Part shown: positions 1-64,000 of the stretch, piece by piece
Numbering within the stretch: the stretch's first letter is position 1
Layout: each line of letters begins with the position of its first letter
Assembly (NCBI RefSeq): GCF_001007875.1
Contig: NZ_CP011412.1
Coordinates: 1,426,001-1,490,000, forward strand
Direction of reading: 5' to 3'
Source of the DNA: Sedimenticola thiotaurini
GTDB lineage: Bacteria > Pseudomonadota > Gammaproteobacteria > Chromatiales > Chromatiaceae
Length of the DNA: 64,000 nt
Notes under the pieces: model-generated
Told to the model about the DNA's origin: nothing
The model's database searches: none
What the model saw: the letters and a program-made list of their open reading frames with translations, nothing else
Made by a program: the position numbers and the translations under genes

Positions 1-404
1 TCAATCCGTGCCTTGAACCTGAAACCGAGCGTATCCCGCTGGCGGGTAAACAGATCACTGAGCAGTCGGATACCGCCAAGCAGGTTGGGACTCGCCTCGA
101 TCACGAACTCCGCCATTCCGTAACCTGGCACTTCCGGCAGATCAGCGGTGGCACCACTCAACACCCGGTTGCCCTCCACCTCCAGGGAGTAGCTCATACC
201 CTGAAGGGCCAAGGTCTCCCGGTTCGGATTGATCACCTGTATGCCGATATTGAAACGGGGCGCCCGCCCGGTCTCTGCTTTCGGCGCCAATGCAAACGAG
301 GTGATATTCACCTGGGGCTTTTCATAGCCAGACATCATGCCGGCACAACCCGATAGCAACAGGGAAACCAACAGCAACAGCCCCAGCGGTAGAGTAATAC
401 GCAT
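1..404 (-). CDS. LEA type 2 (LEA14-like) lipoprotein, 3' part missing
   Basis: The gene runs off the left edge; 134 codons are visible from an ATG at 404. The N-terminus is a lipoprotein signal: basic start MRIT, a leucine-rich core and a lipobox LLSGC with the lipidated Cys at residue 20. The mature part reads as a beta-rich LEA14/WHy-type domain (IGIQVINPNRETLALQGMSY, then a GYGMAEF segment), the usual layout of small periplasmic LEA-2 lipoproteins of proteobacteria. Their function is poorly known; a desiccation or stress role is assumed from the plant relatives only. The RAYT transposase gene lies directly upstream on the same strand. The family call rests on domain pattern, and the C-terminus cannot be seen. 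Confidence 0.75.
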   Translation of the reverse strand, partial: MRITLPLGLLLLVSLLLSGCAGMMSGYEKPQVNITSFALAPKAETGRAPRFNIGIQVINPNRETLALQGMSYSLEVEGNRVLSGATADLPEVPGYGMAEFVIEASPNLLGGIRLLSDLFTRQRDTLGFRFKARI

Positions 405-424
405 AATATTCTTCCTGATTAATA

Positions 425-447
425 GGGTCAGTGTCATCAATTTTGGC
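425..447. repeat. REP-like short repeat overlapping the transposase 3' end
   Basis: The segment begins GGGTCAGTGTCATCAATT and contains the stop codon of the RAYT gene (437-439). The same GGGTCAG(A/T)GTC-ATTGATT core recurs at 1194-1222, 1248-1276 and 2207-2259. Such repeats are typical companions of REP-associated tyrosine transposases, which act on them in trans. Confidence 0.6.
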
Positions 448-1147
448 TTTCCCGAAATGCCGCCGACTTTCTGTCTCCACCCCGCCCCAAAGGCACTGAC
501 CGCCGGCCGGTCTGGGCCTCTATCCGCGCCTTGAACCGGTCATCACCCAGGGCCCAAGCCTTGTTCGTCGCTTCCCGTATCGCCTTCAAGTCCCGTTCCG
601 GGACTTTACCGCGAAACAGGGCGCGGTAAGCACGCTGCCGCTCCGTGTCGAGTTTTCCCAGTTGACGATACATTGAATGGGGTGTCAACAACTGGATAGG
701 CTTGCCCAGGGCATTGCTCCTGTAACTGGACCAGGGGTATTCTGAGGGATGTTGCACCATGTTGGCTCTTACGGGGTTCAACTCGATATAACGGTATACC
801 GTCAGCAGATAATTTTCGGCATCCACCAGTGTGGATTTGTACCGCCCTTCCCACAAGGTTCCCGTACGGCCACAGGTCAAATTGATGTACTGAACGTACT
901 TGCGACCCTGTGCCTGCATCATACGGCTGATACCCTGCCGGTCACTGGGCGTCACCAGCAAATGGACATGATTGGTCATCAGTACAAAGGCATGGATGGC
1001 GACGTGGTATTTGGTTGCTGCGTCCTTGAGAAACGCTAGGTAGGCCTTATAATCTGCTTCATTATAGAAGCAGGCCTCCCGGTTATTACCTCGTTGAATC
1101 ACATGCTGGGCACAACCAGGCATATAGAGTCTGGGTAAGCGAGCCAT
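437..1147 (-). CDS. REP-associated tyrosine transposase (RAYT, Y1/HUH family)
   Basis: This 236-residue protein is a single-domain Y1 transposase of the IS200/IS605 superfamily. The metal-binding HUH motif is H60-V-H62 in TNHVHLLV. The nucleophile is expected to be a tyrosine in the GRKYVQYINL helix (Y84 or Y87). The segment GTLWEGRYKS around residues 96-105 and the following YIELNPVRA are hallmarks of the RAYT branch, which is usually domesticated and linked to REP palindromes rather than to mobile IS ends. The start MARLPRLY follows an AGGAGG-like site (RC of ttcctcctt). Length is normal and the frame is intact, so it is probably functional. REP-like repeats lie at its 3' end and in two copies upstream of it. 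Confidence 0.9.
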   Translation of the reverse strand: MARLPRLYMPGCAQHVIQRGNNREACFYNEADYKAYLAFLKDAATKYHVAIHAFVLMTNHVHLLVTPSDRQGISRMMQAQGRKYVQYINLTCGRTGTLWEGRYKSTLVDAENYLLTVYRYIELNPVRANMVQHPSEYPWSSYRSNALGKPIQLLTPHSMYRQLGKLDTERQRAYRALFRGKVPERDLKAIREATNKAWALGDDRFKARIEAQTGRRSVPLGRGGDRKSAAFRESQN

Positions 1148-1193
1148 ACTGTTCCTCCTTGAAACTCAGGCAAGATTAATACCTTACTCCTGT

Positions 1194-1222
1194 TTAATCA
1201 ATGAATCTGACCCTATTGATCC
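1194..1222. repeat. REP-like repeat, copy 1 upstream of RAYT
   Basis: A 29-bp element that contains CTGACCCTATTGATCC. It is repeated 54 bp further on with a single mismatch. Its reverse complement carries the GGGTCAG core found at the RAYT 3' end. Confidence 0.65.
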
Positions 1223-1247
1223 TTTGACTCTATTAATTCATTATTGA

Positions 1248-1276
1248 TTAATCAATGACTCTGACCCTATTGATCC
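1248..1276. repeat. REP-like repeat, copy 2 upstream of RAYT
   Basis: Second 29-bp copy, same orientation as the element at 1194, differing at one base (AATGACTC against AATGAATC). It lies in the short space upstream of the beta-barrel gene and could affect that gene's leader. Confidence 0.65.
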
Positions 1277-1329
1277 ATGATTAGAAGTTTGGATATAAGT
1301 TGTTATTTTAACTTTGAAGGATATTGCAG

Positions 1330-2097
1330 ATGGTAATTGAGAAACGATTAGTGTGGACCACTGTTCTTGGCAGCCTGATCGCAATCAGCAGCAGTGCTTA
1401 TGCCCAAGAAACTAGCGAGAAGTGGAATGGCCTCTATGGCGGCTTTGCGATTGGTGGGTTCTATGGTAAAGCCAGCCCGGATACAACCGTCAGCGATGGT
1501 ACTTATTTCAATACCCAAAACATTTCAACGCTCAACAGCACGTTTCAGGAAGAGATTAGTGACAAGGCGCTGAGCGGGTCAGCCTTGTTGGGATATGATG
1601 TGCAAAATGGCAATCTCGTCTACGGCATCGAGGTCGATCTGACCGGTATGAATTACTCGGAAAAGCATAGCCGCAATGTCAACTACGTGCTTCCAGCCGC
1701 AAATTCCTTTAGCGTCAGCACGGAGCTTGAAAGCAATTTTGCTCTCAGCATTCGCCCTAAAATTGGCTACAGCTTCGGCGATACGATGGTTCATCTTGCG
1801 GTTGGTCCGACCCTCAGTCGGTTCAAATACAGGTTTAACTTCTTCGATGATGCCGTCCCGTCCGCAGCCTCGTTCAGTGACAAAAAAACCGAACTTGGCT
1901 ATTCTGCCAACCTCGGGGTTAACCACCAGCTTGGTGATGGCTGGTTATTGCGCGGGGATTATGTCTATACCTACTATCCCGACATTGTTGATGGCAGCAA
2001 TCTGTTATCTCGACCGGCCGCCGAGACCGATGTGTTTTCCCATGACGCCAACTTCCACTCGCACAATATTCGCATTGGCCTGTTCAAAAGGTTCTAA
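1330..2097 (+). CDS. Outer-membrane beta-barrel protein (OMP_b-brl type)
   Basis: The 255-residue product has a cleavable signal peptide ending SSSAYAQ and then alternating amphipathic strands ending in the C-terminal aromatic signature GLFKRF. The start of the mature part, WNGLYGGFAIGG, is typical of porin-like eight-stranded barrels (Omp25/OmpA-barrel family), and the strand LGYSANLGVNHQLGDGWLLRGDYVYTYY is an 'OMP_b-brl' feature split by turns. ATG at 1330 is chosen because GAAGG at 1316-1320 gives nine-base spacing; a TTG six bases upstream is in frame but too close. It is flanked by REP-like repeats on both sides. No substrate or specific role can be deduced. Confidence 0.8.
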   Translation: MVIEKRLVWTTVLGSLIAISSSAYAQETSEKWNGLYGGFAIGGFYGKASPDTTVSDGTYFNTQNISTLNSTFQEEISDKALSGSALLGYDVQNGNLVYGIEVDLTGMNYSEKHSRNVNYVLPAANSFSVSTELESNFALSIRPKIGYSFGDTMVHLAVGPTLSRFKYRFNFFDDAVPSAASFSDKKTELGYSANLGVNHQLGDGWLLRGDYVYTYYPDIVDGSNLLSRPAAETDVFSHDANFHSHNIRIGLFKRF

Positions 2098-2206
2098 ATC
2101 ACATCCATCGCTTCAGCATGGAATATCCTTTTTTTCGTCATAAGCTGGATTACATATGTATTTGAAGCAGGGGCTGGTCAGTGCAGACAGCAAGTAGGGA
2201 TCGACA

Positions 2207-2259
2207 GGGTCAGTGTCGTTGATTTCGACTTCAGCTATTAAAATCAATGACACTGACCC
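2207..2259. repeat. REP-like inverted repeat pair
   Basis: Two 18-bp arms, GGGTCAGTGTCGTTGATT at 2207-2224 and its complement (one mismatch) at 2242-2259, are separated by 17 bp. This is a REP-type doublet with the same core as the elements around the RAYT gene. It sits 15 bp past the 3' end of the lipoprotein cassette gene, just where an attC site would be expected, and may also act as a transcription-stopping hairpin between two convergent genes. Confidence 0.7.
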
Positions 2260-2274
2260 CATTGATTCCCGGTG

Positions 2275-3273
2275 TTATTTTTCCTGTATTGACTGGCAAC
2301 TCCTGTAAACCATGTCAACAAAAGCCTTACGAAACTGTTTCCTGGCTTTGTTCGGCAATTTAGCACCTGATGTCAGTTGCAGTATCGCTGGCCAATATTC
2401 TTTTTCCAATCCTAGAAGCCACATCATATAAAGTTCATTTGATTGTAGCTGACTTTGGGGATACGGCATCAAAGGTAACATTGCAAAGCCCGAAAAATCC
2501 CCTTTGTATCTGTCGATAAATGCCTGTGCTTTGCTTTTTAGCGTAGGTACACCATGATTGGAAATCCACCTTTCAACTAAGGCTTCGTTATGTGGTTGCG
2601 GAAGGTGCAGATAGCTCCCTTCCAAAGGAACCAGCGGTGAATGGCTAAAAGCGTCCAATAAATCAACTATCGCCTCTTCCAAAGAGCCGGGATATTCCGG
2701 TATCTGTTTTTTGTGAACTCTTGAAGTAGAATTCGTAAGTCCATATAGGGAGCTTACTGTATGGTATCTCTGATCTACATTATCATACCAGCTGCCGGGC
2801 CGATCTGGAGATTTATATCTGGATTGCTCAATATGTCCTGCAATGGTTCGGGTAATTGATCCTTGCATACTGTCCGAACCGGCAGGAATGCCGGCTAATA
2901 AGACAGCAGCTTCACCACCAACATCGGGGTCAATAAATAATGGAGTAAGACTAGCAACCAATTCCAGCCTTGAATGTCGCTGCAAAAAGTCCAACGCCTC
3001 CTGCCGAAGATGAACACGATAGAAACCTTTATGACGTACGGCGGCAGCACCAATTCGATGAGAAGTCCAGTCACTTTGGTAACTCATGCGTTGCATGAGT
3101 GGTTTAGGTAATATTTTGAATTCTTTTTGAATACCGCAAACCACATCAATTGGAGTCTCTCCGGGAGGAATTTTAGTAGGACTACCATACAGCGGCAGCT
3201 CATCGTTTCCATTGCAACCGACAAGAAAGATAAGAACAATTACTAAAATAACTCTGACAAACTGTCTGGCCAT
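2275..3273 (-). CDS. Uncharacterised lipoprotein, integron cassette gene
   Basis: The 332-residue product starts with a signal peptide and lipobox FLVGC (Cys20), so it should be anchored to a membrane facing the periplasm. The rest has no domain I recognise. It contains PIDVVCGIQKEF near residue 45, a Gly/Ala-rich stretch around residues 110-135, and a C-terminal helical region rich in Lys and Gln. The ATG lies 30 bases after the GTTAGGC core of attC-1, the normal position for a cassette gene. Base composition is AT-richer than the flanking chromosome. No attC follows its stop; a REP pair is there instead. Function unknown. Confidence 0.75.
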   Translation of the reverse strand: MARQFVRVILVIVLIFLVGCNGNDELPLYGSPTKIPPGETPIDVVCGIQKEFKILPKPLMQRMSYQSDWTSHRIGAAAVRHKGFYRVHLRQEALDFLQRHSRLELVASLTPLFIDPDVGGEAAVLLAGIPAGSDSMQGSITRTIAGHIEQSRYKSPDRPGSWYDNVDQRYHTVSSLYGLTNSTSRVHKKQIPEYPGSLEEAIVDLLDAFSHSPLVPLEGSYLHLPQPHNEALVERWISNHGVPTLKSKAQAFIDRYKGDFSGFAMLPLMPYPQSQLQSNELYMMWLLGLEKEYWPAILQLTSGAKLPNKARKQFRKAFVDMVYRSCQSIQEK

Positions 3274-3302
3274 ATAAAACTCTTATTTAACTTCAGAATA
3301 AC

Positions 3303-3382
3303 GCCTAACATCACCGGCAGCAAAAAGCAGCGCGAGGAACGAGCGGCGCTTTTTGTTGTCCGTGTGTATGTGTTTGTTAGGC
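3303..3382 (-). other. attC-1: integron recombination site after the KAP cassette
   Basis: Read on the minus strand, the site opens with inverse core GCCTAAC (3376-3382) and closes with core GTTAGGC (3303-3309), a textbook RYYYAAC/GTTRRRY pair. Between them is an imperfect palindrome including AAAAAGC...GCGCTTTTT with unpaired bases, as attC folding requires. The TAA stop of the KAP gene lies inside the inverse core, common in cassettes. Length is 80 bp. Confidence 0.88.
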
Positions 3383-5527
3383 TTTTTGTTCATCTTTTTC
3401 CAACAATACTCGACGATGAATCCATACAAACTGATGCAAAACGATTGATCTATCGTTTCTCTCAAAATCTCTTGGGTAATTTTCCTGATCATCAGGGATA
3501 TTTCCTAAGAATGATTCGATAGACTTCAATATATACCCTGGATCAAAAATTCTAATTAGTGAGTTATATTGATCACGTTCAAAATCGGATTTATGTGAAA
3601 TCCCTGTCTCCATACCCCAAGCTGTAGGTGTATAAGCATCGAGCAATCGTACAATTGCTGACTTATCTTTTTCAAGAATCGAGGAAATATGTTTGATAAT
3701 CGATTCTTTCTTTGAATACTGGTTTAATATATAAAAAGTATGAGGCAAAATTCGTTTTTCTCCAGATGTAATATCGTTGACTGATTTAAGGTGATTATCT
3801 AAGCAATCCGCTAATTCTAAACCAATTTCTGCCACCTCTTCCGTAGAAAAAGCATCTTTCTCTGGTTTGTCATCTTCTTCTTTTCGTAACCATTTAAATA
3901 TCTCAAGCTGAAACGCAGAAGTGGTGGTTTGCCTAATGCACCTTACAACATGATCAACTCTATTTTTCTTTTCCAATTTCTGGACAAGGTCGCTTACTAG
4001 CATTGCGGCTTGTGTATGCGGATCATCCCAGCCAAACATACTCTCAGGATTGGGGTACTCAGAAGCCAGTTGGCAAACTGCCAGAGATAGGTAGGTTGAC
4101 TGCAACGCATTTAGTGAATTCGCTCTATTTCTTAGTTTACGAATTAGTACCCTTGAATTATCTGATGTAAGAACGTCGTGTAATGGGTTGCTTTCAGCGG
4201 AAATTTCTCCACCAGTTCCCTCTATAGTATTGATAAGCAGACTAATAGCAGCATCTGGAAAGTCTCCTTTTGGGACAGCGTAGGTAAAATAACGATCAAA
4301 GTACCCTTCGGCACAGATGCGCTGCCCATCATTCCATTTTTGATACCAGTCACTTCCATAGTGCATATTTCCGTATACTGCCTGTAGTTTTGGAAACATA
4401 TTTTTCAGTAGTTCAATATAGCCAGACGTGACTTTTCCTGTTTTTGTCAATACCCCATCAATAAGGTCTTTGATCCTTTGTTTTTCTGGCTCTGCATTGT
4501 GATGATATGAGTCATGAAAAGTACCGACAAAAGAGTCTTTATTCTTGCGCACAATTTCATATAGTTCTGGTGCGAATGTCCGTAAGCCTTCTAACAACAT
4601 TAAGTCTACTGGATTAACTTCACCTTTTAGTATAGGAAGGGAGAACATTAGGATATTACCGTAAAGTTTTGCTTTTCTAGGTGTTGTTAGGTTCTCATCA
4701 AAAGCAAGAGTAAAGTGCCTAACAAATTCTTGAACTTGTTGTTCTGATAGCTCGACTCCAGAAGTACTAAGTGCTTCATCGACACCCTGAAAACAAAACT
4801 GCCTTAAGTCTTTTGCCGGGACAGCAGGTAGATGTAATGGGACCTGTATTATTTTCTCCAAAAATTGCTCACCAGACTTTCCATTTGCTCCTGAATAATT
4901 CTCAGATAGTGAGGACGCAACAATATCCTTATCGAAGGCAAGAATGTAAGCGGTGAACCTAAAATCAGCAACAAGCTTTACCAGTTTAAATAGCGCTTGA
5001 ATTTCGCTTTTCTCTAATCGGTCAACATCATCGATTATTACTAAAATTCGCTTTTGTGAATCCTCCAACTCTTTCTCAATGCGATTCCGTAGTTCGATGA
5101 TGTCTGGTCCATGCAAAAATGCACCAACAGCCTCGCCTAATCCCTTCGCACCAGCTACCGATGCGATTCCGGGAGCTGTTTTTTTCAAAATGTCTTTAAA
5201 CTTCTCACCTTGTGTTATTAATTTTGCATCCAATGCATCTGCTAATACATCAAAAAAACCAAGCAATAGGGATTCAACGCTGCCAAACAGCCATGGATTA
5301 AACCTGACCGTGATCGCCGAACCGTTTTCTTTTATTGATTCTTCGATGAAATTTAGTACTGATGTTTTACCATCACCCCACGGCCCGTAAAGCCCGATAG
5401 TTATAGATGAAGGCTCTTGTCGTTCAGAAATTACATTTGCGACTCTCGCGGAAAATGTCGATCGTGAAAACCTGTCTTCACTCACAGTGCGTACAGGTGA
5501 ATCGCTTGAGTATTTTTCGCTGTCCAT
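3377..5527 (-). CDS. KAP-family P-loop NTPase, integron cassette gene
   Basis: The 716-residue protein carries a KAP NTPase domain in its N-terminal half. Walker A is GPWGDGKTS at residues 48-56 and Walker B is ILVIIDDVDR at 161-170, followed by the sensor-like segment AYILAFDKDIV. Between Walker A and B is the FNPWLF motif and a roughly 85-residue insertion typical of KAP proteins, here only weakly hydrophobic (GIASVAGAKGLGEAVGAF). The C-terminal half is helical and unassigned. KAP NTPases occur in several anti-phage systems and in membrane-associated complexes; a defence role here is inference. The ATG follows the attC-2 core by 16 bases and the stop is inside attC-1, so the gene forms a complete cassette without its own visible promoter. 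Confidence 0.88.
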   Translation of the reverse strand: MDSEKYSSDSPVRTVSEDRFSRSTFSARVANVISERQEPSSITIGLYGPWGDGKTSVLNFIEESIKENGSAITVRFNPWLFGSVESLLLGFFDVLADALDAKLITQGEKFKDILKKTAPGIASVAGAKGLGEAVGAFLHGPDIIELRNRIEKELEDSQKRILVIIDDVDRLEKSEIQALFKLVKLVADFRFTAYILAFDKDIVASSLSENYSGANGKSGEQFLEKIIQVPLHLPAVPAKDLRQFCFQGVDEALSTSGVELSEQQVQEFVRHFTLAFDENLTTPRKAKLYGNILMFSLPILKGEVNPVDLMLLEGLRTFAPELYEIVRKNKDSFVGTFHDSYHHNAEPEKQRIKDLIDGVLTKTGKVTSGYIELLKNMFPKLQAVYGNMHYGSDWYQKWNDGQRICAEGYFDRYFTYAVPKGDFPDAAISLLINTIEGTGGEISAESNPLHDVLTSDNSRVLIRKLRNRANSLNALQSTYLSLAVCQLASEYPNPESMFGWDDPHTQAAMLVSDLVQKLEKKNRVDHVVRCIRQTTTSAFQLEIFKWLRKEEDDKPEKDAFSTEEVAEIGLELADCLDNHLKSVNDITSGEKRILPHTFYILNQYSKKESIIKHISSILEKDKSAIVRLLDAYTPTAWGMETGISHKSDFERDQYNSLIRIFDPGYILKSIESFLGNIPDDQENYPRDFERNDRSIVLHQFVWIHRRVLLEKDEQKA

Positions 5528-5542
5528 TTAGATTCTTTTCTA

Positions 5543-5655
5543 GCCTAACGCCAAGTTAACCTGACGAGACGGAGTTGTTTGATTTTGTGGTAGCGTAGCG
5601 TAAAGCCACAAAATCGAACGACGCAGCCGAGGTCAGGTTAAACTTTTTGTTATGC
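5543..5655 (-). other. attC-2: integron recombination site before the KAP cassette
   Basis: On the minus strand the inverse core is GCATAAC (5649-5655) and the core is GTTAGGC (5543-5549). The inner L boxes pair as GTTAACCTGAC (5555-5565) with GTCAGGTTAAAC (5632-5643), leaving one extrahelical A. A second stem pairs GATTTTGTGG (5581-5590) with CCACAAAATC (5606-5615). The 113-bp site starts two bases after the upstream gene's stop codon. Confidence 0.87.
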
Positions 5656-5657
5656 AT

Positions 5658-6563
5658 TTAATTGAACCCTACGGAAGATACCGCCAGTATTTTGTAGCTT
5701 TTAAGATGACCTGTTTTGGTGGTTATCTTTTGGGCTTTGCAAAAGACCTCGTAAGGCTTTTCATCATAGTTACGTAATGCGTTTGCCTTTAGACTCTCTA
5801 CCATATCCCGTATGACACTCTCACCTCTAATAGGCTCGGCCAATACAAAAGGAATAGATCTTTCCTGTGCTGGAACGTAAATACGTCCTTTAAACGTATT
5901 TGAGCTGTAGCTTGATACAAAACCACGTATTTCAATTACTTCGTCATTAGTGAATTCTTCAATGATGTACTGAAAGGTATCCATTGATAATGTGGGGTTA
6001 AGCGGAACATCTTGGTTATTGATGTTTGTATATATTTTTGCTGTCTTGGCTGTTTTGTTTTTGTAGATGGGTCGATGGATTTCGGTTATGGCCGTAGAGC
6101 ACTTTTCGATCACCGAATCAAGTTGTGTCTCACGCACTTTCGGTAGCTCTATCTTGCTCTCTTCCGCTTCTTCATATAATTGGCCAAGAGATTTATCGTA
6201 ATCCACATGAAAGCCCAAGCTTTGTGATATTACATAGTCGTATGCAGAATAGACTAGATGACCTAGAGGAGTATTATTGGGAGCAGTTGAAACATGATAG
6301 GCAGCTGTCCCTAATACAAGAATTCCAGCTTTAACCTTCCAACTCCCTTCTTCTGACGGGAAAGTATAAATTTTTGCCCCCTTAAGAGAAGGGGCTTGAA
6401 CAATTACTTTTCCGTTAAGTATTAAGTGAGTTGTAATTGCAAGAGATCGTTGAAATCCGATGAGTGCTTGTGACACATCATACATATCAATTTCATGACC
6501 GTCTGAGTCATTACCTTCGTAAGACAACTCAAATTGAACATCATAATTTTTCATAGATTCCAT
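5658..6563 (-). CDS. Uncharacterised protein, integron cassette gene
   Basis: The 301-residue protein has no signal peptide or clear membrane segment apart from a mildly hydrophobic stretch near residues 78-90 (KAGILVLGTAAYHV). The N-terminus, YDVQFELSYEGNDSDGHEID followed by DVSQALIGFQRSLAIT, resembles a family of uncharacterised proteins (DUF7946-like, from memory and not verified). The C-terminal third has beta-rich segments (FKGRIYVPAQERSIPFVLAE) suggestive of a small barrel. The gene ends two bases before attC-2 and begins 21 bases after attC-3, so it is a complete cassette next to the KAP NTPase. Co-function with the NTPase is possible but cassettes are often unrelated. Confidence 0.78.
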   Translation of the reverse strand: MESMKNYDVQFELSYEGNDSDGHEIDMYDVSQALIGFQRSLAITTHLILNGKVIVQAPSLKGAKIYTFPSEEGSWKVKAGILVLGTAAYHVSTAPNNTPLGHLVYSAYDYVISQSLGFHVDYDKSLGQLYEEAEESKIELPKVRETQLDSVIEKCSTAITEIHRPIYKNKTAKTAKIYTNINNQDVPLNPTLSMDTFQYIIEEFTNDEVIEIRGFVSSYSSNTFKGRIYVPAQERSIPFVLAEPIRGESVIRDMVESLKANALRNYDEKPYEVFCKAQKITTKTGHLKSYKILAVSSVGFN

Positions 6564-6583
6564 TCACTTCCTGGTATTCGGAT

Positions 6584-6669
6584 GCATAACAGCTGATTAT
6601 TCTTCTCGCGCATCTCATGAGAAATGCGTCTCGCGCGAATATTGAATAAAACGACTTGATGTTCTATGC
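6584..6669 (-). other. attC-3: degenerate integron recombination site
   Basis: The core GTTATGC (6584-6590 on the minus strand) is intact. The opposite end reads GCATAGAAC (6661-6669), an inverse core with two extra bases. The middle folds into a long imperfect hairpin around CTCGCGCAT...ATGCGTCTCGCGC. It is probably the attC of a lost upstream cassette and marks the boundary of the cassette block. Confidence 0.6.
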
Positions 6670-6768
6670 ATTATATTTTCCACCAGGTAGAGAATCCCCA
6701 GCATTAGAGGCCAGTGCGTTTTTCTCTGCGCCAACCCACCAAGCCGATAAACCTTAAATTCTCAGTAG

Positions 6769-6933
6769 GTTATCAAACAAAATGGAACAGGTGAAATAAT
6801 TTCTCGTTCACGCTGGAGGGATACTGGATCTGGGGTAGAGATTGCTGTTGGCTTTGGGGATGGCGGCAACAGCACCATAAGTTACCGTTTATTTAGGCAT
6901 GCATACTGGCAAATATTTGTTGAGGATGAATGA
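6769..6933 (+). other. Open frame without a start codon, possible gene remnant
   Basis: Between attC-3 and the histidine kinase gene, a 54-codon plus-strand frame reads without interruption to a TGA at 6931. The translated part has a coherent look (DTGSGVEIAVGFGDGGNST, then YRLFRHAYWQIF), but there is no ATG/GTG/TTG start and a stop precedes it at 6766. It may be the tail of a broken gene or chance. The rest of 6670-6953 shows nothing I can name. Confidence 0.25.
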
Positions 6934-6953
6934 CTGCTTGTCAACAGCAGTAA

Positions 6954-8426
6954 TCAGCCCTGCACCAGGGGCAGTATGAAGCGGAAGATAGAGCCGTTAT
7001 CCGGTGTGGAGTCCACGCGGATCTCACCCTGTTGCAGGGTAACGATACGCTTGGCGATAGCCAGGCCCAGGCCGGCGTGCTGGCCGGATACACGCTTTTT
7101 GGCGGACTGGTAGAAGGGATCGAAGATGTGAGGCAGCTCTTCGGGGCTGATACCGCAGCCGGTGTCTTTCACAGCGATGGCGACGCCGTTTTGTTCGACG
7201 CTCAGGTCAAGCTCGATACGGCCCCCTTCACCGGTGTGGGTGAAGGCGTTTTCAATCAGGTTTTCCAGCACCCGCTCGGTCAGGCCGATATCGGCATAGA
7301 CAAACGGTAACGCCGGGGGGGGATTCATGGTGAGCTGGATCTGTTGCTGTTCGGCACGCAGCTGGTACTTCTGCACTACGTCCTGGACCAGTTCGGCAGC
7401 AGCAAAGGGCTCGCAGTGGGGTTGGGTTTCCCGGGCATCCAGGCTGGCCAGTTCAAACAGTTCGGCCACCTGCCGGGAGAGGCGGCGCGCCTGGCGCAGG
7501 GCGATGGCGGTGTACTCCTGCCGCTCGGTTTTCGCCATGGTCTCCCCTTTCAGCTCCAGCGACTCCAGGTAGCCCAGCATGGAGGCGAGCGGGGTGCGCA
7601 GGTCGTGGGAGACCTGCGCCACCAGTTTGCGCCGCAGGCTGTCCTGCTCCTTGAGTTGCTCCAGCTGTTGCTGAATATGTTCTGCCATCTGGTCAAAGGT
7701 GAGACCGAGCCGGTCCACCTCGTCACTGGGCTGTTTCTGTTCCAGCAGGTAGGGTTGATGGGAGTTGAAATTGCTCTGGTGAAAGCTTGCCATCAGGCTG
7801 GACAGGCGATGCAGCCGACGGGTCAGCAGGCGTAATACGATCAGTCCCACCAGCAGACCAAGCCCCAGGCTGACCACCACTGCCCAGCCGCTGAGGCGCA
7901 GGAAGTAGCTCTCCCGCACCATCTTGTCCACCGAGTCAAACTCCTCACCCCGCAGCACCACGTAGAGATAACCTTCCGGGTGCGCCGAGGTGGGAACAGG
8001 CGTGACGGAGAAGGCCTTTTGGCCGTCATGGCTGCGGGGATCATCCCCCAGCAGCGGATACTCTTCCGATCCCTCCAGAAAGGCGCTGATCGGCCCCAGG
8101 GAGACATGGTTGCGCTTCACCTTGCCGGGATCGGCCGAGTAGGAGAGTATCTTGCCCTCCAGGTCCAGCAGGTAGATCTCGATACTGGGATTGATCACCA
8201 TGTATTGGCGGAACGTCTCTTTCAGCGCCTCCTGGTTGAGTCGCCCCTCCTCCACCAGGTTACGATCCGCCACCAGGTTGCGGGCCAGTCCCTTGTTGAA
8301 GGATTGATTGACCTCTTGCAGATAGTATTTGGTGGCGGTGGTGCTGATGAGCGCGTACAGCAGGCCGATGGTGACGAACAGCAGCACCAGTCCGACCGCC
8401 AGTTTTGCGTAGAGTGTCCTCAGCAT
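6954..8426 (-). CDS. Two-component sensor histidine kinase (HAMP, HisKA)
   Basis: The 490-residue membrane kinase has TM1 at about 8-30, a periplasmic sensor domain at about 31-175, TM2 at about 180-202 and a HAMP segment up to about 255. The HisKA motif VSHDLRTPLASM has the phospho-acceptor H274. The ATP-binding domain shows the N box LIENAFTHTG, G1 DTGCGISPEE and G2 GLGLAIAK. The gene overlaps the 3' end of the response regulator gene by seven bases, so the two are co-translated partners. The stimulus is not evident; the sensor domain contains ALKETFRQYMVINPSIEIYL split around a PAS-like fold seen in other CpxA/BaeS-type kinases. No adjacent transporter hints at a ligand. Confidence 0.93.
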   Translation of the reverse strand: MLRTLYAKLAVGLVLLFVTIGLLYALISTTATKYYLQEVNQSFNKGLARNLVADRNLVEEGRLNQEALKETFRQYMVINPSIEIYLLDLEGKILSYSADPGKVKRNHVSLGPISAFLEGSEEYPLLGDDPRSHDGQKAFSVTPVPTSAHPEGYLYVVLRGEEFDSVDKMVRESYFLRLSGWAVVVSLGLGLLVGLIVLRLLTRRLHRLSSLMASFHQSNFNSHQPYLLEQKQPSDEVDRLGLTFDQMAEHIQQQLEQLKEQDSLRRKLVAQVSHDLRTPLASMLGYLESLELKGETMAKTERQEYTAIALRQARRLSRQVAELFELASLDARETQPHCEPFAAAELVQDVVQKYQLRAEQQQIQLTMNPPPALPFVYADIGLTERVLENLIENAFTHTGEGGRIELDLSVEQNGVAIAVKDTGCGISPEELPHIFDPFYQSAKKRVSGQHAGLGLAIAKRIVTLQQGEIRVDSTPDNGSIFRFILPLVQG

Positions 8427-9127
8427 GTCTCGGCGAACTTATAGCCCACACCCCAGACGGTCAGGATGTATTGGGGGTTGGCCGGGTCCGCCTCGATCTT
8501 GGTGCGCAGCCGGTTGATGTGGGTGTTGACGGTATGCTCGTAGCCTTCGTGGTTATAGCCCCAGACCGAATCCAGCAGCTGGATACGGGAGTAGACAGAG
8601 CCGGGGTTACTGGCGAAGTGCAGCAACAGATCAAACTCCCGGGCGGTCAGCTCCACCGGCTCACCCCGCACCCGCACCTGGTGACGGGTCACGTCGATGA
8701 CAATATCACCCCGGTCGATGATCGCCTGTGCCGGTTGCTGCTTTTTGGCTGCCGAGAGCGCTTCCGTGCGGCGAAACAGCGCCTTGATGCGGGCCAGCAA
8801 CTCCAGCACGCTGAACGGCTTGGTGAGATAGTCGTCGGCGCCCATCTCCAGCCCCACCACCCGATCCAGTTCGGAGGATTTGGCCGTGAGCATGAGAATC
8901 GGCACATAGCCTTCCGCGTTACGAATTTCACGGCAGACAGCCAGACCATCCAGGCCCGGCAGCATCAGGTCCAGCACCACCAGGTCGTAATGGCCTTTAT
9001 GAAAAGCCGTCACAGCCGCATTGCCATCGCCGATGATATCTGCCCGGCAGTCGATATCGTTCAGATGCAGTTGCACCAGACGGGCGATATCCGGGTCATC
9101 CTCGACGATCAGCACCTGATGGGTCAT
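8420..9127 (-). CDS. OmpR/PhoB-family response regulator
   Basis: The 235-residue protein has a receiver domain (acidic pocket E9-D10-D11, phospho-acceptor D53 in VVLDLMLPG, Lys103 in LTKPF) and a C-terminal winged helix typical of OmpR/PhoB (ELTAREFDLLLHFASNPG, then GYEHTVNTHINRLRTKIE and GVGYKF). It is the first gene of an operon with the histidine kinase, whose start lies inside its last codons. It should bind direct-repeat DNA and regulate genes in response to the kinase. The nearest upstream gene is the MxKDx-repeat secreted protein gene, 175 bases away on the same strand; whether that is a target is unknown. Confidence 0.94.
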   Translation of the reverse strand: MTHQVLIVEDDPDIARLVQLHLNDIDCRADIIGDGNAAVTAFHKGHYDLVVLDLMLPGLDGLAVCREIRNAEGYVPILMLTAKSSELDRVVGLEMGADDYLTKPFSVLELLARIKALFRRTEALSAAKKQQPAQAIIDRGDIVIDVTRHQVRVRGEPVELTAREFDLLLHFASNPGSVYSRIQLLDSVWGYNHEGYEHTVNTHINRLRTKIEADPANPQYILTVWGVGYKFAETC

Positions 9128-9302
9128 GGGTGGCTCTCACTCCGCCGCTTACATTGGGGATATGATACATGGCGTGTTGTTGGCTGACCAATGGATCGCG
9201 GCTGTTCGGTTTTCTGTTGCTTTACGCCTGCGGCTGGTCGGGCCTGCCGGGCAGTGGTGGAATTTGTTGGGTCACACCCTGCGGGTGAACCCAACCTCCC
9301 GG

Positions 9303-9575
9303 TTACTTTTTCATCTTGTCGTCCATCATGGGTTTCTTGTCCATGCTGTCCATCTTGTGATCCATCATCGGCTTTTTGTCCATCTTATCCATCTTATCCA
9401 TCTTGTCATGCATCATCGGTTTCTGGTCCATCTTGTCGGCCATCATGGGTTGCGAGACACCCATGACCGGATGTCCGGCACTGTCGGTCACCATATTGCC
9501 GGCAACCGCCGCACCGGTAGCGGATAACAGCAGGGCCATGGAACAGGTTTTCAGCATTGTGGTTTTTTTAGACAT
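9303..9575 (-). CDS. Small secreted MxKDx pentapeptide-repeat protein
   Basis: The 90-residue product has a Sec signal peptide (MSKKTTMLKTCSMALLLSAT ending AAVAG). The mature part is almost entirely short repeats of Met, Lys and Asp: DKMDKMDKMDKKPMMD and variants. This matches the proteobacterial 'pentapeptide MXKDX repeat' family, whose function is unknown; the Met/Asp/His richness makes periplasmic metal binding plausible (inference). Start at 9575 is chosen for the GGGAGAA ribosome site 5-12 bases upstream and because the signal peptide begins there. The DNA is correspondingly repetitive (9303-9440). Confidence 0.85.
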   Translation of the reverse strand: MSKKTTMLKTCSMALLLSATGAAVAGNMVTDSAGHPVMGVSQPMMADKMDQKPMMHDKMDKMDKMDKKPMMDHKMDSMDKKPMMDDKMKK

Positions 9576-9718
9576 GATCGTTCTCCCTTCGGTTGGATGT
9601 TTGCCCTGGGGCAAATCGTCAGCCATACCTGATCATTTGAGATGACCAACGCTGGCATGGAGCTATTAGACAGGGGAGAGATCCAGAGCGGATCACGGAA
9701 ACTTCACAATTTGATAAC

Positions 9719-9765
9719 GGTGCAGGGTGCCGGAGTCGGTTGACGCCGGCATCCTGCACCTTTTT
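9719..9765. terminator. Stem-loop downstream of the glutamate dehydrogenase gene
   Basis: A 15-bp stem with one mismatch, GGTGCAGGGTGCCGG (9719-9733) against CCGGCATCCTGCACC (9746-9760), is followed on the plus strand by TTTTT. On the minus strand, the direction of the dehydrogenase gene ending at 9776, the A-tract precedes the stem and no T-run follows, so it would be an atypical terminator for that gene. Confidence 0.6.
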
Positions 9766-9775
9766 CCAACACAGT

Positions 9776-12700
9776 TCAGACTTCTGATTTCAGCAATCCG
9801 CCCACTCCGGCCACCACCACTGACATCATGGCAAAATCCACCGAAGTGCGCGCCTTCAGGTCGGCGATTGTCTTCAGGTGCCGATCATAGGCAAAGTGGT
9901 ACTGCTCAGCCCACTGCTCGATCATCTTCCGCGCGCTTTTCTGCTTCTTCACACTGACCAGTATCTGGGAGGTGAGATCCCGCTGATGCTTGTTCAGGGT
10001 ATCGATCAGGCGGGTCTTGGCCATGCTGTGCCAGTGGGTCTGCTCGGCCAGTTTTGAGATCTGCTCCCGCACCCAGTGGAACTCCAGCGTGGAACCGAGG
10101 TTGTAGTAAACTGAACCGACGGTCTGGATCTTCTGACCACGCAGCTTGGCCACTTCCACCAGGTCCATGGCGGCGGACAGCATCACGATCCGACTCACCT
10201 GTTGCGCCACTTCCCGTGGAACACCAGCGTTCAGGTAGTACTTGATCTGGCGATTGAGTACCAGCCGATCCTTGGCGGCCAACGGTTTTGGCATCAGCTC
10301 GATCAACTCCTGCACACCATCCTGGAAGTAATCCACCAGGTCCCGTACCACTACCCGGTCATGCCGGGCACGCAGGATCCAGACTACGCTCTGCTCGATC
10401 AGGTGGGCGATCATGCGCATCATCTCCATCTGCACTGAAGCGGCCACCTGGTTATCCAGTGCCTCGATGGAGCGCCATAGGTCGTCAATGGAGAAGATCT
10501 TGCTGGCCGCCAGGTAGGCCCGGGTCACACCGGCGATATTGGCCCCCATCTCTTCCCGCATGCGATAACCGAAGCCCGGGCCGATCTTCTCCACGATGCT
10601 GTTGGTCAGGTGGGTGGAGATGATCTCCCGTTTCAGCTGGTGCGCTTTCATCTCCTTGCTGAAACGCTCCCCCAGTACCTTGGGGAAATACTCCATCAAC
10701 TCGGTTTCCAGAAACGGATCATCCGGTATGTCGGAGTGGATCAGGGCCTCGAAATAGGTCATTTTGCTGTAGGCCAGCAGCACCGCCACCTCCGGCTTGG
10801 TGAGACCCTGCTTGGCCGCCTTGCGCTCGGCAATCACTTTCTTGCTGGGGAGGAACTCCAGCTCCCGGTTCAGCCGCCCTTCGGTCTCCAGATAGTCAAT
10901 AAAGCGCGCCTGTTCATTGAGCCGGTCAGCCGCATTGGAGACGATCATGCTGATCGACTGGGTCTGGGCATAGTTGTCCATCAGCACCAGCCGGGCCACT
11001 TCATCGGTCATCTCCGCCAGCAGCTTGTTACGCTGCTTTTCAGTCATGTCGCCGTTGGCAACGATCTGGCCCAGCAGGATCTTGATATTGACTTCGTGGT
11101 CGGAACAATCCACCCCGGCGGAGTTATCAATGGCGTCGGTATAGATCAGACCACCCTTGGAGGCGAACTCGATCCGGCCCAGCTGGGTGACACCCAGGTT
11201 GCCGCCCTCGCCCACCACCTTGCAGCGCAACTCATTACCGTTCACCCGCAAGCCGTCGTTGGCCTTGTCACCCACATCCTCATGGCTCTCCAGTTCCGAT
11301 TTGATATAGGTGCCGATGCCGCCGTTCCAGATCAGATCGACCGGGGACTTGAGCAACAGGTTGATCAGTTCGGTTGGGGTCATCCGGTCCACCTTGGCGC
11401 CGGTCATCGCCTTCACCTCGTCCGTCAGGGTGATGGACTTGGCGCTGCGGGAGTAGACCCCGCCCCCTTTCGAGATGAGCTTTTTATCGTAGTCAGTCCA
11501 GTTGGAACGGGGCAGTTTGAACAGCCGCTTCCGCTCCTTGAACGACACTTCCGGATCGGGATCGGGATCCAGGAAGATGTGCAGATGGTTGAATGCCGCC
11601 ACCAGCTTGATATGGCGGGAGAGCAGCATGCCGTTACCGAATACGTCGCCTGACATGTCGCCGATACCGAGCACCCGGAAATCGGTGCTCTGGATATCAA
11701 TACCCAGTTCGCGGAAATTACGCTTCACCGACTCCCAGGCACCCCGGGCAGTGATACCCATTTTCTTATGGTCGTAACCGACTGAACCACCGGAGGCGAA
11801 GGCATCACCCAGCCAGTAGCCGTAAGACGCCGCCACGCCGTTGGCGATATCGGAGAAACTGGCGGTGCCCTTGTCCGCCGCCACCACCAGGTAGGGATCA
11901 TCCTCGTCGTAGCGCACCACATCGACCGGCGGTACCACGGCTCCATCTTTCAGGTTGTCGGTGATATCCAGCATGCCCTGGAGCAGGGTGCGATAACAGT
12001 ACACCACTTCCTCCATCATCGCTTCCCGGGCCAGCCCGTCCAGGGGGCGCTTGACAATGAATCCGCCCTTGGAACCGACCGGCACGATCACCGTGTTTTT
12101 CACCATCTGCGCCTTCATCAGGCCCAGCACTTCGGTACGGAAATCCTCCATGCGGTCGGACCAGCGCAGACCGCCACGGGCCACTTTGCCGCCGCGCAGG
12201 TGTACACCTTCCATGCGGGCAGAGAAGACAAAGATCTCAAACATGGGCATGGGCAGCGGCATGCCCCCCACCTGGCGCGGGTCCACCTTGAATGAGATAT
12301 AGGATTTACTGTTGCCGTCGGCATCCTGCTGGTAAAAATTGGTACGCAGGGTGGCCTGGATGATATTCACGTAACTGCGCAGAATGCGGTCCTGATCCAG
12401 ACTGGCAACCGATTCCAGCAGGGTTTCGATCTTCTGCAGAATGGCGTCCAACTGGCGGTTTTTTGCCTTGCGGCGCGGATTGAACTTGACCGTGAACAGC
12501 TCCACCAGCAAACGGGTGATCTCGGTATTGCGGGTCAGGCTGTCGATAATGTAGGAGCGGCTGAACGGGAACTTGATCTGCTTGAAATAGCGGGCATAGG
12601 CGCGCAGCAGCACCACCTCTTTCCAGTTCAGTCCGGCGCCCAGAACCAGCTGGTTGAAGCCGTCGTTCTCCACCTCACCTTCCCACACTTTGAGGAACGC

Positions 12701-14602
12701 TTCATGGAACAGCTGGCTGATCTCGTCACTGAACTCATCCTGACCACTGGAGTACTTCATGGAGAAGTCGTGAATCCACACCGGTCCGCTGGGGTGACGA
12801 ACCCGGTAAGGCCGTTCACCAAAGACCGTCAGTCCCATGTGCTCCAGGATCGGTATGACGTTTGACAGGGGCACCGGGTTGTCCGCCGAGTAGAGCCGGC
12901 AATGGACGTACTTGGAGGACTCCAGAATGGGCCGGTAAAAACTGAGATCCAGATGACCGCTCTGGCGCGCCTGTTCGATCCGGGCCACGTCTGTCGCCGC
13001 CGTACGTGGGTAGTAGTCTTCCCGGAAACCACTCGGGAAGGCGTTGGCGTAACGCTTATTGTATTTGGCACCCCGCTCCTCTCCATACTGCTCGATCAGA
13101 GCGACACGGAGTTCATCGTGCCAGGTGGTGGTGGCATTGACCACCATCGCCTCCAGCTCTTCCAGAGAGCACTCCATCTCACTGCTGGGCGAGGTGTGGA
13201 TGATCATGTGGATACGGGCCAGGGTCGATTCCGTGAACAGGGTGCTGAACTCCACTTCGGTGCCATCCATGGCCGTCATCAACACTTTCTGGATACGCAA
13301 CCGGAGCTCCCGCGAGTGACGCTCCTTGGGCAGATAGATCAGACAGGAGTAGAAGCGTCTGAACAGATCCCGGGTAACAAACAGGCGGGTACGCTGTCGC
13401 TCCTGCAGACCGAGAATGCCCATGGCGAGCTCTTCCAGATCATCCACCGAAGTCTGGAACAGGGCGTCCCGGGGCAGGGTGGTGAGGATATTTTCCAGCG
13501 CCTTGCCGGAGTGGCTGTAGCGGGAGAGCCCGGAGCGGTTGATCACCTCGCGGGTTTTCTGGCGCAGCAGCGGAATATCCTTGGGTTGGCTGTTGTAGGC
13601 CACCGAGGTAAACAGGCCCAGCAGGCAGTAGAGACCGTTTACCCTGCCCTCCCTGTCATGGCGCTTGATACCGATAAAATCCATATAGGCCGGCCGGTGC
13701 ACCGTGGAGCGGATATTGGACTTTGTCACCACCAGGAAATCCTGGGTCGCCATGTAGGCCTCGCCATCCACCGGGATCACCTTGCCCGCCTCCTGTTCGT
13801 TCAGGCAGGACTCCCGGAACAGCCCCAACTGGGACGCCTTATCAAGCCGTAGCGTGGCAGTTCCATCCACCTCCTGCAGATCGAACTCACAATAGGCCAG
13901 GAAGGTAAAGTGGTCATCACTGATCCACTTCAGAAAGGCACTCAGCTCCGCTTGCTCGGTTACATCGACCGGCAGTGTGGCGGTGTCGAGAATTTCACGT
14001 ATCGTCTCGGTACGCTCCTTCATGGGCAGCCAGTCGGCATTGGCGTAGGTCACATCCCGAATCACATTCCGAATCATTTTCTCAATCGCCTGAAGCACTT
14101 CGGGTGCGACCTGCTTATCCACCTGGAAGTGGATCAGCGATTCCACTTCGCCACCCTCTTTGCTCAGCGGCTTGATTTCACGCAACTCACCGGCATCATC
14201 CCGCACGGTGCGGACAAGTGGATGGATGGTGAGATGGATAGTTAGCCCCATCCGGTTCAGCCCCATGGAGAGGGAATCCACCAGAAACACCCGATCGACG
14301 GTGACTATCTCGATAATGGTGTGGGGCGACTGCCAGCCGTGCTGTTCAAATCGCGGGTTGTAGACCCGCACCGTGGGTCCATCCCGGTTCCGTTCCTTCA
14401 ACAACTGCCAATGGGCGATCACTGCACCCACCAGATCGGCAATGGGGGTCGACTCCAGGTCAGACACCGGGATATGGCGATAATAAAAACCGAGCAGTTG
14501 CTCGATCTGGGCGCGGTCCTGTTTATTGAATCTGGCGTCGGAATAGCTGGCCAGGTTATCCAGCATTTGTTGCAGCAGGGTATTCCCTTTATGGATGGTC
14601 AT
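9776..14602 (-). CDS. gdhB: Large NAD-specific glutamate dehydrogenase (GDH-180 type)
   Basis: The 1,608-residue enzyme matches the Bac_GDH family, about 1,600 residues in Pseudomonas GdhB. It oxidises L-glutamate to 2-oxoglutarate and ammonia with NAD+ in the cytoplasm and is mainly catabolic. The long N-terminal half holds ACT-like regulatory segments. The catalytic core carries VGSKGGFIVKRP (about residues 840-850), then GDMSGDVFGNGML and NGGIGTYIKS. ATG at 14602 is chosen for an AAGAAGG site just upstream, although its spacing (3 bases) is short; an ATG at 14623 has no ribosome site. The gene stands alone, with a stem-loop at its 3' end. In relatives this enzyme is allosterically regulated; nothing local shows transcriptional control. 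Confidence 0.95.
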   Translation of the reverse strand: MTIHKGNTLLQQMLDNLASYSDARFNKQDRAQIEQLLGFYYRHIPVSDLESTPIADLVGAVIAHWQLLKERNRDGPTVRVYNPRFEQHGWQSPHTIIEIVTVDRVFLVDSLSMGLNRMGLTIHLTIHPLVRTVRDDAGELREIKPLSKEGGEVESLIHFQVDKQVAPEVLQAIEKMIRNVIRDVTYANADWLPMKERTETIREILDTATLPVDVTEQAELSAFLKWISDDHFTFLAYCEFDLQEVDGTATLRLDKASQLGLFRESCLNEQEAGKVIPVDGEAYMATQDFLVVTKSNIRSTVHRPAYMDFIGIKRHDREGRVNGLYCLLGLFTSVAYNSQPKDIPLLRQKTREVINRSGLSRYSHSGKALENILTTLPRDALFQTSVDDLEELAMGILGLQERQRTRLFVTRDLFRRFYSCLIYLPKERHSRELRLRIQKVLMTAMDGTEVEFSTLFTESTLARIHMIIHTSPSSEMECSLEELEAMVVNATTTWHDELRVALIEQYGEERGAKYNKRYANAFPSGFREDYYPRTAATDVARIEQARQSGHLDLSFYRPILESSKYVHCRLYSADNPVPLSNVIPILEHMGLTVFGERPYRVRHPSGPVWIHDFSMKYSSGQDEFSDEISQLFHEAFLKVWEGEVENDGFNQLVLGAGLNWKEVVLLRAYARYFKQIKFPFSRSYIIDSLTRNTEITRLLVELFTVKFNPRRKAKNRQLDAILQKIETLLESVASLDQDRILRSYVNIIQATLRTNFYQQDADGNSKSYISFKVDPRQVGGMPLPMPMFEIFVFSARMEGVHLRGGKVARGGLRWSDRMEDFRTEVLGLMKAQMVKNTVIVPVGSKGGFIVKRPLDGLAREAMMEEVVYCYRTLLQGMLDITDNLKDGAVVPPVDVVRYDEDDPYLVVAADKGTASFSDIANGVAASYGYWLGDAFASGGSVGYDHKKMGITARGAWESVKRNFRELGIDIQSTDFRVLGIGDMSGDVFGNGMLLSRHIKLVAAFNHLHIFLDPDPDPEVSFKERKRLFKLPRSNWTDYDKKLISKGGGVYSRSAKSITLTDEVKAMTGAKVDRMTPTELINLLLKSPVDLIWNGGIGTYIKSELESHEDVGDKANDGLRVNGNELRCKVVGEGGNLGVTQLGRIEFASKGGLIYTDAIDNSAGVDCSDHEVNIKILLGQIVANGDMTEKQRNKLLAEMTDEVARLVLMDNYAQTQSISMIVSNAADRLNEQARFIDYLETEGRLNRELEFLPSKKVIAERKAAKQGLTKPEVAVLLAYSKMTYFEALIHSDIPDDPFLETELMEYFPKVLGERFSKEMKAHQLKREIISTHLTNSIVEKIGPGFGYRMREEMGANIAGVTRAYLAASKIFSIDDLWRSIEALDNQVAASVQMEMMRMIAHLIEQSVVWILRARHDRVVVRDLVDYFQDGVQELIELMPKPLAAKDRLVLNRQIKYYLNAGVPREVAQQVSRIVMLSAAMDLVEVAKLRGQKIQTVGSVYYNLGSTLEFHWVREQISKLAEQTHWHSMAKTRLIDTLNKHQRDLTSQILVSVKKQKSARKMIEQWAEQYHFAYDRHLKTIADLKARTSVDFAMMSVVVAGVGGLLKSEV

Positions 14603-14972
14603 TTGCCTTCTTTTCCAGTGCAATGGACAGAGTAATGCGATCGTTATTTACAGTGACCCAAAGTTGTTTTTTATTGTTTCCACTAAGTTTAAACGTAGCG
14701 CAGAGCCAACCCTTTATCCAGCAATAGCCGGGAAACAGCGGGCGCCTCTTGGGACGCCCCCATAATAACACTCTCTATCGGCTTAAGCCCTGCCCAGACC
14801 GCAGCCGTTCTGCAGCGGCAGAAACCGGACCGGTTGACCAGCAGATCACGCTTCAGACCAGTTTTATGAGTGGGGAAAAAGATGGCAACAGGGGGAGGTT
14901 TGGCCCGCAACTGTCCCCGGGATTACGGGAACAGTCGGTAAAGCGGGTACGGGGATACGGCAGCAAGTTGGG
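14603..14972. other. Intergenic region upstream of glutamate dehydrogenase
   Basis: No gene is supported here. The part next to the dehydrogenase gene (14640-14700) is AT-rich and should hold its promoter. A hairpin pairs ACTGTCCCCG (14910-14919) with CGGGAACAGT (14926-14935). The preceding CCCGCAACTGT resembles the conserved end of cobalamin riboswitches, but the other conserved parts are not found and no plus-strand gene follows. Confidence 0.5.
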
Positions 14973-15284
14973 TCAGGCGTACTCATCCACGCCCAGCATG
15001 CGGCTCACCTGCTCCCGCTCCTCCGCATCCTCCAGGGTGCGGTAGGCACGCAGTGCCTGACGGGTTTTGGCATTGATGCCGTCATCAGCAAGGTTGTGCT
15101 GGTATAGCAGGCCGGCGCGATTCTCCAGACCGATACGGGGCTCCCCCACCGCTACGACGGCCCGTGCAGTCACCGGCTGGTCGTGACGATGCAGTGACTC
15201 CTCAGCCGCGCTGGCCGGTTGGGCCGGAGCCAGTGCCCGGGCGATGCCAGGATCAAAGAAGTTGCTGCCGATGGAGTTGACCAC
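14973..15284 (-). CDS. Small conserved hypothetical protein
   Basis: The 103-residue product has no signal or membrane segment. It opens VNSIGSNFFDPGIARALAP, has a low-complexity Ala/Glu stretch and closes with a helical segment (RQALRAYRTLEDAEEREQ) and the tail MLGVDEYA. I recall similar short proteins with a terminal 'DEYA' in purple and sulfur-oxidising gammaproteobacteria, but no function. The start is GTG at 15284 and no strong ribosome site is seen. It lies 126 bases downstream of recR on the same strand and could be transcribed with that operon. Confidence 0.6.
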   Translation of the reverse strand: MVNSIGSNFFDPGIARALAPAQPASAAEESLHRHDQPVTARAVVAVGEPRIGLENRAGLLYQHNLADDGINAKTRQALRAYRTLEDAEEREQVSRMLGVDEYA

Positions 15285-15410
15285 GGGTGAACTCGTCAGC
15301 AGCGCCCGCTATGGGCCGGACGGCCGAAGGGGTCTGTCAGTAATCTCCAGTCGATTGGGGTCACGCGCTTCCCTCCTTACTGATCGTTTTACATCCTCAA
15401 ACGGGTGGCG

Positions 15411-16007
15411 TCAAAATTCCCGTCGGCCGCTAAAGGCGTGGGAGAGCGTGCCACCATCCACATACTCCAGATCTCCGCCCAGGGGTACGCCATGGGCAAT
15501 ACGGGTGACCCGTACCCCTCTGGCCCGGGCCATTTCGCCGATGTAGTGGGCCGTCGCCTCCCCCTCCACGGTGGGGTTGGTCGCCAGGATCAGCTCCTGA
15601 ATATTGCCCTCCGCCAAGCGGCGCTCAAACAGATCCAGGCCGATCTCCCGGGGTCCGATACCATCCAGCGGAGAGAGGTGACCACCCAGCACGAAATAGC
15701 GTCCGCGATAGTCGGTGGCCTGCTCAATCGCCACCACTTCGGACGGGGTCTCCACCACGCAGATCTGCCCGTCATCCCGGCGGGGATTGCTGCACAGGCT
15801 GCAGATGTCGGTCTCGCTGAGGGTACGGCAGCGGCTGCAGTGGCCGATACGCTCCATCGACTCACCCAGCACGCGGGACAGCTGACGACCGCCTTCCCGG
15901 TCTCGTTCCAGCAGATAGAAGGCCATGCGCTGGGCCGATTTCGGTCCCACACCGGGCAGGCAGCGCAGGGCCTCCATCAACTCTTCCAGCAGTGGACGAT
16001 TGGTCAT
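15411..16007 (-). CDS. recR: Recombination mediator RecR
   Basis: The 198-residue protein is a full-length RecR. It shows the N-terminal helix-hairpin-helix ([17 protein letters not shown]), a four-Cys zinc motif (CSRC at about 57-60 and CSLC at about 69-72), a Toprim domain starting [10 protein letters not shown], and the C-terminal [23 protein letters not shown]. With RecO and RecF it loads RecA onto SSB-coated gaps. It is the third gene of the conserved dnaX-ybaB-recR operon, 14 bases after ybaB. Confidence 0.97.
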
Positions 16008-16021
16008 GGTGCCAGCAGATC

Positions 16022-16345
16022 CTAAAACGGCAGTTTGAAGCCGGGTGGCAGACCGATACCGGCCGTCAGATCGCTCATGCTGTTCTGGGTCTTTTCGGCC
16101 ACCTTGTGTACCGCGTCGTTCATGGCCGCTGCCACCAGGTCTTCCAGCATCTCCTTGTCGTCGCCGACCAGGGAGTCGTCGATGGAGACCCGCCGCACTT
16201 CGTGTTTGCCATTGAGTACCACCTTGACCAGACCGCCACCGGACTCGCCGGTCACCTCCTCCTTGGCCAGCTGCTCCTGCGCCTTCTGGAGATCGGCCTG
16301 CATCTTCTGGGCCTGTTTCATGATGTTGCCTAAACCGCCTTTCAT
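16022..16345 (-). CDS. ybaB: YbaB/EbfC nucleoid-associated protein
   Basis: The 107-residue protein has the typical opening [20 protein letters not shown], a central [19 protein letters not shown] sheet and a C-terminal helix. It binds DNA as a dimer. It sits between dnaX (33-base gap) and recR (14-base gap), the conserved order in gammaproteobacteria. Confidence 0.96.
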
Positions 16346-16378
16346 TCAGGTATACCTCTCAGTTTTCAAAAATAGGGA

Positions 16379-18124
16379 TTATTCATCCACCGGGCGAACC
16401 GAGCCTTCAATCACCCTGGCTCCGAACCTGGCTTCCAGTGCCAGCACCATGGGATCTTCCTGGATCGCCACCTCTGCGGCCCGCTGCCGATCAGCAACTG
16501 CCTGTGCCTGGAGTTTGGCCGGTGTCGCCGCCTGCACCGTATCAGGTGAAATTTTCAGCCGCAGTTCGCGGCCCAGGAACTGCTGCAACGCCACCTGCAA
16601 CCGCTGTTCAGCACTGCCCACCAGCATATGTTGATGGGCCTGATCCAGTTTCAGGCTGAGCGTCACGCCATCCCAGTAATCATAGACGCAATTATTGGCC
16701 AACTGTTTGGCGATCCCGCCCAGGGAGAGCCGTTCAACCACCTGGTGCCAGTGACGAAATTCGATCGCCGTTTCGCCACTGTCAGCGGGGGGCGCTGCCG
16801 GTTGCACCGCTGCCGCTGTCGTTGATTCCGGCTCCGGCGGCTGTTCCTGCGGCCGACTTGCTGGTGCCGGCGTCGCTTCTCCGGCGGCCGCTTGTTCCGG
16901 TTTCGCCCCACGTCCAGCGTCACCCTGAAGTACCGCCTTCAGGGTTTCACTTACAGGGACTCGCGGAGCCTTTTCAGAGCGTTTTTTTTTATCCGACCCG
17001 GTCTGTGCTGGCTGACTGGCCGGGGCACTCTCCCCCACACCCTGGGGTCGGAATGCCAGCATGCGCAACAGCACCATTTCAAACCCGGCGCGGGGATCGG
17101 GTGCCAGCGGCAGATCCCGCTGCCCCACCAGTCCGATCTGGTAGAAGAGCTGCACGTCACCGGGGGAGAGCCTGTTGGCCAGCCCGATCACCTGCTCCTG
17201 ATCGCCGGCGCTGTTATCAATGGCATCCGGTACCGCCTGCACCAGGGCAACCCGGTGCAACAGTGAGAGCAGATCCTGCAACACGCCGGCAAAATCCGGC
17301 GCCATCTCGGCCAGTTCATTGACCAGACTCATTACCCGGTTGGCATCCAGATCGGCCAGGGCGTCCAGTAGATCATGCACCCGGTCCTGGGCAATACTGC
17401 CCAGCATCGACTGTACGTCCCCTTCCAGCACCTTGCCGGCACCGAAAGCGATCGCCTGGTCCATCAAACTCAGGGCATCCCGCATGCTGCCATCGGCTCC
17501 CTTGGCCAGCAGCAGCAGGGCCCGCTCTTCATACTGGATACCTTCCCGGTCGAGCAGCTCCTTCAGGTAGCCCTGAATCTGGTCTATCGGTAACCGTTTC
17601 AGATTGAACTGCAGACAGCGGGACAGCACCGTCACCGGCACCTTCTGGGGGTCGGTGGTGGCGAGCAGAAACTTCACATGGGGCGGCGGCTCCTCCAGGG
17701 TCTTCAGCAGGGCGTTGAAGCTGCTGTCGGAGAACATGTGCACCTCGTCGATCAGGTAGACCTTGTAGCGGCCTCTGACCGGGGCGTAGGGGACGTTCTC
17801 CAGCAGTTCCCGGGTCTGGTCAACCTTGGTGCGGGAAGCGGCATCCACCTCCAGCAGATCCACGAAGCGCCCCTCGTCGATCTCCTTGCAGATACTGCAC
17901 TGCCCGCAGGGGGTGGAGCCGACGCCGTGTTCGCAATTGAGGGATTTGGCAAAGATACGCGCCAGAGTGGTCTTGCCCACCCCCCGGGTGCCGGTAAACA
18001 GGTAGGCGTGGTGCAACCGGTTGTTGTCCAGGGCGTTACTGAGCGCCCGCACGACATGGGCCTGCCCCACCAGTTCACTGAATATCCGCGGACGCCACTT
18101 ACGGGCTAGCACCTGATATGACAT
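16379..18124 (-). CDS. dnaX: DNA polymerase III subunit tau/gamma
   Basis: The 581-residue full-length tau has the AAA+ clamp-loader core: Walker A GTRGVGKT (45-52), zinc ligands C64, C73, C76, C79, and the box LIDEVHMFSDSSFNALLKTLEEP. A Pro/Ala/Glu-rich linker covers about residues 365-450 and the C-terminal domains that bind DnaB and the polymerase alpha subunit follow. In the linker, nine consecutive A residues (minus strand; 16982-16990) encode KKK at about residues 379-381. Slippage by one base either way soon meets a stop, which would give a gamma-like product of roughly 380-395 residues. First gene of the dnaX-ybaB-recR operon; ffs is just upstream. Confidence 0.97.
   Translation of the reverse strand: MSYQVLARKWRPRIFSELVGQAHVVRALSNALDNNRLHHAYLFTGTRGVGKTTLARIFAKSLNCEHGVGSTPCGQCSICKEIDEGRFVDLLEVDAASRTKVDQTRELLENVPYAPVRGRYKVYLIDEVHMFSDSSFNALLKTLEEPPPHVKFLLATTDPQKVPVTVLSRCLQFNLKRLPIDQIQGYLKELLDREGIQYEERALLLLAKGADGSMRDALSLMDQAIAFGAGKVLEGDVQSMLGSIAQDRVHDLLDALADLDANRVMSLVNELAEMAPDFAGVLQDLLSLLHRVALVQAVPDAIDNSAGDQEQVIGLANRLSPGDVQLFYQIGLVGQRDLPLAPDPRAGFEMVLLRMLAFRPQGVGESAPASQPAQTGSDKKKRSEKAPRVPVSETLKAVLQGDAGRGAKPEQAAAGEATPAPASRPQEQPPEPESTTAAAVQPAAPPADSGETAIEFRHWHQVVERLSLGGIAKQLANNCVYDYWDGVTLSLKLDQAHQHMLVGSAEQRLQVALQQFLGRELRLKISPDTVQAATPAKLQAQAVADRQRAAEVAIQEDPMVLALEARFGARVIEGSVRPVDE
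16982..16990 (-). promoter_or_regulatory. A9 slippage/frameshift site in dnaX
   Basis: The frame reads GAT AAA AAA AAA CGC. Adding one A (or a -1 ribosomal shift) gives ACG CTC TGA, a stop within three codons; losing one A gives a TAA about ten codons on. A perfect 8-bp hairpin, CCCTGAAG (16923-16930) with CTTCAGGG (16937-16944), lies some 37 bases downstream on the transcript. Thermus dnaX uses an A9 run to make gamma by transcriptional slippage. Confidence 0.7.
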
Positions 18125-18335
18125 GGATTCCCTGCGAGCTCTACTCTGTTGCTGTTAACCGGAGCGGGAAGTGTACCTCAATGATCGACCGTATTCACAT
18201 CCGGTTTGGCGTTTTGGAGACCTGTCAGCGGATCAGCCTGGCAGGGTCGGTGCGCGGTATGCACCCGCGCCGGGATGGCGATGCGGGCGAGCGGCTTGAC
18301 GCGGCAAGTCGCACCCAGCCTGCATGGTTTATGGA

Positions 18336-18447
18336 GGCGGCCCGTACCAGCCACACCCCGGCACACGAGTCCACTGCTGCGGCTGCTCCCTTCCGGGCCT
18401 GACCGGGTTCACAGCTTTTCGTTGCGAGGGGACCGATACGGACCACC
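18336..18447 (-). ncRNA. ffs: Signal recognition particle RNA (4.5S, bacterial small type)
   Basis: The 112-base minus-strand RNA carries the universally conserved SRP domain IV core GGTCAGGCCCGGAAGGGAGC followed by AGCC, then the GTGTGCCGGGGTGTGGCTGG arm. Its ends pair (GGTGGTCCGT with ACGGGCCGCC) into the long rod expected of 4.5S RNA, and its length is close to the E. coli 114 bases. It binds Ffh to target membrane proteins. It lies 211 bases upstream of dnaX on the same strand, a common arrangement. Ends are set by base pairing and are good to a few bases. Confidence 0.95.
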
Positions 18448-18628
18448 ATAACCTGATTGAAGCCACCACCAGGGGGAGGCGGCATCGAGGTGGGGATTAT
18501 CCGGGTCTGCCGAACAGGGGTCAACCTCGCTGTGAATTTTCTTTCAGCCCGGCCGGGCAAACCGGCTGAACCGTCATCGACCCGGAAGGGTGGGCAGGTC
18601 ATTGGTGCCCACCCTACCTGTAGGTTGT

Positions 18629-18928
18629 TTAACCCCCGCCACGCTGGAAATAGCGGTCAAAACGGTCCATGAAACGCTGCCGATCCGTCTCATCCAGTCC
18701 GTTAAACTGAAACTCCACCGGGGTCACCGGCAGACTCAGGGAGGCGATACGCCGTTCGCCGGTCTCGCCCAGTGTGATGACGATGGACCCGGCCGGATGC
18801 TCAATGGTGAACACCCGTCCTTCCGTCCGATAGGTCAGGGGTTCGATGGCACCGGGCAGTGAGCGGGTAAAGTCGGCCAGGGTCAGCCCCATGTCACGAC
18901 GCAAGTGCACGGGAACGGTTTTACCCAT
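18629..18928 (-). CDS. Small conserved hypothetical protein at the end of the aor operon
   Basis: The 99-residue cytoplasmic protein has no motif I can name. Segments such as LADFTRSLPGAIEPLTYRTE and a C-terminal FMDRFDRYFQRGG helix are visible. It follows the MoaD-like gene by 35 bases on the same strand and so is probably the last gene of the aldehyde oxidoreductase operon. A role in the enzyme's maturation is inference from position only. Confidence 0.6.
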   Translation of the reverse strand: MGKTVPVHLRRDMGLTLADFTRSLPGAIEPLTYRTEGRVFTIEHPAGSIVITLGETGERRIASLSLPVTPVEFQFNGLDETDRQRFMDRFDRYFQRGGG

Positions 18929-18963
18929 GCCGCCCTACCCGACCAGCAACCAACCGGCAGCCA

Positions 18964-19212
18964 CTAACCACCGGCAACCGCTGGCCAGACCGCCAGCTCA
19001 TCACCCTCGGTCAGGGGCTGGTTGCGCTGGCCGGGGGGAATAAACACCCCGTTGACCAGCACCAGATGCACTTCCGCCTGCGGCACACCCTGCTGTTCCA
19101 GCAGCTGCGCCGGGCTGGTGCCTTCCGCCACTTTCAGGGCGACCTGGTGATCTTCCGCTTCGGCTGGCAGATACTGCCCCAGCGAGGCGTACAGTTTAAA
19201 AATTACTCTCAT
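18964..19212 (-). CDS. MoaD/ThiS-like ubiquitin-fold sulfur carrier
   Basis: The 82-residue protein starts MRVIFKLYASLGQYLP, a classical MoaD opening, continues with VNGVFIPPGQRNQPLTEGDELAV and ends in the Gly-Gly tail needed for thiocarboxylation. MoaD donates sulfur for the dithiolene of molybdopterin. A dedicated copy inside an aldehyde oxidoreductase operon suggests service to the tungstopterin cofactor; the Aromatoleum aor operon also carries a MoaD-like gene. ATG at 19212 is preferred to an in-frame GTG at 19245 because family homology begins there. It starts 36 bases after the flavoprotein stop. Confidence 0.82.
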   Translation of the reverse strand: MRVIFKLYASLGQYLPAEAEDHQVALKVAEGTSPAQLLEQQGVPQAEVHLVLVNGVFIPPGQRNQPLTEGDELAVWPAVAGG

Positions 19213-19248
19213 AAGCTGATTATCGTGGCTCAAGCCGTTGCCCACCCA

Positions 19249-20508
19249 TTAGCCCTGGGTCAGTTGGGTAGCGCCCAGGTAGGCCTCCATGATGCGCGTG
19301 GGATCTTCCATCAGGTGCTGCTTCCATTTGCCCAGCCTGACCCGGCTCTGAATCAGGCCACGCAGCACGCCCACATGCTGGGTCATACCCAGGGTGATGG
19401 CTCCGACCAGCCGATCCTCGCTGAACTGTAGCCGGATATATCGGTACTCGGCACTGTCCATTCGATGCACATGGTCACCACCGGGAACCCCCATCCACTG
19501 ACCATAGGAGACCGAGATCAGTCCCAGGGTATCCAGTACATTCATCGCCATGCTGCCGGCATAGGGGGTCACCTGTCCACACATGTTGAGCGCGGCGATA
19601 CGGGCGGTCTCCGCCGCCACCGGCTGAATGGCGTGTACCGCGTGTTTACCCCCACTGCCCCAGTCGATCCCCTCGCAGCTGTCACCGGCGGCATAGATAC
19701 CGGGCACCGAGGACTCCATCTGCTGGTTGACCACCACACCCTGACCCAGCTCGATACCACTGTCCCGCAGGTAATCCACCGCCGGTTTGACCCCGGTCGC
19801 CACCACCACCAGGTCGGCATCGATCGGATCCACCGGATCACACTGCAGGGTAAAGCGGGCATTGCCGTTGCTGTTTGCCTGCACCCCCGTCACCCGGGTC
19901 GAAGTGTGCACCTTGACCCCCTGCTTGAGACACCACTGCTTGATCAGGTTACCGGACTCCTGATCCATCATCCGGGGCACCATGCGGTCGCCCATCTCCA
20001 CCACGGTCAGGTCAACACCCCGTTCCGCCAGCGCCTCCATGATGATGCAGCCGATGAAGCCGGCCCCCATCAGTACCACGCGGGAGCCGGGCTGGGCGTA
20101 TTGCGCAATGTTGCGCGCATCTTCCAGGGTCCAGCAGTGGTGAACTCCAGGCTGATCCAGCCCATCGATAGGCGGTTTCACCGGATCGGAACCGGTGGCC
20201 AGCAGCAACCGGTCAAAGCTGACCGTTTCACCATTGGCCAGTTTTACCTGCCTGGTCGCGCTGTCCACCGCCGTTACCCGTTGCCGGATCTGGCGAACCC
20301 CCAGACGATCCAGGTGATCGGGATCATGGCGCAGATAGGTGCCCTGCTCCTGGATCTTTCCCGCCAGATAGTAGGGAATGGCCATCCGGGAGTAGGCCGG
20401 TTCCGGCTCTTCACCGATCAGGATCAATTCCGCTCTGGAATCCTGTTTTCGTAGGGTTTCAACGGCGGTCACACCCGCCGGTCCCGCACCGATTACCACG
20501 TATCGCAT
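19249..20508 (-). CDS. FAD/NAD(P)-dependent oxidoreductase, AorC-like subunit
   Basis: The 419-residue protein has a pyridine-nucleotide-disulfide-reductase fold. The FAD-binding motif is GAGPAG near the N-terminus, the second dinucleotide site is VVLMGAGFIG, and the FAD ribityl-binding segment is VPGIYAAGDSCE. No redox-active CxxxxC pair is present, so it is a NADH-oxidase/rubredoxin-reductase-type flavoprotein. In the Aromatoleum aldehyde oxidoreductase, a FAD subunit of this size (AorC, about 45 kDa) links the tungsten subunit to NAD+. Gene order here (Fe-S protein, tungsten subunit, flavoprotein) is the same, supporting that role. It begins 71 bases after aorB. Confidence 0.88.
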   Translation of the reverse strand: MRYVVIGAGPAGVTAVETLRKQDSRAELILIGEEPEPAYSRMAIPYYLAGKIQEQGTYLRHDPDHLDRLGVRQIRQRVTAVDSATRQVKLANGETVSFDRLLLATGSDPVKPPIDGLDQPGVHHCWTLEDARNIAQYAQPGSRVVLMGAGFIGCIIMEALAERGVDLTVVEMGDRMVPRMMDQESGNLIKQWCLKQGVKVHTSTRVTGVQANSNGNARFTLQCDPVDPIDADLVVVATGVKPAVDYLRDSGIELGQGVVVNQQMESSVPGIYAAGDSCEGIDWGSGGKHAVHAIQPVAAETARIAALNMCGQVTPYAGSMAMNVLDTLGLISVSYGQWMGVPGGDHVHRMDSAEYRYIRLQFSEDRLVGAITLGMTQHVGVLRGLIQSRVRLGKWKQHLMEDPTRIMEAYLGATQLTQG

Positions 20509-20579
20509 GGATTTGTTCTCCTCAAAGAAAAGTAAGAGGAGAGCAGTCTCCGCTGCTCTCCCCCACTTCCCCCTGCCAA

Positions 20580-22430
20580 TTACGAGAGCCCGAGACCACG
20601 CAGGGTGTCCGGTGTCGGCACCCCTTCCTTGCTCCAGCCGCGCAGTTCGTAATACTCGGGTAACATCTTGGCCAGACCACTCACCTTACCGGCGGCCGGG
20701 CCGGTGGTGGCCGGTTCCGTCAGCAGCCGTTTCGGCAGCGTGTCATCCTTGGCGGTAAAGCCGGCGGCCATGTTGAACTGCCGCTCCAGATTCCAGATAC
20801 GTTCACCGGTCTCGGCCAGCCGCTCCAGGGTCCACTCACCCTCACAGGCGGCATCGATCTGGGGATAGAAATCCTCCAGGGTCCAGGCAAAGGTGGTGAA
20901 CACACAGAGTCCGCTGGAGTCCACCGCCGCGGTGGCATCCTGGAACGCCTTGACCAGACCCGCCTTGCCTTCCGTCACCAGTGGATCGGTCTTCTCCGGA
21001 ATGCCCAGAATCTCCGACGCCACGGTGTAGCTGCGCAGGTGACAGGCGCCCCGGTTACTGGTGGCATAGGTGAGACCCATACCCTGGATGCCGCGCGGAT
21101 CGTAGGCCGGGAACTCCTGTCCCTTGACGCTCATGGAGAGCTCAGGATGACCGTATTTTTCACATAGCCGCTTGGAGCCGAGACCCAGGATCTTGCCAAA
21201 GCCTTCGCCCTTGCCCACCAGTTCTGCCATGGTGGTCAGTGCCTCAGCGGAGCCGAAGTTCAGCTTCACGCCACCGGTATCCTCATCGGTGATCACTCCC
21301 ATCTCGTACAGCTCCATGGCTGCCGCCATGGTGGCGCCGAAGGTGATGGGATCGAAGCCCTGCTCATTACAGATATAGTTGGCGAAGGTGAGTGCATCCA
21401 GGTCATCCACGCCACAATCGGCACCCAGGGACCAGGCGTTCTCGTACTCCAGACCACCGGAAGCACCCCAGTACTCGGGACGGTTTTTCACCGTGTAGTG
21501 CTCTTTGTCGATACGGGCGACACGCCCGCAGGCGATGGTGCAGCCGAAGCAGGCCTGGTTGGTCACCAGGTTGGCCTTGCCGTCGCTGGCACGGGGTTCA
21601 TGCATCGCCTCACCGGAGATTTTCGAGGCGCCATCAAACTGCACGGCCGAGGCGTTATTGGTGGGCAGCGCACCCACTTCGTTGATCACGTTCATCAGCA
21701 CCTGGGTGCCGTAGGTGGGCAGGCCCTGTCCGGTGACCGGATTCTCGGCCAGGATCTTCTTTTTCTCGGCCACCGTCTCCATGAAGCGCACGGGATCCTT
21801 CACACTGACCCCCTTGGTGCCCCGCACCGCCACCGCCTTCAGGTTCTTGGAACCCATCACGGTACCGACGCCGGAGCGACCGGCGGCCCGATGCAGATCA
21901 TTGACGATGCAGGCGAACATGACGCCCTCCTCGCCGGCCCTGCCGATGGCGGAGATCTTCAGCTGCGGGTCCTGGTGCTTGGCGTGCAGGATCTTGTCCG
22001 CATCCCAGACGCTCTTGCCCCAGATCTCATCCGCCGGCAGCAGTTCGGCATGATCGTCATTGATATAGAGATAGACCGGTTTGGGTGCCCGGCCCTCAAA
22101 AATGATCATGTCCCAACCGGCAAACTTCAACTCAGCGCCGAAATAGCCGCCTGAGTTGGAGCAGGCGATGGCGCCGGTGAGCGCCCCTTTGGTGATGACC
22201 GAGTAGCGCGCACTGGTGGATGAGGCGGTGCCGGTCAGGGGACCGGTGGCGAAGATCAGCTTATTGTCCGGTGACAGGGGATCGACCTTGGGATCCACCT
22301 CCTCCGCCAGGTACTTGGAACCCAGGCCCCGCTGCCCGAGATAGTCCGCCGCCCACGCCATGTTCAGGGGTTCGGGGGCGCAGGTGCCTTCCGTTAAATT
22401 CACACGCAATATTTTTTTCTGCCAGCCCAT
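20580..22430 (-). CDS. Tungsten-containing aldehyde:ferredoxin oxidoreductase, catalytic subunit (AorB-like)
   Basis: The 616-residue protein covers the whole AOR family. It opens MGWQKKILRVNLTEG, has the tungstopterin-contact segments ATGPLTGTASSTSARY and GAGGRSG-like RAAGRSGVGTVMGSKNLK, and the cluster ligands C294, C297, C301 (CFGCTIAC) with the distant C509 (SSGLCVF). The DPRGIQGMGLTYATSNRGAC segment binds the second pterin. It oxidises aldehydes to acids, or reduces acids with strong reductants, using a W-bis-pterin and one [4Fe-4S]. It lies 17 bases after the ferredoxin-like gene, and a tungstate transporter operon is divergent from it. The substrate range cannot be read from sequence. 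Confidence 0.94.
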   Translation of the reverse strand: MGWQKKILRVNLTEGTCAPEPLNMAWAADYLGQRGLGSKYLAEEVDPKVDPLSPDNKLIFATGPLTGTASSTSARYSVITKGALTGAIACSNSGGYFGAELKFAGWDMIIFEGRAPKPVYLYINDDHAELLPADEIWGKSVWDADKILHAKHQDPQLKISAIGRAGEEGVMFACIVNDLHRAAGRSGVGTVMGSKNLKAVAVRGTKGVSVKDPVRFMETVAEKKKILAENPVTGQGLPTYGTQVLMNVINEVGALPTNNASAVQFDGASKISGEAMHEPRASDGKANLVTNQACFGCTIACGRVARIDKEHYTVKNRPEYWGASGGLEYENAWSLGADCGVDDLDALTFANYICNEQGFDPITFGATMAAAMELYEMGVITDEDTGGVKLNFGSAEALTTMAELVGKGEGFGKILGLGSKRLCEKYGHPELSMSVKGQEFPAYDPRGIQGMGLTYATSNRGACHLRSYTVASEILGIPEKTDPLVTEGKAGLVKAFQDATAAVDSSGLCVFTTFAWTLEDFYPQIDAACEGEWTLERLAETGERIWNLERQFNMAAGFTAKDDTLPKRLLTEPATTGPAAGKVSGLAKMLPEYYELRGWSKEGVPTPDTLRGLGLS

Positions 22431-22447
22431 GTTGTCTGCTCCCTTGT

Positions 22448-22930
22448 CTATGCCTGTGCGGCGGTTTGGGTGTCGGTGCGGGAAGCCCAGGCACGCATCT
22501 TGTCGTAGCCGGTACTCTCCGCATCGATATAGGTAATGGCCTGGGTGGGACAGGCCTTGGCACAGGCGGGATCACCGCCGCACAGATCACACTTCATCAC
22601 CTTACCGGTCACCGTGTTGTAGTTGATGGTGCCGAACGGACAGGCGATGGTGCAGACCTTGCAACCGACACAGAGCCCGTCGTTGACCATCTTGGCCCCG
22701 GTGGCTGCATCCAGGGTGATCGCCTCGGTGGGACAGGCGCTCATGCACCAGGCCTCATCACATTGGGTACAGGTGTAGGGAACAAAGCGACCTTCGGCGT
22801 GGAAAGTGAACACCTTGATACGGGATTTGGCCGGGTTGAAATTGCCTTCATGCTCGTAGGAGCAGGCCATTTCGCATTGCAGACAGCCTGTGCATTTGTC
22901 CGGCGAGATGTAGAGTGACCTCAGCATCAT
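22448..22930 (-). CDS. Polyferredoxin-like 4x[4Fe-4S] protein (AorA-like)
   Basis: The 160-residue protein has sixteen Cys in four ferredoxin-type motifs: CTGCLQCEMAC (from residue 13), CTQC...CMSACP, CVGCKVCTIACP and CDLC...CAKACP. This is the DMSO-reductase-B-like layout that carries four [4Fe-4S] clusters. It has no twin-arginine or Sec signal, so it is cytoplasmic. As the first gene of the aor operon it probably moves electrons between the tungsten subunit and the flavoprotein, as AorA does in Aromatoleum, where AorA forms filaments with AorB. Confidence 0.92.
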   Translation of the reverse strand: MMLRSLYISPDKCTGCLQCEMACSYEHEGNFNPAKSRIKVFTFHAEGRFVPYTCTQCDEAWCMSACPTEAITLDAATGAKMVNDGLCVGCKVCTIACPFGTINYNTVTGKVMKCDLCGGDPACAKACPTQAITYIDAESTGYDKMRAWASRTDTQTAAQA

Positions 22931-23248
22931 TGTCTCCTCTGGGTTGTTATGGGTTTTATGTTGCGGGGTAAGCCTGCCTGACCCGATTCAATACGGACCA
23001 TGGGGATTGGAGCCTGTCAGCGGATCCGGTCGGGGCCTGATCAACTCCGATCGGTTCCACCCGCTCAATCCGCCACGTGCCGCAATCAGCCGATCTGATC
23101 TTCAATATTTCTGTTCCGCGTTTAATCATTTGAAACGCCTACGCTGCCTGTTGATCCATCCAGCTATGTCAGCATTTTTGTTATTTGCTGAATATAGAAG
23201 AAGACGCACCGAATAGCGAGCCAAAAATAGACGCTAAGCTATTTATTT

Positions 23249-23272
23249 CGTTATGTTTTTTCGAGCATAACG
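23249..23272. promoter_or_regulatory. Putative tungstate/molybdate operator, copy 1
   Basis: A perfect inverted repeat CGTTATG-N10-CATAACG. An identical repeat with the same spacing lies 113 bp away. The position between aor and tup operons and the half-site type suggest binding of a ModE/TunR-like regulator; that identity is inference. Confidence 0.65.
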
Positions 23273-23361
23273 GGGTATAAGAAAGCGTACTTCGAGGACT
23301 GTTTTTGCGCTGTGGAAGCGCCGTTCCGGCAGGGATTACGCCGTTCTTTGTTGGCCTCTTC

Positions 23362-23385
23362 CGTTATGTGCTATAAATCATAACG
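23362..23385. promoter_or_regulatory. Putative tungstate/molybdate operator, copy 2
   Basis: Second perfect CGTTATG-N10-CATAACG repeat, 190 bp upstream of tupA. The ten-base spacers of the two copies differ in sequence, so only the arms and spacing are conserved, as expected for a protein-binding site. Confidence 0.68.
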
Positions 23386-23575
23386 TTGAGAAGTTGATCT
23401 GCTTCGGGGAGGGCACAGGGCCGGATTGAAAACGCGCCCGGTGCCACGGGGGGATGAGGATAGGCCCCCGGAACCGGAAAATTGGCGGTCGCGGCAACAG
23501 CCGTGGAATCCCGCCCACAATAAGACGGGCGCCCTGAGCGCCTCGTTTCCATACCTACCAAAAGGATCAATACCA

Positions 23576-24382
23576 ATGCATAAAAAACTCCATCTGCTAC
23601 TCCCGTTATGTCTGCTCTGGTCACTGGCATTCGCCCTCCAGGCAGCACCACTTCGCATGGCCACCACCACCAGTACCCAGAACTCCGGACTGCTGGATCT
23701 GCTGCTGCCCGCCTTCCAGAAGCAGACCGGTATCGAGGTGCACGTGATAGCTGTGGGCACCGGTAAGGCACTGAAGATGGGCCAGGACGGTGATGTGGAT
23801 GTGGTGATGGTGCATGCGGTCGCCGCCGAAGAGAAGTTTGTTGCCGACGGCTTCGGCACCGATCGGGTCCAGTTCATGTACAACGATTTTGTCATTGTCG
23901 GACCGGCCAGTGATCCGGCCGGTATCAAGGGGGTAGCATCGGCCGCTGATGCCATGGCGAAAATCGAGGCCAGCCAGTCCCGGTTCATCTCCCGGGGCGA
24001 TGACTCCGGCACTCACAAAAAAGAGAAGGCGCTCTGGCAGGCGGCCAACATCCAGCCCGCCGGCAACTGGTATGTGGAGGCCGGACAGGGGATGGGCAAG
24101 GTGCTGCAGATGGCCAGCGAACTGGACGGTTACTCCCTGACCGACCGCGGCACCTGGCTCGCCTACAAGGACAAGGTGGACCTGGCCCTGCTCAACGAAG
24201 GCGACAACCGCCTGAGCAACCCCTATGGCGTGATTGCCGTCAACCCGGCAAAGCATCCTGATACCAACTACGCGGATGCCAAAAAACTGATCCAGTGGGT
24301 CAGTTCCAAACCGGGGCAGGAGCTGATCCGGGACTACCGCCTGCATGGCGAACCCCTGTTTATCCCCCTGCTGTTGAAATAG
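23576..24382 (+). CDS. tupA: Tungstate ABC transporter, substrate-binding protein TupA
   Basis: The 268-residue periplasmic protein has a Sec signal (MHKKLHLLLPLCLLW to FALQAAP). The mature start RMATTTSTQNSGLLDLLLP contains the TTTS motif that marks TupA. Later segments MYNDFVIVGP, SRGDDSGTHKKE and LTDRGTWLAY are typical of the tungstate-binding family. It captures tungstate with very high affinity and selectivity over molybdate. ATG at 23576 is chosen for AAGGA at 23562-23566. First gene of tupABC; the putative operators lie upstream. Confidence 0.94.
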   Translation: MHKKLHLLLPLCLLWSLAFALQAAPLRMATTTSTQNSGLLDLLLPAFQKQTGIEVHVIAVGTGKALKMGQDGDVDVVMVHAVAAEEKFVADGFGTDRVQFMYNDFVIVGPASDPAGIKGVASAADAMAKIEASQSRFISRGDDSGTHKKEKALWQAANIQPAGNWYVEAGQGMGKVLQMASELDGYSLTDRGTWLAYKDKVDLALLNEGDNRLSNPYGVIAVNPAKHPDTNYADAKKLIQWVSSKPGQELIRDYRLHGEPLFIPLLLK

Positions 24383-24388
24383 GCATTC

Positions 24389-25090
24389 ATGGAATCACTG
24401 GGCGCTGCAAGTTACCAGGCTCTCTATCTGCTGTTTACCGGGGATAGTTCGCTCTGGACCATTATCGGTATCTCTTTCAGCGTCTCAGTGCGTGCCCTGC
24501 TCTATGCTGCCCCCTTCGGTATATTGACCGCCTTTTTTCTGGCCTACTTCAGTTTTCCCGGCCGACGGCTGCTGGTCTCCATATTCAACACCGCCCTCTC
24601 CATCCCGGCGGTGGTGGTCGGCCTGACACTCTATATCCTGCTCTCCAAGGCGGGACCGCTGGGCGCCTGGCGACTGCTGTTTACCCAGGACGCCATGATC
24701 ATCGGCCAGGTGTGTCTCTGTTTTCCCCTGCTGGTGGCCATGGCCCACTCCGCTCTGCAGGCTTCCGATCGGCGCGCCTGGGAGACAGCCCTGACCCTGG
24801 GCGCCACGCCTTTCCGGGCACTCCTGACCATTCTGCATGAGACCCGTTTCGGTCTGGTCGGCGCACTGTTGGCCAGCTTTGGTCGCATTATTGCCGAAGT
24901 GGGCAGTTCCATGATGCTGGGGGGGAATATTCTCAATTACACCCGCAATATCCCCACCGCTATCGCCCTGGAGACCAGCAAGGGGAGTTTTGCCGAGGGT
25001 ATCGCTCTCGGCATGGTGCTGCTGTTCATGGCGCTGTTCCTGAATATCCTGCTCGGTCAGCTACAGGGCAAAGGGGAGGTAGTCCAGTGA
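24389..25090 (+). CDS. tupB: Tungstate ABC transporter, permease TupB
   Basis: The 233-residue inner-membrane protein has about five to six hydrophobic segments and the binding-protein-dependent transport (EAA) loop TLGATPFRALLTILHETRFG-like sequence at residues 135-160. The later GRIIAEVGSSMMLGGNI matches TupB/WtpB permeases. It starts six bases after tupA and its end overlaps tupC by four bases, so translation is coupled. Confidence 0.93.
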   Translation: MESLGAASYQALYLLFTGDSSLWTIIGISFSVSVRALLYAAPFGILTAFFLAYFSFPGRRLLVSIFNTALSIPAVVVGLTLYILLSKAGPLGAWRLLFTQDAMIIGQVCLCFPLLVAMAHSALQASDRRAWETALTLGATPFRALLTILHETRFGLVGALLASFGRIIAEVGSSMMLGGNILNYTRNIPTAIALETSKGSFAEGIALGMVLLFMALFLNILLGQLQGKGEVVQ

Positions 25091-25818
25091 CCAGCGCCAA
25101 CCCCTGGCTGAAGTTGCAGCACCTCACTTTCAATCGGGGTGAGCGCACCATACTGAAGGATCTTTCACTGGAGTTCCGCAGCGGCGAACTGATCCTGCTG
25201 ACCGGCCAGAACGGCTCCGGCAAAACCACCCTGTTACGGATCCTGGCCGGCTTGCTGAAGCCCGGCCAGGTGAGGTTTGAGATCGAAGGCAAACAGCGCA
25301 ACTGGCGGCAAACTTACCACTACCTGCGGGAGCAGGTCTGTTACCTGCACCAGCAACCCTATCTGTTTGACAGTTCGGTTTCGGACAATATCGCCTACGG
25401 TCTGAAACGGAAAAAAATGGCTCGCCGGGCGATTCGCTCCCGGGTAGCCGAGGCACTGGAGCTGATCTCCCTGGAACACCTGGCCGAGCGTAACTGTCAG
25501 GAACTCTCCGGGGGCGAGAAACAGCGGGTGGCCATCGCCCGCGCCTGGGCGATCTCGCCACGCCTGATGCTGCTGGACGAACCGGTTTCCAACCTGGACA
25601 AGCGTTCGCGGGAGATCAGTTACGACCTGATCAATCAGCTACAGCAACAGCAGATCGGTGTGGTCTATACCAGCCATGAACCCCAGACCGGCAAGCTCAG
25701 GCTGAATCGCCATATTCACCTGTATGACGGCGAGTTAACCACCAAGCCACTGCAGAACAACTATCCGCCCGGCATCATTGATCTGGAGAAGGAGCGCATC
25801 AGCAAACAGTTTCCATGA
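25087..25818 (+). CDS. tupC: Tungstate ABC transporter, ATP-binding protein TupC
   Basis: The 243-residue ATPase has Walker A GQNGSGKTT (40-48), Q loop LHQQPYLF, signature LSGGEKQ (140-146), Walker B LMLLDEP (159-165) and switch His in YTSHE. It lacks the C-terminal TOBE/MOP domain that ModC uses for oxyanion sensing, usual for TupC. The start is a GTG overlapping the tupB stop codon (GTGA). Confidence 0.93.
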   Translation: MTSANPWLKLQHLTFNRGERTILKDLSLEFRSGELILLTGQNGSGKTTLLRILAGLLKPGQVRFEIEGKQRNWRQTYHYLREQVCYLHQQPYLFDSSVSDNIAYGLKRKKMARRAIRSRVAEALELISLEHLAERNCQELSGGEKQRVAIARAWAISPRLMLLDEPVSNLDKRSREISYDLINQLQQQQIGVVYTSHEPQTGKLRLNRHIHLYDGELTTKPLQNNYPPGIIDLEKERISKQFP

Positions 25819-25834
25819 GCAGATCCGGCGTTCT

Positions 25835-25857
25835 GGATAGATAACCATTGGCTATCC
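25835..25857 (+). terminator. Weak stem-loop after tupC
   Basis: GGATAG pairs with CTATCC around an 11-base loop, extendable by wobble pairs. No T-run follows, so it could only partly separate tupC from the next transporter gene. Confidence 0.3.
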
Positions 25858-25915
25858 GGGTGAGAGAAAACTGCCGGATTAACCCCATAACAGAGAGCAG
25901 TCAGGATCACGGCCC

Positions 25916-27100
25916 ATGCAGTCAGGCTCATACCGTTTCGACCGGGTTGAATTTGCCGGCTCCCTGGGCGACCTGGGAACCCTGATACCCCTTGCCATCG
26001 GCCTGATAACCATCAATGGACTGAGTTTCAGTGCCGTATTTCTCTGGGTCGGCCTGTTTTATCTGATCGCCGGTCTCTATTACCGACTGCCGATCCCGGT
26101 ACAACCCCTCAAGCTGGTCTCCGCCATCGCCATCGCCTTTCCAGAGAAGATAACCATACCGGTGATAGCTGCTACCGGAGTGCTGTTTGGTGGCGCACTG
26201 CTGGTACTCGCTTTCACCGGACTGATCGACAGGCTGGCCCGGCTCTTCACCCGGCCGATCGTGCGTGGCATCCAGCTGGGACTGGGATTCATCCTGATGA
26301 TCAAGGGACTGGAGTTGATCAATCGGCCGGAACTGCTGCCGGGAAGCAGCCACAGCATCAGCCTGGGGAGCATACCGCTGAATCCCCTGCTCGGACTGGC
26401 AGCCCTGGCGCTGGTGCTCTGCCTGCTCAACAGCCGGCGCTATCCTGCCGCCCTGATGGTGGTGATCGCCGGCATCGCCGTCGCCCTGCCGTTCGGTTCT
26501 TTGCATGATTTACACTGGGAGTTCGGCCCCACCGCCATGGATCTGGTGATACCGGGAGTGAATGACTTTACCACGGCCCTGTTCCTGCTGGTGATACCAC
26601 AGCTGCCGCTCACCATCGGCAACGCCGTCATTGGCACCAGCGATACCGCCCGGAATCTGTTTGGCAGCGGCTCCGCCACGGCGCGGGTCTCAAACCGCAG
26701 CTTTTCGCTCGGCATGGGGTTGATCAACCTGTGCGTCGGTCTCATGGCGGCCATGCCGCTCTGTCACGGCGCCGGCGGCCTGGCGGCCCATTATCGCTTT
26801 GGCGCCCGTACCGGCGGTTCCAATATCATGCTGGGTCTGCTGTTTATCCTGATCGCCCTGGCTTTCGGCGGCATCGGTGTGGGCCTGCTGTCAACCATTC
26901 CCAACGCAGTACTGGGTGTGCTGCTGCTGTTCGCCGGACTGGAGCTGGCACTACTGATCAGGGACGTGCGGGAGCGCCAGGAACTTTTCATTATCCTGTT
27001 GATTGCCGGCATCAGCCTGGCCACCGCCAACATGGGTATCGCCTTTGTCGCCGGCATCATCGTCTCCGGGTTCCTCCGTTGGCGCGGCATCAAAATTTAG
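25916..27100 (+). CDS. MOT1-type molybdate/sulfate-family transporter
   Basis: The 394-residue integral membrane protein has about ten hydrophobic spans. The N-terminal motif EFAGSLGDLGTLIPL and the internal VQPLKLVSAIA and QLPLTIGNAVIGTSDTARNLFG are the repeated signatures of the MOT1 (PF16983-like) molybdate transporters related to SulP. It likely carries molybdate or tungstate. It lies 97 bases after tupC on the same strand and before moeA, so this is a second metal-oxyanion transporter in the island. The ion preference is not readable from the sequence. Confidence 0.87.
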   Translation: MQSGSYRFDRVEFAGSLGDLGTLIPLAIGLITINGLSFSAVFLWVGLFYLIAGLYYRLPIPVQPLKLVSAIAIAFPEKITIPVIAATGVLFGGALLVLAFTGLIDRLARLFTRPIVRGIQLGLGFILMIKGLELINRPELLPGSSHSISLGSIPLNPLLGLAALALVLCLLNSRRYPAALMVVIAGIAVALPFGSLHDLHWEFGPTAMDLVIPGVNDFTTALFLLVIPQLPLTIGNAVIGTSDTARNLFGSGSATARVSNRSFSLGMGLINLCVGLMAAMPLCHGAGGLAAHYRFGARTGGSNIMLGLLFILIALAFGGIGVGLLSTIPNAVLGVLLLFAGLELALLIRDVRERQELFIILLIAGISLATANMGIAFVAGIIVSGFLRWRGIKI

Positions 27101-27230
27101 GGTCTGCCGAGGCCCCGGGTGGTATGGTCATCGGCCATGCAGGCCGATTGAATTGATCTACAGTTCCATAATCCGGTAATTTAACCTGCCACCTGCACAT
27201 ATTTTCCTGACAAGAGCCTGGAAACCGACC

Positions 27231-28499
27231 ATGACCGATAGCAATAACAACTCCATCGAAAGCTGCATGGACAGCATTGACAGCTCGATCAGTGCCGACG
27301 ACGCGCTGCAGATGATCCTGACCCGGGTCCGGCCGGTGGAGGGTGTGGAAGCGGTTCCTCTGCGTAACGCCCTGGGGCGAGTCCTGGCCCGTCCTGTCAC
27401 CTCACCGATCAATGTGCCCGCCTACCGGAACTCCGCCATGGATGGTTACGCCCTGCGGGGCGAGGATATTCCGGCGGATGGAACACAACGGCTCAAGGTG
27501 GTTGGCAGCGCTTTTGCCGGGCAGCCCTACCAGGGCGCACTGAAGCGGGGCGAGTGCATCCGTATCATGACCGGCGCCAAGGTGCCGGAGGCCGCCGATA
27601 CCGTCATTATGCAGGAGTGGGTGGAGCGGGATGGCGACGACGCCATTATTGATGACCGCACCAAACCCGGCGCCAACGTACGTCAGGCCGGTGAGGACAT
27701 CCAGGCCGACGCCGTGATTCTGGATAACGGTGACGAGATCGGTCCGGCCCAGCTGGGTCTGCTGGCCTCCCTGGGTATTCCCGAGGTGGCGGTGCGGCGG
27801 CGGGTACGGGTCGCCTTCTTTTCCAGTGGTGACGAAATCCGCAGTATCGGTCAGCCCCTGGAGGAGGGGCAGATCTATGACAGCAACCGCTACACCCTGT
27901 TCGGCATGCTGACTGAACTGGGTGCCGATCTAATCGATATGGGTGTGATACCGGACCGGGCAGACGCGATCCGGGAAGCCGTGCAGCAGGCGGCCCGAAC
28001 GGCCGACCTGGTGCTCACCTCCGGTGGCATCTCCGTGGGTGAGGCCGATTTCATTGCCGATACCATCCGGCAACTGGGCGAGATTCACTTCGCCAAAGTG
28101 GCGATCAAACCGGGGCGACCGCTCACCTTCGCCCACATGGGTGACGCCTGCTTTTTCGGACTACCGGGCAATCCGGTGGCGGTCATGATCACCTTTCTGC
28201 AGTTTGCCCGGCCCGCTATCCAGCGTCTGCAGGGCAGACGCGAACAACCGGAGCTCCGGTTGCGGGTCAGGGCGGGATCAGCTTTACGTAAACTACCGGG
28301 ACGCACCGAGTTCCAGCGCGGCCTCCTGTCCCTGGATGAGCGGGGTGAACTGGTGGTAAACAGCTGGGGACGCCAGGGCTCCGGGGTACTCAGCTCCATG
28401 AGCAGCGGCAACTGCCTGATCCGGCTCCCGGAAGAGAGCAGCAACATCCAGCCGGGAGAGCTGGTGGAGGTGCTGCCATTCGACCTGTTGCGCCATTGA
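27231..28499 (+). CDS. moeA: Molybdopterin molybdenum/tungstentransferase MoeA
   Basis: The 422-residue protein has all MoeA landmarks: PAYRNSAMDGYALRG (start of the active-site region), IMTGAKVPEAADTVIMQE, the MPT-binding domain with LTSGGISVGEADF, and the GLPGNPVAVMITF segment. MoeA hydrolyses adenylated molybdopterin and inserts the metal. Its location behind tungstate transport genes suggests a copy that serves tungsten insertion; some organisms keep separate MoeA paralogues for Mo and W (known), and its specificity here is inference. The first 25 residues are a Ser/Asp-rich extension. Confidence 0.93.
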   Translation: MTDSNNNSIESCMDSIDSSISADDALQMILTRVRPVEGVEAVPLRNALGRVLARPVTSPINVPAYRNSAMDGYALRGEDIPADGTQRLKVVGSAFAGQPYQGALKRGECIRIMTGAKVPEAADTVIMQEWVERDGDDAIIDDRTKPGANVRQAGEDIQADAVILDNGDEIGPAQLGLLASLGIPEVAVRRRVRVAFFSSGDEIRSIGQPLEEGQIYDSNRYTLFGMLTELGADLIDMGVIPDRADAIREAVQQAARTADLVLTSGGISVGEADFIADTIRQLGEIHFAKVAIKPGRPLTFAHMGDACFFGLPGNPVAVMITFLQFARPAIQRLQGRREQPELRLRVRAGSALRKLPGRTEFQRGLLSLDERGELVVNSWGRQGSGVLSSMSSGNCLIRLPEESSNIQPGELVEVLPFDLLRH

Positions 28500-28533
28500 A
28501 CAGTACAGCCTGGGGTGACACTCCCCTGCCGGA

Positions 28534-29019
28534 TCACTCCAGCGACTTCTCCCAGAACAGCGCCTGCCCCGTGGACGGATCCAGTTCATAGCCGGAAAAA
28601 CCGGCCTGTTGATAGACCGAACGCGCCCGCCGGTTCCCGGCCAGCACCTCCAGGGTGAGCTTGCAGCAGCCGCGCTCCCGGGCGTGGGCTTCCACCCGCT
28701 CCAGCAACCGCCGGGCAATCCCCTGGCCACGGTAACCATCCAGTACCACCACATCGTGGATATTGAGTAACGGCCGGCACCTGAACGTCGAGAAACCTTC
28801 AAAACAGTTGACCAATCCCACCGGCTGCCCATCGGCAAAGGCCAGGAAGCTCACCGCTGCGCTGCGCTTGCGTAACTCCGTCACCAGGTTTTTCCGTGTA
28901 AACCCGGACAGTGGCTGACCGCCACCCATGGGATCCCGGGCGTAGGCATCCAGCAGTTCGAGCAACGCCCCGGCATGGCGGGGTTGGGCCAGGTCGGCCT
29001 GTACGATCTCTATCAACAC
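28534..29019 (-). CDS. GNAT-family N-acetyltransferase
   Basis: The 161-residue protein has the GNAT fold: SFLAFADGQPVGLVNC (beta 2-3), the acetyl-CoA pyrophosphate loop YRGQGIARRLLERVE (motif A, Q/RxxGxG/A) and the C-terminal ARSVYQQAGFSGYEL. It transfers an acetyl group from acetyl-CoA to an unknown amine. Start is GTG at 29019 with GGGAG upstream. It converges with moeA and has no informative partner. Confidence 0.88.
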   Translation of the reverse strand: MLIEIVQADLAQPRHAGALLELLDAYARDPMGGGQPLSGFTRKNLVTELRKRSAAVSFLAFADGQPVGLVNCFEGFSTFRCRPLLNIHDVVVLDGYRGQGIARRLLERVEAHARERGCCKLTLEVLAGNRRARSVYQQAGFSGYELDPSTGQALFWEKSLE

Positions 29020-29095
29020 AACGCTGTTATCTCCCGCCTTCCGAACCGGCAGCGGCGACCGCTACCGGCACACTCTCTGTCATTCAGGTTGAACC

Positions 29096-32000
29096 CTACT
29101 GTTTATTAATAAAAAGCCGCTCCAGAGAGCTGGCACTGATGGGCTTGCTGAAGTAGTAGCCCTGTGCAAAATCACACTCCTCAGCCTGCAAAATAGCCAG
29201 TTGCTGAACAGTCTCCACCCCTTCCGCGATGACCTTCAGCCCAAGACTCCGGGCCATGGAGATGGTCGCCACCACCAGCTCCCTGTCATCCAGATCAGTG
29301 GTGATATCACGGACAAAACTGCGATCGATTTTGAGGGTGTCGAAGTGGTAATGGCGCAGATAGCTGAGCGAAGAGTAACCGGTACCAAAGTCATCCATGG
29401 AGAGGGCGACCCCCATATTACGCAGGCCGTTAAGAATCTCCACCGAGTCGATCCGATCACTTAACAGGACATTCTCGGTCACCTCGATTTCCAGAAAATC
29501 ACCCGGCAATCCATACTCTGTAAGGATGTTTTCCAGTCGGACCAGGAACGCCCTGTCCTTCAGCTGCACCGGTGATACGTTGACCGCAACCCGGAATGTC
29601 TGCCCCTTTTCATCGCGCCAGTAAGCTGCCTGCTGTATCGCTTTCCGCAACACGTAATCACCGATCTCCACGATACGTCCAGTACGTTCGGCAACCTCGA
29701 TAAACTCGACCGGAGGCACTTCGCCCAGCTTAGCATTCTTCCAGCGCAGCAGTGCCTCGACACCGACAATCACCTGGGAGTGGATGTTCACAATAGGTTG
29801 GAACAGCAGATAGAACTCATCATTCTGCAAGGCGGTATACAGCTGCTCCTCCAGCTCTACCCGCCGCGATACATCCTGGTTCATGGAGTCGGTGTAGAAA
29901 TTGAATGCATTGCGTCCCAGTGACTTGGAGTGATACATGGCAGTATCGGCATTGCGCAGCAGGATCTTGGATGTATCACCATCGTCCGGATAGATGGCGA
30001 TACCGATACTGGCGGTCAGCAGGATCTCCCGATCCCCCAGTTTGAAGACCGTACGAAATGCCGAGAGGATCTTCTCTGCCACCCGCTGGGCATCAACCCG
30101 CTCATGCAGATGGGCGAGCAACACAATAAACTCATCACCACCCAATCGACCGACAGTATCATTTTCCCGGATCGACTCCCTTACCCGGTGCGCCGCCTCT
30201 TCGATAACCTGGTCACCCACTTCATGACCAAGGGTGTCATTCACTTTCTTGAAGTCATCCAGATCCAGGAACAGTACCGCGGAGAGGTGATTTTCCCGTT
30301 GCGCCGTACGGACAATCTGGGATAAGCGGTCCAGGGCCAGGAACCGGTTTGGCAGCCCGGTCAGGCTGTCATAATGGGCCTGGTGCAGAATCTTCTCCTC
30401 CTGAACCTTACGCAGCGTGACATCCTCTTTCACACCCAGGTAGTGCCGGATGCGCCCCTGACCATCAAAAATGGGCGAGATATGGGCATACTCCCAGAAC
30501 AGGGAACCGTCCTTGCGCCGGTTCTGGAACTCGCCCTGCCAGGACTGTCCGCTCTGAATCGTGTTCCACAGATCTGTGTAGACCTCCGGTTTGGTTTTGC
30601 CCGATGACAGGATGCTGGTGTGCTGTCCCTGAGCCTCTACCGCCGTATAACCGGATGTGCGTTCAAACCCCCGGTTGACATATTCGATCCGGCCGTCCAG
30701 ATCGGTGATCACGATGGAAACCGGGCTCTGCTCCATGGCCTGGGAGAGGGTGCGAATGGTCTCTTCTGTCTGTTTATGCTCCGTAATATCCGCCGAGGTG
30801 AAGATGGCGGCAATCTGGCGTCCGTCATCCCCATAGATTGGTGAGGCGTTAGCCAGTACGTAGGTCTCCGAACCATCCGCCCGGCGGAAAATGACCTCTT
30901 TACTGCGGGTAGCATGCTCTTCCACCATGGCCCGCACCAGCGGTGTCTCCCGCACATCCAGCACACGACCATCGGGCTCCTCCATCTGCCAGGTTCGGGA
31001 CTCCGTATTGATCAGTTCACCTTGGACATAGCGAATTTTCTGCTGCTGTTCATCCGACACGCCGGTGATACGCTGGATCTCCTGATTGACCAGGGTCACG
31101 TTCCAGTCCTGGTTCGTTCCCTCCGCCAACATGATGGCAAAAGGGGCCTGGTCAATCACAGCATGCAGGAGCGTATTGGTATGTTTAAGACTCAGCTCCA
31201 CGTTACGGCGCTCGGTGATGTCCTGCAGGGCGGTAAACCGGACCATCCGATCCTGGTAAAGCATATCGCGTCCGCGAACCTCCGCCGGGAAGGTGGAGCC
31301 ATCCTTGCGTAACGCCACTATCTCGTAAGGTTCGGTCGTACCGGACGCCATTCTCTGCCGGACCAGCTCCCGGTATTCCGGCCCCACCCACTCTATGGCG
31401 GGCTTACCGATCGCCTCTTCCAGGGGGTAACCAAACATCTTCTCTGCGGCCCGGTTCTGTCCCAGGCAGATACCGTTCTCGGATATGAATATGGCCTCAA
31501 ACGCCGCCTCGGAAAGTGCCCGCAGCTGTCCTTCACTCTTTCTCAGGGCCTGCTCAGCAGCGAGCTTTTCTGTAATGTCATGGGCGATTCCGAACACCAT
31601 GCCATCCGCCAGGGGAACCACGCTCAGCCGGGCATACCGTTCAGTTCCATCCAGATGGCTGAACACTACATTCCCCAGGTCGTGGGTGGTGTTTGTCTGC
31701 AAGGCGTGATCCAGTCCTCCACAGTCAGCCGTTGGACAGATATCGGGGATGGTCAGGGAGGTCAACTCCTCTACCGAACGACCGGTCAGCTTTTCCGCCG
31801 CCTGGTTGGCATCAATAAAATAACCGGATACGGTATTGAACAGGAAAATTGCATCACTGGACTGGGCAAACAGTGAATAGAAGCGGGCATCGCTCTCTTC
31901 CCGTGCACGCTGGGCATTGATGCGTACTGTGATGTCATTGAAAGCCACCACTGCACCAATCACCTTACCCTGGTGACGCATCGGATAAGCCCGGTACTCC

Positions 32001-33493
32001 ACAGGTATGCACTTACCGTTGGCTGCGCAGAAAATCTCGTGCTCCCGATAGACCCGGGTATCTTCACGCATCGCGGTCAAAATGGGCGACTGGTCTTCTG
32101 CATAGGCGCTATCATCAGCGGCGCGCTGACTGATAACATCGGTCAGCCCCTTCCCCAGCAGATTCTCGTCGTCGGAGTAGCCCAGTGTTTCGACACAGGC
32201 ACGGTTACAGAAAGTAAACTGTCCCTCCAGGTCAATGCCAAAAATGCCGGCACCGGTTGAGGCCAGCAACAGTTCAATATGTTCATGCGAGCTGACCAGC
32301 TCCTGGGTGCGGGCATCCACCTCCTCTTCCAATTGATACTTGGCCGTCCGCAGGGCAATCTCCGCCTCCTGCCAACGCCTGCCCACGCCGTTGACAATGG
32401 CGAGCCCGATCACCGCAATGGTGATCAGGATAAACACCGTTGTGGCGATTATGGCCCGGGAACGGTTCTGGATCTTACCTAGCAGGGTCTCCTCGTTACG
32501 CAGCACCACCATCTGCCAGCCGGAGACTACAGGTATGCTGTAACCGAGGTAGCTGATGGTACTGTCCGGGTTGGTGAAGCGTCGATAACCGGAGTCATCG
32601 GGTTGTCCCGGGTGGAGGGAAGCCTTCAGTTGCCGTACCACAGGACGTTGTTGAAACGTCTCCCAGCGATCTGGTAAAAGCCAACCCGGATCGCTGTGGG
32701 CCAGCAGGTTCCCCCGTTCATCGAGCAGAAACATCTCGTCGAAGGAGGAGGTGGCAAACTGCTGGATCAGCCGCGACAGGCGTTCCAGGTGAAACACCCC
32801 GCCGAGATGGGCGATCATCTGCCCGTCACGGTTGCGCACCGGCGTATTGATGGCAACGGCAAGTTGGCCGTCGGCACCCAGGTAGCTGTTGGAAATCACC
32901 GTGTCGGCGGTGCGCAGTGTCTCCTGGAAATAGGGCCGATCGCGCATATTGTGCTTGGTGATGGAACGCTGCACATAATAGGGCTCGGCAAGATAGTGTT
33001 CACCATCCGGGGCAAGCAGAAAGAGTACGGAAAAATCGCTGTATTCGTTGAGAAACCGCCGCAGTATTCGACGTCGTTCCGGTTCTGCGCTTTCGGGAAC
33101 ACCACCTATCCCATGATCAATCCGGTCGGGATCAAGGGATTCCTGGAACATCGGCAGATCCGCCACCAGGCGGAGCGCCCGACTGGCCTTATTCATCTCC
33201 TGGTCAATCCGGCCCGCCAATGCCGCAGCCAGCGGCTGATTGTGCTCCTGCCAGTGCCCGATCGCCTCCCGTTCCAGGGCGTTGTACAGATAGGTGGCCA
33301 CAACCAGTACAGCAAGAAAGGCCGCTACACCACCGAGCAGAGTCATCCGCTTCAAACTGGTCAGTTCGGTTTTGGCGAGGGCCACGGTCTGTCTGGAAAC
33401 AGCGGGCTGATCTGTATTCACACTATCCATTAAGTTAAGAAATCTGGCATGCCGTCTCTCTCCGTGCACTCCCTTAAACTGGCGGGTTATCAT
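29096..33493 (-). CDS. Giant membrane sensor: dCache-PAS(x5)-GGDEF-EAL
   Basis: A 1,465-residue c-di-GMP enzyme. TM1 (about 50-70) and TM2 (about 350-370) enclose a periplasmic dCache sensor with the PYYVQRSITKHNMRDRPYFQ signature. Five or so PAS/PAC modules follow from about 400 to 1,030. The GGDEF domain has RLGGDEFIVLL (diguanylate cyclase signature intact) and the EAL domain has EALLRW, ENVLLSD and DDFGTGYSSLSYL with catalytic residues present. It can in principle both make and degrade c-di-GMP, controlled by an extracytoplasmic ligand and PAS cofactors. The start is uncertain: an ATG at 33430 (MDSVNTD) is also possible. Transcribed alone. Confidence 0.9.
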   Translation of the reverse strand: MITRQFKGVHGERRHARFLNLMDSVNTDQPAVSRQTVALAKTELTSLKRMTLLGGVAAFLAVLVVATYLYNALEREAIGHWQEHNQPLAAALAGRIDQEMNKASRALRLVADLPMFQESLDPDRIDHGIGGVPESAEPERRRILRRFLNEYSDFSVLFLLAPDGEHYLAEPYYVQRSITKHNMRDRPYFQETLRTADTVISNSYLGADGQLAVAINTPVRNRDGQMIAHLGGVFHLERLSRLIQQFATSSFDEMFLLDERGNLLAHSDPGWLLPDRWETFQQRPVVRQLKASLHPGQPDDSGYRRFTNPDSTISYLGYSIPVVSGWQMVVLRNEETLLGKIQNRSRAIIATTVFILITIAVIGLAIVNGVGRRWQEAEIALRTAKYQLEEEVDARTQELVSSHEHIELLLASTGAGIFGIDLEGQFTFCNRACVETLGYSDDENLLGKGLTDVISQRAADDSAYAEDQSPILTAMREDTRVYREHEIFCAANGKCIPVEYRAYPMRHQGKVIGAVVAFNDITVRINAQRAREESDARFYSLFAQSSDAIFLFNTVSGYFIDANQAAEKLTGRSVEELTSLTIPDICPTADCGGLDHALQTNTTHDLGNVVFSHLDGTERYARLSVVPLADGMVFGIAHDITEKLAAEQALRKSEGQLRALSEAAFEAIFISENGICLGQNRAAEKMFGYPLEEAIGKPAIEWVGPEYRELVRQRMASGTTEPYEIVALRKDGSTFPAEVRGRDMLYQDRMVRFTALQDITERRNVELSLKHTNTLLHAVIDQAPFAIMLAEGTNQDWNVTLVNQEIQRITGVSDEQQQKIRYVQGELINTESRTWQMEEPDGRVLDVRETPLVRAMVEEHATRSKEVIFRRADGSETYVLANASPIYGDDGRQIAAIFTSADITEHKQTEETIRTLSQAMEQSPVSIVITDLDGRIEYVNRGFERTSGYTAVEAQGQHTSILSSGKTKPEVYTDLWNTIQSGQSWQGEFQNRRKDGSLFWEYAHISPIFDGQGRIRHYLGVKEDVTLRKVQEEKILHQAHYDSLTGLPNRFLALDRLSQIVRTAQRENHLSAVLFLDLDDFKKVNDTLGHEVGDQVIEEAAHRVRESIRENDTVGRLGGDEFIVLLAHLHERVDAQRVAEKILSAFRTVFKLGDREILLTASIGIAIYPDDGDTSKILLRNADTAMYHSKSLGRNAFNFYTDSMNQDVSRRVELEEQLYTALQNDEFYLLFQPIVNIHSQVIVGVEALLRWKNAKLGEVPPVEFIEVAERTGRIVEIGDYVLRKAIQQAAYWRDEKGQTFRVAVNVSPVQLKDRAFLVRLENILTEYGLPGDFLEIEVTENVLLSDRIDSVEILNGLRNMGVALSMDDFGTGYSSLSYLRHYHFDTLKIDRSFVRDITTDLDDRELVVATISMARSLGLKVIAEGVETVQQLAILQAEECDFAQGYYFSKPISASSLERLFINKQ

Positions 33494-33786
33494 CCTACCG
33501 GAGACTCTTGCTGAACGGCCGGACTGTCCGACTTGAACTTTCGATGGTTTCCGCCTGGTTCTGCCGGGGTTGCTGCGGAAAGATTACCACGAACCATAGG
33601 CAACTGCTTCCATAAATGCGCGCCCAACCCCATCGGTAACAGGTTAAAATCCCATAGGACAGGTGGTTTTTCAGCGGCCCGAACCGTGCCGGGATACCAG
33701 GATTAATAACTTGAATAATTTATGGTTATTATCGTTGGATCACATGGTAGGATGCCGCGCTCAAGTAATTTTGACCGGAGTACCGA

Positions 33787-34161
33787 ATGGCAATTGTGCG
33801 CTGGATTCTTGGACGACTGATACTGCTGATCGATTGGCTTACAACGCCAGGTGGAGTCAAGCGTCCACCGGAACAACAGGCCGCCCTGAATCAGCAGACC
33901 GCCCATCTGTCCCTGTATCAGTTCCAGGCCTGTCCATTCTGCGTCAAGGTACGCCGTTTCCTGAAGCGAAACAGTCTGCAAATAGAGACCCGGGACGCCA
34001 AGAGAGATCCACAATACCGCAATGAACTGCTGTCCGGCGGTGGGGAGATCAAAGTCCCCTGCCTGAGAATTGACAATGACCAGGGTGACACTCAGTGGTT
34101 GTATGAATCGGACGAGATCATAAGCTATCTGGAACAGCGCTACCTGAAACCAAACGCCTGA
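33787..34161 (+). CDS. Membrane-anchored glutaredoxin-like protein
   Basis: The 124-residue protein has a hydrophobic N-terminal segment (IVRWILGRLILLIDWL) and then a glutaredoxin/GST-N thioredoxin fold. The redox motif CPFC sits in FQACPFCVKVRRFL, the cis-Pro is in IKVPCLRI, and the C-terminal ESDEIISYLEQRY helix is typical of the family. It probably reduces disulfides or glutathione-mixed disulfides at the inner membrane. Isolated gene with no obvious operon partner. Confidence 0.88.
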   Translation: MAIVRWILGRLILLIDWLTTPGGVKRPPEQQAALNQQTAHLSLYQFQACPFCVKVRRFLKRNSLQIETRDAKRDPQYRNELLSGGGEIKVPCLRIDNDQGDTQWLYESDEIISYLEQRYLKPNA

Positions 34162-34262
34162 ATCGACAGAATAATCTGTCCGGCCCCGGGGATTCCCTGG
34201 CGGAAGACGCCCACTCCTGCTACCAGCGGAGAATTCATCACCTCTCCCCTGGGACCTGGACC

Positions 34263-34661
34263 TTACTGCTCAAGCCGAGCCTTCCGGTGCTTCTCCCGGA
34301 CCATTTCCAGACTCCACTCAAGGTGATACCCGTCCACCTTTTTGACCCACAACTCGTCGGCCACAATGGCCGACAATCGGTCACTGAACCTGCCTTCCAC
34401 CCGGACCAACTTCAAGACGTATTTCAGTTTGGTTTTCCAGTCGATATTGGTTACGTAGAAGTAGTTGCCATCCGCCGTCTGGACGACAAAATCACGCTCC
34501 AGCAGCACATGGGGATCGTCCTTGTCGATTGGGCACAGTTTCCCTTTCGATGCGCAACCCAATCCATTAAACCGCCCCTCGATACGATCAGCCTGGACCA
34601 CCAGGGGCAGCAGGATCAGGGTAAGTATTAAAATCCAACGAAATTGACTCATGGCTGTCAT
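34263..34661 (-). CDS. Uncharacterised periplasmic protein
   Basis: The 132-residue product has a Sec signal peptide (ILILTLILLPLVVQA, cleavage before DRIEG). Mature Cys36 and Cys43 (GLGCASKGKLCP) may form a disulfide or bind a ligand. The remainder is beta-rich (DGNYFYVTNIDW, KLVRVEGRF) with a charged helical end. I cannot assign a family. Two ATGs, at 34661 and 34652, are equally plausible starts. Confidence 0.7.
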   Translation of the reverse strand: MTAMSQFRWILILTLILLPLVVQADRIEGRFNGLGCASKGKLCPIDKDDPHVLLERDFVVQTADGNYFYVTNIDWKTKLKYVLKLVRVEGRFSDRLSAIVADELWVKKVDGYHLEWSLEMVREKHRKARLEQ

Positions 34662-34882
34662 GGGAAATCATCCGGGTTACGGGCGGCTCAGCTGCGCGCC
34701 AGGCGGCGGTTTATGGGGTGCTATGGATATAAGGACCAGAATAACATGGTAATTCTTTCACCAGCCCCAGACTAGCCGGATACGGCAGCCTGTTCTGGAC
34801 ACGAATGCAGCATCGGCTATCATGGAGCACAATAAAAACCGCTTACCACCGATCATTAATCACCAGCCACGAGATTCGCAGT

Positions 34883-35236
34883 ATGCCAGCTCCCCATATC
34901 CATACCGCCGTTCCCCTGAGACGCTACCAACTCGGCTCTTTTCTGGTCAATATTCTGGGCGACATCAAGAGCGATGATCCCGCCGAGTATCGCTATATCA
35001 TGGCGTTGATCGATGAAGGGGCCCAGGAGCCCTGTCTCTACGTTACCGCTGAGGTCAATCCACCGGCACAACGCCAGCAGGGGCGCTATCGCATCCGGGT
35101 GGTGCTGGATCAGCAGGAGAAGGAGATGGGTTCCGCCGATGAGTGGGGCGATGTGGAGAATTTCTCCATCTTCAGCATGGGAATAGCGGCCAAGCTGTAC
35201 CAGCTTGGTGACGAGGAGCCGAAACGACTGGTGTGA
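34883..35236 (+). CDS. Small conserved hypothetical protein
   Basis: The 117-residue cytoplasmic protein opens MPAPHIHTAVPLRRYQLGSF and contains VNILGDIKSDDPAEYRYIMA and a closing FSMGIAAKLYQLGDEEPKRL. No known motif is apparent. ATG at 34883 is preferred because upstream codons look non-coding. Its end lies 16 bases from the end of the convergent TRIC-family gene. Confidence 0.6.
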   Translation: MPAPHIHTAVPLRRYQLGSFLVNILGDIKSDDPAEYRYIMALIDEGAQEPCLYVTAEVNPPAQRQQGRYRIRVVLDQQEKEMGSADEWGDVENFSIFSMGIAAKLYQLGDEEPKRLV

Positions 35237-35251
35237 CAGAGCCGGTCCGGT

Positions 35252-35884
35252 TCAGCCGGCGGGCCGCCGGTATTGGGGCAACTTCAGGCCGAATAAAATG
35301 GCCGCGGTCCGCAGACCGAAAGCGATCGAAAACGCCCCCAGAGTGGCGATCATCTCCCCCACATTCACCAGTTGCAGCAACAGATAGGCGGTGGCACCGG
35401 CAACCGCGGTGGTCACATAGAGCTCCCGGGAAGAGAGGATCAGGCTCTCGGCACAGAGCACGTCACGAATGATCCCACCAAAAGTGGCGCTCATAACCCC
35501 CATGCAGACCGCGATCAGGGGTGATGCGCCATGGGCCATCGCAATGGCGGTGCCGGTGATGCAGAACGTGGAGAGTCCGATGGCGTCCATCCAGACCAGC
35601 GCCCGGTAACGGGAGGTCAGCAGGGGGGCCAGGAAATAGGTGGCCACCGACGCGACCAGACAGATCATCACCATCTCCGGCCGCTCTATCCAGTAAACCG
35701 GGGTGGCGCCCAGCAGCAGATCCCGCAGTGTGCCGCCGCCAAGCCCGGTGACACAACCGATCAGCAGGAAGCCCAGTATATCCATCTCCTTCCTGGCCGC
35801 CTCCAGCGAACCGGAGACGGCGAACACCGCGATACCGAACAGGCCGGTCCAGTCGATAATACTGCCCAGATCCAGCCCGCTCAT
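35252..35884 (-). CDS. TRIC/UPF0126-family membrane protein
   Basis: The 210-residue protein has about seven transmembrane segments in two pseudo-repeats. Each contains the family signature: FAVSGSLEAARKEMD with GLGGGTLRDLLLG in the first, and FCITGTAIAMAHG with ATFGGIIRDVL in the second. Prokaryotic TRIC proteins form trimeric monovalent cation channels; earlier annotations call the family glycine transporters. The gene stands alone. Confidence 0.9.
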   Translation of the reverse strand: MSGLDLGSIIDWTGLFGIAVFAVSGSLEAARKEMDILGFLLIGCVTGLGGGTLRDLLLGATPVYWIERPEMVMICLVASVATYFLAPLLTSRYRALVWMDAIGLSTFCITGTAIAMAHGASPLIAVCMGVMSATFGGIIRDVLCAESLILSSRELYVTTAVAGATAYLLLQLVNVGEMIATLGAFSIAFGLRTAAILFGLKLPQYRRPAG

Positions 35885-36033
35885 GAAACCTGCATCCCAC
35901 CATTGATCATTTCATACACCAGCCAGGGGAACCGGCAATAACTCGAGATGAACCCACAACCCGGCCCGGTTTTATTATCGAAACGCATGCCGGCGATGGG
36001 GCCCATTGACAGCTGACCAGACCGGCCAGGGGC

Positions 36034-37221
36034 TCAGATCCGTTCAAAAGCGGCCGCGATCCCCTGGCCGCCACCGATACACATGGTCACCAGGGCATAG
36101 CGGCCGCCAATACGGTGCAGTTCATGCAGCGCCTTGGTGGTCACAATACTGCCGGTGGCGCCGATCGGATGGCCCAGGGAGATACCGCTGCCATTGGGAT
36201 TGGTGCGATCCGCCGACAGACCCAGATCACGGCACACCGCAATCGCCTGGGCGGCGAACGCCTCGTTAACCTCCAGCACATCAAAATCCGCCACACTGAG
36301 GCCGGTCTGGGCCAGCAGCCGTTTCACCGCAGGCACCGGCCCGATACCCATATAGGCCGGTTCACAACCGGCGTGGGCATACCCGACCAACCGGGCCAGC
36401 GGCTTGAGACCTTTCGCCTGCGCATACTCGGCGCTGGCCACCACCACGGCAGAGGCGGCATCATTCAGACCGGATGCGTTACCTGCCGTCACCGTGCCAT
36501 CCTTCTTGAATACCGGGCGCAGCTTTCCCATACCCTCGATGGTGGCATCGGCGCGGAAATGTTCGTCCCGTTCAAACAGCGTGGTGCCTTTCCGGCTCTT
36601 CAGCTCAACGGGGACAATCTGATCGTTGAAATAGCCCTTCTCCCAGGCCTGGGCCGCCCGCCGGTGAGACTCCACCGCCAACGCATCCTGCTCTTCCCGG
36701 CTGATACCCCACTTCTCGGCGATATTCTCCGCCGTCACCCCCATGTGGATCCCCTCGAACGGATCGTTCAGGGCCCCCACCATCATATCCACCATCTGGG
36801 CATCACTCATGCGTGCCCCCCAACGCAGACTGGGCATCAGATAGCCGGCACGACTCATGTTCTCCGCGCCACCGGCCACCGCAACATCACATTGGCCGGT
36901 CTCGATCTGCTGGGTAGCGGAGACAATCGCCTGCAGGCCGCTGCCGCAGAGCCGGTTCACCGTGAACGCCGGCGTATCCACCGGCAGACCACCGGTCACC
37001 GAGGCGTAACGGGAGATATACATATCCCGGGGCTCGGTATGAATCACATGTCCCATGACGGTATGCCCCACATCAGCGGGCAGCACACCGGCACGCTCCA
37101 CGGCGGCGCGTACCACAGTGGTCGCCAAATCCACCACCGGAACACTCTTCAGTCCGCCACCATAACTGCCCACTGCCGTGCGAACCGCGCTCAAAAGAAC
37201 AATCTCCTTCATCGTGCCCAT
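36034..37221 (-). CDS. Acetyl-CoA acetyltransferase (thiolase)
   Basis: The 395-residue protein is a full thiolase. The nucleophile Cys92 is in NRLCGSGLQA, the catalytic His is in SLGHPIGATGS and the second Cys is in CIGGGQG near the C-terminus. Length and the GGG...NMSRAGYL segments are those of biosynthetic-type acetoacetyl-CoA thiolases (PhaA/AtoB-like), which condense two acetyl-CoA. The ATG at 37221 follows GAGGAAG by seven bases. No PHB synthase or reductase gene is adjacent, so the pathway is open. Confidence 0.92.
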   Translation of the reverse strand: MGTMKEIVLLSAVRTAVGSYGGGLKSVPVVDLATTVVRAAVERAGVLPADVGHTVMGHVIHTEPRDMYISRYASVTGGLPVDTPAFTVNRLCGSGLQAIVSATQQIETGQCDVAVAGGAENMSRAGYLMPSLRWGARMSDAQMVDMMVGALNDPFEGIHMGVTAENIAEKWGISREEQDALAVESHRRAAQAWEKGYFNDQIVPVELKSRKGTTLFERDEHFRADATIEGMGKLRPVFKKDGTVTAGNASGLNDAASAVVVASAEYAQAKGLKPLARLVGYAHAGCEPAYMGIGPVPAVKRLLAQTGLSVADFDVLEVNEAFAAQAIAVCRDLGLSADRTNPNGSGISLGHPIGATGSIVTTKALHELHRIGGRYALVTMCIGGGQGIAAAFERI

Positions 37222-37647
37222 ATCCACTCTTCCTCATCTCTGTCGATGGAAAACCAGACAGCCTTCTTGCTGTCGGCAGCAACAGTCGCCGGCGCTGCAA
37301 CACACTGTTCAAAACTACTCTAGTAGAGCAATCAGAGGCAATGCAAGCTGGTTTAACAGGGGCTTATATAGACCCTGCTGACAACCGATAACCCTGTCAT
37401 TAACAAGCCATCTGTTACGCATAATCGGCCCCGCAGATGGCACCCGGTGCAACAACACAAATAATCCGGATCGGCTGGCCGGGTGACCGCTGTTTCAATC
37501 CACCTCGGCATGACGCTCCGGTATGGCAGAATATCCAGCGCCTGATATGATCCGATACCGGACAAAACAGCCCCAACATCTGACCTGACGCAATAGCAAC
37601 AATATTGGTAGTTGATAAACTATTAATTAAGAACAGGGGGATTTCTT
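37222..37647. other. Intergenic region between thiolase and ATPase operon
   Basis: No gene is supported in these 426 bases. The right end is AT-rich (TTGATAAACTATTAATTAAG at 37611-37630) and should hold the promoter of the ATPase operon, followed by an AGGGGG ribosome site at about 37635. Confidence 0.5.
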
Positions 37648-37971
37648 ATGGATCAGACACTACAACGCCTGCTGGCCGCCGAACAGAAAGCCGAGGCGAT
37701 CGTGCAGGAGGCGGAGAAAGAGCGCGAGCAGGTTATCCGCAGCGCCCTTCAGGATGCCCGTGCCGAGGAGGAGCGCTTTGAGGCGCGAATCCCGGAACTG
37801 CACAGGTCATTCATCGAGAAAGCCGAACAGCGGGCTCAACAGACCAACAACGAACTGAAGAAACGCTATGACGAGCACCATGTGCAGCTGCGCAACATGG
37901 CGGAAGAGCGTGAAAACGAAGCGTTGGATGCGGCCTTTCAACTGCTCACCGACCCCGACACGGGTCGCTAA
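37648..37971 (+). CDS. V/A-type ATPase peripheral stalk subunit (G/H-like)
   Basis: The 107-residue protein is one long charged coiled coil (AEQKAEAIVQEAEKEREQVI and onwards), the layout of the G/H (NtpF) subunit that pairs with subunit E in the peripheral stalk. It is the first gene of a nine-gene operon. The stalk assignment rests on coiled-coil composition and operon position. Confidence 0.82.
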   Translation: MDQTLQRLLAAEQKAEAIVQEAEKEREQVIRSALQDARAEEERFEARIPELHRSFIEKAEQRAQQTNNELKKRYDEHHVQLRNMAEERENEALDAAFQLLTDPDTGR

Positions 37972-37989
37972 AGGGTAACCGGCAATCCG

Positions 37990-39033
37990 ATGACCAGCAC
38001 CTCCGGCCAAACCTATCTGAAAACCCGCGCTGCCGTGATGTCCGGGCAGTTGATGGATGAGCAGGATTTTACGGCGATTCTGGCCACGCCCCTGCAGCAG
38101 TTGGAGAAGCAGTTCGGGCTGAGCGGAATCAGCGACCGGGGCCTGAGTCCGGCCAATTTGAACCGGAGTATCGAGCGGGGTCTGATCAACCAGTTAATGA
38201 ACGAACTGACCATTCTGCTGAGGCCCCTGAATGGTCCGGCACGGGAGACCCTGATCCACTGGTCGCGCAAATTTGAACTTTACAACCTGAAGGCGCTGAT
38301 CCGCGGCAAACTGAACAACCTGCCCTATGACCTGATCCGGGAGAGCCTGCATATTCTGCCGTCCCTGATCAGCCTGCCCCACGAAGAGCTGCTGCGCACG
38401 GAGAACGTTCCCGAACTGCTGCGGCGACTTGAAAACACCCCCTACGAGGCCATAGCCCGGCAGGCACGTCAGGTTTATGAAGAGAAGAATGAATCCTTCT
38501 CCCTCGACGCCACCATCGATCTCCGCTACTACACTGGTCTGCTCAAACATGCCCAGGGCTGCGACCCGGCGGATCGATCACCGCTGCTGAAACTGATCGG
38601 CTCACTGATCGATCGACAGAACCTGCCCTGGCTGCTGCGTTACCGTCTCAACTACCAGCTCTCACCCACTGAAACCTATTACCTGATGATCCCCTCGGGA
38701 CGCCACATCCATACCGATCTGCTCAAACAGCTGGTCAACATGCAGCAGTTGACGGGGATCCTGGAGGCACTGCCGGCGCCGCTGGACAGTCAACTGTCAG
38801 GGGCAGCTTCAATCATGGAGGTGGAGCTGGCCATGACCGAGGCACTCAATGAGCAGACCCGACACTGTCTGCACTTCTGTCCGTCGGCCGTGGCCCGTAC
38901 CCTCGCCTACATGATGCTGAGGGAGATGGATCTGCAACGGGTGTTCGCCATACTCCAGGGACAGGTACTGGCGCTGGATGAGACGGTGATCCGCCAGGCC
39001 GCAGACCTTGACCGGGAGGATGCCAATGTTTAA
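37990..39033 (+). CDS. ntpC: V/A-type ATPase subunit C
   Basis: The 347-residue, mostly helical protein corresponds to subunit C (V-ATPase d homologue), which links the rotor shaft to the membrane ring. Segments YLKTRAAVMSGQLMDEQDF and ENTPYEAIARQARQ are characteristic. It starts 18 bases after the stalk gene and its stop overlaps the start of subunit I. Confidence 0.85.
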   Translation: MTSTSGQTYLKTRAAVMSGQLMDEQDFTAILATPLQQLEKQFGLSGISDRGLSPANLNRSIERGLINQLMNELTILLRPLNGPARETLIHWSRKFELYNLKALIRGKLNNLPYDLIRESLHILPSLISLPHEELLRTENVPELLRRLENTPYEAIARQARQVYEEKNESFSLDATIDLRYYTGLLKHAQGCDPADRSPLLKLIGSLIDRQNLPWLLRYRLNYQLSPTETYYLMIPSGRHIHTDLLKQLVNMQQLTGILEALPAPLDSQLSGAASIMEVELAMTEALNEQTRHCLHFCPSAVARTLAYMMLREMDLQRVFAILQGQVLALDETVIRQAADLDREDANV

Positions 39034-40921
39034 ACCCCTGGCCATGAAACAGGTTGTGATCCAGCTGCTGGCTGACGACCTGCCCCGGGCTTCACTCACC
39101 CTGGCCGAACTGGGTGTTTTCAGTCCCAGCAACCGGGAGGAGTTCAACGAATATTTCCCCGATATTCCCGGCGAACATTACCGGGAGATCTATCACCAGG
39201 CCTGTTCCAGACTGCAGAAAATCGAGTCCCACATCCCACTCGGACCGGTTACCACCATATCGCCTACCCGGGTGATAAGTGAGCAGGAGCTGAGCAGCAC
39301 CAACCAGTGGCTGGGAGAGATCTGGGAACGCTGCTCATCCTACGAGGAACATTTCCGGCGCCTCACCGACGAGGAGCACATGCTCAATCAGCTGGAGCAG
39401 GCGCTGGACAACTTCGCCTCGTTGAATATCGATCTCTCCCTGCTGCAGGGAGAGCGGCTGTTTCTCGATCTGCACGTGGGCATGCTGCCCAGCGCCAATG
39501 TACCAAAACTGCGTGAAGCCATCGCCCTGGCCGATTACCTGCTGTTCAGCTATCTGGAGAACAGTAACAACACCCATGTCATCATCATCGGCATCAAGGG
39601 GGCGCGGGTAAAGGAGCTTCGATCGGTCATGGATACGGCCGGATTCCATGCCCTGGAGATACCCCCGGAGCTGCATGACAAACCGGAACGGATCCGCTCA
39701 GACCTGCAACGGCGCAGGGAAACCGTTGCCCGGGAGCGTACCGAGCACCAGCAATCGATGCAGGCCTGCGCCGACGAGGTACGCGCCCAACTGGAACAGG
39801 CACGCAACCAGTTGATCCTGGCGGAACCCTACGTAGCGATGGGGGATGCGGCGCGCAACCTGGGGCAGCTGTCAATCATCTCCGGCTGGATACCGGAACG
39901 GGAACTGCAACGGGTCGAGTCTGCCCTGTACAAAGCACTCTCCGGCCCGTTTCAGATAACCGCCGATACACCGCCCCGGTCACGTCACCGGGAAGTACCC
40001 ACCTGCCTGCCGGTGAACTGGCTGACCAGCGCCTTCTCCTCGCTGGTCAAGCAGTACGGCGTGCCGCGTTACGGGGAGATCAACCCGACCTTGATCTTCG
40101 CCCTCTCGTTCATCGCCATGTTCGGCATGATGTTCGGTGACGTGGGTCATGGTGCGGTGATCATCCTGGCCGCCTGGCTGGGCCGGAAAAAGTTGAAGAG
40201 TTTTACTCCGTTCGCCATCTGTGCCGGTCTTTCCGCCAGCCTGTTCGGCCTGTTGTACGGCAGTCTGTTCGGCTACGAACATCTGTTTCACGCGGTCTGG
40301 ATACCACCCCTGTCGGATCCCCTCTACATGCTCAGCATGGCGCTGTTCTGGGGCATCGGCTTCATGGTGATTATCAGCCTGTTGTATATCCATAACCGGT
40401 TGGTTTCCGGGGAGATCAGCCACGCCCTGTTTGATACCAACGGCGTGGTCAGTATCACCCTCTATCTCAGCGTGCTGGCGGGCACCTATCAGCTTTACCA
40501 GAGCGGCAGTTTTGGCTGGCTGCCTGCCGCGCTCAGTATCCTCACCCTGCTGACCCTGCTGGCGTTCAAACTGATCGAAACCCAGGCACCACCGGGGGAA
40601 CGTATGCTGGTGGCCACAATAGAGACCTTCGAGACCCTGACCGGCTACATCTCCAACACCCTGTCATTCCTGCGTGTGGCGGCCTTCAGCCTGAACCACG
40701 TGGCACTGGCCATTGCGGTGTTCACCCTGGCCGATATGATGGACGGAACCGGTCACTGGCTGATGGTGGTCGGGGGGAATCTGTTTATTCTCATACTGGA
40801 GGGTGCCATTGTGACCATCCAGGCACTGCGACTGGAGTATTACGAGGGATTTTCCCGCTTCTTCTCCGGCGATGGTACCGAATTCAAACCATTGAAACTT
40901 TCACTGCAGGGAGTCAAGTAA
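39026..40921 (+). CDS. ntpI: V/A-type ATPase subunit I (a subunit)
   Basis: The 631-residue protein has a soluble N-terminal half with coiled coils (about 1-330) and a membrane half with about seven to eight helices. The segment NPTLIFALSFIAMFGMMFGDVGHG and the later ISNTLSFLRVAAFSLNHVAL contain the conserved FGMMFGDVGHG motif and the essential Arg facing the c-ring. ATG at 39026 is chosen because GGGAGGA precedes it by five bases; it overlaps the end of subunit C by eight bases. Confidence 0.93.
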   Translation: MFKPLAMKQVVIQLLADDLPRASLTLAELGVFSPSNREEFNEYFPDIPGEHYREIYHQACSRLQKIESHIPLGPVTTISPTRVISEQELSSTNQWLGEIWERCSSYEEHFRRLTDEEHMLNQLEQALDNFASLNIDLSLLQGERLFLDLHVGMLPSANVPKLREAIALADYLLFSYLENSNNTHVIIIGIKGARVKELRSVMDTAGFHALEIPPELHDKPERIRSDLQRRRETVARERTEHQQSMQACADEVRAQLEQARNQLILAEPYVAMGDAARNLGQLSIISGWIPERELQRVESALYKALSGPFQITADTPPRSRHREVPTCLPVNWLTSAFSSLVKQYGVPRYGEINPTLIFALSFIAMFGMMFGDVGHGAVIILAAWLGRKKLKSFTPFAICAGLSASLFGLLYGSLFGYEHLFHAVWIPPLSDPLYMLSMALFWGIGFMVIISLLYIHNRLVSGEISHALFDTNGVVSITLYLSVLAGTYQLYQSGSFGWLPAALSILTLLTLLAFKLIETQAPPGERMLVATIETFETLTGYISNTLSFLRVAAFSLNHVALAIAVFTLADMMDGTGHWLMVVGGNLFILILEGAIVTIQALRLEYYEGFSRFFSGDGTEFKPLKLSLQGVK

Positions 40922-41057
40922 AGCGGTTTTCTTCAGGCAACAGGCATCCGGAGGGACAGGGCGTTACTTGTCCATCCAACCGGTAAAAAACAGGGCGGAA
41001 TAGGACCGCCGGAACAGTAACACGACCGTATCTATTGTTAGGCACAAGGAGCAGATC

Positions 41058-41498
41058 ATGTATTGGCTGATCACACTGATGACCCTGGGGATTCTGGGAC
41101 TCATCATCACCGGGGTACTCATAGAGCTGCATCCCAGCAAGGGAATCAACGGACGCCGCTGGTTCAAACCGGCCATCGGCAGCAACCTGCTGCTGTTTGT
41201 GGGCGCCCAGGCGCTGCTGGTCTTTTTCGGCATCCAGGAAGCCGCCGCCGCACCGGCGGTAGCCGAGGCTGGCGAGATCTCCCTCGGTATGGGGCTCGGC
41301 CTGATCGGCGTGGGCATCCCCACCGCATTCAGTACCGTGGCGGCCGGCATCGCCGTCGGCCCGATTGGTGCCGCCTCTCTGGCCGTGCTGGCGGAGAAAC
41401 CGGAGATCTTCGGGCGTACCCTGATCTACCTGGGCCTGGCCGAAGGTATCGCTATCTACGGTCTGGTGATGAGTATTCTGCTGCTGGACAAACTGTAA
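41058..41498 (+). CDS. ntpK: V/A-type ATPase subunit K (c-ring)
   Basis: The 146-residue proteolipid has two N-terminal hydrophobic helices (2-22 and about 46-60) not resembling the ion-carrying hairpin, then the c-subunit hairpin. The first helix reads SLGMGLGLIGVGIPTAFSTV and the second carries the ion-binding Glu in GLAEGIAIYGLVMSILLL. The residue after Glu is Gly and helix 1 has no Gln, unlike Na+-coupled rings (Q and E-T/S), which favours H+ coupling (inference). It has an AAGGAGCAG ribosome site suited to high expression. Confidence 0.9.
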   Translation: MYWLITLMTLGILGLIITGVLIELHPSKGINGRRWFKPAIGSNLLLFVGAQALLVFFGIQEAAAAPAVAEAGEISLGMGLGLIGVGIPTAFSTVAAGIAVGPIGAASLAVLAEKPEIFGRTLIYLGLAEGIAIYGLVMSILLLDKL

Positions 41499-41510
41499 AC
41501 CGGAGTTTCA

Positions 41511-41861
41511 ATGAACAGTGTGGATGATCAAGTTGCGCCAACACGCATGATATTCATGGGTGAAGCGTCCCTGACTGACGGTTTCAAACTGATCGGTTTC
41601 GAGACCTGGGCCGACCCGACGCCCGAAGTTCTGGAGCAACAGCTGGAGCAGTTGATCAAACAGCGTGAAAAGGCCTTCATCATCCTCGGCCACACCCTGG
41701 CCAACTGTGATTCCGACCTATTGAAACAGGTGCGGTCAGAGGGGGGACATATCATCATCACCCAGGTCCCCGCCCTGGCCGACCCGGAAAATTTCCAGTG
41801 TGAGATAGATGACAGACTGCAGGTGCTGCTTGGCGGCGGACTGCAACTCTCCCAGGAGTAG
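41511..41861 (+). CDS. ntpG: V/A-type ATPase subunit F
   Basis: The 116-residue protein has a Rossmann-like start (TRMIFMGEASLTDGFKLIGF, ADPTPEVLEQQLEQLI) and the EKAFIILGHTLA strand of subunit F, the central rotor component. It starts 12 bases after subunit K and ends two bases before subunit E. Confidence 0.88.
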   Translation: MNSVDDQVAPTRMIFMGEASLTDGFKLIGFETWADPTPEVLEQQLEQLIKQREKAFIILGHTLANCDSDLLKQVRSEGGHIIITQVPALADPENFQCEIDDRLQVLLGGGLQLSQE

Positions 41862-41863
41862 TC

Positions 41864-42508
41864 ATGGAACAGGTACACGAACTTGAATCGGCCATCATGG
41901 AACGGGCCAACCGACTGGCGGTGGAGTATCGCGAGCGGGCCGGTCGCAGCCGCGACAACATCCTGCAGGAGGCCCACGCACGGCTCCACCTGCGGGAGGA
42001 GCGCGAGGTGCTGCTGGCAAAATCCAGGGCGGAACGCACCTTCCGACGCCAGGTGCAGGCCCATGAACTGAAACTACAGAAAGAGATGGATCACCTGCGC
42101 TGGAATCTGGTCATGACGGTCAAAAACCAGCTGCGGGAGCGGATACGTCTCCTGGTGAAAGATGAGAAGCGTTACCTGCCCCTGCTGCAGTCACTCATGA
42201 CCAGCGCGGCCAGCGATTTTCACCGCCCCAGGCTGGTGGCCAGTTTCAACGCCCGGGATCTGGGCCTGGTGCAACCAAAATGGGCCGAGTTTGCCGGGGC
42301 CGCCAGCAAGGATAAGGAGATCATCCTCAACCCGACCCCGATCGACTGTATCGGTGGTGTGATTATCAGCAGCGAAGATGGACGGGTGCGCTTTGACAAC
42401 ACCTTCGAAGGGCGCGAGGAGCGACTGACCGACCGGCTCAATCAACTGATTCTGGAACGTCTCTTTCCGGCCGGCACCCTTCAGGACAATCTGGGTGGTA
42501 TGCGATGA
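41864..42508 (+). CDS. ntpE: V/A-type ATPase subunit E
   Basis: The 214-residue protein has a long N-terminal coiled coil (residues 1-100, Arg/Glu rich) and a globular C-terminus with IDCIGGVIISSEDGRVRFDN, typical of subunit E in the peripheral stalk. Its ATG is two bases after subunit F and its TGA overlaps the start of subunit A (ATGA). Confidence 0.9.
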   Translation: MEQVHELESAIMERANRLAVEYRERAGRSRDNILQEAHARLHLREEREVLLAKSRAERTFRRQVQAHELKLQKEMDHLRWNLVMTVKNQLRERIRLLVKDEKRYLPLLQSLMTSAASDFHRPRLVASFNARDLGLVQPKWAEFAGAASKDKEIILNPTPIDCIGGVIISSEDGRVRFDNTFEGREERLTDRLNQLILERLFPAGTLQDNLGGMR

Positions 42509-44304
42509 ACATGACAAGCAAGCAGGGCACCATACGGGAAATCAACGGCCCTATTCTCACTATCCATCTGCCGGGTATTCGTAACGGCGAGCAGGTCAAG
42601 ATCGGCGAACTGGGACTGTTCGGCGAGGTGATTGCCCTGAAAGGTGAGACGGCACTGGTGCAGTCCTATGAGTCCACCGAGGGTGTCCGACCGGGAGAGC
42701 AGGTGATCGGCCTTGGCCTGTCACTTTCGGTTGAGCTGGGCCCCGGCCTGCTGGGCAGTATCTTCGATGGGGTACAGCGACCACTGGACAAGGTTTTCCT
42801 GGAGTCGGGTGACCATATCGGACGCGGCATTCAACTCCCCTCCCTGGACCGGGAACGGGAGTGGCACTTCGTCCCGGAACCGGATCTGGAGATCGGCGGC
42901 ACCCTCTCCCCGGGCCAGTTGATCGGACGGGTGCAGGAGAGCGCCATTATCGAACACCGCATCCTGGTGCCCCCCACCCTGTCCGGTGAACTGCTGGAGC
43001 TGGCACCCGAGGGGGATTATCGACTGGATGACCCGATCGGTCGCCTGAAGCTGGCGGATGGTAAAAATCACAAGCTGATGCTCTACCAACGCTGGCCGGT
43101 GCGCACCCCGCGCCCCTATCTGCGCCGGGATCACGGTCTCTCGCCACTGATCACCGGACAGCGCATTCTGGACACCTTTTTCCCCCTGTTGAAGGGGGGC
43201 AAGAGCGCCGTCCCCGGCCCCTTCGGTGCCGGCAAGACGGTGGTGCAGCAGCAGATCGCCCGCTGGTCCAACGCCGACATCGTGATCTACGTCGGTTGTG
43301 GCGAACGGGGCAACGAACTGGTGGATGTGCTGGAGACCTTTCCGCAACTGCAGGACCCCTACTCCGGCCACAAGCTGATGGAGCGCACCCTGCTGGTGGC
43401 CAACACCTCCAACATGCCGGTGGTGGCCCGAGAGGCGTCCATCTATGTGGGCATCACCATGGCCGAGTACTATCGTGACCAGGGCTATGACGTGGTGATG
43501 CTGGCCGACTCCACCAGTCGCTGGGCCGAGGCCCTGCGCGAGGTGTCCGGCCGGCTCGGCCAGATGCCGGTGGAAGATGGCTATCCCGCCTATCTGGCCT
43601 CCCGCCTGGCCGCCTTCTATGAACGGGCCGGCCGGGTCGAGACCCAGGGTTGCGGTAAGGGCTCAGTCACCCTGATCGGTGCCGTCTCGCCCCCCGGCGG
43701 TGACTTCTCGGAACCGGTTACAGCTCATACCAAAGAGATCATCCAGACCTTCTGGGCGCTCTCCAAGGAGCTGGCGGACGCCCGCCACTACCCGGCCATC
43801 GACTGGGTGGGCAGTTTCTCAGAGCACGTCGCCACCGCCGCCGAATGGTGGCACAAAGAGATCAGCCCGGACTGGCAACACCGGCGCAAACAGGCGCTGG
43901 GACTGCTGGCGCGGGATGCCGAGTTGTCCCGTATTGTAAATCTGGTGGGGCCGGAAGCACTCTCCTCCGCCCAGCGCTGGGATCTGGAAGGAGCGGCCCT
44001 GATCAAGGAGGCGGTGCTGCAACAGAGTGCCCTGGATCCGGTGGACACCTTCGCCTCGCCGGAGAAGCAGTTCCTGCTGCTGGATATGGTGCTGATGATC
44101 TATGACCGGGGCATGGAGCTGATAGAGCTGGGCATCTCGGTCCAGGAGCTGACCGATCTGCCATTAATGGCCAAGGCACGACGCGCCAAGCAGAACTTCA
44201 GCAGCGAACAGTGTGACCAGATTCGCGCCCTGATCGAGGAGTTCAAACAGGCCTTCGGCAAGATCAGGCTGGAGTACGCCAAGTTCAAGGAGCATGCACA
44301 ATGA
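42505..44304 (+). CDS. ntpA: V/A-type ATPase catalytic subunit A
   Basis: The 599-residue protein has the catalytic P-loop GPFGAGKT (about residues 238-245), the arginine/Glu segment [12 protein letters not shown] and the [19 protein letters not shown] signature of ATP synthase alpha/beta families. The large N-terminal insertion (about 110-190) distinguishes V/A-type A from F1 beta. Together with subunit B it forms the A3B3 head that makes or hydrolyses ATP. Overlaps of four bases at both ends show tight translational coupling. Confidence 0.97.
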
Positions 44305-45680
44305 GCGCCAGAGAGTATCGTACCGCCGTATCCGCCCAGGGCAGCCTGCTGGTGGTGCAGCAGGCACCCAATGTCGCATTCGGTGACCAGGTACTGATCC
44401 GCGACCATCTCAACAACCTGCGCAACGGCCAGGTGATCCGCAGCAGTGAAGACGAGGCGCTGATCCAGGTGTACGAAGGCACCGGCGATCTGGACCTGGA
44501 GAACACCTGGGTACGCTTTCTCGATCAGCCGTTGGAGATCAACCTGTCGCCGGAGATCCTGGGACGGATTTTCAACGGCATCGGCAAGCCCAAGGACAAC
44601 CGGCCGCCGATTCTCTCCAATGTACGCCGCAACGTGAACGGTTCCGCTATCAACCCGGCGGCCCGCACCTATCCCCGGGAATTCATCCAGACCGGCATCT
44701 CCTCCATCGATGGACTCAACTCCCTGGTGCGCGGCCAGAAGCTGCCGATCTTCTCCGCCTCCGGCCTGCCCCATAACCGACTCGCCGCCCAGATTGTGCG
44801 ACAGGCCAAGCTGGTGGATGAGGAGAGCAGTTTCTCGGTGGTGTTCGCCGCCATGGGGGTCTCTTATGCTGATGCCCGTTTCTTCCAGGAGGAGTTTGCC
44901 GATTCGGGTGTGCTGGGCAATGTGGTGATGTACATCAACCTGGCCGATGATCCCCCGGTGGAACGGCTGGCACTGCCCCGGGTGGCCCTCACCGCCGCCG
45001 AGTATCTCGCCTTCGAACTGGATCGCCATGTACTGGTGGTGCTCACCGACATGACCAACTACGCCGAAGCATTGCGGGAAGTGGCCACCGCCAAGGGGGA
45101 CGTCCCCTCGCGCAAGGGCTATCCCGGTTATCTCTACTCGGATCTGGCGGAGATCTACGAACGTTCCGGGCGTATCAAGGATCGCCACGGTTCGGTGACC
45201 CTGGTGCCGGTGGTCACCATGCCCTCGGATGACATCACCCACCCGATCCCGGACCTGACCGGCTACATCACCGAGGGGCAGATCGTGTTGAGCCGGGAGC
45301 TGCACAACCAGGGGGTCTATCCGCCGGTGTTCATATCGCCATCCCTGTCACGCCTGATGAAGGACGGGATCGGCAAGGATGATACCCGGGAGGACCATCC
45401 ACGGGTCGCCAACCAGCTCTACGCCATGTATGCCAAGGCGCTGGAGACGCGCAACCTGGCGGCCATCATCGGGGCCGAGGAGCTGTCCGAGCGGGATCGC
45501 CGCTACCTGAAGTTTGCCGAGGCGTTCGACAGCCAGTTCATCGGCCAGGGTGAAGATGAGGACCGCTCGATTATCGAGACCCTGAACCTCGCCTGGGAAC
45601 TGCTCAGCATGTTCCCCAAGGATATGCTGACCCGGGTCAGCGAAACCGATCTGGCCAAGTACCATCGGTCCGACAAGTAA
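44301..45680 (+). CDS. ntpB: V/A-type ATPase non-catalytic subunit B
   Basis: The 459-residue protein is the B subunit. In place of the P-loop it has FSASGLPHNRLAAQI, so it binds but does not hydrolyse nucleotide. The signature LTDMTNYAEALREV and VTLVPVVTMPSDDITHPIPD are conserved. Starts inside the end of subunit A. Confidence 0.97.
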   Translation: MSAREYRTAVSAQGSLLVVQQAPNVAFGDQVLIRDHLNNLRNGQVIRSSEDEALIQVYEGTGDLDLENTWVRFLDQPLEINLSPEILGRIFNGIGKPKDNRPPILSNVRRNVNGSAINPAARTYPREFIQTGISSIDGLNSLVRGQKLPIFSASGLPHNRLAAQIVRQAKLVDEESSFSVVFAAMGVSYADARFFQEEFADSGVLGNVVMYINLADDPPVERLALPRVALTAAEYLAFELDRHVLVVLTDMTNYAEALREVATAKGDVPSRKGYPGYLYSDLAEIYERSGRIKDRHGSVTLVPVVTMPSDDITHPIPDLTGYITEGQIVLSRELHNQGVYPPVFISPSLSRLMKDGIGKDDTREDHPRVANQLYAMYAKALETRNLAAIIGAEELSERDRRYLKFAEAFDSQFIGQGEDEDRSIIETLNLAWELLSMFPKDMLTRVSETDLAKYHRSDK

Positions 45681-45701
45681 ACCGGGAGCCCACCAGAGAC
45701 C

Positions 45702-46358
45702 ATGAGCCAACACCAGCTGATCAAGGTTCCACCAACCAAGAACACCCTGCTTGAACTGAAGAAGCAGACCCGTTTTCTGGAGGATGGTCACTCCCTGCTG
45801 GAGCGCAAACGGGAGCTGCTGACCCGGCTGGTTTATGAACGGGTCGGCGAGTACCAGCAGCTGCGGAAAGAGACCCACGCCGCCATCAAATCGGCCTACC
45901 GCTGGCTCGGCCTGGCCCATCTGCGCATGGGCAGTCGCGCTCTGCAACAGGTGGCGCTGGGTATCGCTCCCACCTTGCAGATCAATATTATTCCGAAACG
46001 GAGCATGGGCGTTGAGTACCCCGCTATCTCCACTGAACGGCTGCCCATGGAGCCGGTCGGACTGCTGGGGACCGACACCAGCTTCGACGAGGTGCGCAAG
46101 GAGTTGACGGAAACGGTGCTGCTGTTGACCCGGCTGGGGGAATCGGAGATGGCCCTGAGCCGTCTGATGGCGGAACAGCGCAAGGCGCAGAAACGGGTCA
46201 ATGCGCTCAAGTACAACATTATCCCCCGTTATCGCAACACCATCCGCTATATCGAATCGGTGCTGGAAGAGGAGGAGCGCAATGTACTGTTCCAGATCAA
46301 ACTGCTACGGGAAAAGGATGAGGAGAAGAACCGCCGGGATGAGGAGCGACGGCGCTAG
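45702..46358 (+). CDS. ntpD: V/A-type ATPase subunit D (rotor shaft)
   Basis: The 218-residue helical protein opens IKVPPTKNTLLELKKQTRFL, the subunit D signature, and ends with a long coiled coil containing RVNALKYNIIPRYRNTIRYI. It forms the rotating shaft. Last gene of the operon; the end is 38 bases from the end of the convergent flavoprotein gene. Confidence 0.95.
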   Translation: MSQHQLIKVPPTKNTLLELKKQTRFLEDGHSLLERKRELLTRLVYERVGEYQQLRKETHAAIKSAYRWLGLAHLRMGSRALQQVALGIAPTLQINIIPKRSMGVEYPAISTERLPMEPVGLLGTDTSFDEVRKELTETVLLLTRLGESEMALSRLMAEQRKAQKRVNALKYNIIPRYRNTIRYIESVLEEEERNVLFQIKLLREKDEEKNRRDEERRR

Positions 46359-46396
46359 GTGATCCACCGCCGCCGACCGCCCCAGCCCTGCACGGC

Positions 46397-47146
46397 TCAA
46401 AAGGTCGAAAACTTGTACTTCTCCCGTTTCAGGATTTTCGCTGAAAAATCCCGCTCCATGAACCAGGCCGCCGACTCGTCCACCATGTCGGGATTGCCAC
46501 ACAAATAAGCCATGTCCCGCTGAGGATCCACAGCCAGGGATTCAAACCGCCTGTCCACCCGTCCGCTGAACTCATGTGCCTGGGGTGTCTCCGGCATTTC
46601 ACGGCTGTAGCAGGCGTGGAAGCTGAAGCCGGGGAAAGTGGCTGCCAATGCGGCAAACTCATCACCGTAGATCAGATCCTGGGGTGTCCGCACCCCCATC
46701 ACCAACTCCACCTGCAGTGCCGGATTCTGTGCCATGCGTCGTTCCAGTTCCGGCAGCATGGCCCGGTAGGGCGCCACACCGGTGCCGGTACCGATCAGCA
46801 GATAGCGGGCCGGATCCTGCCGCGGCAGCACCAGGGCACCGAACGGGCCGCTCATCTTTGCCGGATCCCCCGGACTGGCCTGGAAAAAGTAGTTCGAGGC
46901 GGCACCATCGGGCACTGCCGTGATGGCGAAGCGAAACTCCCGATTGTCCCGCAGATCGGCCACCCGCCCGGCGGCGCTGTAGCTGCGACTCTTCTCTTCG
47001 CCCTGGTGTTTGAAATCGACGGAAAAGAACTGCCCTGGCAGATAACTGATGGGCTCCCCATCTTCACGCACGTAGGCCAGCTCAAGCGTATTGGGCGCAA
47101 GCTCACGCCGCTCTTTCAGAATCACCGGATGTCTGGGACTGACCAT
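46397..47146 (-). CDS. Ferredoxin-NADP reductase-like flavoprotein
   Basis: The 249-residue protein has a FAD-binding barrel with the R-S-Y-S motif (KSRSYSAAGR) and a nucleotide domain with GTGTGVAPYRAM and the terminal LCGNPDMVDESAAWF. It transfers electrons between NAD(P)H and a ferredoxin, flavodoxin or other acceptor. It is divergent from an NsrR-like regulator, with twin repeats between the two genes, which suggests expression under nitrosative stress or iron-sulfur control (inference). Confidence 0.88.
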   Translation of the reverse strand: MVSPRHPVILKERRELAPNTLELAYVREDGEPISYLPGQFFSVDFKHQGEEKSRSYSAAGRVADLRDNREFRFAITAVPDGAASNYFFQASPGDPAKMSGPFGALVLPRQDPARYLLIGTGTGVAPYRAMLPELERRMAQNPALQVELVMGVRTPQDLIYGDEFAALAATFPGFSFHACYSREMPETPQAHEFSGRVDRRFESLAVDPQRDMAYLCGNPDMVDESAAWFMERDFSAKILKREKYKFSTF

Positions 47147-47210
47147 TTCAACACTCCTTCTGTCGCTCTCACCCGCTGCGCAACGGCCGTCGAAACAGCG
47201 GGTTAATAAA

Positions 47211-47232
47211 AATATATTAAATACATCTTTTA
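47211..47232. promoter_or_regulatory. Putative NsrR operator, copy 1
   Basis: A 22-bp element containing TTAAATACATCTTTTA. It is repeated without change at 47258. The AAATACATCTT half is close to the NsrR half-site AAATRCATCTT known from E. coli, while the other half (AATATATT) is degenerate. It lies 64 bases upstream of the divergent flavoprotein gene. Confidence 0.65.
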
Positions 47233-47257
47233 TATATCACGCGCCTGGGTGATAATC

Positions 47258-47279
47258 AATATATTAAATACATCTTTTA
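47258..47279. promoter_or_regulatory. Putative NsrR operator, copy 2
   Basis: Identical to the element at 47211, same orientation, 47 bp away. It ends 14 bases before the regulator's ATG, so a bound regulator would repress its own gene. Confidence 0.65.
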
Positions 47280-47293
47280 GACTGGATACAGTT

Positions 47294-47749
47294 ATGCGGT
47301 TAACCACCTTTACTGATTATACTATCCGGGTACTGATCTATATCGGTCTGCATCCCGGACAGCGGGCCACCATCAGTGAACTGGCGGATGCCTACCAGAT
47401 CTCCCGCAATCATCTGATGAAAGTGGTTCATCACCTGGGACAGACCGGTTATATCGACACCCTGCGTGGTAAGGGGGGTGGATTCCAGCTGGCCCAGCCA
47501 CCGGAGCAGATCAACATCGGTAAGCTGGTGCGCAGAACTGAACAACATACCACCCTGGTGGAGTGCTTCAGCGAGACCGACAGTCATTGCCGTATCAGCC
47601 CGACCTGCCGCATGAAAGCGATACTGAACGAAGCGTTGGCCGCCTTTTATGCCGTGCTGGATCAATACTCCCTGGCCGACCTGATCAGTAACGGCCAGCA
47701 GCTTACAGAGCTGTTAACCGACCAGGCCATCCCCCATCCCCTGGAGTAA
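47294..47749 (+). CDS. nsrR: Rrf2-family regulator, NsrR-like
   Basis: The 151-residue protein is an Rrf2 winged-helix regulator. It opens MRLTTFTDYTIRVLIYI, close to E. coli NsrR (MQLTSFTDY...). The recognition helix is YQISRNHLMKVVHHL and the wing RGKGGGFQLA. Three Cys in ECFSETDSHCRISPTCRMK are the [Fe-S] ligands expected for NO sensing; the first spacing (seven residues) is longer than in E. coli. NsrR represses NO-detoxification genes until NO destroys the cluster. ATG at 47294 is used because the upstream in-frame codons lie inside the operator repeat. Confidence 0.88.
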   Translation: MRLTTFTDYTIRVLIYIGLHPGQRATISELADAYQISRNHLMKVVHHLGQTGYIDTLRGKGGGFQLAQPPEQINIGKLVRRTEQHTTLVECFSETDSHCRISPTCRMKAILNEALAAFYAVLDQYSLADLISNGQQLTELLTDQAIPHPLE

Positions 47750-47852
47750 CAACCGAATGCTGCTGTTCCATCGGTGTGGAAGTTACCCGGTGTTGCTGTG
47801 ATTGGGTGCATACTATAGGGAGAAGAGAGACTATCCGGCGAGGAGCAGAACA

Positions 47853-49256
47853 GTGACCGAGTCAACTTATCGCATCGAACAAGACAGCATGGGCGAGCTC
47901 AAAGTACCCGCCGATGCCCTGTATAGTGCCCAGACCCAGCGGGCGGTGGAAAATTTCCCCATCAGCGGGCTGCGTCTGCCGCAGCGTTTTATCCAGGCCG
48001 GACTCATGATCAAGCGGGCGGCAGCGGAAACCAACCGGGAACTGGGACTGCTGGAACCGGCGGTTGCCGAGGCAATCATCCAGGCCACCAGCCAACTGCT
48101 TGAAGCGATCCCCCTGGAGCAGTTTCCGGTGGACGTGTTCCAGACCGGCTCCGGAACCAGCAGCAACATGAACCTGAATGAGGTGATCGCCACCCTCGCA
48201 GCCCGACAGGGCACCACGGTTCACCCCAATGACGACGTCAATATGTGCCAGAGCAGCAACGATGTAATCCCCGGCACGATTCACCTGAGCGCCGCCCTGG
48301 CCCTGGAACAGCAGCTGTTACCCGCCCTGGGGGAGCTGGCCGATACCCTCAGGCAGCGCGCCACGGAGCTGGAGTCGGTCTGCAAAACCGGCCGTACCCA
48401 CCTGATGGATGCCATGCCCATCACCCTGGGCCAGGAGCTCAACGCCTGGGCCAGTCAGATCGAACACAATATAGAACGCCTGGGGGAGTGCCGGCAGCGC
48501 ATCCAGCAACTGCCACTGGGGGGAACCGCCGTGGGAACCGGCATCAACGCCCACCCGGAGTTCTCCCGGCGCATTATCCACAGATTGAGCCAGGACACCG
48601 GCCTGTCACTGACCGCCATGCCGTGCCTGATGGAGGGTTTAAGCAGTCAGGACAGTGCGGTCGAGCTCTCCGGTCAACTCCGGGTGACGGCCATCAGCCT
48701 GTACAAGATTGCCAATGATCTGCGCTGGATGAACAGCGGCCCGATCGCCGGCCTCGGCGAGATTGAACTGACCGCCCTGCAACCCGGCTCCAGCATCATG
48801 CCGGGCAAGATCAATCCGGTCATCCCCGAGGCGGTGATGATGGTGGCCGCCCAGGTAACCGGCAATGACGCTACCATCGCCATGGCCGGCCAGGCCGGTA
48901 ACTTCCAGCTCAACACCATGTTGCCGTTGATCGCCTACAACCTGTTGCAGAGCATCGAACTGCTTGCCAACGGCTCCCGACTGTTGGCGGAAAAGGCTAT
49001 CGCAGGATTCAAGGTGCATGAACAGAAGCTGCAACAGCGGCTCGCCCTGAACCCGATCCTGGTAACCGCCCTGAATCCCATCGTGGGTTACCAGAAAGCG
49101 GCCGAGATCTGTAAACAGGCCTACCGGGAAGGGCGCGCCGTCGTGGATGTGGCCGCAGAACAGACCGACCTGGATCGGGCCGAGCTGGAGCGGCTGCTGG
49201 ATCCGGCGTTACTCACCCGGGGTGGAATCCATGACATCCAGGACACAAAAAAGTAG
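47853..49256 (+). CDS. fumC: Class II fumarate hydratase
   Basis: The 467-residue protein is an iron-free fumarase. It has QTGSGTSSNMNLNEV, the B-site segment HPNDDVNMCQSSNDV and the superfamily signature GSSIMPGKINP. It interconverts fumarate and L-malate in the citric acid cycle. GTG at 47853 is chosen for AGGAGCAG at 47841-47848. Being oxygen- and NO-stable, it fits beside NsrR, but no operator precedes it and coregulation is only suggested. Confidence 0.95.
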   Translation: MTESTYRIEQDSMGELKVPADALYSAQTQRAVENFPISGLRLPQRFIQAGLMIKRAAAETNRELGLLEPAVAEAIIQATSQLLEAIPLEQFPVDVFQTGSGTSSNMNLNEVIATLAARQGTTVHPNDDVNMCQSSNDVIPGTIHLSAALALEQQLLPALGELADTLRQRATELESVCKTGRTHLMDAMPITLGQELNAWASQIEHNIERLGECRQRIQQLPLGGTAVGTGINAHPEFSRRIIHRLSQDTGLSLTAMPCLMEGLSSQDSAVELSGQLRVTAISLYKIANDLRWMNSGPIAGLGEIELTALQPGSSIMPGKINPVIPEAVMMVAAQVTGNDATIAMAGQAGNFQLNTMLPLIAYNLLQSIELLANGSRLLAEKAIAGFKVHEQKLQQRLALNPILVTALNPIVGYQKAAEICKQAYREGRAVVDVAAEQTDLDRAELERLLDPALLTRGGIHDIQDTKK

Positions 49257-49340
49257 CCAGGCCGTGCAACGGATCGGACATTGGTGAGGTCTCACAATTA
49301 ACTGCGTGATATTGACTGGCATGCCGTGCCGAGGATCGAA

Positions 49341-49649
49341 ATGAAAACTGCAAAATGGAACGTCGGACAACTGGTGCAGCACAAGCTGTTTGGTTACCGC
49401 GGAGTCATCTATGACGTGGATGCCGAGTTCCAGCTGACCGATGCCTGGTATGAACAGATGGCCAAAAGCCGTCCGCCAAAAGATGAACCCTGGTACCGGG
49501 TTCTGGTGGATGGTTCGGATTACGAAACCTATGTGGCCCAGTGTAACCTGGAAGCGGACCGGGTCGGCAAGCCGATTGAACATCCCGATATCGGCCGGGT
49601 CTTCAGGGGGTTTAACGGCGAGCGTTATTTCGCCGGACAGCCGAACTAG
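49341..49649 (+). CDS. hspQ: Heat shock protein HspQ (YccV-like)
   Basis: The 102-residue protein has the whole YccV-like domain: WNVGQLVQHKLFGYRGVIYDVD, EPWYRVLVDGSDYETYVAQ and the closing DIGRVFRGFNGERYF. HspQ is an adaptor and hemimethylated-DNA-binding protein that speeds Lon-dependent degradation in enterobacteria. Start at ATG 49341 after GAGG. Confidence 0.92.
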   Translation: MKTAKWNVGQLVQHKLFGYRGVIYDVDAEFQLTDAWYEQMAKSRPPKDEPWYRVLVDGSDYETYVAQCNLEADRVGKPIEHPDIGRVFRGFNGERYFAGQPN

Positions 49650-49763
49650 TTTCTAGCAGCGAAACCGGGGCCGATTGGTTTTTCACCCATGGCTGTCGCT
49701 CCATTGCAGCGCTGTAGTGAAAAAACCGATCGACCCCGTGGGTTCCATCTGCCTTACCGGTCG

Positions 49764-51788
49764 TCAGACCTTGAATCGCCCCACCAGCCCCTGTAGTTCC
49801 GTTGCCAGACGGGTCTGATCACTGCTGGCGGCGGAGGTCTGCTTGGCACCCACAGCGGTCTGTTCAGTCATCTGGTTGATCTGGACGATATTCCGGTTGA
49901 TCTCTTCAGTAACCGCGCTCTGCTCCTCCGCCGCACTGGCAATCTGGGTGCTCATATCATTGACCCGCTCAATCGATCCATGGATATGGGTCAGTGACTC
50001 ACCGGTTTTAGCCGCCTGTTCCACCGCCAATCGTGCCAGTTGTTGGGCGCTGTTAACCGCTTGCACAGCCTGGGCAGAACCGGATTGCAGTTTCTCGATC
50101 ATCTGGTTGATCTCTTCGGTTGAATCCTGGGTCTTGCTGGCCAGATTGCGCACCTCATCCGCCACTACGGCAAACCCCCTGCCCTGCTCGCCGGCACGGG
50201 CGGCCTCAATGGCGGCGTTCAGCGCCAGCAGATTGGTCTGCTCGGCGATGCCGTTGATCACGTCCAGTATCGTACCGATCTCCACACTGTGCTGCTCCAG
50301 CTGCTGGATAACGGAGCCGGCTCCTTCCACCGTTTCAGAGAGTTGCCGAATCCCGGTCATGGTCTCCTCCATGGCCCGCTGTCCTTCGGCGGCCTGATGA
50401 TTGACCTCGTCGGCAGCCTGGGAGGTGTTGCTGGTGCTGGACGCCACCTCCTGTACCGTGGCACTCATCTCATTCATTGCGGTCGCCACCTGGGTTGTCT
50501 CACTCAGTTGGGTCTGCAACGCCTGGTTGGTCTGCTCAGTCACTACCGAGGTCTGCTCTGCCATGGTGGCGAGTTGGGATGTCGCTTCCACGATCTGGAC
50601 GACAACATCCTGGAATGCCGCCCCCATCTGATTGAAATCATCGGCCACCTGCTGCAGTTCATCCTGACTGTTCAGGGACAGGCGAATGTTCAGGTCGCCG
50701 GCGGCCATCTGACGGGTCACATCCCCGATCCGGTTGATACTCCCGACAACCGAATAGTAGAGACCGGCAAACAGGTAGATCACCACCAGCAGTACCGCAA
50801 TGACGATTGCCATGGTGGTATTCTTGATCACGGTTTCAGTCGCGATACGTTCGCCAAACAGCCTGTCCAACTCAGCGGCGATCGCATCATACAACTGGTA
50901 GGAACCGGTTATGGCCACGGTGGCGGTGTCAAACACGGTTTTCTCATCCACCTCAACCTGGATCGGATTTACCAGCACCTCCTTTAGCAGCGACTGCATC
51001 CTGGCGATGGATCGGCTGTTGGCGGCCACCGGGCCACTCAGCTTTTCGTCGAGACTTCCGTTTCCGCGAATAGCGGCTGCCAGTCCTGCATCCGAGCGCT
51101 TTGCGTAGCTGTTTATACTGTCTGCCAGTACCGCCAGTCGGACATAGGCCTGTTCATCCAGCATCCCCACTGCCGCCGCTCCGGAACCCAGCGCCCGGGC
51201 CTGCCCCATATTTTCGGTCAGGTTGATCAGGTTATTCACCACCGCGTCACCCAGGTAGTAGGTATCCAGTTGTGAATCCAGGGTGATCTCGGAGGCATCC
51301 GCCACATGACTGATCAATCCGATCATATCTGCCAGCAGTTCCGTATGACTCTGAATGGCGACCGCCGTAGTCTGCTCCATGGATGAGCTCTTGATCCTCT
51401 CCCACCTATCCATCAACTCAATGACCCGGTCTCCGGTGTCCAGTAATGCGCCCTGTTCCCTGTCCATTGCCAGCAGGGCCGCCATTGCCTGGTCCACATC
51501 AACACGTTTCCGCTGTATGGGATCACGAAAATTCTCCGCACCGTTCAAAAAAGCGCTGGTCATGCCGCGATGTTGCTGCAGATGTTCGATCGGCTGGCGA
51601 ACCGCCTTGATATAGGCCAGCCCGAGCCGTTCATGCTCGATAGCCTCCAGCCTCTCATCGATATGGTCAATCAGTGTGTAAGAGAGGACCACAAGCGGTA
51701 CCAGTACAACCAGAAAGATCAATCCAAATTTCAGTGGATAGCGTAACCGTTCCATCAGGAACATGGCCGGGATCAGAATACCTTTCAT
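49764..51788 (-). CDS. Methyl-accepting chemotaxis protein with NIT-like sensor
   Basis: The 674-residue receptor has TM1 (about 18-42), a large all-helical periplasmic domain (about 43-330) and TM2 (about 333-352). The sensor contains [15 protein letters not shown], resembling the QxxRG helix of nitrate/nitrite-sensing NIT domains. HAMP follows (about 353-405), then the cytoplasmic signalling hairpin with [20 protein letters not shown] at its tip. It should steer motility through CheA/CheW. The ligand assignment is tentative. Confidence 0.9.
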
Positions 51789-52143
51789 CTCAAACTCTCC
51801 ATTTGGTCTCTTCTCAGTTCTTATTATCTACTTGTGGAAAACCGGTCTGAGGGTTGGTCCCTGGATGACAGGCCGACAAGCACATCGGGTCAAACTGTCC
51901 TTGCGGGCAGGGCCGGCAAGAACATGACGCGTCTCATCCGAATCAGGCCCTGGTCAGCTGACCGGGGCAGTATCACAGGAGGGAGGGTGATACCGGAAAA
52001 AGAGACAGGGTCCGTCTGTAAAAAATCACCATAACTTTTCATAGCGCTGACCAGGGTATCGGCCAGTTTGGGCTAAGCTTTACCGGTCGTTATGCGGCCT
52101 ATGCCACAAATCCCTATCCCGGAGCCGTGGCACGGGTAGGTTT
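51789..52143. other. Intergenic region between two signalling genes
   Basis: No gene is supported in these 355 bases. A perfect palindrome GGTCAGCTGACC lies at 51952-51963, flanked by complementary CCCT/GGGG. The region is upstream of the chemoreceptor and downstream of the GGDEF-EAL gene. Confidence 0.45.
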
Positions 52144-54447
52144 TCAGGCGGATCGAACCTGTTGTTCCAGGTAGCCGGCGAACTCCAGCTCAGATTGCGG
52201 CTTGCTGAAATGGAAACCCTGGAAATATTCACACCCTTTCTGAACAAGAAAATTGAGGTCATCCGTGGTCTCCACCCCTTCTGCAATAACACTGATCTGA
52301 AGCTCACGGGCCATGGTCATGAGGGCCTGCACAACCGCCGCGTTCTTCGGATCAAGACTGATACCGGAGACGAATGAACGGTCAATCTTGAGGATATCCA
52401 GAGGGAGATGGGTCAGGTAGGAGAGGGATGAATAGCCCGTTCCAAAATCATCCATGGCAACACGAATACCGATCGACTGGAGCTCTTCCATGGTCAACAC
52501 GGCGTCTGTTTTCGCATCGATCAGGGTGCTTTCGGTAATTTCCAGCACCAGGCGATGGGGATCCACCCCGGTTTCCCCAATCACCCGCTGGACCATGGAT
52601 ACAAAACCCCGCTGAAGGAACTGCTTCGGGCTGATATTGACACAAAAGTGACACAGTGGCCCGGCCATGCCGCTGTCCAGCCAGCGTTTGAGGTTCAGAC
52701 ACGCCTCCCGCAGCACCCATTCACCAATCGGCAGGATCAGACCGGTTGATTCGGCCACATCGATACAGAGATCAATCCGATTGAAGTTGCCGCTCTTGTC
52801 CGGGCAGCGCAGCAGCACCTCGGCCCCGATCATACGGCCACCGAAATCCACCTGGGGTTGATAATGGAGTTGCAGTTTACGTTTATCCAGCGCCCAGCGA
52901 AGATTCTGCTCAACCACCAGGCGTTCGTTGGCCAGTTCCTGCATAACCGGCAGGAAAAACCGGATGCAGTTGCGGCCGTCCGCCTTGGCTCTATACATAG
53001 CGGTATCGGCCTGTTGCAGCACCTGGGTGGTGTTCGCATCATTATCGGGAAACAGCGCAACCCCGATGCTCGGCGTCACATTCAGGGTATAGCCGCCGAC
53101 ATTGTAGGTGATGGAGAGGGACTGACGGATCTTCTCCGCCACCAGCTGGGCCTGTTTTACCACCTGCTTGGGCTGCCGTCCCTCATCTGCGAGCAGCACC
53201 ACGAACTCATCGCCGCCCAGCCTGGCCACCACATCCTCCTGGCGAAGCGTATTGACCAGTCGTCTGGCAACCTGTTGCAGCACCTGGTCACCGATGTTGT
53301 GTCCCAAAGAGTCGTTAATATTCTTGAAATGGTCCAGATCGATAAACATGACCGCGCCGATATAGCCATGCCGACTGGCCCTGGCAAGGGCCTGGTCGAT
53401 GTGCAGAATAATCTGTCTGCGATTGGGTAAGGCGGTCAGGCCATCGTATTGAGCTTCATAGGCCAGGGCGGACTCAGTCTGCCGTTTTGAAATACCCATG
53501 GAGAGAACATCGGCAACCCGTTTCAGAAACGCCTTGTCACTCATCTTCTCCTGCCTCCCGGGAGGCAGATAGAGGGTCAGTACACCCAGCAGGGTATCCC
53601 CCAGCAGCAGGGGAACGGAGTAGTGCCCATGAGGCTCCATATCGGGGTAATTGACGTCATGCCGGGCATCGGTCGTGTCGGCAATGTACAGAACATCCCG
53701 CTGAATGGCCGCATGTCCACAGACGCAGTAACCAAAGGCGACCTGTTGGCAACATCTCACCACCCGTTCGGCCAGGCGGTGCTTTGCCACCAACCGAAGC
53801 GACTCCTTCTGCTCGTCTCGCTGCACCAGAAATATGGCCCCTTTTGGCAACAGGTTAAGCCAGGGTATCGATTCGAGGAGTGATTCAAGGGAGCGCTGCA
53901 GGAATGTCTCCACATCCATCCGCCCCAGGGAGAGGTGCAGCAGCATTCCCAGGCACTGCTCTTCCGCCACCTTGCGGGTAATTCGCTCTTCCTGGGCCTT
54001 GCGACTGGTCACATCCCGGGCGTTTAAAATAAAGCCCACCAGCTGCTGCCGATCATCATAAATACCGCTGATCAGGCTCTCGATATGGCGGGGTTCATCC
54101 TGGACCAGCCGTTCCAGCGCGTAGTAGTACTCGCCGGATTCGCTGATGCTGTCAACCATCTCCTGAAAACGGCTGGTATCGGCCAATCCCAGAGCGGGAA
54201 CCTCACTGATACCTTTCCCCCCCGCCTCTGCAGGGCTCAGGTCAAACAGCTGCTGCGCGGCGGGATTATAGTAACGGATGATAAAGTCCGCATCGGTCGC
54301 CACTATGGCGCTGATGCCCGATCCGTTGAGAATACACTCCAGATACAGGGCACGGCGGCAATGTGCCGGCACCTCCTGCAAACCCTTCGGATCACAAGCG
54401 GCCAGATTATCCCACTGGGATGTGTGCTGATTTTGCTCCACCACCAT
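52144..54447 (-). CDS. PAS-GAF-GGDEF-EAL c-di-GMP signalling protein
   Basis: The 767-residue soluble protein has a PAS domain (about 40-160), a GAF domain (about 175-330, with PHGHYSVPLLLGDTLLGVL), GGDEF with RLGGDEFVVLLAD and EAL with the variant GAEVLLRCPD (EVL; catalytic Glu kept), ESTLIDA and DDFGTGYSSLSYL. Both catalytic signatures look usable. No membrane segment, so it senses cytoplasmic signals. The ATG at 54447 follows CCGGAG. Transcribed alone after a long upstream gap. Confidence 0.9.
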   Translation of the reverse strand: MVVEQNQHTSQWDNLAACDPKGLQEVPAHCRRALYLECILNGSGISAIVATDADFIIRYYNPAAQQLFDLSPAEAGGKGISEVPALGLADTSRFQEMVDSISESGEYYYALERLVQDEPRHIESLISGIYDDRQQLVGFILNARDVTSRKAQEERITRKVAEEQCLGMLLHLSLGRMDVETFLQRSLESLLESIPWLNLLPKGAIFLVQRDEQKESLRLVAKHRLAERVVRCCQQVAFGYCVCGHAAIQRDVLYIADTTDARHDVNYPDMEPHGHYSVPLLLGDTLLGVLTLYLPPGRQEKMSDKAFLKRVADVLSMGISKRQTESALAYEAQYDGLTALPNRRQIILHIDQALARASRHGYIGAVMFIDLDHFKNINDSLGHNIGDQVLQQVARRLVNTLRQEDVVARLGGDEFVVLLADEGRQPKQVVKQAQLVAEKIRQSLSITYNVGGYTLNVTPSIGVALFPDNDANTTQVLQQADTAMYRAKADGRNCIRFFLPVMQELANERLVVEQNLRWALDKRKLQLHYQPQVDFGGRMIGAEVLLRCPDKSGNFNRIDLCIDVAESTGLILPIGEWVLREACLNLKRWLDSGMAGPLCHFCVNISPKQFLQRGFVSMVQRVIGETGVDPHRLVLEITESTLIDAKTDAVLTMEELQSIGIRVAMDDFGTGYSSLSYLTHLPLDILKIDRSFVSGISLDPKNAAVVQALMTMARELQISVIAEGVETTDDLNFLVQKGCEYFQGFHFSKPQSELEFAGYLEQQVRSA

Positions 54448-55277
54448 GTCTCCGGTTTTATAAGTTTTTTCCCTGTTAAGGAGTAAAATCACCCAGGTTG
54501 ATCAGCGCGGCAACAATGGCGCCTCTTCCTTCGATAGAATCCAAGTTACTCTGCAACATCTCTCTCGGTTAATACGGGCACCCGGAAGCCACCGAAATTA
54601 CAACGGTATGCCTTGGATGGCATCACGATAACCCAAACTGCCGACACAACCTCCGGCAGGCAACATTCGCCAATAAAACTGCCCGAAAATAACCGGGTCC
54701 GGGCGCAGGCCCCTGTTTAACAGGCGACATTGGCGAGTTACGGTTACTCCTGACGTTTTCCATCCCTATCTGCAGAGCATCGTCCTGTAATCCCTCGCCA
54801 GCGGTGCAGCAGAAGAGAACCATAAGGGATGATGACCGCAGCTAGGCGACCAATGCCTGGCTATCGATTAACAAAAATGCGTAATTGATTTATAAAAGGC
54901 GGGGGAAAGGCCTGTTTTATCTATTCTGACCGGCAATACTTGAATGGTTGCCAGCCCATATAATCGTTTTTTTATCCCTAAATCAAACGGTTATAATTTG
55001 GTTTATATCACGATACGAAACAAATAAAAAGGGACTGACTTCTGTCATGAATTCAAACGGCAGCACCGACCAGCCCTGTCTACGGTATATTTACAACAGA
55101 TTGTTAAAAATTGACACAGGTCAATTATTGGCCGGCACCGAGATTGTTACCTTATTACTGGGACTCAACCCCGTTTCATAGCACTGTTGCCCACAGGTTA
55201 CTTAAACGGGAGACGCGGAAAGCGACCTGGGGAGTTGCCGGGTAACAGGTAAGCAGTTACCCTGAAAAGGCCGCAAG
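54448..55277. other. Long intergenic region upstream of the ANTAR regulator
   Basis: About 830 bases without a convincing gene. A short frame at 55047-55181 (MNSNGSTDQPCLRYIYNRLL onwards) has an ATG but no clear ribosome site. The stretch 54880-55030 is AT-rich and should hold the promoter of the ANTAR gene. The last 90 bases can fold: CAGGT/ACCTG enclosing CGC-GGAAA-GCG, then a perfect GGGTAAC/GTTACCC hairpin at 55240-55262. Confidence 0.5.
55240..55262 (+). promoter_or_regulatory. Leader hairpin before the ANTAR regulator gene
   Basis: Stem GGGTAAC (55240-55246) and GTTACCC (55256-55262) with a nine-base loop AGGTAAGCA. It is 15 bases upstream of the ATG. ANTAR proteins bind short hairpins in leaders, so autoregulation is possible, but the loop is longer than their usual six bases. 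Confidence 0.4.
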
Positions 55278-55910
55278 ATGAATAAAAACGACAATAGCAG
55301 TTCACGGGAACCCCCCATGCCCAAAAAGCTCCTTCTGGTTGACGACGATGCCCTGGTACTGGCCACCTTCGGGCGTGGTTTGCGGGATGCCGGTTACCAG
55401 GTGCTGGTCGCTGCAAGCGGCGATGAGGCCCTGGAGCTTGTTAGCGCAGAGTGCCCGGACCTGGCTATTCTGGATATCCGCATGCCCGGCATCTCGGGCA
55501 TTGAACTCTCCCGGCAGTTCAACCAACTGAAGATACCCGTGGTACACCTGTCCGCCTACGATGATCAGGAGACGCTGCAGGCCGCCCTGGAACAGGGTGC
55601 CCTGGGCTATCTGATAAAACCGATTGATGTGGCGAAGGCGGTACCCACGATCGAAACAGCCCTGATACGGGCCGCAGAACTCTGGCGTCTGCAGGAAAGT
55701 GAAGGCCGACTCAATCAGGCACTGGATACCGCCAATGTGGTCAACTTTGCTGTTGGTATTATCTCTGAACGCCACCGCATCGATCGGCGCAGTGCATTTG
55801 ACATGATGCGCAACCAGGCCCGTTCAGAACGCCGCAAGGTGAAGGAGATCGCACGGGAGATCCTGGAAGCCAGCGACTATATCAACCGCTTTGGCTCTGA
55901 CAAATCCTGA
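55278..55910 (+). CDS. Response regulator with ANTAR RNA-binding output
   Basis: The 210-residue protein has a receiver domain (VDDDALVLATFGRGL, phospho-acceptor in LAILDIRMPG, Lys in LIKPID), a coiled-coil linker (WRLQESEGRLNQALDTANVV) and a C-terminal three-helix ANTAR domain (NFAVGIISERHRIDRRSAFDMM, then AREILEAS). ANTAR domains act as transcription antiterminators by binding paired hairpins. It converges with, and overlaps by 34 bases, the gene of a HisKA_2-type kinase, the kinase type that pairs with ANTAR regulators (as EutW with EutV). Confidence 0.9.
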   Translation: MNKNDNSSSREPPMPKKLLLVDDDALVLATFGRGLRDAGYQVLVAASGDEALELVSAECPDLAILDIRMPGISGIELSRQFNQLKIPVVHLSAYDDQETLQAALEQGALGYLIKPIDVAKAVPTIETALIRAAELWRLQESEGRLNQALDTANVVNFAVGIISERHRIDRRSAFDMMRNQARSERRKVKEIAREILEASDYINRFGSDKS

Positions 55911-58225
55911 ACCCGTCGCCCCAACCTGACCACCGGGGCCTGCAGTACCAACCGGGTGATAACCCGATCCTGTTTTACCGCGAGTGAGAGTTCAGCACCC
56001 TGATGGGGTAACAGGTCCCTAACCAGCATCAGTCCGGTACCCAACCCGTCCCCTTGCTTCAGATCTATATTTGGTGCAACCCCGGCATTGCTGACCTGGA
56101 GGATCACCCGCTCATCTTCCAGCCCCAACGTCACTGTTATCGGTGTTGCCAATCCATCCGCTGGATCTCCGTGCTTGATGGCATTCTGTAACAGTTCATT
56201 AATAATCAGGGCCAGAGGCACCGCATCTTCCGGACATACATCAATGGCAAATTCCGGGCATTGGATCTCCAGATCCATTCCGGTGGATGAGAGATGCCTC
56301 AAGGCATCGCAGATCGTCTCCAGCAGACGGGCCAGTTCAATGCCTCCCTGGCTCAAACGGCTCTGTAAGCCGTGCACCAGCGCAATCGACTCCACCTGGC
56401 TGATAGCTGACTCCAGGGCATCGGTCAGTTCCGGTTTGTCCCGGATATGGTTACGCAGCAGACTGATGATCCCCTGCAGATGATTCTTGATACGGTGGTG
56501 GACCTCCCGCACCAGGGTGTCCCGCTGGGCCCGCACCTCCTGAAGCCGTTGCTGCTCCTGCCGCCGGCGCCCGGTAACATCCCGAACAAAGGAGAAGATG
56601 AACTGGTCTTCTCCCACCCGGGCAAACGCCGCACTCACATCCAGGTCGATCACTGCTCCTTTCCGTGTCACATGACGGGTCTCAAAACGGTCGTGTCCAG
56701 CGTCGCGTATCTGTTCCAGTTGGGCCAGGACCACTTTCGGCGGGTCAAATGTATTCAGCTCCACCACATTCATCTTCAGCAGCTCATGTCGCTCGTGGCC
56801 AACCATCCGACAGTAGGCGTCATTCACTTCCCGGATGGAACCGTCCAGATTCAGGACCACCAATCCATCGCGGCTGTTCTCCAGTATCAACCGGTTATGC
56901 AGAGTCTGTTCCTCCAGTGCCCGCTCCGTAGTGACCCGATCCGTGATATCCCGATCAATTCCGCGATATCCGGCAAAGGCTCCCTGATGATCATAAAACG
57001 GCACACCACTGGTCTCCAGAACCACCGGTCGGCCGGTAATATGCCGATTGGTATTGACCAGGCGACGAATCGGTCGCCGATCCTTGACCAGCGAAAAGAA
57101 CTCATCATGCAAACGGGCCCGCTCCGAGGGATCCATCAGGTCAAAGGGACGCTTGCCGATCAACCCCTCGGGTGCATAGCCCAACACATGCCCGACCTGC
57201 GGACTGACGTAGGTATAGCGGCCCTGCGGATCCACTTCCCAGATCCAGTCACTGGTGCTCTCCACCAGGCCACGAAAACGGGCCTCGCTCTCCCGTAACG
57301 CCTGCTCCACCTCCCGACGCCGGGTAATGTCCTGCACCACACCCAGCAGGCGTAGCGGCGCACCCCTGTTATCAAGCTGTACACCACCACGGGCCAGAAC
57401 CCAGTGGATCGTTTCATCCGGCCAAACCACCCGGTACTCGGCCGCGAAAGGAGCACCGCTTTCAAGCGTCGTTTCAACCGCATCCATAACCATCTGACGA
57501 TCCGCCGGGTGCACAATCGTGAGAAAAATGTCATACGTGATGTCCACTTTGCCGGCCGGAAAGCCAAACAAGGGGCCGATCGATTCACTCCAATAGACTT
57601 CTTCTGTCTGGAGATTCCACTCCCAGGTTCCCAGATCGCTAAACTGCTGACTGCGCATAAACCGGTCCAGACAGGTTTCCATGTCGTGCTGTCTATCCTT
57701 ACCGGCCTGCAGCTGGCGGCTTTTTTCCAGGGCACCCGAGGCGCTGGCCACCAGCACGTCCAACAGGGATCGACAGGGGTCGCTGAATGCAGTACCACCA
57801 GCCGTGCTGTAGAGCTCCAGACACCCCAGCACCCTCGTGCCCTGCCTTAAGCGAAGGGGCACCGCCAGCACCGCTTTCAAACCGGCTATCTGCTCCACCT
57901 GCCAACTGGCGTCGGCACGATTCTGGCACTCTGTACAGGTAAAACTTCTCTCCTGCAGCAGGACCTGTCCGGCAATCCCCTCCCCCAGGGCAAAATGGTG
58001 GCGGACCGGGCACCAATCGGCATTTAGCAGGAGATGGTTGAAGTCAATCCCGTCAGCTTCCCGCAGACCAACCGCACCGGCATCAGCGCCGCTCAGTTCC
58101 ACTGCCTGTTCCACCAACAGACGCAGAATCTCTCCCGGCCCGGACGCAACGTTGATCTGCTCAACCGCCTGGGTAAGCATTGACAATCGGGCTTCCTGAT
58201 CACCCCGTGTGATATCCCTGTTCAC
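55877..58225 (-). CDS. GAF/PAS sensor histidine kinase (HisKA_2 type)
   Basis: The 782-residue soluble kinase has a GAF domain (about 10-180), three PAS/PAC domains (about 195-555), and a HisKA_2/HWE-like dimerisation helix with the phospho-acceptor His in VREVHHRIKNHLQGI. The ATPase domain has LIINELLQNAIKHG (N box) and GDGLGTGLMLVRDLL. The GAF domain holds CTECQNRADASW, with Cys residues that might bind metal. This kinase class commonly works with ANTAR or PhyR-type partners; the ANTAR regulator gene converges with it. Confidence 0.9.
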   Translation of the reverse strand: MNRDITRGDQEARLSMLTQAVEQINVASGPGEILRLLVEQAVELSGADAGAVGLREADGIDFNHLLLNADWCPVRHHFALGEGIAGQVLLQERSFTCTECQNRADASWQVEQIAGLKAVLAVPLRLRQGTRVLGCLELYSTAGGTAFSDPCRSLLDVLVASASGALEKSRQLQAGKDRQHDMETCLDRFMRSQQFSDLGTWEWNLQTEEVYWSESIGPLFGFPAGKVDITYDIFLTIVHPADRQMVMDAVETTLESGAPFAAEYRVVWPDETIHWVLARGGVQLDNRGAPLRLLGVVQDITRRREVEQALRESEARFRGLVESTSDWIWEVDPQGRYTYVSPQVGHVLGYAPEGLIGKRPFDLMDPSERARLHDEFFSLVKDRRPIRRLVNTNRHITGRPVVLETSGVPFYDHQGAFAGYRGIDRDITDRVTTERALEEQTLHNRLILENSRDGLVVLNLDGSIREVNDAYCRMVGHERHELLKMNVVELNTFDPPKVVLAQLEQIRDAGHDRFETRHVTRKGAVIDLDVSAAFARVGEDQFIFSFVRDVTGRRRQEQQRLQEVRAQRDTLVREVHHRIKNHLQGIISLLRNHIRDKPELTDALESAISQVESIALVHGLQSRLSQGGIELARLLETICDALRHLSSTGMDLEIQCPEFAIDVCPEDAVPLALIINELLQNAIKHGDPADGLATPITVTLGLEDERVILQVSNAGVAPNIDLKQGDGLGTGLMLVRDLLPHQGAELSLAVKQDRVITRLVLQAPVVRLGRRVQDLSEPKRLI

Positions 58226-58474
58226 CTGCCCCCCTTCACTGCGACCGGCTCTGTCTGCCTGATTGTTGTTATCAGGGTTTGATTAAACCCTTTGCAAGGT
58301 AAAGAAGATACTCTCCCTTTTCAACCAGACCGGAACGGGATCCGGTCGCATCCCCATCTGGCCTTTTTCCGGGCCGCATCCAGTGGTAGCAAAATCCCTA
58401 CATTCCGCTTGTTGATATCCCCACCAATTGCCAGCAGACTACCGGCACAGCAGTAACCTGGGAGTAGCCCGCCA

Positions 58475-59281
58475 ATGCGCACCTTCAAACTGGATGAGTA
58501 CCGGATCGATGATGAACCCTATTACCAGCCGACCGGCGATGAGATTGAGCTGTTTGAAGCAGCCTATCGCAATCAACTGCCGGTGCTGCTGAAGGGTCCG
58601 ACCGGCTGCGGCAAGACCCGCTTCATGGAGTACATGGCGTGGCGACTGAAACGCCCCCTGATCACCGTCTCCTGCCACGATGACCTGACCGCCTCCGACC
58701 TGGTGGGTCGCTACCTGATCAAAGGGGGAGAAACCAGCTGGATCGACGGTCCTCTGACCCAGGCGGTGAAGGCGGGCGGCATCTGTTACCTGGACGAGAT
58801 CGTCGAGGCCCGCAAAGACACCATGGTGGTGATCCATCCCCTGGCGGATGACCGCCGGGTATTGCCGATCGAGAAGCTCGGCACCCTGATCGAGGCCGAT
58901 CCGGAGTTCGCCATCGCCATCTCCTACAACCCCGGTTACCAGAGTGTGCTGAAGGATCTGAAACAGAGCACCCGGCAGCGCTTTATCGCCCTGGAGTTCG
59001 ACTACCCCGACGCCACCCTGGAGACCGAAATAGTGGTACGGGAGTCCGGCCTGGAGCGGGAACTGGCCGGGCGCCTGGTAAAATTCGCCGGCATGACCCG
59101 CAACCTCAAGGGCAGCGGTCTCGAGGAGGGGGCCAGCACCCGCCTGCTGGTACATGCCGCCAAGCTGATGGCGGCCGGCGTCAACCCGGTCTCCGCCTGC
59201 CAGGGCGCCATTGCCCAGGCGCTGACCGACGACCCGGAGATGCTCGCCTCGGTGAACGAGCTCTCCTCGTCACTGTTCTGA
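58475..59281 (+). CDS. cbbQ: CbbQ/NorQ-type MoxR AAA+ ATPase
   Basis: The 268-residue ATPase has Walker A GPTGCGKT (41-48), the [15 protein letters not shown] pore region, Walker [10 protein letters not shown] (101-109), and a C-terminal CbbQ_C domain ([21 protein letters not shown]). The start, [15 protein letters not shown], is closest to CbbQ. CbbQ forms hexamers with CbbO and removes sugar-phosphate inhibitors from RuBisCO; NorQ serves nitric oxide reductase. Without RuBisCO or nor genes in view the partner is open. Followed one base later by the VWA protein gene. Confidence 0.88.
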
Positions 59282-59282
59282 G

Positions 59283-61388
59283 ATGCCTGCCCCACGCCCG
59301 TTGGCCGAAATCCGGCACCTGCTGGACGAATTGCTGGAAGTGGAGTTTTCGTTCCGCGACACGGCAGCTCCGGCAGCGGCCATTGCCGAACTCCCCGGCC
59401 CGCGCCAGGCACAGTTGATCAGCTGGATTCAGCGGGTTGCCAGCACCCACGTGGAGCTCGGTTACCAGGTCGCCTGCCAGGGTGTGGAAGCCCAGGCACT
59501 GATGGAACCGGACACCTTCGAGGCGTGGATTTTTCACAGCATGGACCGTTACGACGCCGAGGGGTTGCGTCCGGCCCTGCTGGCCATCGAACAGTACCGG
59601 CAATTTGCCGAACAGCAGCAGGCACGCCGGCGCGGCGCACTGCTGCTGGATCATGAAGGGGTACTGAGCCGTTTTTTACAGGGCTTGTCGGGACGACCGC
59701 TCAAACTGGCCAGCGCCGACCGCATCTATACCGACAGCGAAACGCTCTATCTGCCGCCGCTATTCTCCCTGTTACCCAGTCCGGCACAGAATTTCCAACA
59801 CTACAAGGCCACCTGCGCCCTGCTCTGGGCCCAGATCCAGTTCGGCTCCTTCCGGCCGCTGCTGGAGATCCCGTCACCCGAACCCGATCTGCTGCAGCTC
59901 TATCACGCCCTGGAGATGCTGCGCCTGGAAGCGCGCCTGAAACGCACCCTGCCGGGCCTCTACCGGGAGCTGGAACAGACCCGGTTAATTCTGCAGGAGC
60001 CGGACCTGCCCGCCCCCTGGCAAGCGCTCTCCGTAAAGCTTTCAGCGCCCGACATGCGCGCCCGGGACACCCTGGAACTGGCCCGGCAACAACTGGGCCG
60101 GCTCACCCCCTATCCGCCCCGACACCTCCCGGTCACCCTGGACCTGGAGGCGGTCAGGATCTGTATGGCGGCCCGTATCGAAAAGGAACGGGCCCGTTTC
60201 AAGGTGGCGCTGAACTCGGTACTGGAGGAGTTGCAACGCAACAGCCCGGCGGAACAGCCGCAGCAGCGCCGCTTCAGCAAACGGCAACAACCCGACACCG
60301 ACGCACCGGAGGGTTTCACGACCGAGATCCTGCTGGACGATATGCCGGCGCCCCTGCCGGACCAGGTGCAGGCGCTGCAACGCTCCATCCTGCTGGACCT
60401 GGGGGAGATCCCGGATGAATACCTGCAACCGGCAGGTCCCGGCGAGTACGATGCCACCCTGTTACAGGATCAGAACCGGGATGCGGACGATGTGTGGCGC
60501 GGCAGCTATCATGAGGAGGGGGCGCACCTCTACGACGAGTGGGACTTCCAGCGGCGCCACTACCGCAAACAGTGGTGCGCGGTGCGGGAAAGGGAAGTGA
60601 CCCCGCGCCACGATGATTTCGTTGCCCGGACCCTGGAAAAATACCACGGTCTGATCAAGCATCTGCGCAAAACCTTCGAAGCGATGCGCCACGAGAACCG
60701 GCTGCTGAAACGCCAGCCTCAGGGGGATGATGTGGATATCGACGCCCTGGTGGAGGCGCTGTCGGACGCCCACCTGGGATTCGAGATGACGGACCGCCTG
60801 CTGACCCGGATGCAGCGCGACGAACGGGACATCGCGGTGATCTTCATGGTGGATATGAGCGGCTCCACCAAGGGCTGGATCAACGACGCGGAACGGGAGT
60901 CCCTGCTGCTGCTGTGCGAAGCGCTGGAGAGCCTGGGTGACCGTTACGCTATCTACGGTTTTTCCGGCATGACCCGCAAACGCTGCGAGCTGTTCCATAT
61001 TAAATATTTTGAAGAGCCCTATGGCGAGCTTGTCCGGGCCCGCATCAGCGGCATCGAGCCCCAGGACTACACCCGCATGGGTTTTGCCATCCGCCACCTG
61101 AGCAAGATCCTGCAGGCCACTGATGCCAAAACCCGCATCCTCATCACCCTCTCCGACGGCAAACCGGATGACTACGACAGCTACCGCGGCCAGTACGGCA
61201 TCGAAGATACCCGCCGTGCTCTGATCGAGGCCCGCCGCAGCGGCATCCATCCCTACTGCATCACCATCGATGAGGAGGCCCGGGACTACCTGCCTCACCT
61301 GTACGGTCCGGCCGCCTACAGCGTGGTGGATGATGTGCGGACCCTGCCGCTGAAGGTTTCCGACATCTACCGCCGGCTCACCACCTGA
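59283..61388 (+). CDS. cbbO: CbbO/NorD-type VWA-domain protein
   Basis: The 701-residue protein has a helical N-terminal region (about 1-430) with an acidic, low-complexity linker, and a C-terminal von Willebrand factor A domain (about 515-700). The metal-ion-dependent adhesion site is intact: D524-M-S526-G-S528, then YTRMGFAIRH and the LSDGKPDD motif. In the CbbQO activase, the VWA domain docks on RuBisCO while CbbQ threads substrate. It forms a two-gene operon with the AAA+ ATPase. Confidence 0.88.
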   Translation: MPAPRPLAEIRHLLDELLEVEFSFRDTAAPAAAIAELPGPRQAQLISWIQRVASTHVELGYQVACQGVEAQALMEPDTFEAWIFHSMDRYDAEGLRPALLAIEQYRQFAEQQQARRRGALLLDHEGVLSRFLQGLSGRPLKLASADRIYTDSETLYLPPLFSLLPSPAQNFQHYKATCALLWAQIQFGSFRPLLEIPSPEPDLLQLYHALEMLRLEARLKRTLPGLYRELEQTRLILQEPDLPAPWQALSVKLSAPDMRARDTLELARQQLGRLTPYPPRHLPVTLDLEAVRICMAARIEKERARFKVALNSVLEELQRNSPAEQPQQRRFSKRQQPDTDAPEGFTTEILLDDMPAPLPDQVQALQRSILLDLGEIPDEYLQPAGPGEYDATLLQDQNRDADDVWRGSYHEEGAHLYDEWDFQRRHYRKQWCAVREREVTPRHDDFVARTLEKYHGLIKHLRKTFEAMRHENRLLKRQPQGDDVDIDALVEALSDAHLGFEMTDRLLTRMQRDERDIAVIFMVDMSGSTKGWINDAERESLLLLCEALESLGDRYAIYGFSGMTRKRCELFHIKYFEEPYGELVRARISGIEPQDYTRMGFAIRHLSKILQATDAKTRILITLSDGKPDDYDSYRGQYGIEDTRRALIEARRSGIHPYCITIDEEARDYLPHLYGPAAYSVVDDVRTLPLKVSDIYRRLTT

Positions 61389-61736
61389 TCCACCCTGCGC
61401 GGCATGCTGCTACCGACGAGACCGGGAACCAACCCGAACCGGCCGACCCCGTGACGAGGCGGGGATCACGGATAAGGCACCGGCTCTGCGGTTCATCGGT
61501 CCGGGGCTTCTAAGTGGCATCAAATGGGCCTAGAATGGGAAACTAAAATGCCGTGGCGTATGACCCAGGTTAGTTAGATACCCTCGCACGGCCCGATCGG
61601 CTGGATCACCCAAACAGATATTCGGACAGCGTCCCTTCACCGGCATGGCCACGGGCGCATCGCCAGTAGCGCGCGAGCTTTAATGGTCAAACCGGTGGGT
61701 ATTGCTTTGCATAAACCAATTAATTGAGAAACTCTG
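61389..61736. other. Intergenic region upstream of rnk
   Basis: About 350 bases in which I see no gene. The last 40 bases are AT-rich (CATAAACCAATTAATTGAG) and probably include the promoter and leader of the Rnk-like gene. Confidence 0.4.
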
Positions 61737-62147
61737 ATGGAAAAACGACCCAATATCATTCTGACATCACAGGATCTGGATCGCCTGCAAGCGCTGCTCG
61801 ACAGCTTGCCCGACGACAGTTTTCCGGGCAAGGACGAACTGCAGACGGAACTCGATCGCGCCGATGTGGTGGCACCGGAAGAGGTATCACCGGACGTAGT
61901 CACCATGAACAGCCAGGTTCGCTTTGCCCTGGAGTCGGGTGAAGAGTTCTGCCTGACCCTGGTCTACCCCAAGGATATGGACGGCAGTGCGGATAAAATC
62001 TCCATCCTGGCACCGGTCGGCAGCGCACTGCTGGGGCTCTCCGTGGGCGACCATATCGAATGGCCCCGACCCGGTGGTGGGGTTACTAAAGTTCAAATCG
62101 TGGAGATTATCTACCAACCGGAGAGGGCCGGCGAATACTTCCGATAA
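61737..62147 (+). CDS. rnk: Rnk/GreA-like nucleoside diphosphate kinase regulator
   Basis: The 136-residue protein has a short N-terminal coiled coil (LDRLQALLDSLP) and a C-terminal GreA/GreB-type FKBP domain: EDFCLTLVYP-like strand, then ISILAPVGSALLGLSVGDHIEW. Unlike GreA it lacks the long acidic-tip hairpin, so it binds RNA polymerase without cleavage factor activity (known for Rnk). Isolated gene. Confidence 0.88.
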   Translation: MEKRPNIILTSQDLDRLQALLDSLPDDSFPGKDELQTELDRADVVAPEEVSPDVVTMNSQVRFALESGEEFCLTLVYPKDMDGSADKISILAPVGSALLGLSVGDHIEWPRPGGGVTKVQIVEIIYQPERAGEYFR

Positions 62148-62230
62148 TCTCTCCGCCCAACCCTTCGCAGGCGTTGCCGGACAGGCGAATATCTCCTCCC
62201 ACAACGCCGATTATGACGCCGGGGCAAGCC

Positions 62231-62251
62231 CCCCCTGGCATTGCCAGGGGG
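62231..62251 (+). terminator. Strong hairpin after rnk
   Basis: A perfect nine-base stem, CCCCCTGGC with GCCAGGGGG, with an ATT loop. No T-run follows, so it is a stable RNA hairpin rather than a textbook terminator. Confidence 0.45.
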
Positions 62252-62285
62252 TGTCCCTGTAGCCGCTCCATGAGGGTTACAATCG

Positions 62286-62310
62286 GGCTACCCGGTTCAC
62301 ACGGGTAGCC
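62286..62310. repeat. Inverted repeat upstream of the antiporter gene
   Basis: Nine-base perfect arms GGCTACCCG and CGGGTAGCC with a seven-base loop, 81 bases before the antiporter start. It may be a second transcript-end hairpin or a binding site. Confidence 0.45.
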
Positions 62311-62390
62311 AAATTCATCGGATTGCCATCTTCTCTACCGCCCTGTGGCCCGGTATTATCTGAGACCGTTTTAAAATAACCGGTGATCTT

Positions 62391-64000
62391 GTGCATCTGG
62401 ATACCTTCATTTTTTCCGCCCTGTTGTTACTCGCTGTCACCTCGGTGGCTGTGACTCTATTCCGTCATCTGGGCCTGGGATCGATACTGGGATTACTTAT
62501 TGCCGGTGTGGTCGTAGGCCCCCACTCACCCGGTCCTTACGTAACGGCACACGTGGATGATGTGCGCCGCTTTACTGAACTGGGCGTGGTGCTGCTGATG
62601 TTTGTTATCGGACTGGAGATGCGTCCTACCCGACTCTGGTCCATGCGACGCTACCTGTTCGGTCTCGGCTCCCTGCAGATCCTGCTGGTGGGACTGGCCA
62701 TTACCCTCTATGTCTCCATGGGTATCGACTCCTGGCCCACCGCACTGCTGATCGGGCTAACCCTGGCGCTCTCATCCACCGCCTTTGTCATGCAACTGCT
62801 GCAGGAGCGGGGCGAACTGGCCAGTCGCCACGGTTCGGGCACCTTCGCCATCCTCCTGATGCAGGACCTGGCGGTGGTGCCACTACTGGCCATGGTGCCC
62901 CTGCTATCGGAACATACCGCCATATCGTCAGGCATCCCGATGTGGCAACAGCTGCTGATCCTGTTGGGAATGTTCGCAGTACTCTGGCTGTTCGGCCTGA
63001 AGGTTGTGCCAATGGCACTGGAGTGGCTGGCCCGCCATGACAATCGGGAAGCATTCCTGCTGGTGGTGCTGCTGGCGGTCTTCTTCGCCGCCTGGATGAT
63101 GCACCAGGCCGGCCTGTCGATGGCGCTGGGCGCCTTTATCATGGGCATGCTGCTGTCCGGTTCCAACTACAACATGCAGGTGCGCGCCTTCATCGAGCCC
63201 TACAAGGGCCTGCTGATGAGCCTGTTCTTCGTGGCGGTGGGCATGTCCATCGATTTGGGCGCCTTAATGGAGCGCCCGTTGGTATTTATCGGGCACACCG
63301 CAGTTCTGATCGGCATTAAGCTGGTGGTACTGTTCCCCCTGGCGATCGCCTTTGGTTACAACCGAATCGAAGCAACCCGCATCACCTTTCTGCTGGCCCA
63401 GGCCGGTGAGTTCGGCTTTGTGCTGTTCGGTTCCGCACTGGCGCTGAAAGTGATCGATGATCAGGTGTTTGTCATGGCGGTGGCGGTTATCTCCCTGAGC
63501 ATGCTGTTCACCCCCCTGCTGGTGCGCCTGGGTGACTTGCTGGCCCGGTACCTGGAAAAACGCACACCCAATGCCAGCGTCACCATTGCCAAAGGGCTGG
63601 AACTGGAAGAGCGGAGTGTGTTGATTGGCGGCTATGGCCGTGTCGGCCACACGGTGGCCACCCTGCTGCAGACCAGCGGCATACCTTTTATCGCGTTCGA
63701 TACCAATCCTGAGAACGTCAAGCGCGGCAAGTCCAATGGTCACGCCGTCATGTATGGTGATATTTCCGATCCCGATCTGTTGGCCGCCGCCCACGCGGAA
63801 CGCTCATCCCTGGTGGTACTGACCATCGATCAGGGACCGACCGCCATGCGGGCAGTCTCCCATTTCCGTAACACCTATCCCCGTATTCCGGTGATTGCCC
63901 GCGCCCGGGACCTGGAATCGAGCGCCCGCCTGCTCAAGGCAGGGGCTACCCAGGCGTTCCCCGAGGCGATCGAAGCGAGTCTCCGGCTGGGGGCCGAGGC
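62391..64000 (+). CDS. CPA2 monovalent cation/proton antiporter (KefB/KefC-like), 3' end cut
   Basis: The visible 536 residues start at GTG 62391 (HLDTFIFSALLLLAV). About twelve to thirteen membrane helices cover residues 1-390, with the CPA2 segments LTLALSSTAFVMQLL, FAILLMQDLAVVPLLA and the closing LLAQAGEFGFVLFG. A cytoplasmic RCK/TrkA-N domain follows from about residue 405 (SVLIGGYGRVGHTVATLLQ, then VMYGDISDPDLLAAA). This is the KefB/KefC/YbaL layout, for K+ or Na+ efflux coupled to H+. The stop lies beyond the window. Confidence 0.92.
   Translation, partial: MHLDTFIFSALLLLAVTSVAVTLFRHLGLGSILGLLIAGVVVGPHSPGPYVTAHVDDVRRFTELGVVLLMFVIGLEMRPTRLWSMRRYLFGLGSLQILLVGLAITLYVSMGIDSWPTALLIGLTLALSSTAFVMQLLQERGELASRHGSGTFAILLMQDLAVVPLLAMVPLLSEHTAISSGIPMWQQLLILLGMFAVLWLFGLKVVPMALEWLARHDNREAFLLVVLLAVFFAAWMMHQAGLSMALGAFIMGMLLSGSNYNMQVRAFIEPYKGLLMSLFFVAVGMSIDLGALMERPLVFIGHTAVLIGIKLVVLFPLAIAFGYNRIEATRITFLLAQAGEFGFVLFGSALALKVIDDQVFVMAVAVISLSMLFTPLLVRLGDLLARYLEKRTPNASVTIAKGLELEERSVLIGGYGRVGHTVATLLQTSGIPFIAFDTNPENVKRGKSNGHAVMYGDISDPDLLAAAHAERSSLVVLTIDQGPTAMRAVSHFRNTYPRIPVIARARDLESSARLLKAGATQAFPEAIEASLRLGAE

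Follow-up and report, generated by a model that had tools for sequence, protein, structure and literature searches.

The chromosome of Sedimenticola thiotaurini carries four dispersed copies of an integron attachment site, attI, each of which heads an array of attC sites, and these arrays are proposed, with a probability of about 0.75, to form one multi-attI integron in which a single integrase (IntI) would serve orphan attI platforms in trans. One of these platforms, with three cassettes, lies in the stretch of DNA analysed here (the window), which comprises 64,000 nucleotides, bases 1,426,001–1,490,000 of C1, the larger of the two contigs (3,928,944 and 33,340 bases) of the complete genome. 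S. thiotaurini SIP-G1 is a sulfur oxidiser from a salt marsh and integrons are absent from its genome paper (PMC4472907). Trans action would be the simplest account of the anatomy, and the anatomy itself is firm. Throughout, G000 is the S. thiotaurini genome and G001–G008 are relatives in the genus, so that nine genus genomes are compared; L009, L026 and L027 are the stretches of C1 around the other three cassette arrays of G000, with L027 holding array D.

Sites of the attC type were called with two covariance models. R1 was built from 11 attC sites, all of the intI-adjacent array, and the window sites therefore had no part in it; R2 was trained on 43 R1 matches (E ≤ 0.1) from other loci. In the genome-wide scan, the first filter missed some sites that were found by local scans, including the one at 5543–5655. 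A plain scan for the pattern RYYYAAC..GTTRRRY was dropped as evidence, as the backwards-read control outnumbered the pattern (108 vs 70 per strand). In the 64-kb window, R1 returned exactly two matches at E ≤ 10, both on the minus strand and both also found by R2. These are the two canonical sites described in the earlier note, which had seen here a cluster of attC sites lacking an integron-integrase (CALIN). The features of the cluster are as follows:

2274..2280, minus strand: R''-like remnant AAATAAC of a probable truncated third attC, 6/7 against the expected GAATAAC (lead GTTATTC), read by eye
2275..3273, minus strand: third gene, probably the last cassette, 332 aa, putative lipoprotein (signal with LVGC by eye)
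3296..3382, minus strand: attC of the KAP cassette; R'' GCCTAAC, R' GTTATTC; R1 41.3 bits, E 2e-8
3377..5527, minus strand: second cassette gene, 716 aa, KAP-family P-loop NTPase, distant PifA relative (Pfam KAP_NTPase, E 1.8e-55)
5543..5655, minus strand: attC of the first (DUF7946) cassette; R'' GCATAAC, R' GTTAGGC; R1 25.6 bits, E 3e-4; R2 30.5 bits
5658..6563, minus strand: first cassette gene, 301 aa, DUF7946 and DUF7947 (Pfam E 3.7e-55 and 1.1e-19)
6588..6667, plus strand: attI core copy, with the cassettes to its left on the minus strand; crossover GTT at 6590–6588; matches the DNA upstream of intI over 80 bp with 95% identity
6588..6805, plus strand: whole orphan platform unit of ~217 bp (attI core and conserved distal half); mean column identity 70% in a 14-unit alignment

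An inserted cassette starts with the half-site TTRRRY, which is complemented by the R'' of its own attC. Here, the DUF7946 cassette has the lead GTTATGC, which fits its R'' GCATAAC, and the KAP cassette has the lead GTTAGGC, which fits its R'' GCCTAAC. The KAP gene is a cassette, as had been claimed; its stop codon lies inside R'', and its attC has counterparts in two other arrays of the genome, at 88% and 81% identity. In the R1 alignment, R' of this attC is GTTATTC (3302–3296), which moves the boundary from the 3303 given earlier to 3296. At the end of the third gene, AAATAAC (2280–2274) is followed by unrelated sequence and, as it agrees at 6/7 positions with the expected R'', this gene is probably a third and last cassette with a truncated attC. 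The three genes are all on the minus strand and AT-rich, as had been noted, with a GC content of 40.4% vs 59.6% in the right flank. The CALIN label also holds: there are at least two attC sites by both models, and the genome has a single IntI match at E ≤ 1e-20, at a distance of 1.09 Mb. The cluster is not a complete integron with intI in cis beside attI, as tblastn found no IntI match in the window.

The third attC-like site of the earlier note, at 6584–6669, was rejected, since neither R1 nor R2 calls it and the region is a copy of attI. Its counterpart is C1:2525733–2525812, which ends 40 bp before the intI open reading frame, and the likeness between the two stops, on the cassette side, exactly at the GTT crossover. 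Homology breaks at GTT in most attI copies. The window site is thus homologous to the primary, intI-adjacent attI and has the junction expected of an attI, its lead GTTATGC matching the R'' of the first attC. It differs from an attG site, which is defined as a target that is neither attC nor attI, in being a copy of the intI-adjacent site. The intI gene itself (C1:2525853–2527241, 463 codons) is intact, scores 453 bits with TIGR02249 against a cut-off of 265, and heads its own cassette array. The earlier statement that no integrase is visible is right for the window, but the chromosome does carry this gene elsewhere. The best match of the integron-integrase model covers residues 153–461 of the 463 of this integrase (L009:13854–15245), leaving ~150 residues ahead of it.

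Four attI copies are found in G000 at E ≤ 2.4e-10, one beside intI and three orphan, and the next match has E 0.42. The other two orphan copies are at C1:3458568 and C1:3767586. At E ≤ 0.05 there are 18 attC matches in the genome, of which 17 lie inside the four attI-headed arrays (10 in the intI array, 7 at the orphan units). An attC is present on the correct side and strand at all four units, a result that 100,000 random placements did not approach (at most 2 of 4). The remaining, lone attC (C1:721693–721771, 38.5 bits) has no unit match in the surrounding 18 kb. The identity with the intI-adjacent attI of G000 is 95% for the window core and 80% for orphan cores C and D, which are closer to the attI of G001 (92% and 88%). 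As the window unit has a distal half of the orphan type, its attI half would appear, from these identities, to have been exchanged with the intI-adjacent copy. The exact attI core was found in no stretch of IMG/VR.

The KAP protein is a member of the KAP NTPase family (PF07693, 188.8 bits vs a Pfam gathering cut-off of 20), and it had been put forward with its neighbour as a candidate defence gene. In the PADLOC library, the KAP protein matches the PifA model with 272 bits over residues 4–633, whereas for the lipoprotein Pfam, NCBIfam and PADLOC gave no family within the limits used and the DUF7946 protein reaches only E 0.043 (on plasmids, one record at 25% identity). Like PifA of plasmid F, the KAP protein has a KAP P-loop domain and an HMM match over most of its length. 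Unlike PifA, it is encoded by a single-gene cassette without pifC, and the identity between the two, 27%, is confined to residues 9–324 in the N-terminal half, short of full-length orthology. No solved structure matched the KAP profile at E ≤ 0.01.

Six relatives of the KAP protein were found, five of them at 55–74% identity, from Gilvimarinus, Pseudoalteromonas, and gammaproteobacterial, deltaproteobacterial and Desulfocapsaceae MAGs. All five have the lead GTTAGGC and a 3' attC or at least its R'' (for L020 and for L023, where it is cut, the attC was read by eye only), and two of them have an intI match upstream. The sixth (36%, a Chloroflexi MAG) has neither the lead nor a 3' attC or R''. 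The presence of these elements in distant hosts indicates that the KAP gene is a recurrent cassette. A role as a PifA-like anti-phage (abortive infection) protein, which is compatible with the multi-attI reading, is proposed tentatively, at somewhat less than even odds. The PifA match and the cassette lead shared by the closer relatives speak for it; the limited identity to PifA given above, the wider roles of KAP NTPases, which are not limited to defence, and the 963 bits that F-plasmid PifA itself scores with the same model speak against it. According to the parts consulted of PMC8594841, PifA of plasmid F restricts T7 and one relative; there its range is described as very narrow, and PifA may have another primary role. 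Among the cassette ORFs submitted to PADLOC, which were not all of those present, matches were found for 0 of 10 in the main array, 0 of 5 in array C and 2 of 5 in array D. The two in array D are a DndC-like protein (Pfam PAPS_reduct, L027:15786–16886) and an HNH endonuclease matching type II restriction models (L027:9677–10444). Defence is thus plausible for the KAP cassette and, by the PADLOC library, the arrays are not mainly defence stores.

Across the genus, the 80-bp core is found at E ≤ 0.001 in four of the nine genomes, with 4 copies in G000, 4 in G001, 1 in G002 and 3 in G003. Most orphan copies share the ~217-bp unit, the distal part of which is absent from the intI-adjacent copies. 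A sequence profile, R3, was made from 14 orphan units, including the window copy, which it matches over 6589–6802 with 134.7 bits; the unit of array C matches it over ~100 positions only. At E ≤ 0.01, R3 gives 73 unit matches in all nine genomes (4, 12, 10, 7, 13, 4, 4, 8 and 11 in G000–G008, respectively), a number that contains the 14 training units by construction and four intI-adjacent units, and in which the weakest matches are partial. In the orphan cores of G004 and G008, likeness to the intI-adjacent attI is found mainly in the bases next to the crossover.

The nine genomes yielded 64 attC matches. For 42 of them the same contig has a unit at a distance of at most 12 kb, and every one of the 42 has the expected strand and is on the cassette side; by our own count, 19 belong to intI-adjacent arrays and 23 to orphan units. 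No unit is within this distance on the contig for the other 22, several of which are near contig ends; those at G000 C1:721693 and on G002:C42 lack a unit despite long sequence on the side where it is expected. Seen from the units, an attC is called within 12 kb at 16 of the 73, 12 of them orphan, and for G001_49, G001_1, G001_100, G002_19 and G002_67 local scans gave no attC either. A search of the unit for conserved RNA structure was negative (-4.45 kcal/mol, covariation term 0.06). By eye, most rows of the alignment show a TATAAT-like box, and the promoter scan over 6400–7000 gave one match against a mean of 1.6 in shuffles; that the conserved distal half is a cassette promoter is thus a guess.

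The orphan arrays could also be once-complete integrons from which intI was deleted, with IntI having acted in cis long ago. Integrase decay does occur in these genomes, as the own intI of G002 is a 53-aa remnant and that of G003 is split into two overlapping frames. Nonetheless, this origin is unlikely, because the orphan units share an extension of their own, of ~137 bp, where the intI-adjacent copies have the intI leader; because no intI match adjoins any of the 22 orphan units examined with their flanks, some of which are short (<200 bp at G006_63); and because the intI locus is orthologous in G000, G001, G003, G004 and G008 and is in a separate place from the orphan units. In-place loss of intI at the examined orphan units is disfavoured. 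No intI match was found at E ≤ 1e-20 in G005, G006 and G007, the assemblies of which are 65–90% complete. A second, different integrase, 47% identical to IntI, is present in G004 (C10:5455–6387, with an attC nearby at C10:6778–6843) and in G008 (C46:5408–6367).

Base-level evidence comes from the junctions, which were read at 23 units, 18 of them orphan. Thirteen of these orphans have an attC on the cassette side; G001_81 was left out, having no junction GTT. In 9 of the remaining 12, the lead heptamer and the R'' of the first attC are exact reverse complements and, when the lead/R'' pairs were permuted, the maximum was 8, reached once in 200,000. The three misses are G001_92 (6/7), the unit of array C in G000, where an IS91-like element comes first, and G002_40, where the model skipped the first attC, the R'' of which, (C)ATAGAAC, fits the lead by eye. 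Five orphans have no attC match; among them is G004_3, the lead of which, GTTAGGC, fits by eye a remnant R'' GCCTAAC. At intI-adjacent units, 3 of 5 pairs match exactly. Most junctions are at one base position.

Insertion sequences have also entered these arrays. An IS91-family element is first against attI in two arrays (L009:11275–13733 and L026:8110–10568), with the junction GTTGAAC. At its far end, an attC-like hairpin with a fitting GTTCAAC is seen by eye, as if the element were cassette-borne, and R2 makes no call there at E ≤ 1. The three full copies of an IS3-family element found in the genome (L009:6222–7539, L026:4278–5596 and L027:11379–12693) are all inside the three other arrays, at least two of them apparently within attC sites (by eye), and a fourth, partial copy is at C1:2861929.

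It is unlikely that the 217-bp unit is instead a dispersed repeat of a regulatory or mobile kind (promoter or MITE-like), from which attI arose and on which cassettes came to lie by chance or by attG-type insertion. In favour of this reading, no attC is called near many of the units, the distal half occurs alone in some places and IntI is able to use attG sites (cited in PMC12444791). The side and strand of all 42 unit-near attC matches and the single base position of most junctions argue against it, and attG sites are, in the parts of the same source consulted, neither attC nor attI and spread over many loci.

Support for the multi-attI reading also comes from platforms that hold different cassettes in different genomes. 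The window platform is marked by the gene at 6954..8426 on the minus strand, outside the array, which we take to encode a histidine kinase and which has a DNA match in 8 of the 9 genus genomes. Its flanks are orthologous in G002_19, G003_35, G004_3 and G008_110, in pieces 68–84% identical to the window flank, and those of platform D are orthologous in G003_1 and G004_28, at 69–88% to the G000 flank. Within either group, the cassette sides have no common stretch of at least 200 bp (E ≤ 1e-10, same strand, up to 4 kb and less at contig ends). The finding that would have counted against a cassette cluster in the earlier note, a fixed gene order without attC sites elsewhere, was not made at this locus, where the compared relatives hold different genes. 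The G008 locus has a single cassette, the lead of which, GTTATAC, fits its R'' GTATAAC, and past their cassettes G004 and G008 enter common sequence (110 bp, 78%). In G003, the distal half of the unit alone adjoins the kinase gene (L075:7459–7587) and a partial unit is 1.4 kb away; the kinase locus of G005 (L079) has no unit match and the G001 contig ends at the locus.

Cassettes are also shared between sites. One cassette (401 bp, 97%) is first at the intI-adjacent attI of G001 and first at an orphan attI of G002, which is at another locus than the intI of G002 itself. The draft assembly of G003 has a stretch of 668 identical bases at the ends of two contigs; it begins at attC R' and links the intI array to an orphan array. 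Other genes were seen around the platform. The orthologous platform of G002 has no attC match and encodes a 100-aa protein (L074:4009–4311) with below-cut-off likeness to the HNH region of IscB/Cas9 models. A gene for a REP-associated tyrosine transposase-like protein is at 437–1147 of the window (70.8 bits, below the cut-off of 80). Repeats of the GGGTCAGTGTCAT type are found close to it, and an ORF similar to the gene by eye borders the single G008 cassette (L078, ~7520–8536).

The occurrence of several attI sites in related bacteria, with differing genes behind the same site, suggests that one enzyme may serve many capture points. In the proposed mechanism, the single chromosomal integrase would act in trans on the dispersed attI copies, and circular cassettes would be inserted by attC × attI recombination at the GTT crossover of each copy. 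We infer that the present IntI, and not a lost one, made the orphan insertions and that it can still do so. Against this reading stand the attC matches out of reach of any unit, the many units at which no attC is called, the missing unit of G005 and the partial ones of G003 at the kinase locus, the limited likeness of the orphan cores in G004 and G008, and the intI remnant of G002 together with the lack of an intI match in G005, G006 and G007.

Outside the genus, the family scan, which used stricter filters, covered 77 genomes, and 6 of the 74 that are not Sedimenticola have weak or partial unit matches. A similar arrangement was met in Pseudoalteromonas sp. P1-25, in which the relative of the KAP cassette is near an intI match. 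This genome has a second copy of its intI-adjacent attI region (80% over 121 bp), which heads seven attC matches (contig 31, L111:2829–8270) and ends at GTT, and the lead there, GTTAGCT, fits the first R'', AGCTAAC. No intI match is present in the 8.9-kb stretch around this copy, which reaches the contig end ~680 bp past it. Two other genomes were searched with the Pseudoalteromonas query only. A broader proposal, for which the chances are about even, is that many attI platforms, possibly with promoters of their own, are filled and reshuffled by one IntI in Sedimenticola and in at least some Pseudoalteromonas, that these attI copies are maintained for this purpose and that many CALINs regarded as degraded are active outposts.

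By the usual view, an integron has one attI, and CALINs have been proposed to be degraded integrons (PMC3607928 and PMC9024848, in the parts consulted). The standard tool detects attI sites of class 1 only (PMC9024848, likewise), so that CALINs headed by any other attI would escape notice. Should orphan platforms be served in trans, a direct test of how CALINs arise becomes possible, every CALIN could be checked for a second copy of the attI of its own genome, and several cassettes at once could occupy an attI-proximal position. In the portion of the openly licensed PMC literature that was covered, no account of genus-wide dispersed attI platforms was found.

The window array resembles other CALINs in its two attC sites, same-strand cassettes and lack of a nearby intI. 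It differs in being headed by an attI copy in a conserved 217-bp unit on a chromosome that has IntI elsewhere, and in a platform position that is kept in several relatives while the cassettes change. CALINs are common in Shewanella, with no attI mentioned in the parts consulted of PMC9229058. Those of Xanthomonas also occupy conserved chromosomal positions away from intI, and at these the consulted parts of PMC12444791 mention no attI. In the delta-attI-type gene cassettes of mobile integrons, attI sequence is likewise found elsewhere than beside intI; there, attI is part of the cassettes (PMC12901181, in the parts consulted), whereas in Sedimenticola it heads a chromosomal array. Alongside the Xanthomonas CALINs, the nearest case is Shewanella prophage M16-3, which has a complete integron and a CALIN that each start with the same attI (PMC9892861, as far as consulted), so that attI heads both in one genome. 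However, that case is one prophage, whereas in Sedimenticola there is a chromosomal family with 4–13 unit matches per genome in nine genomes, and its units, unlike those of M16-3, share an extension that is not attI and occupy orthologous loci.
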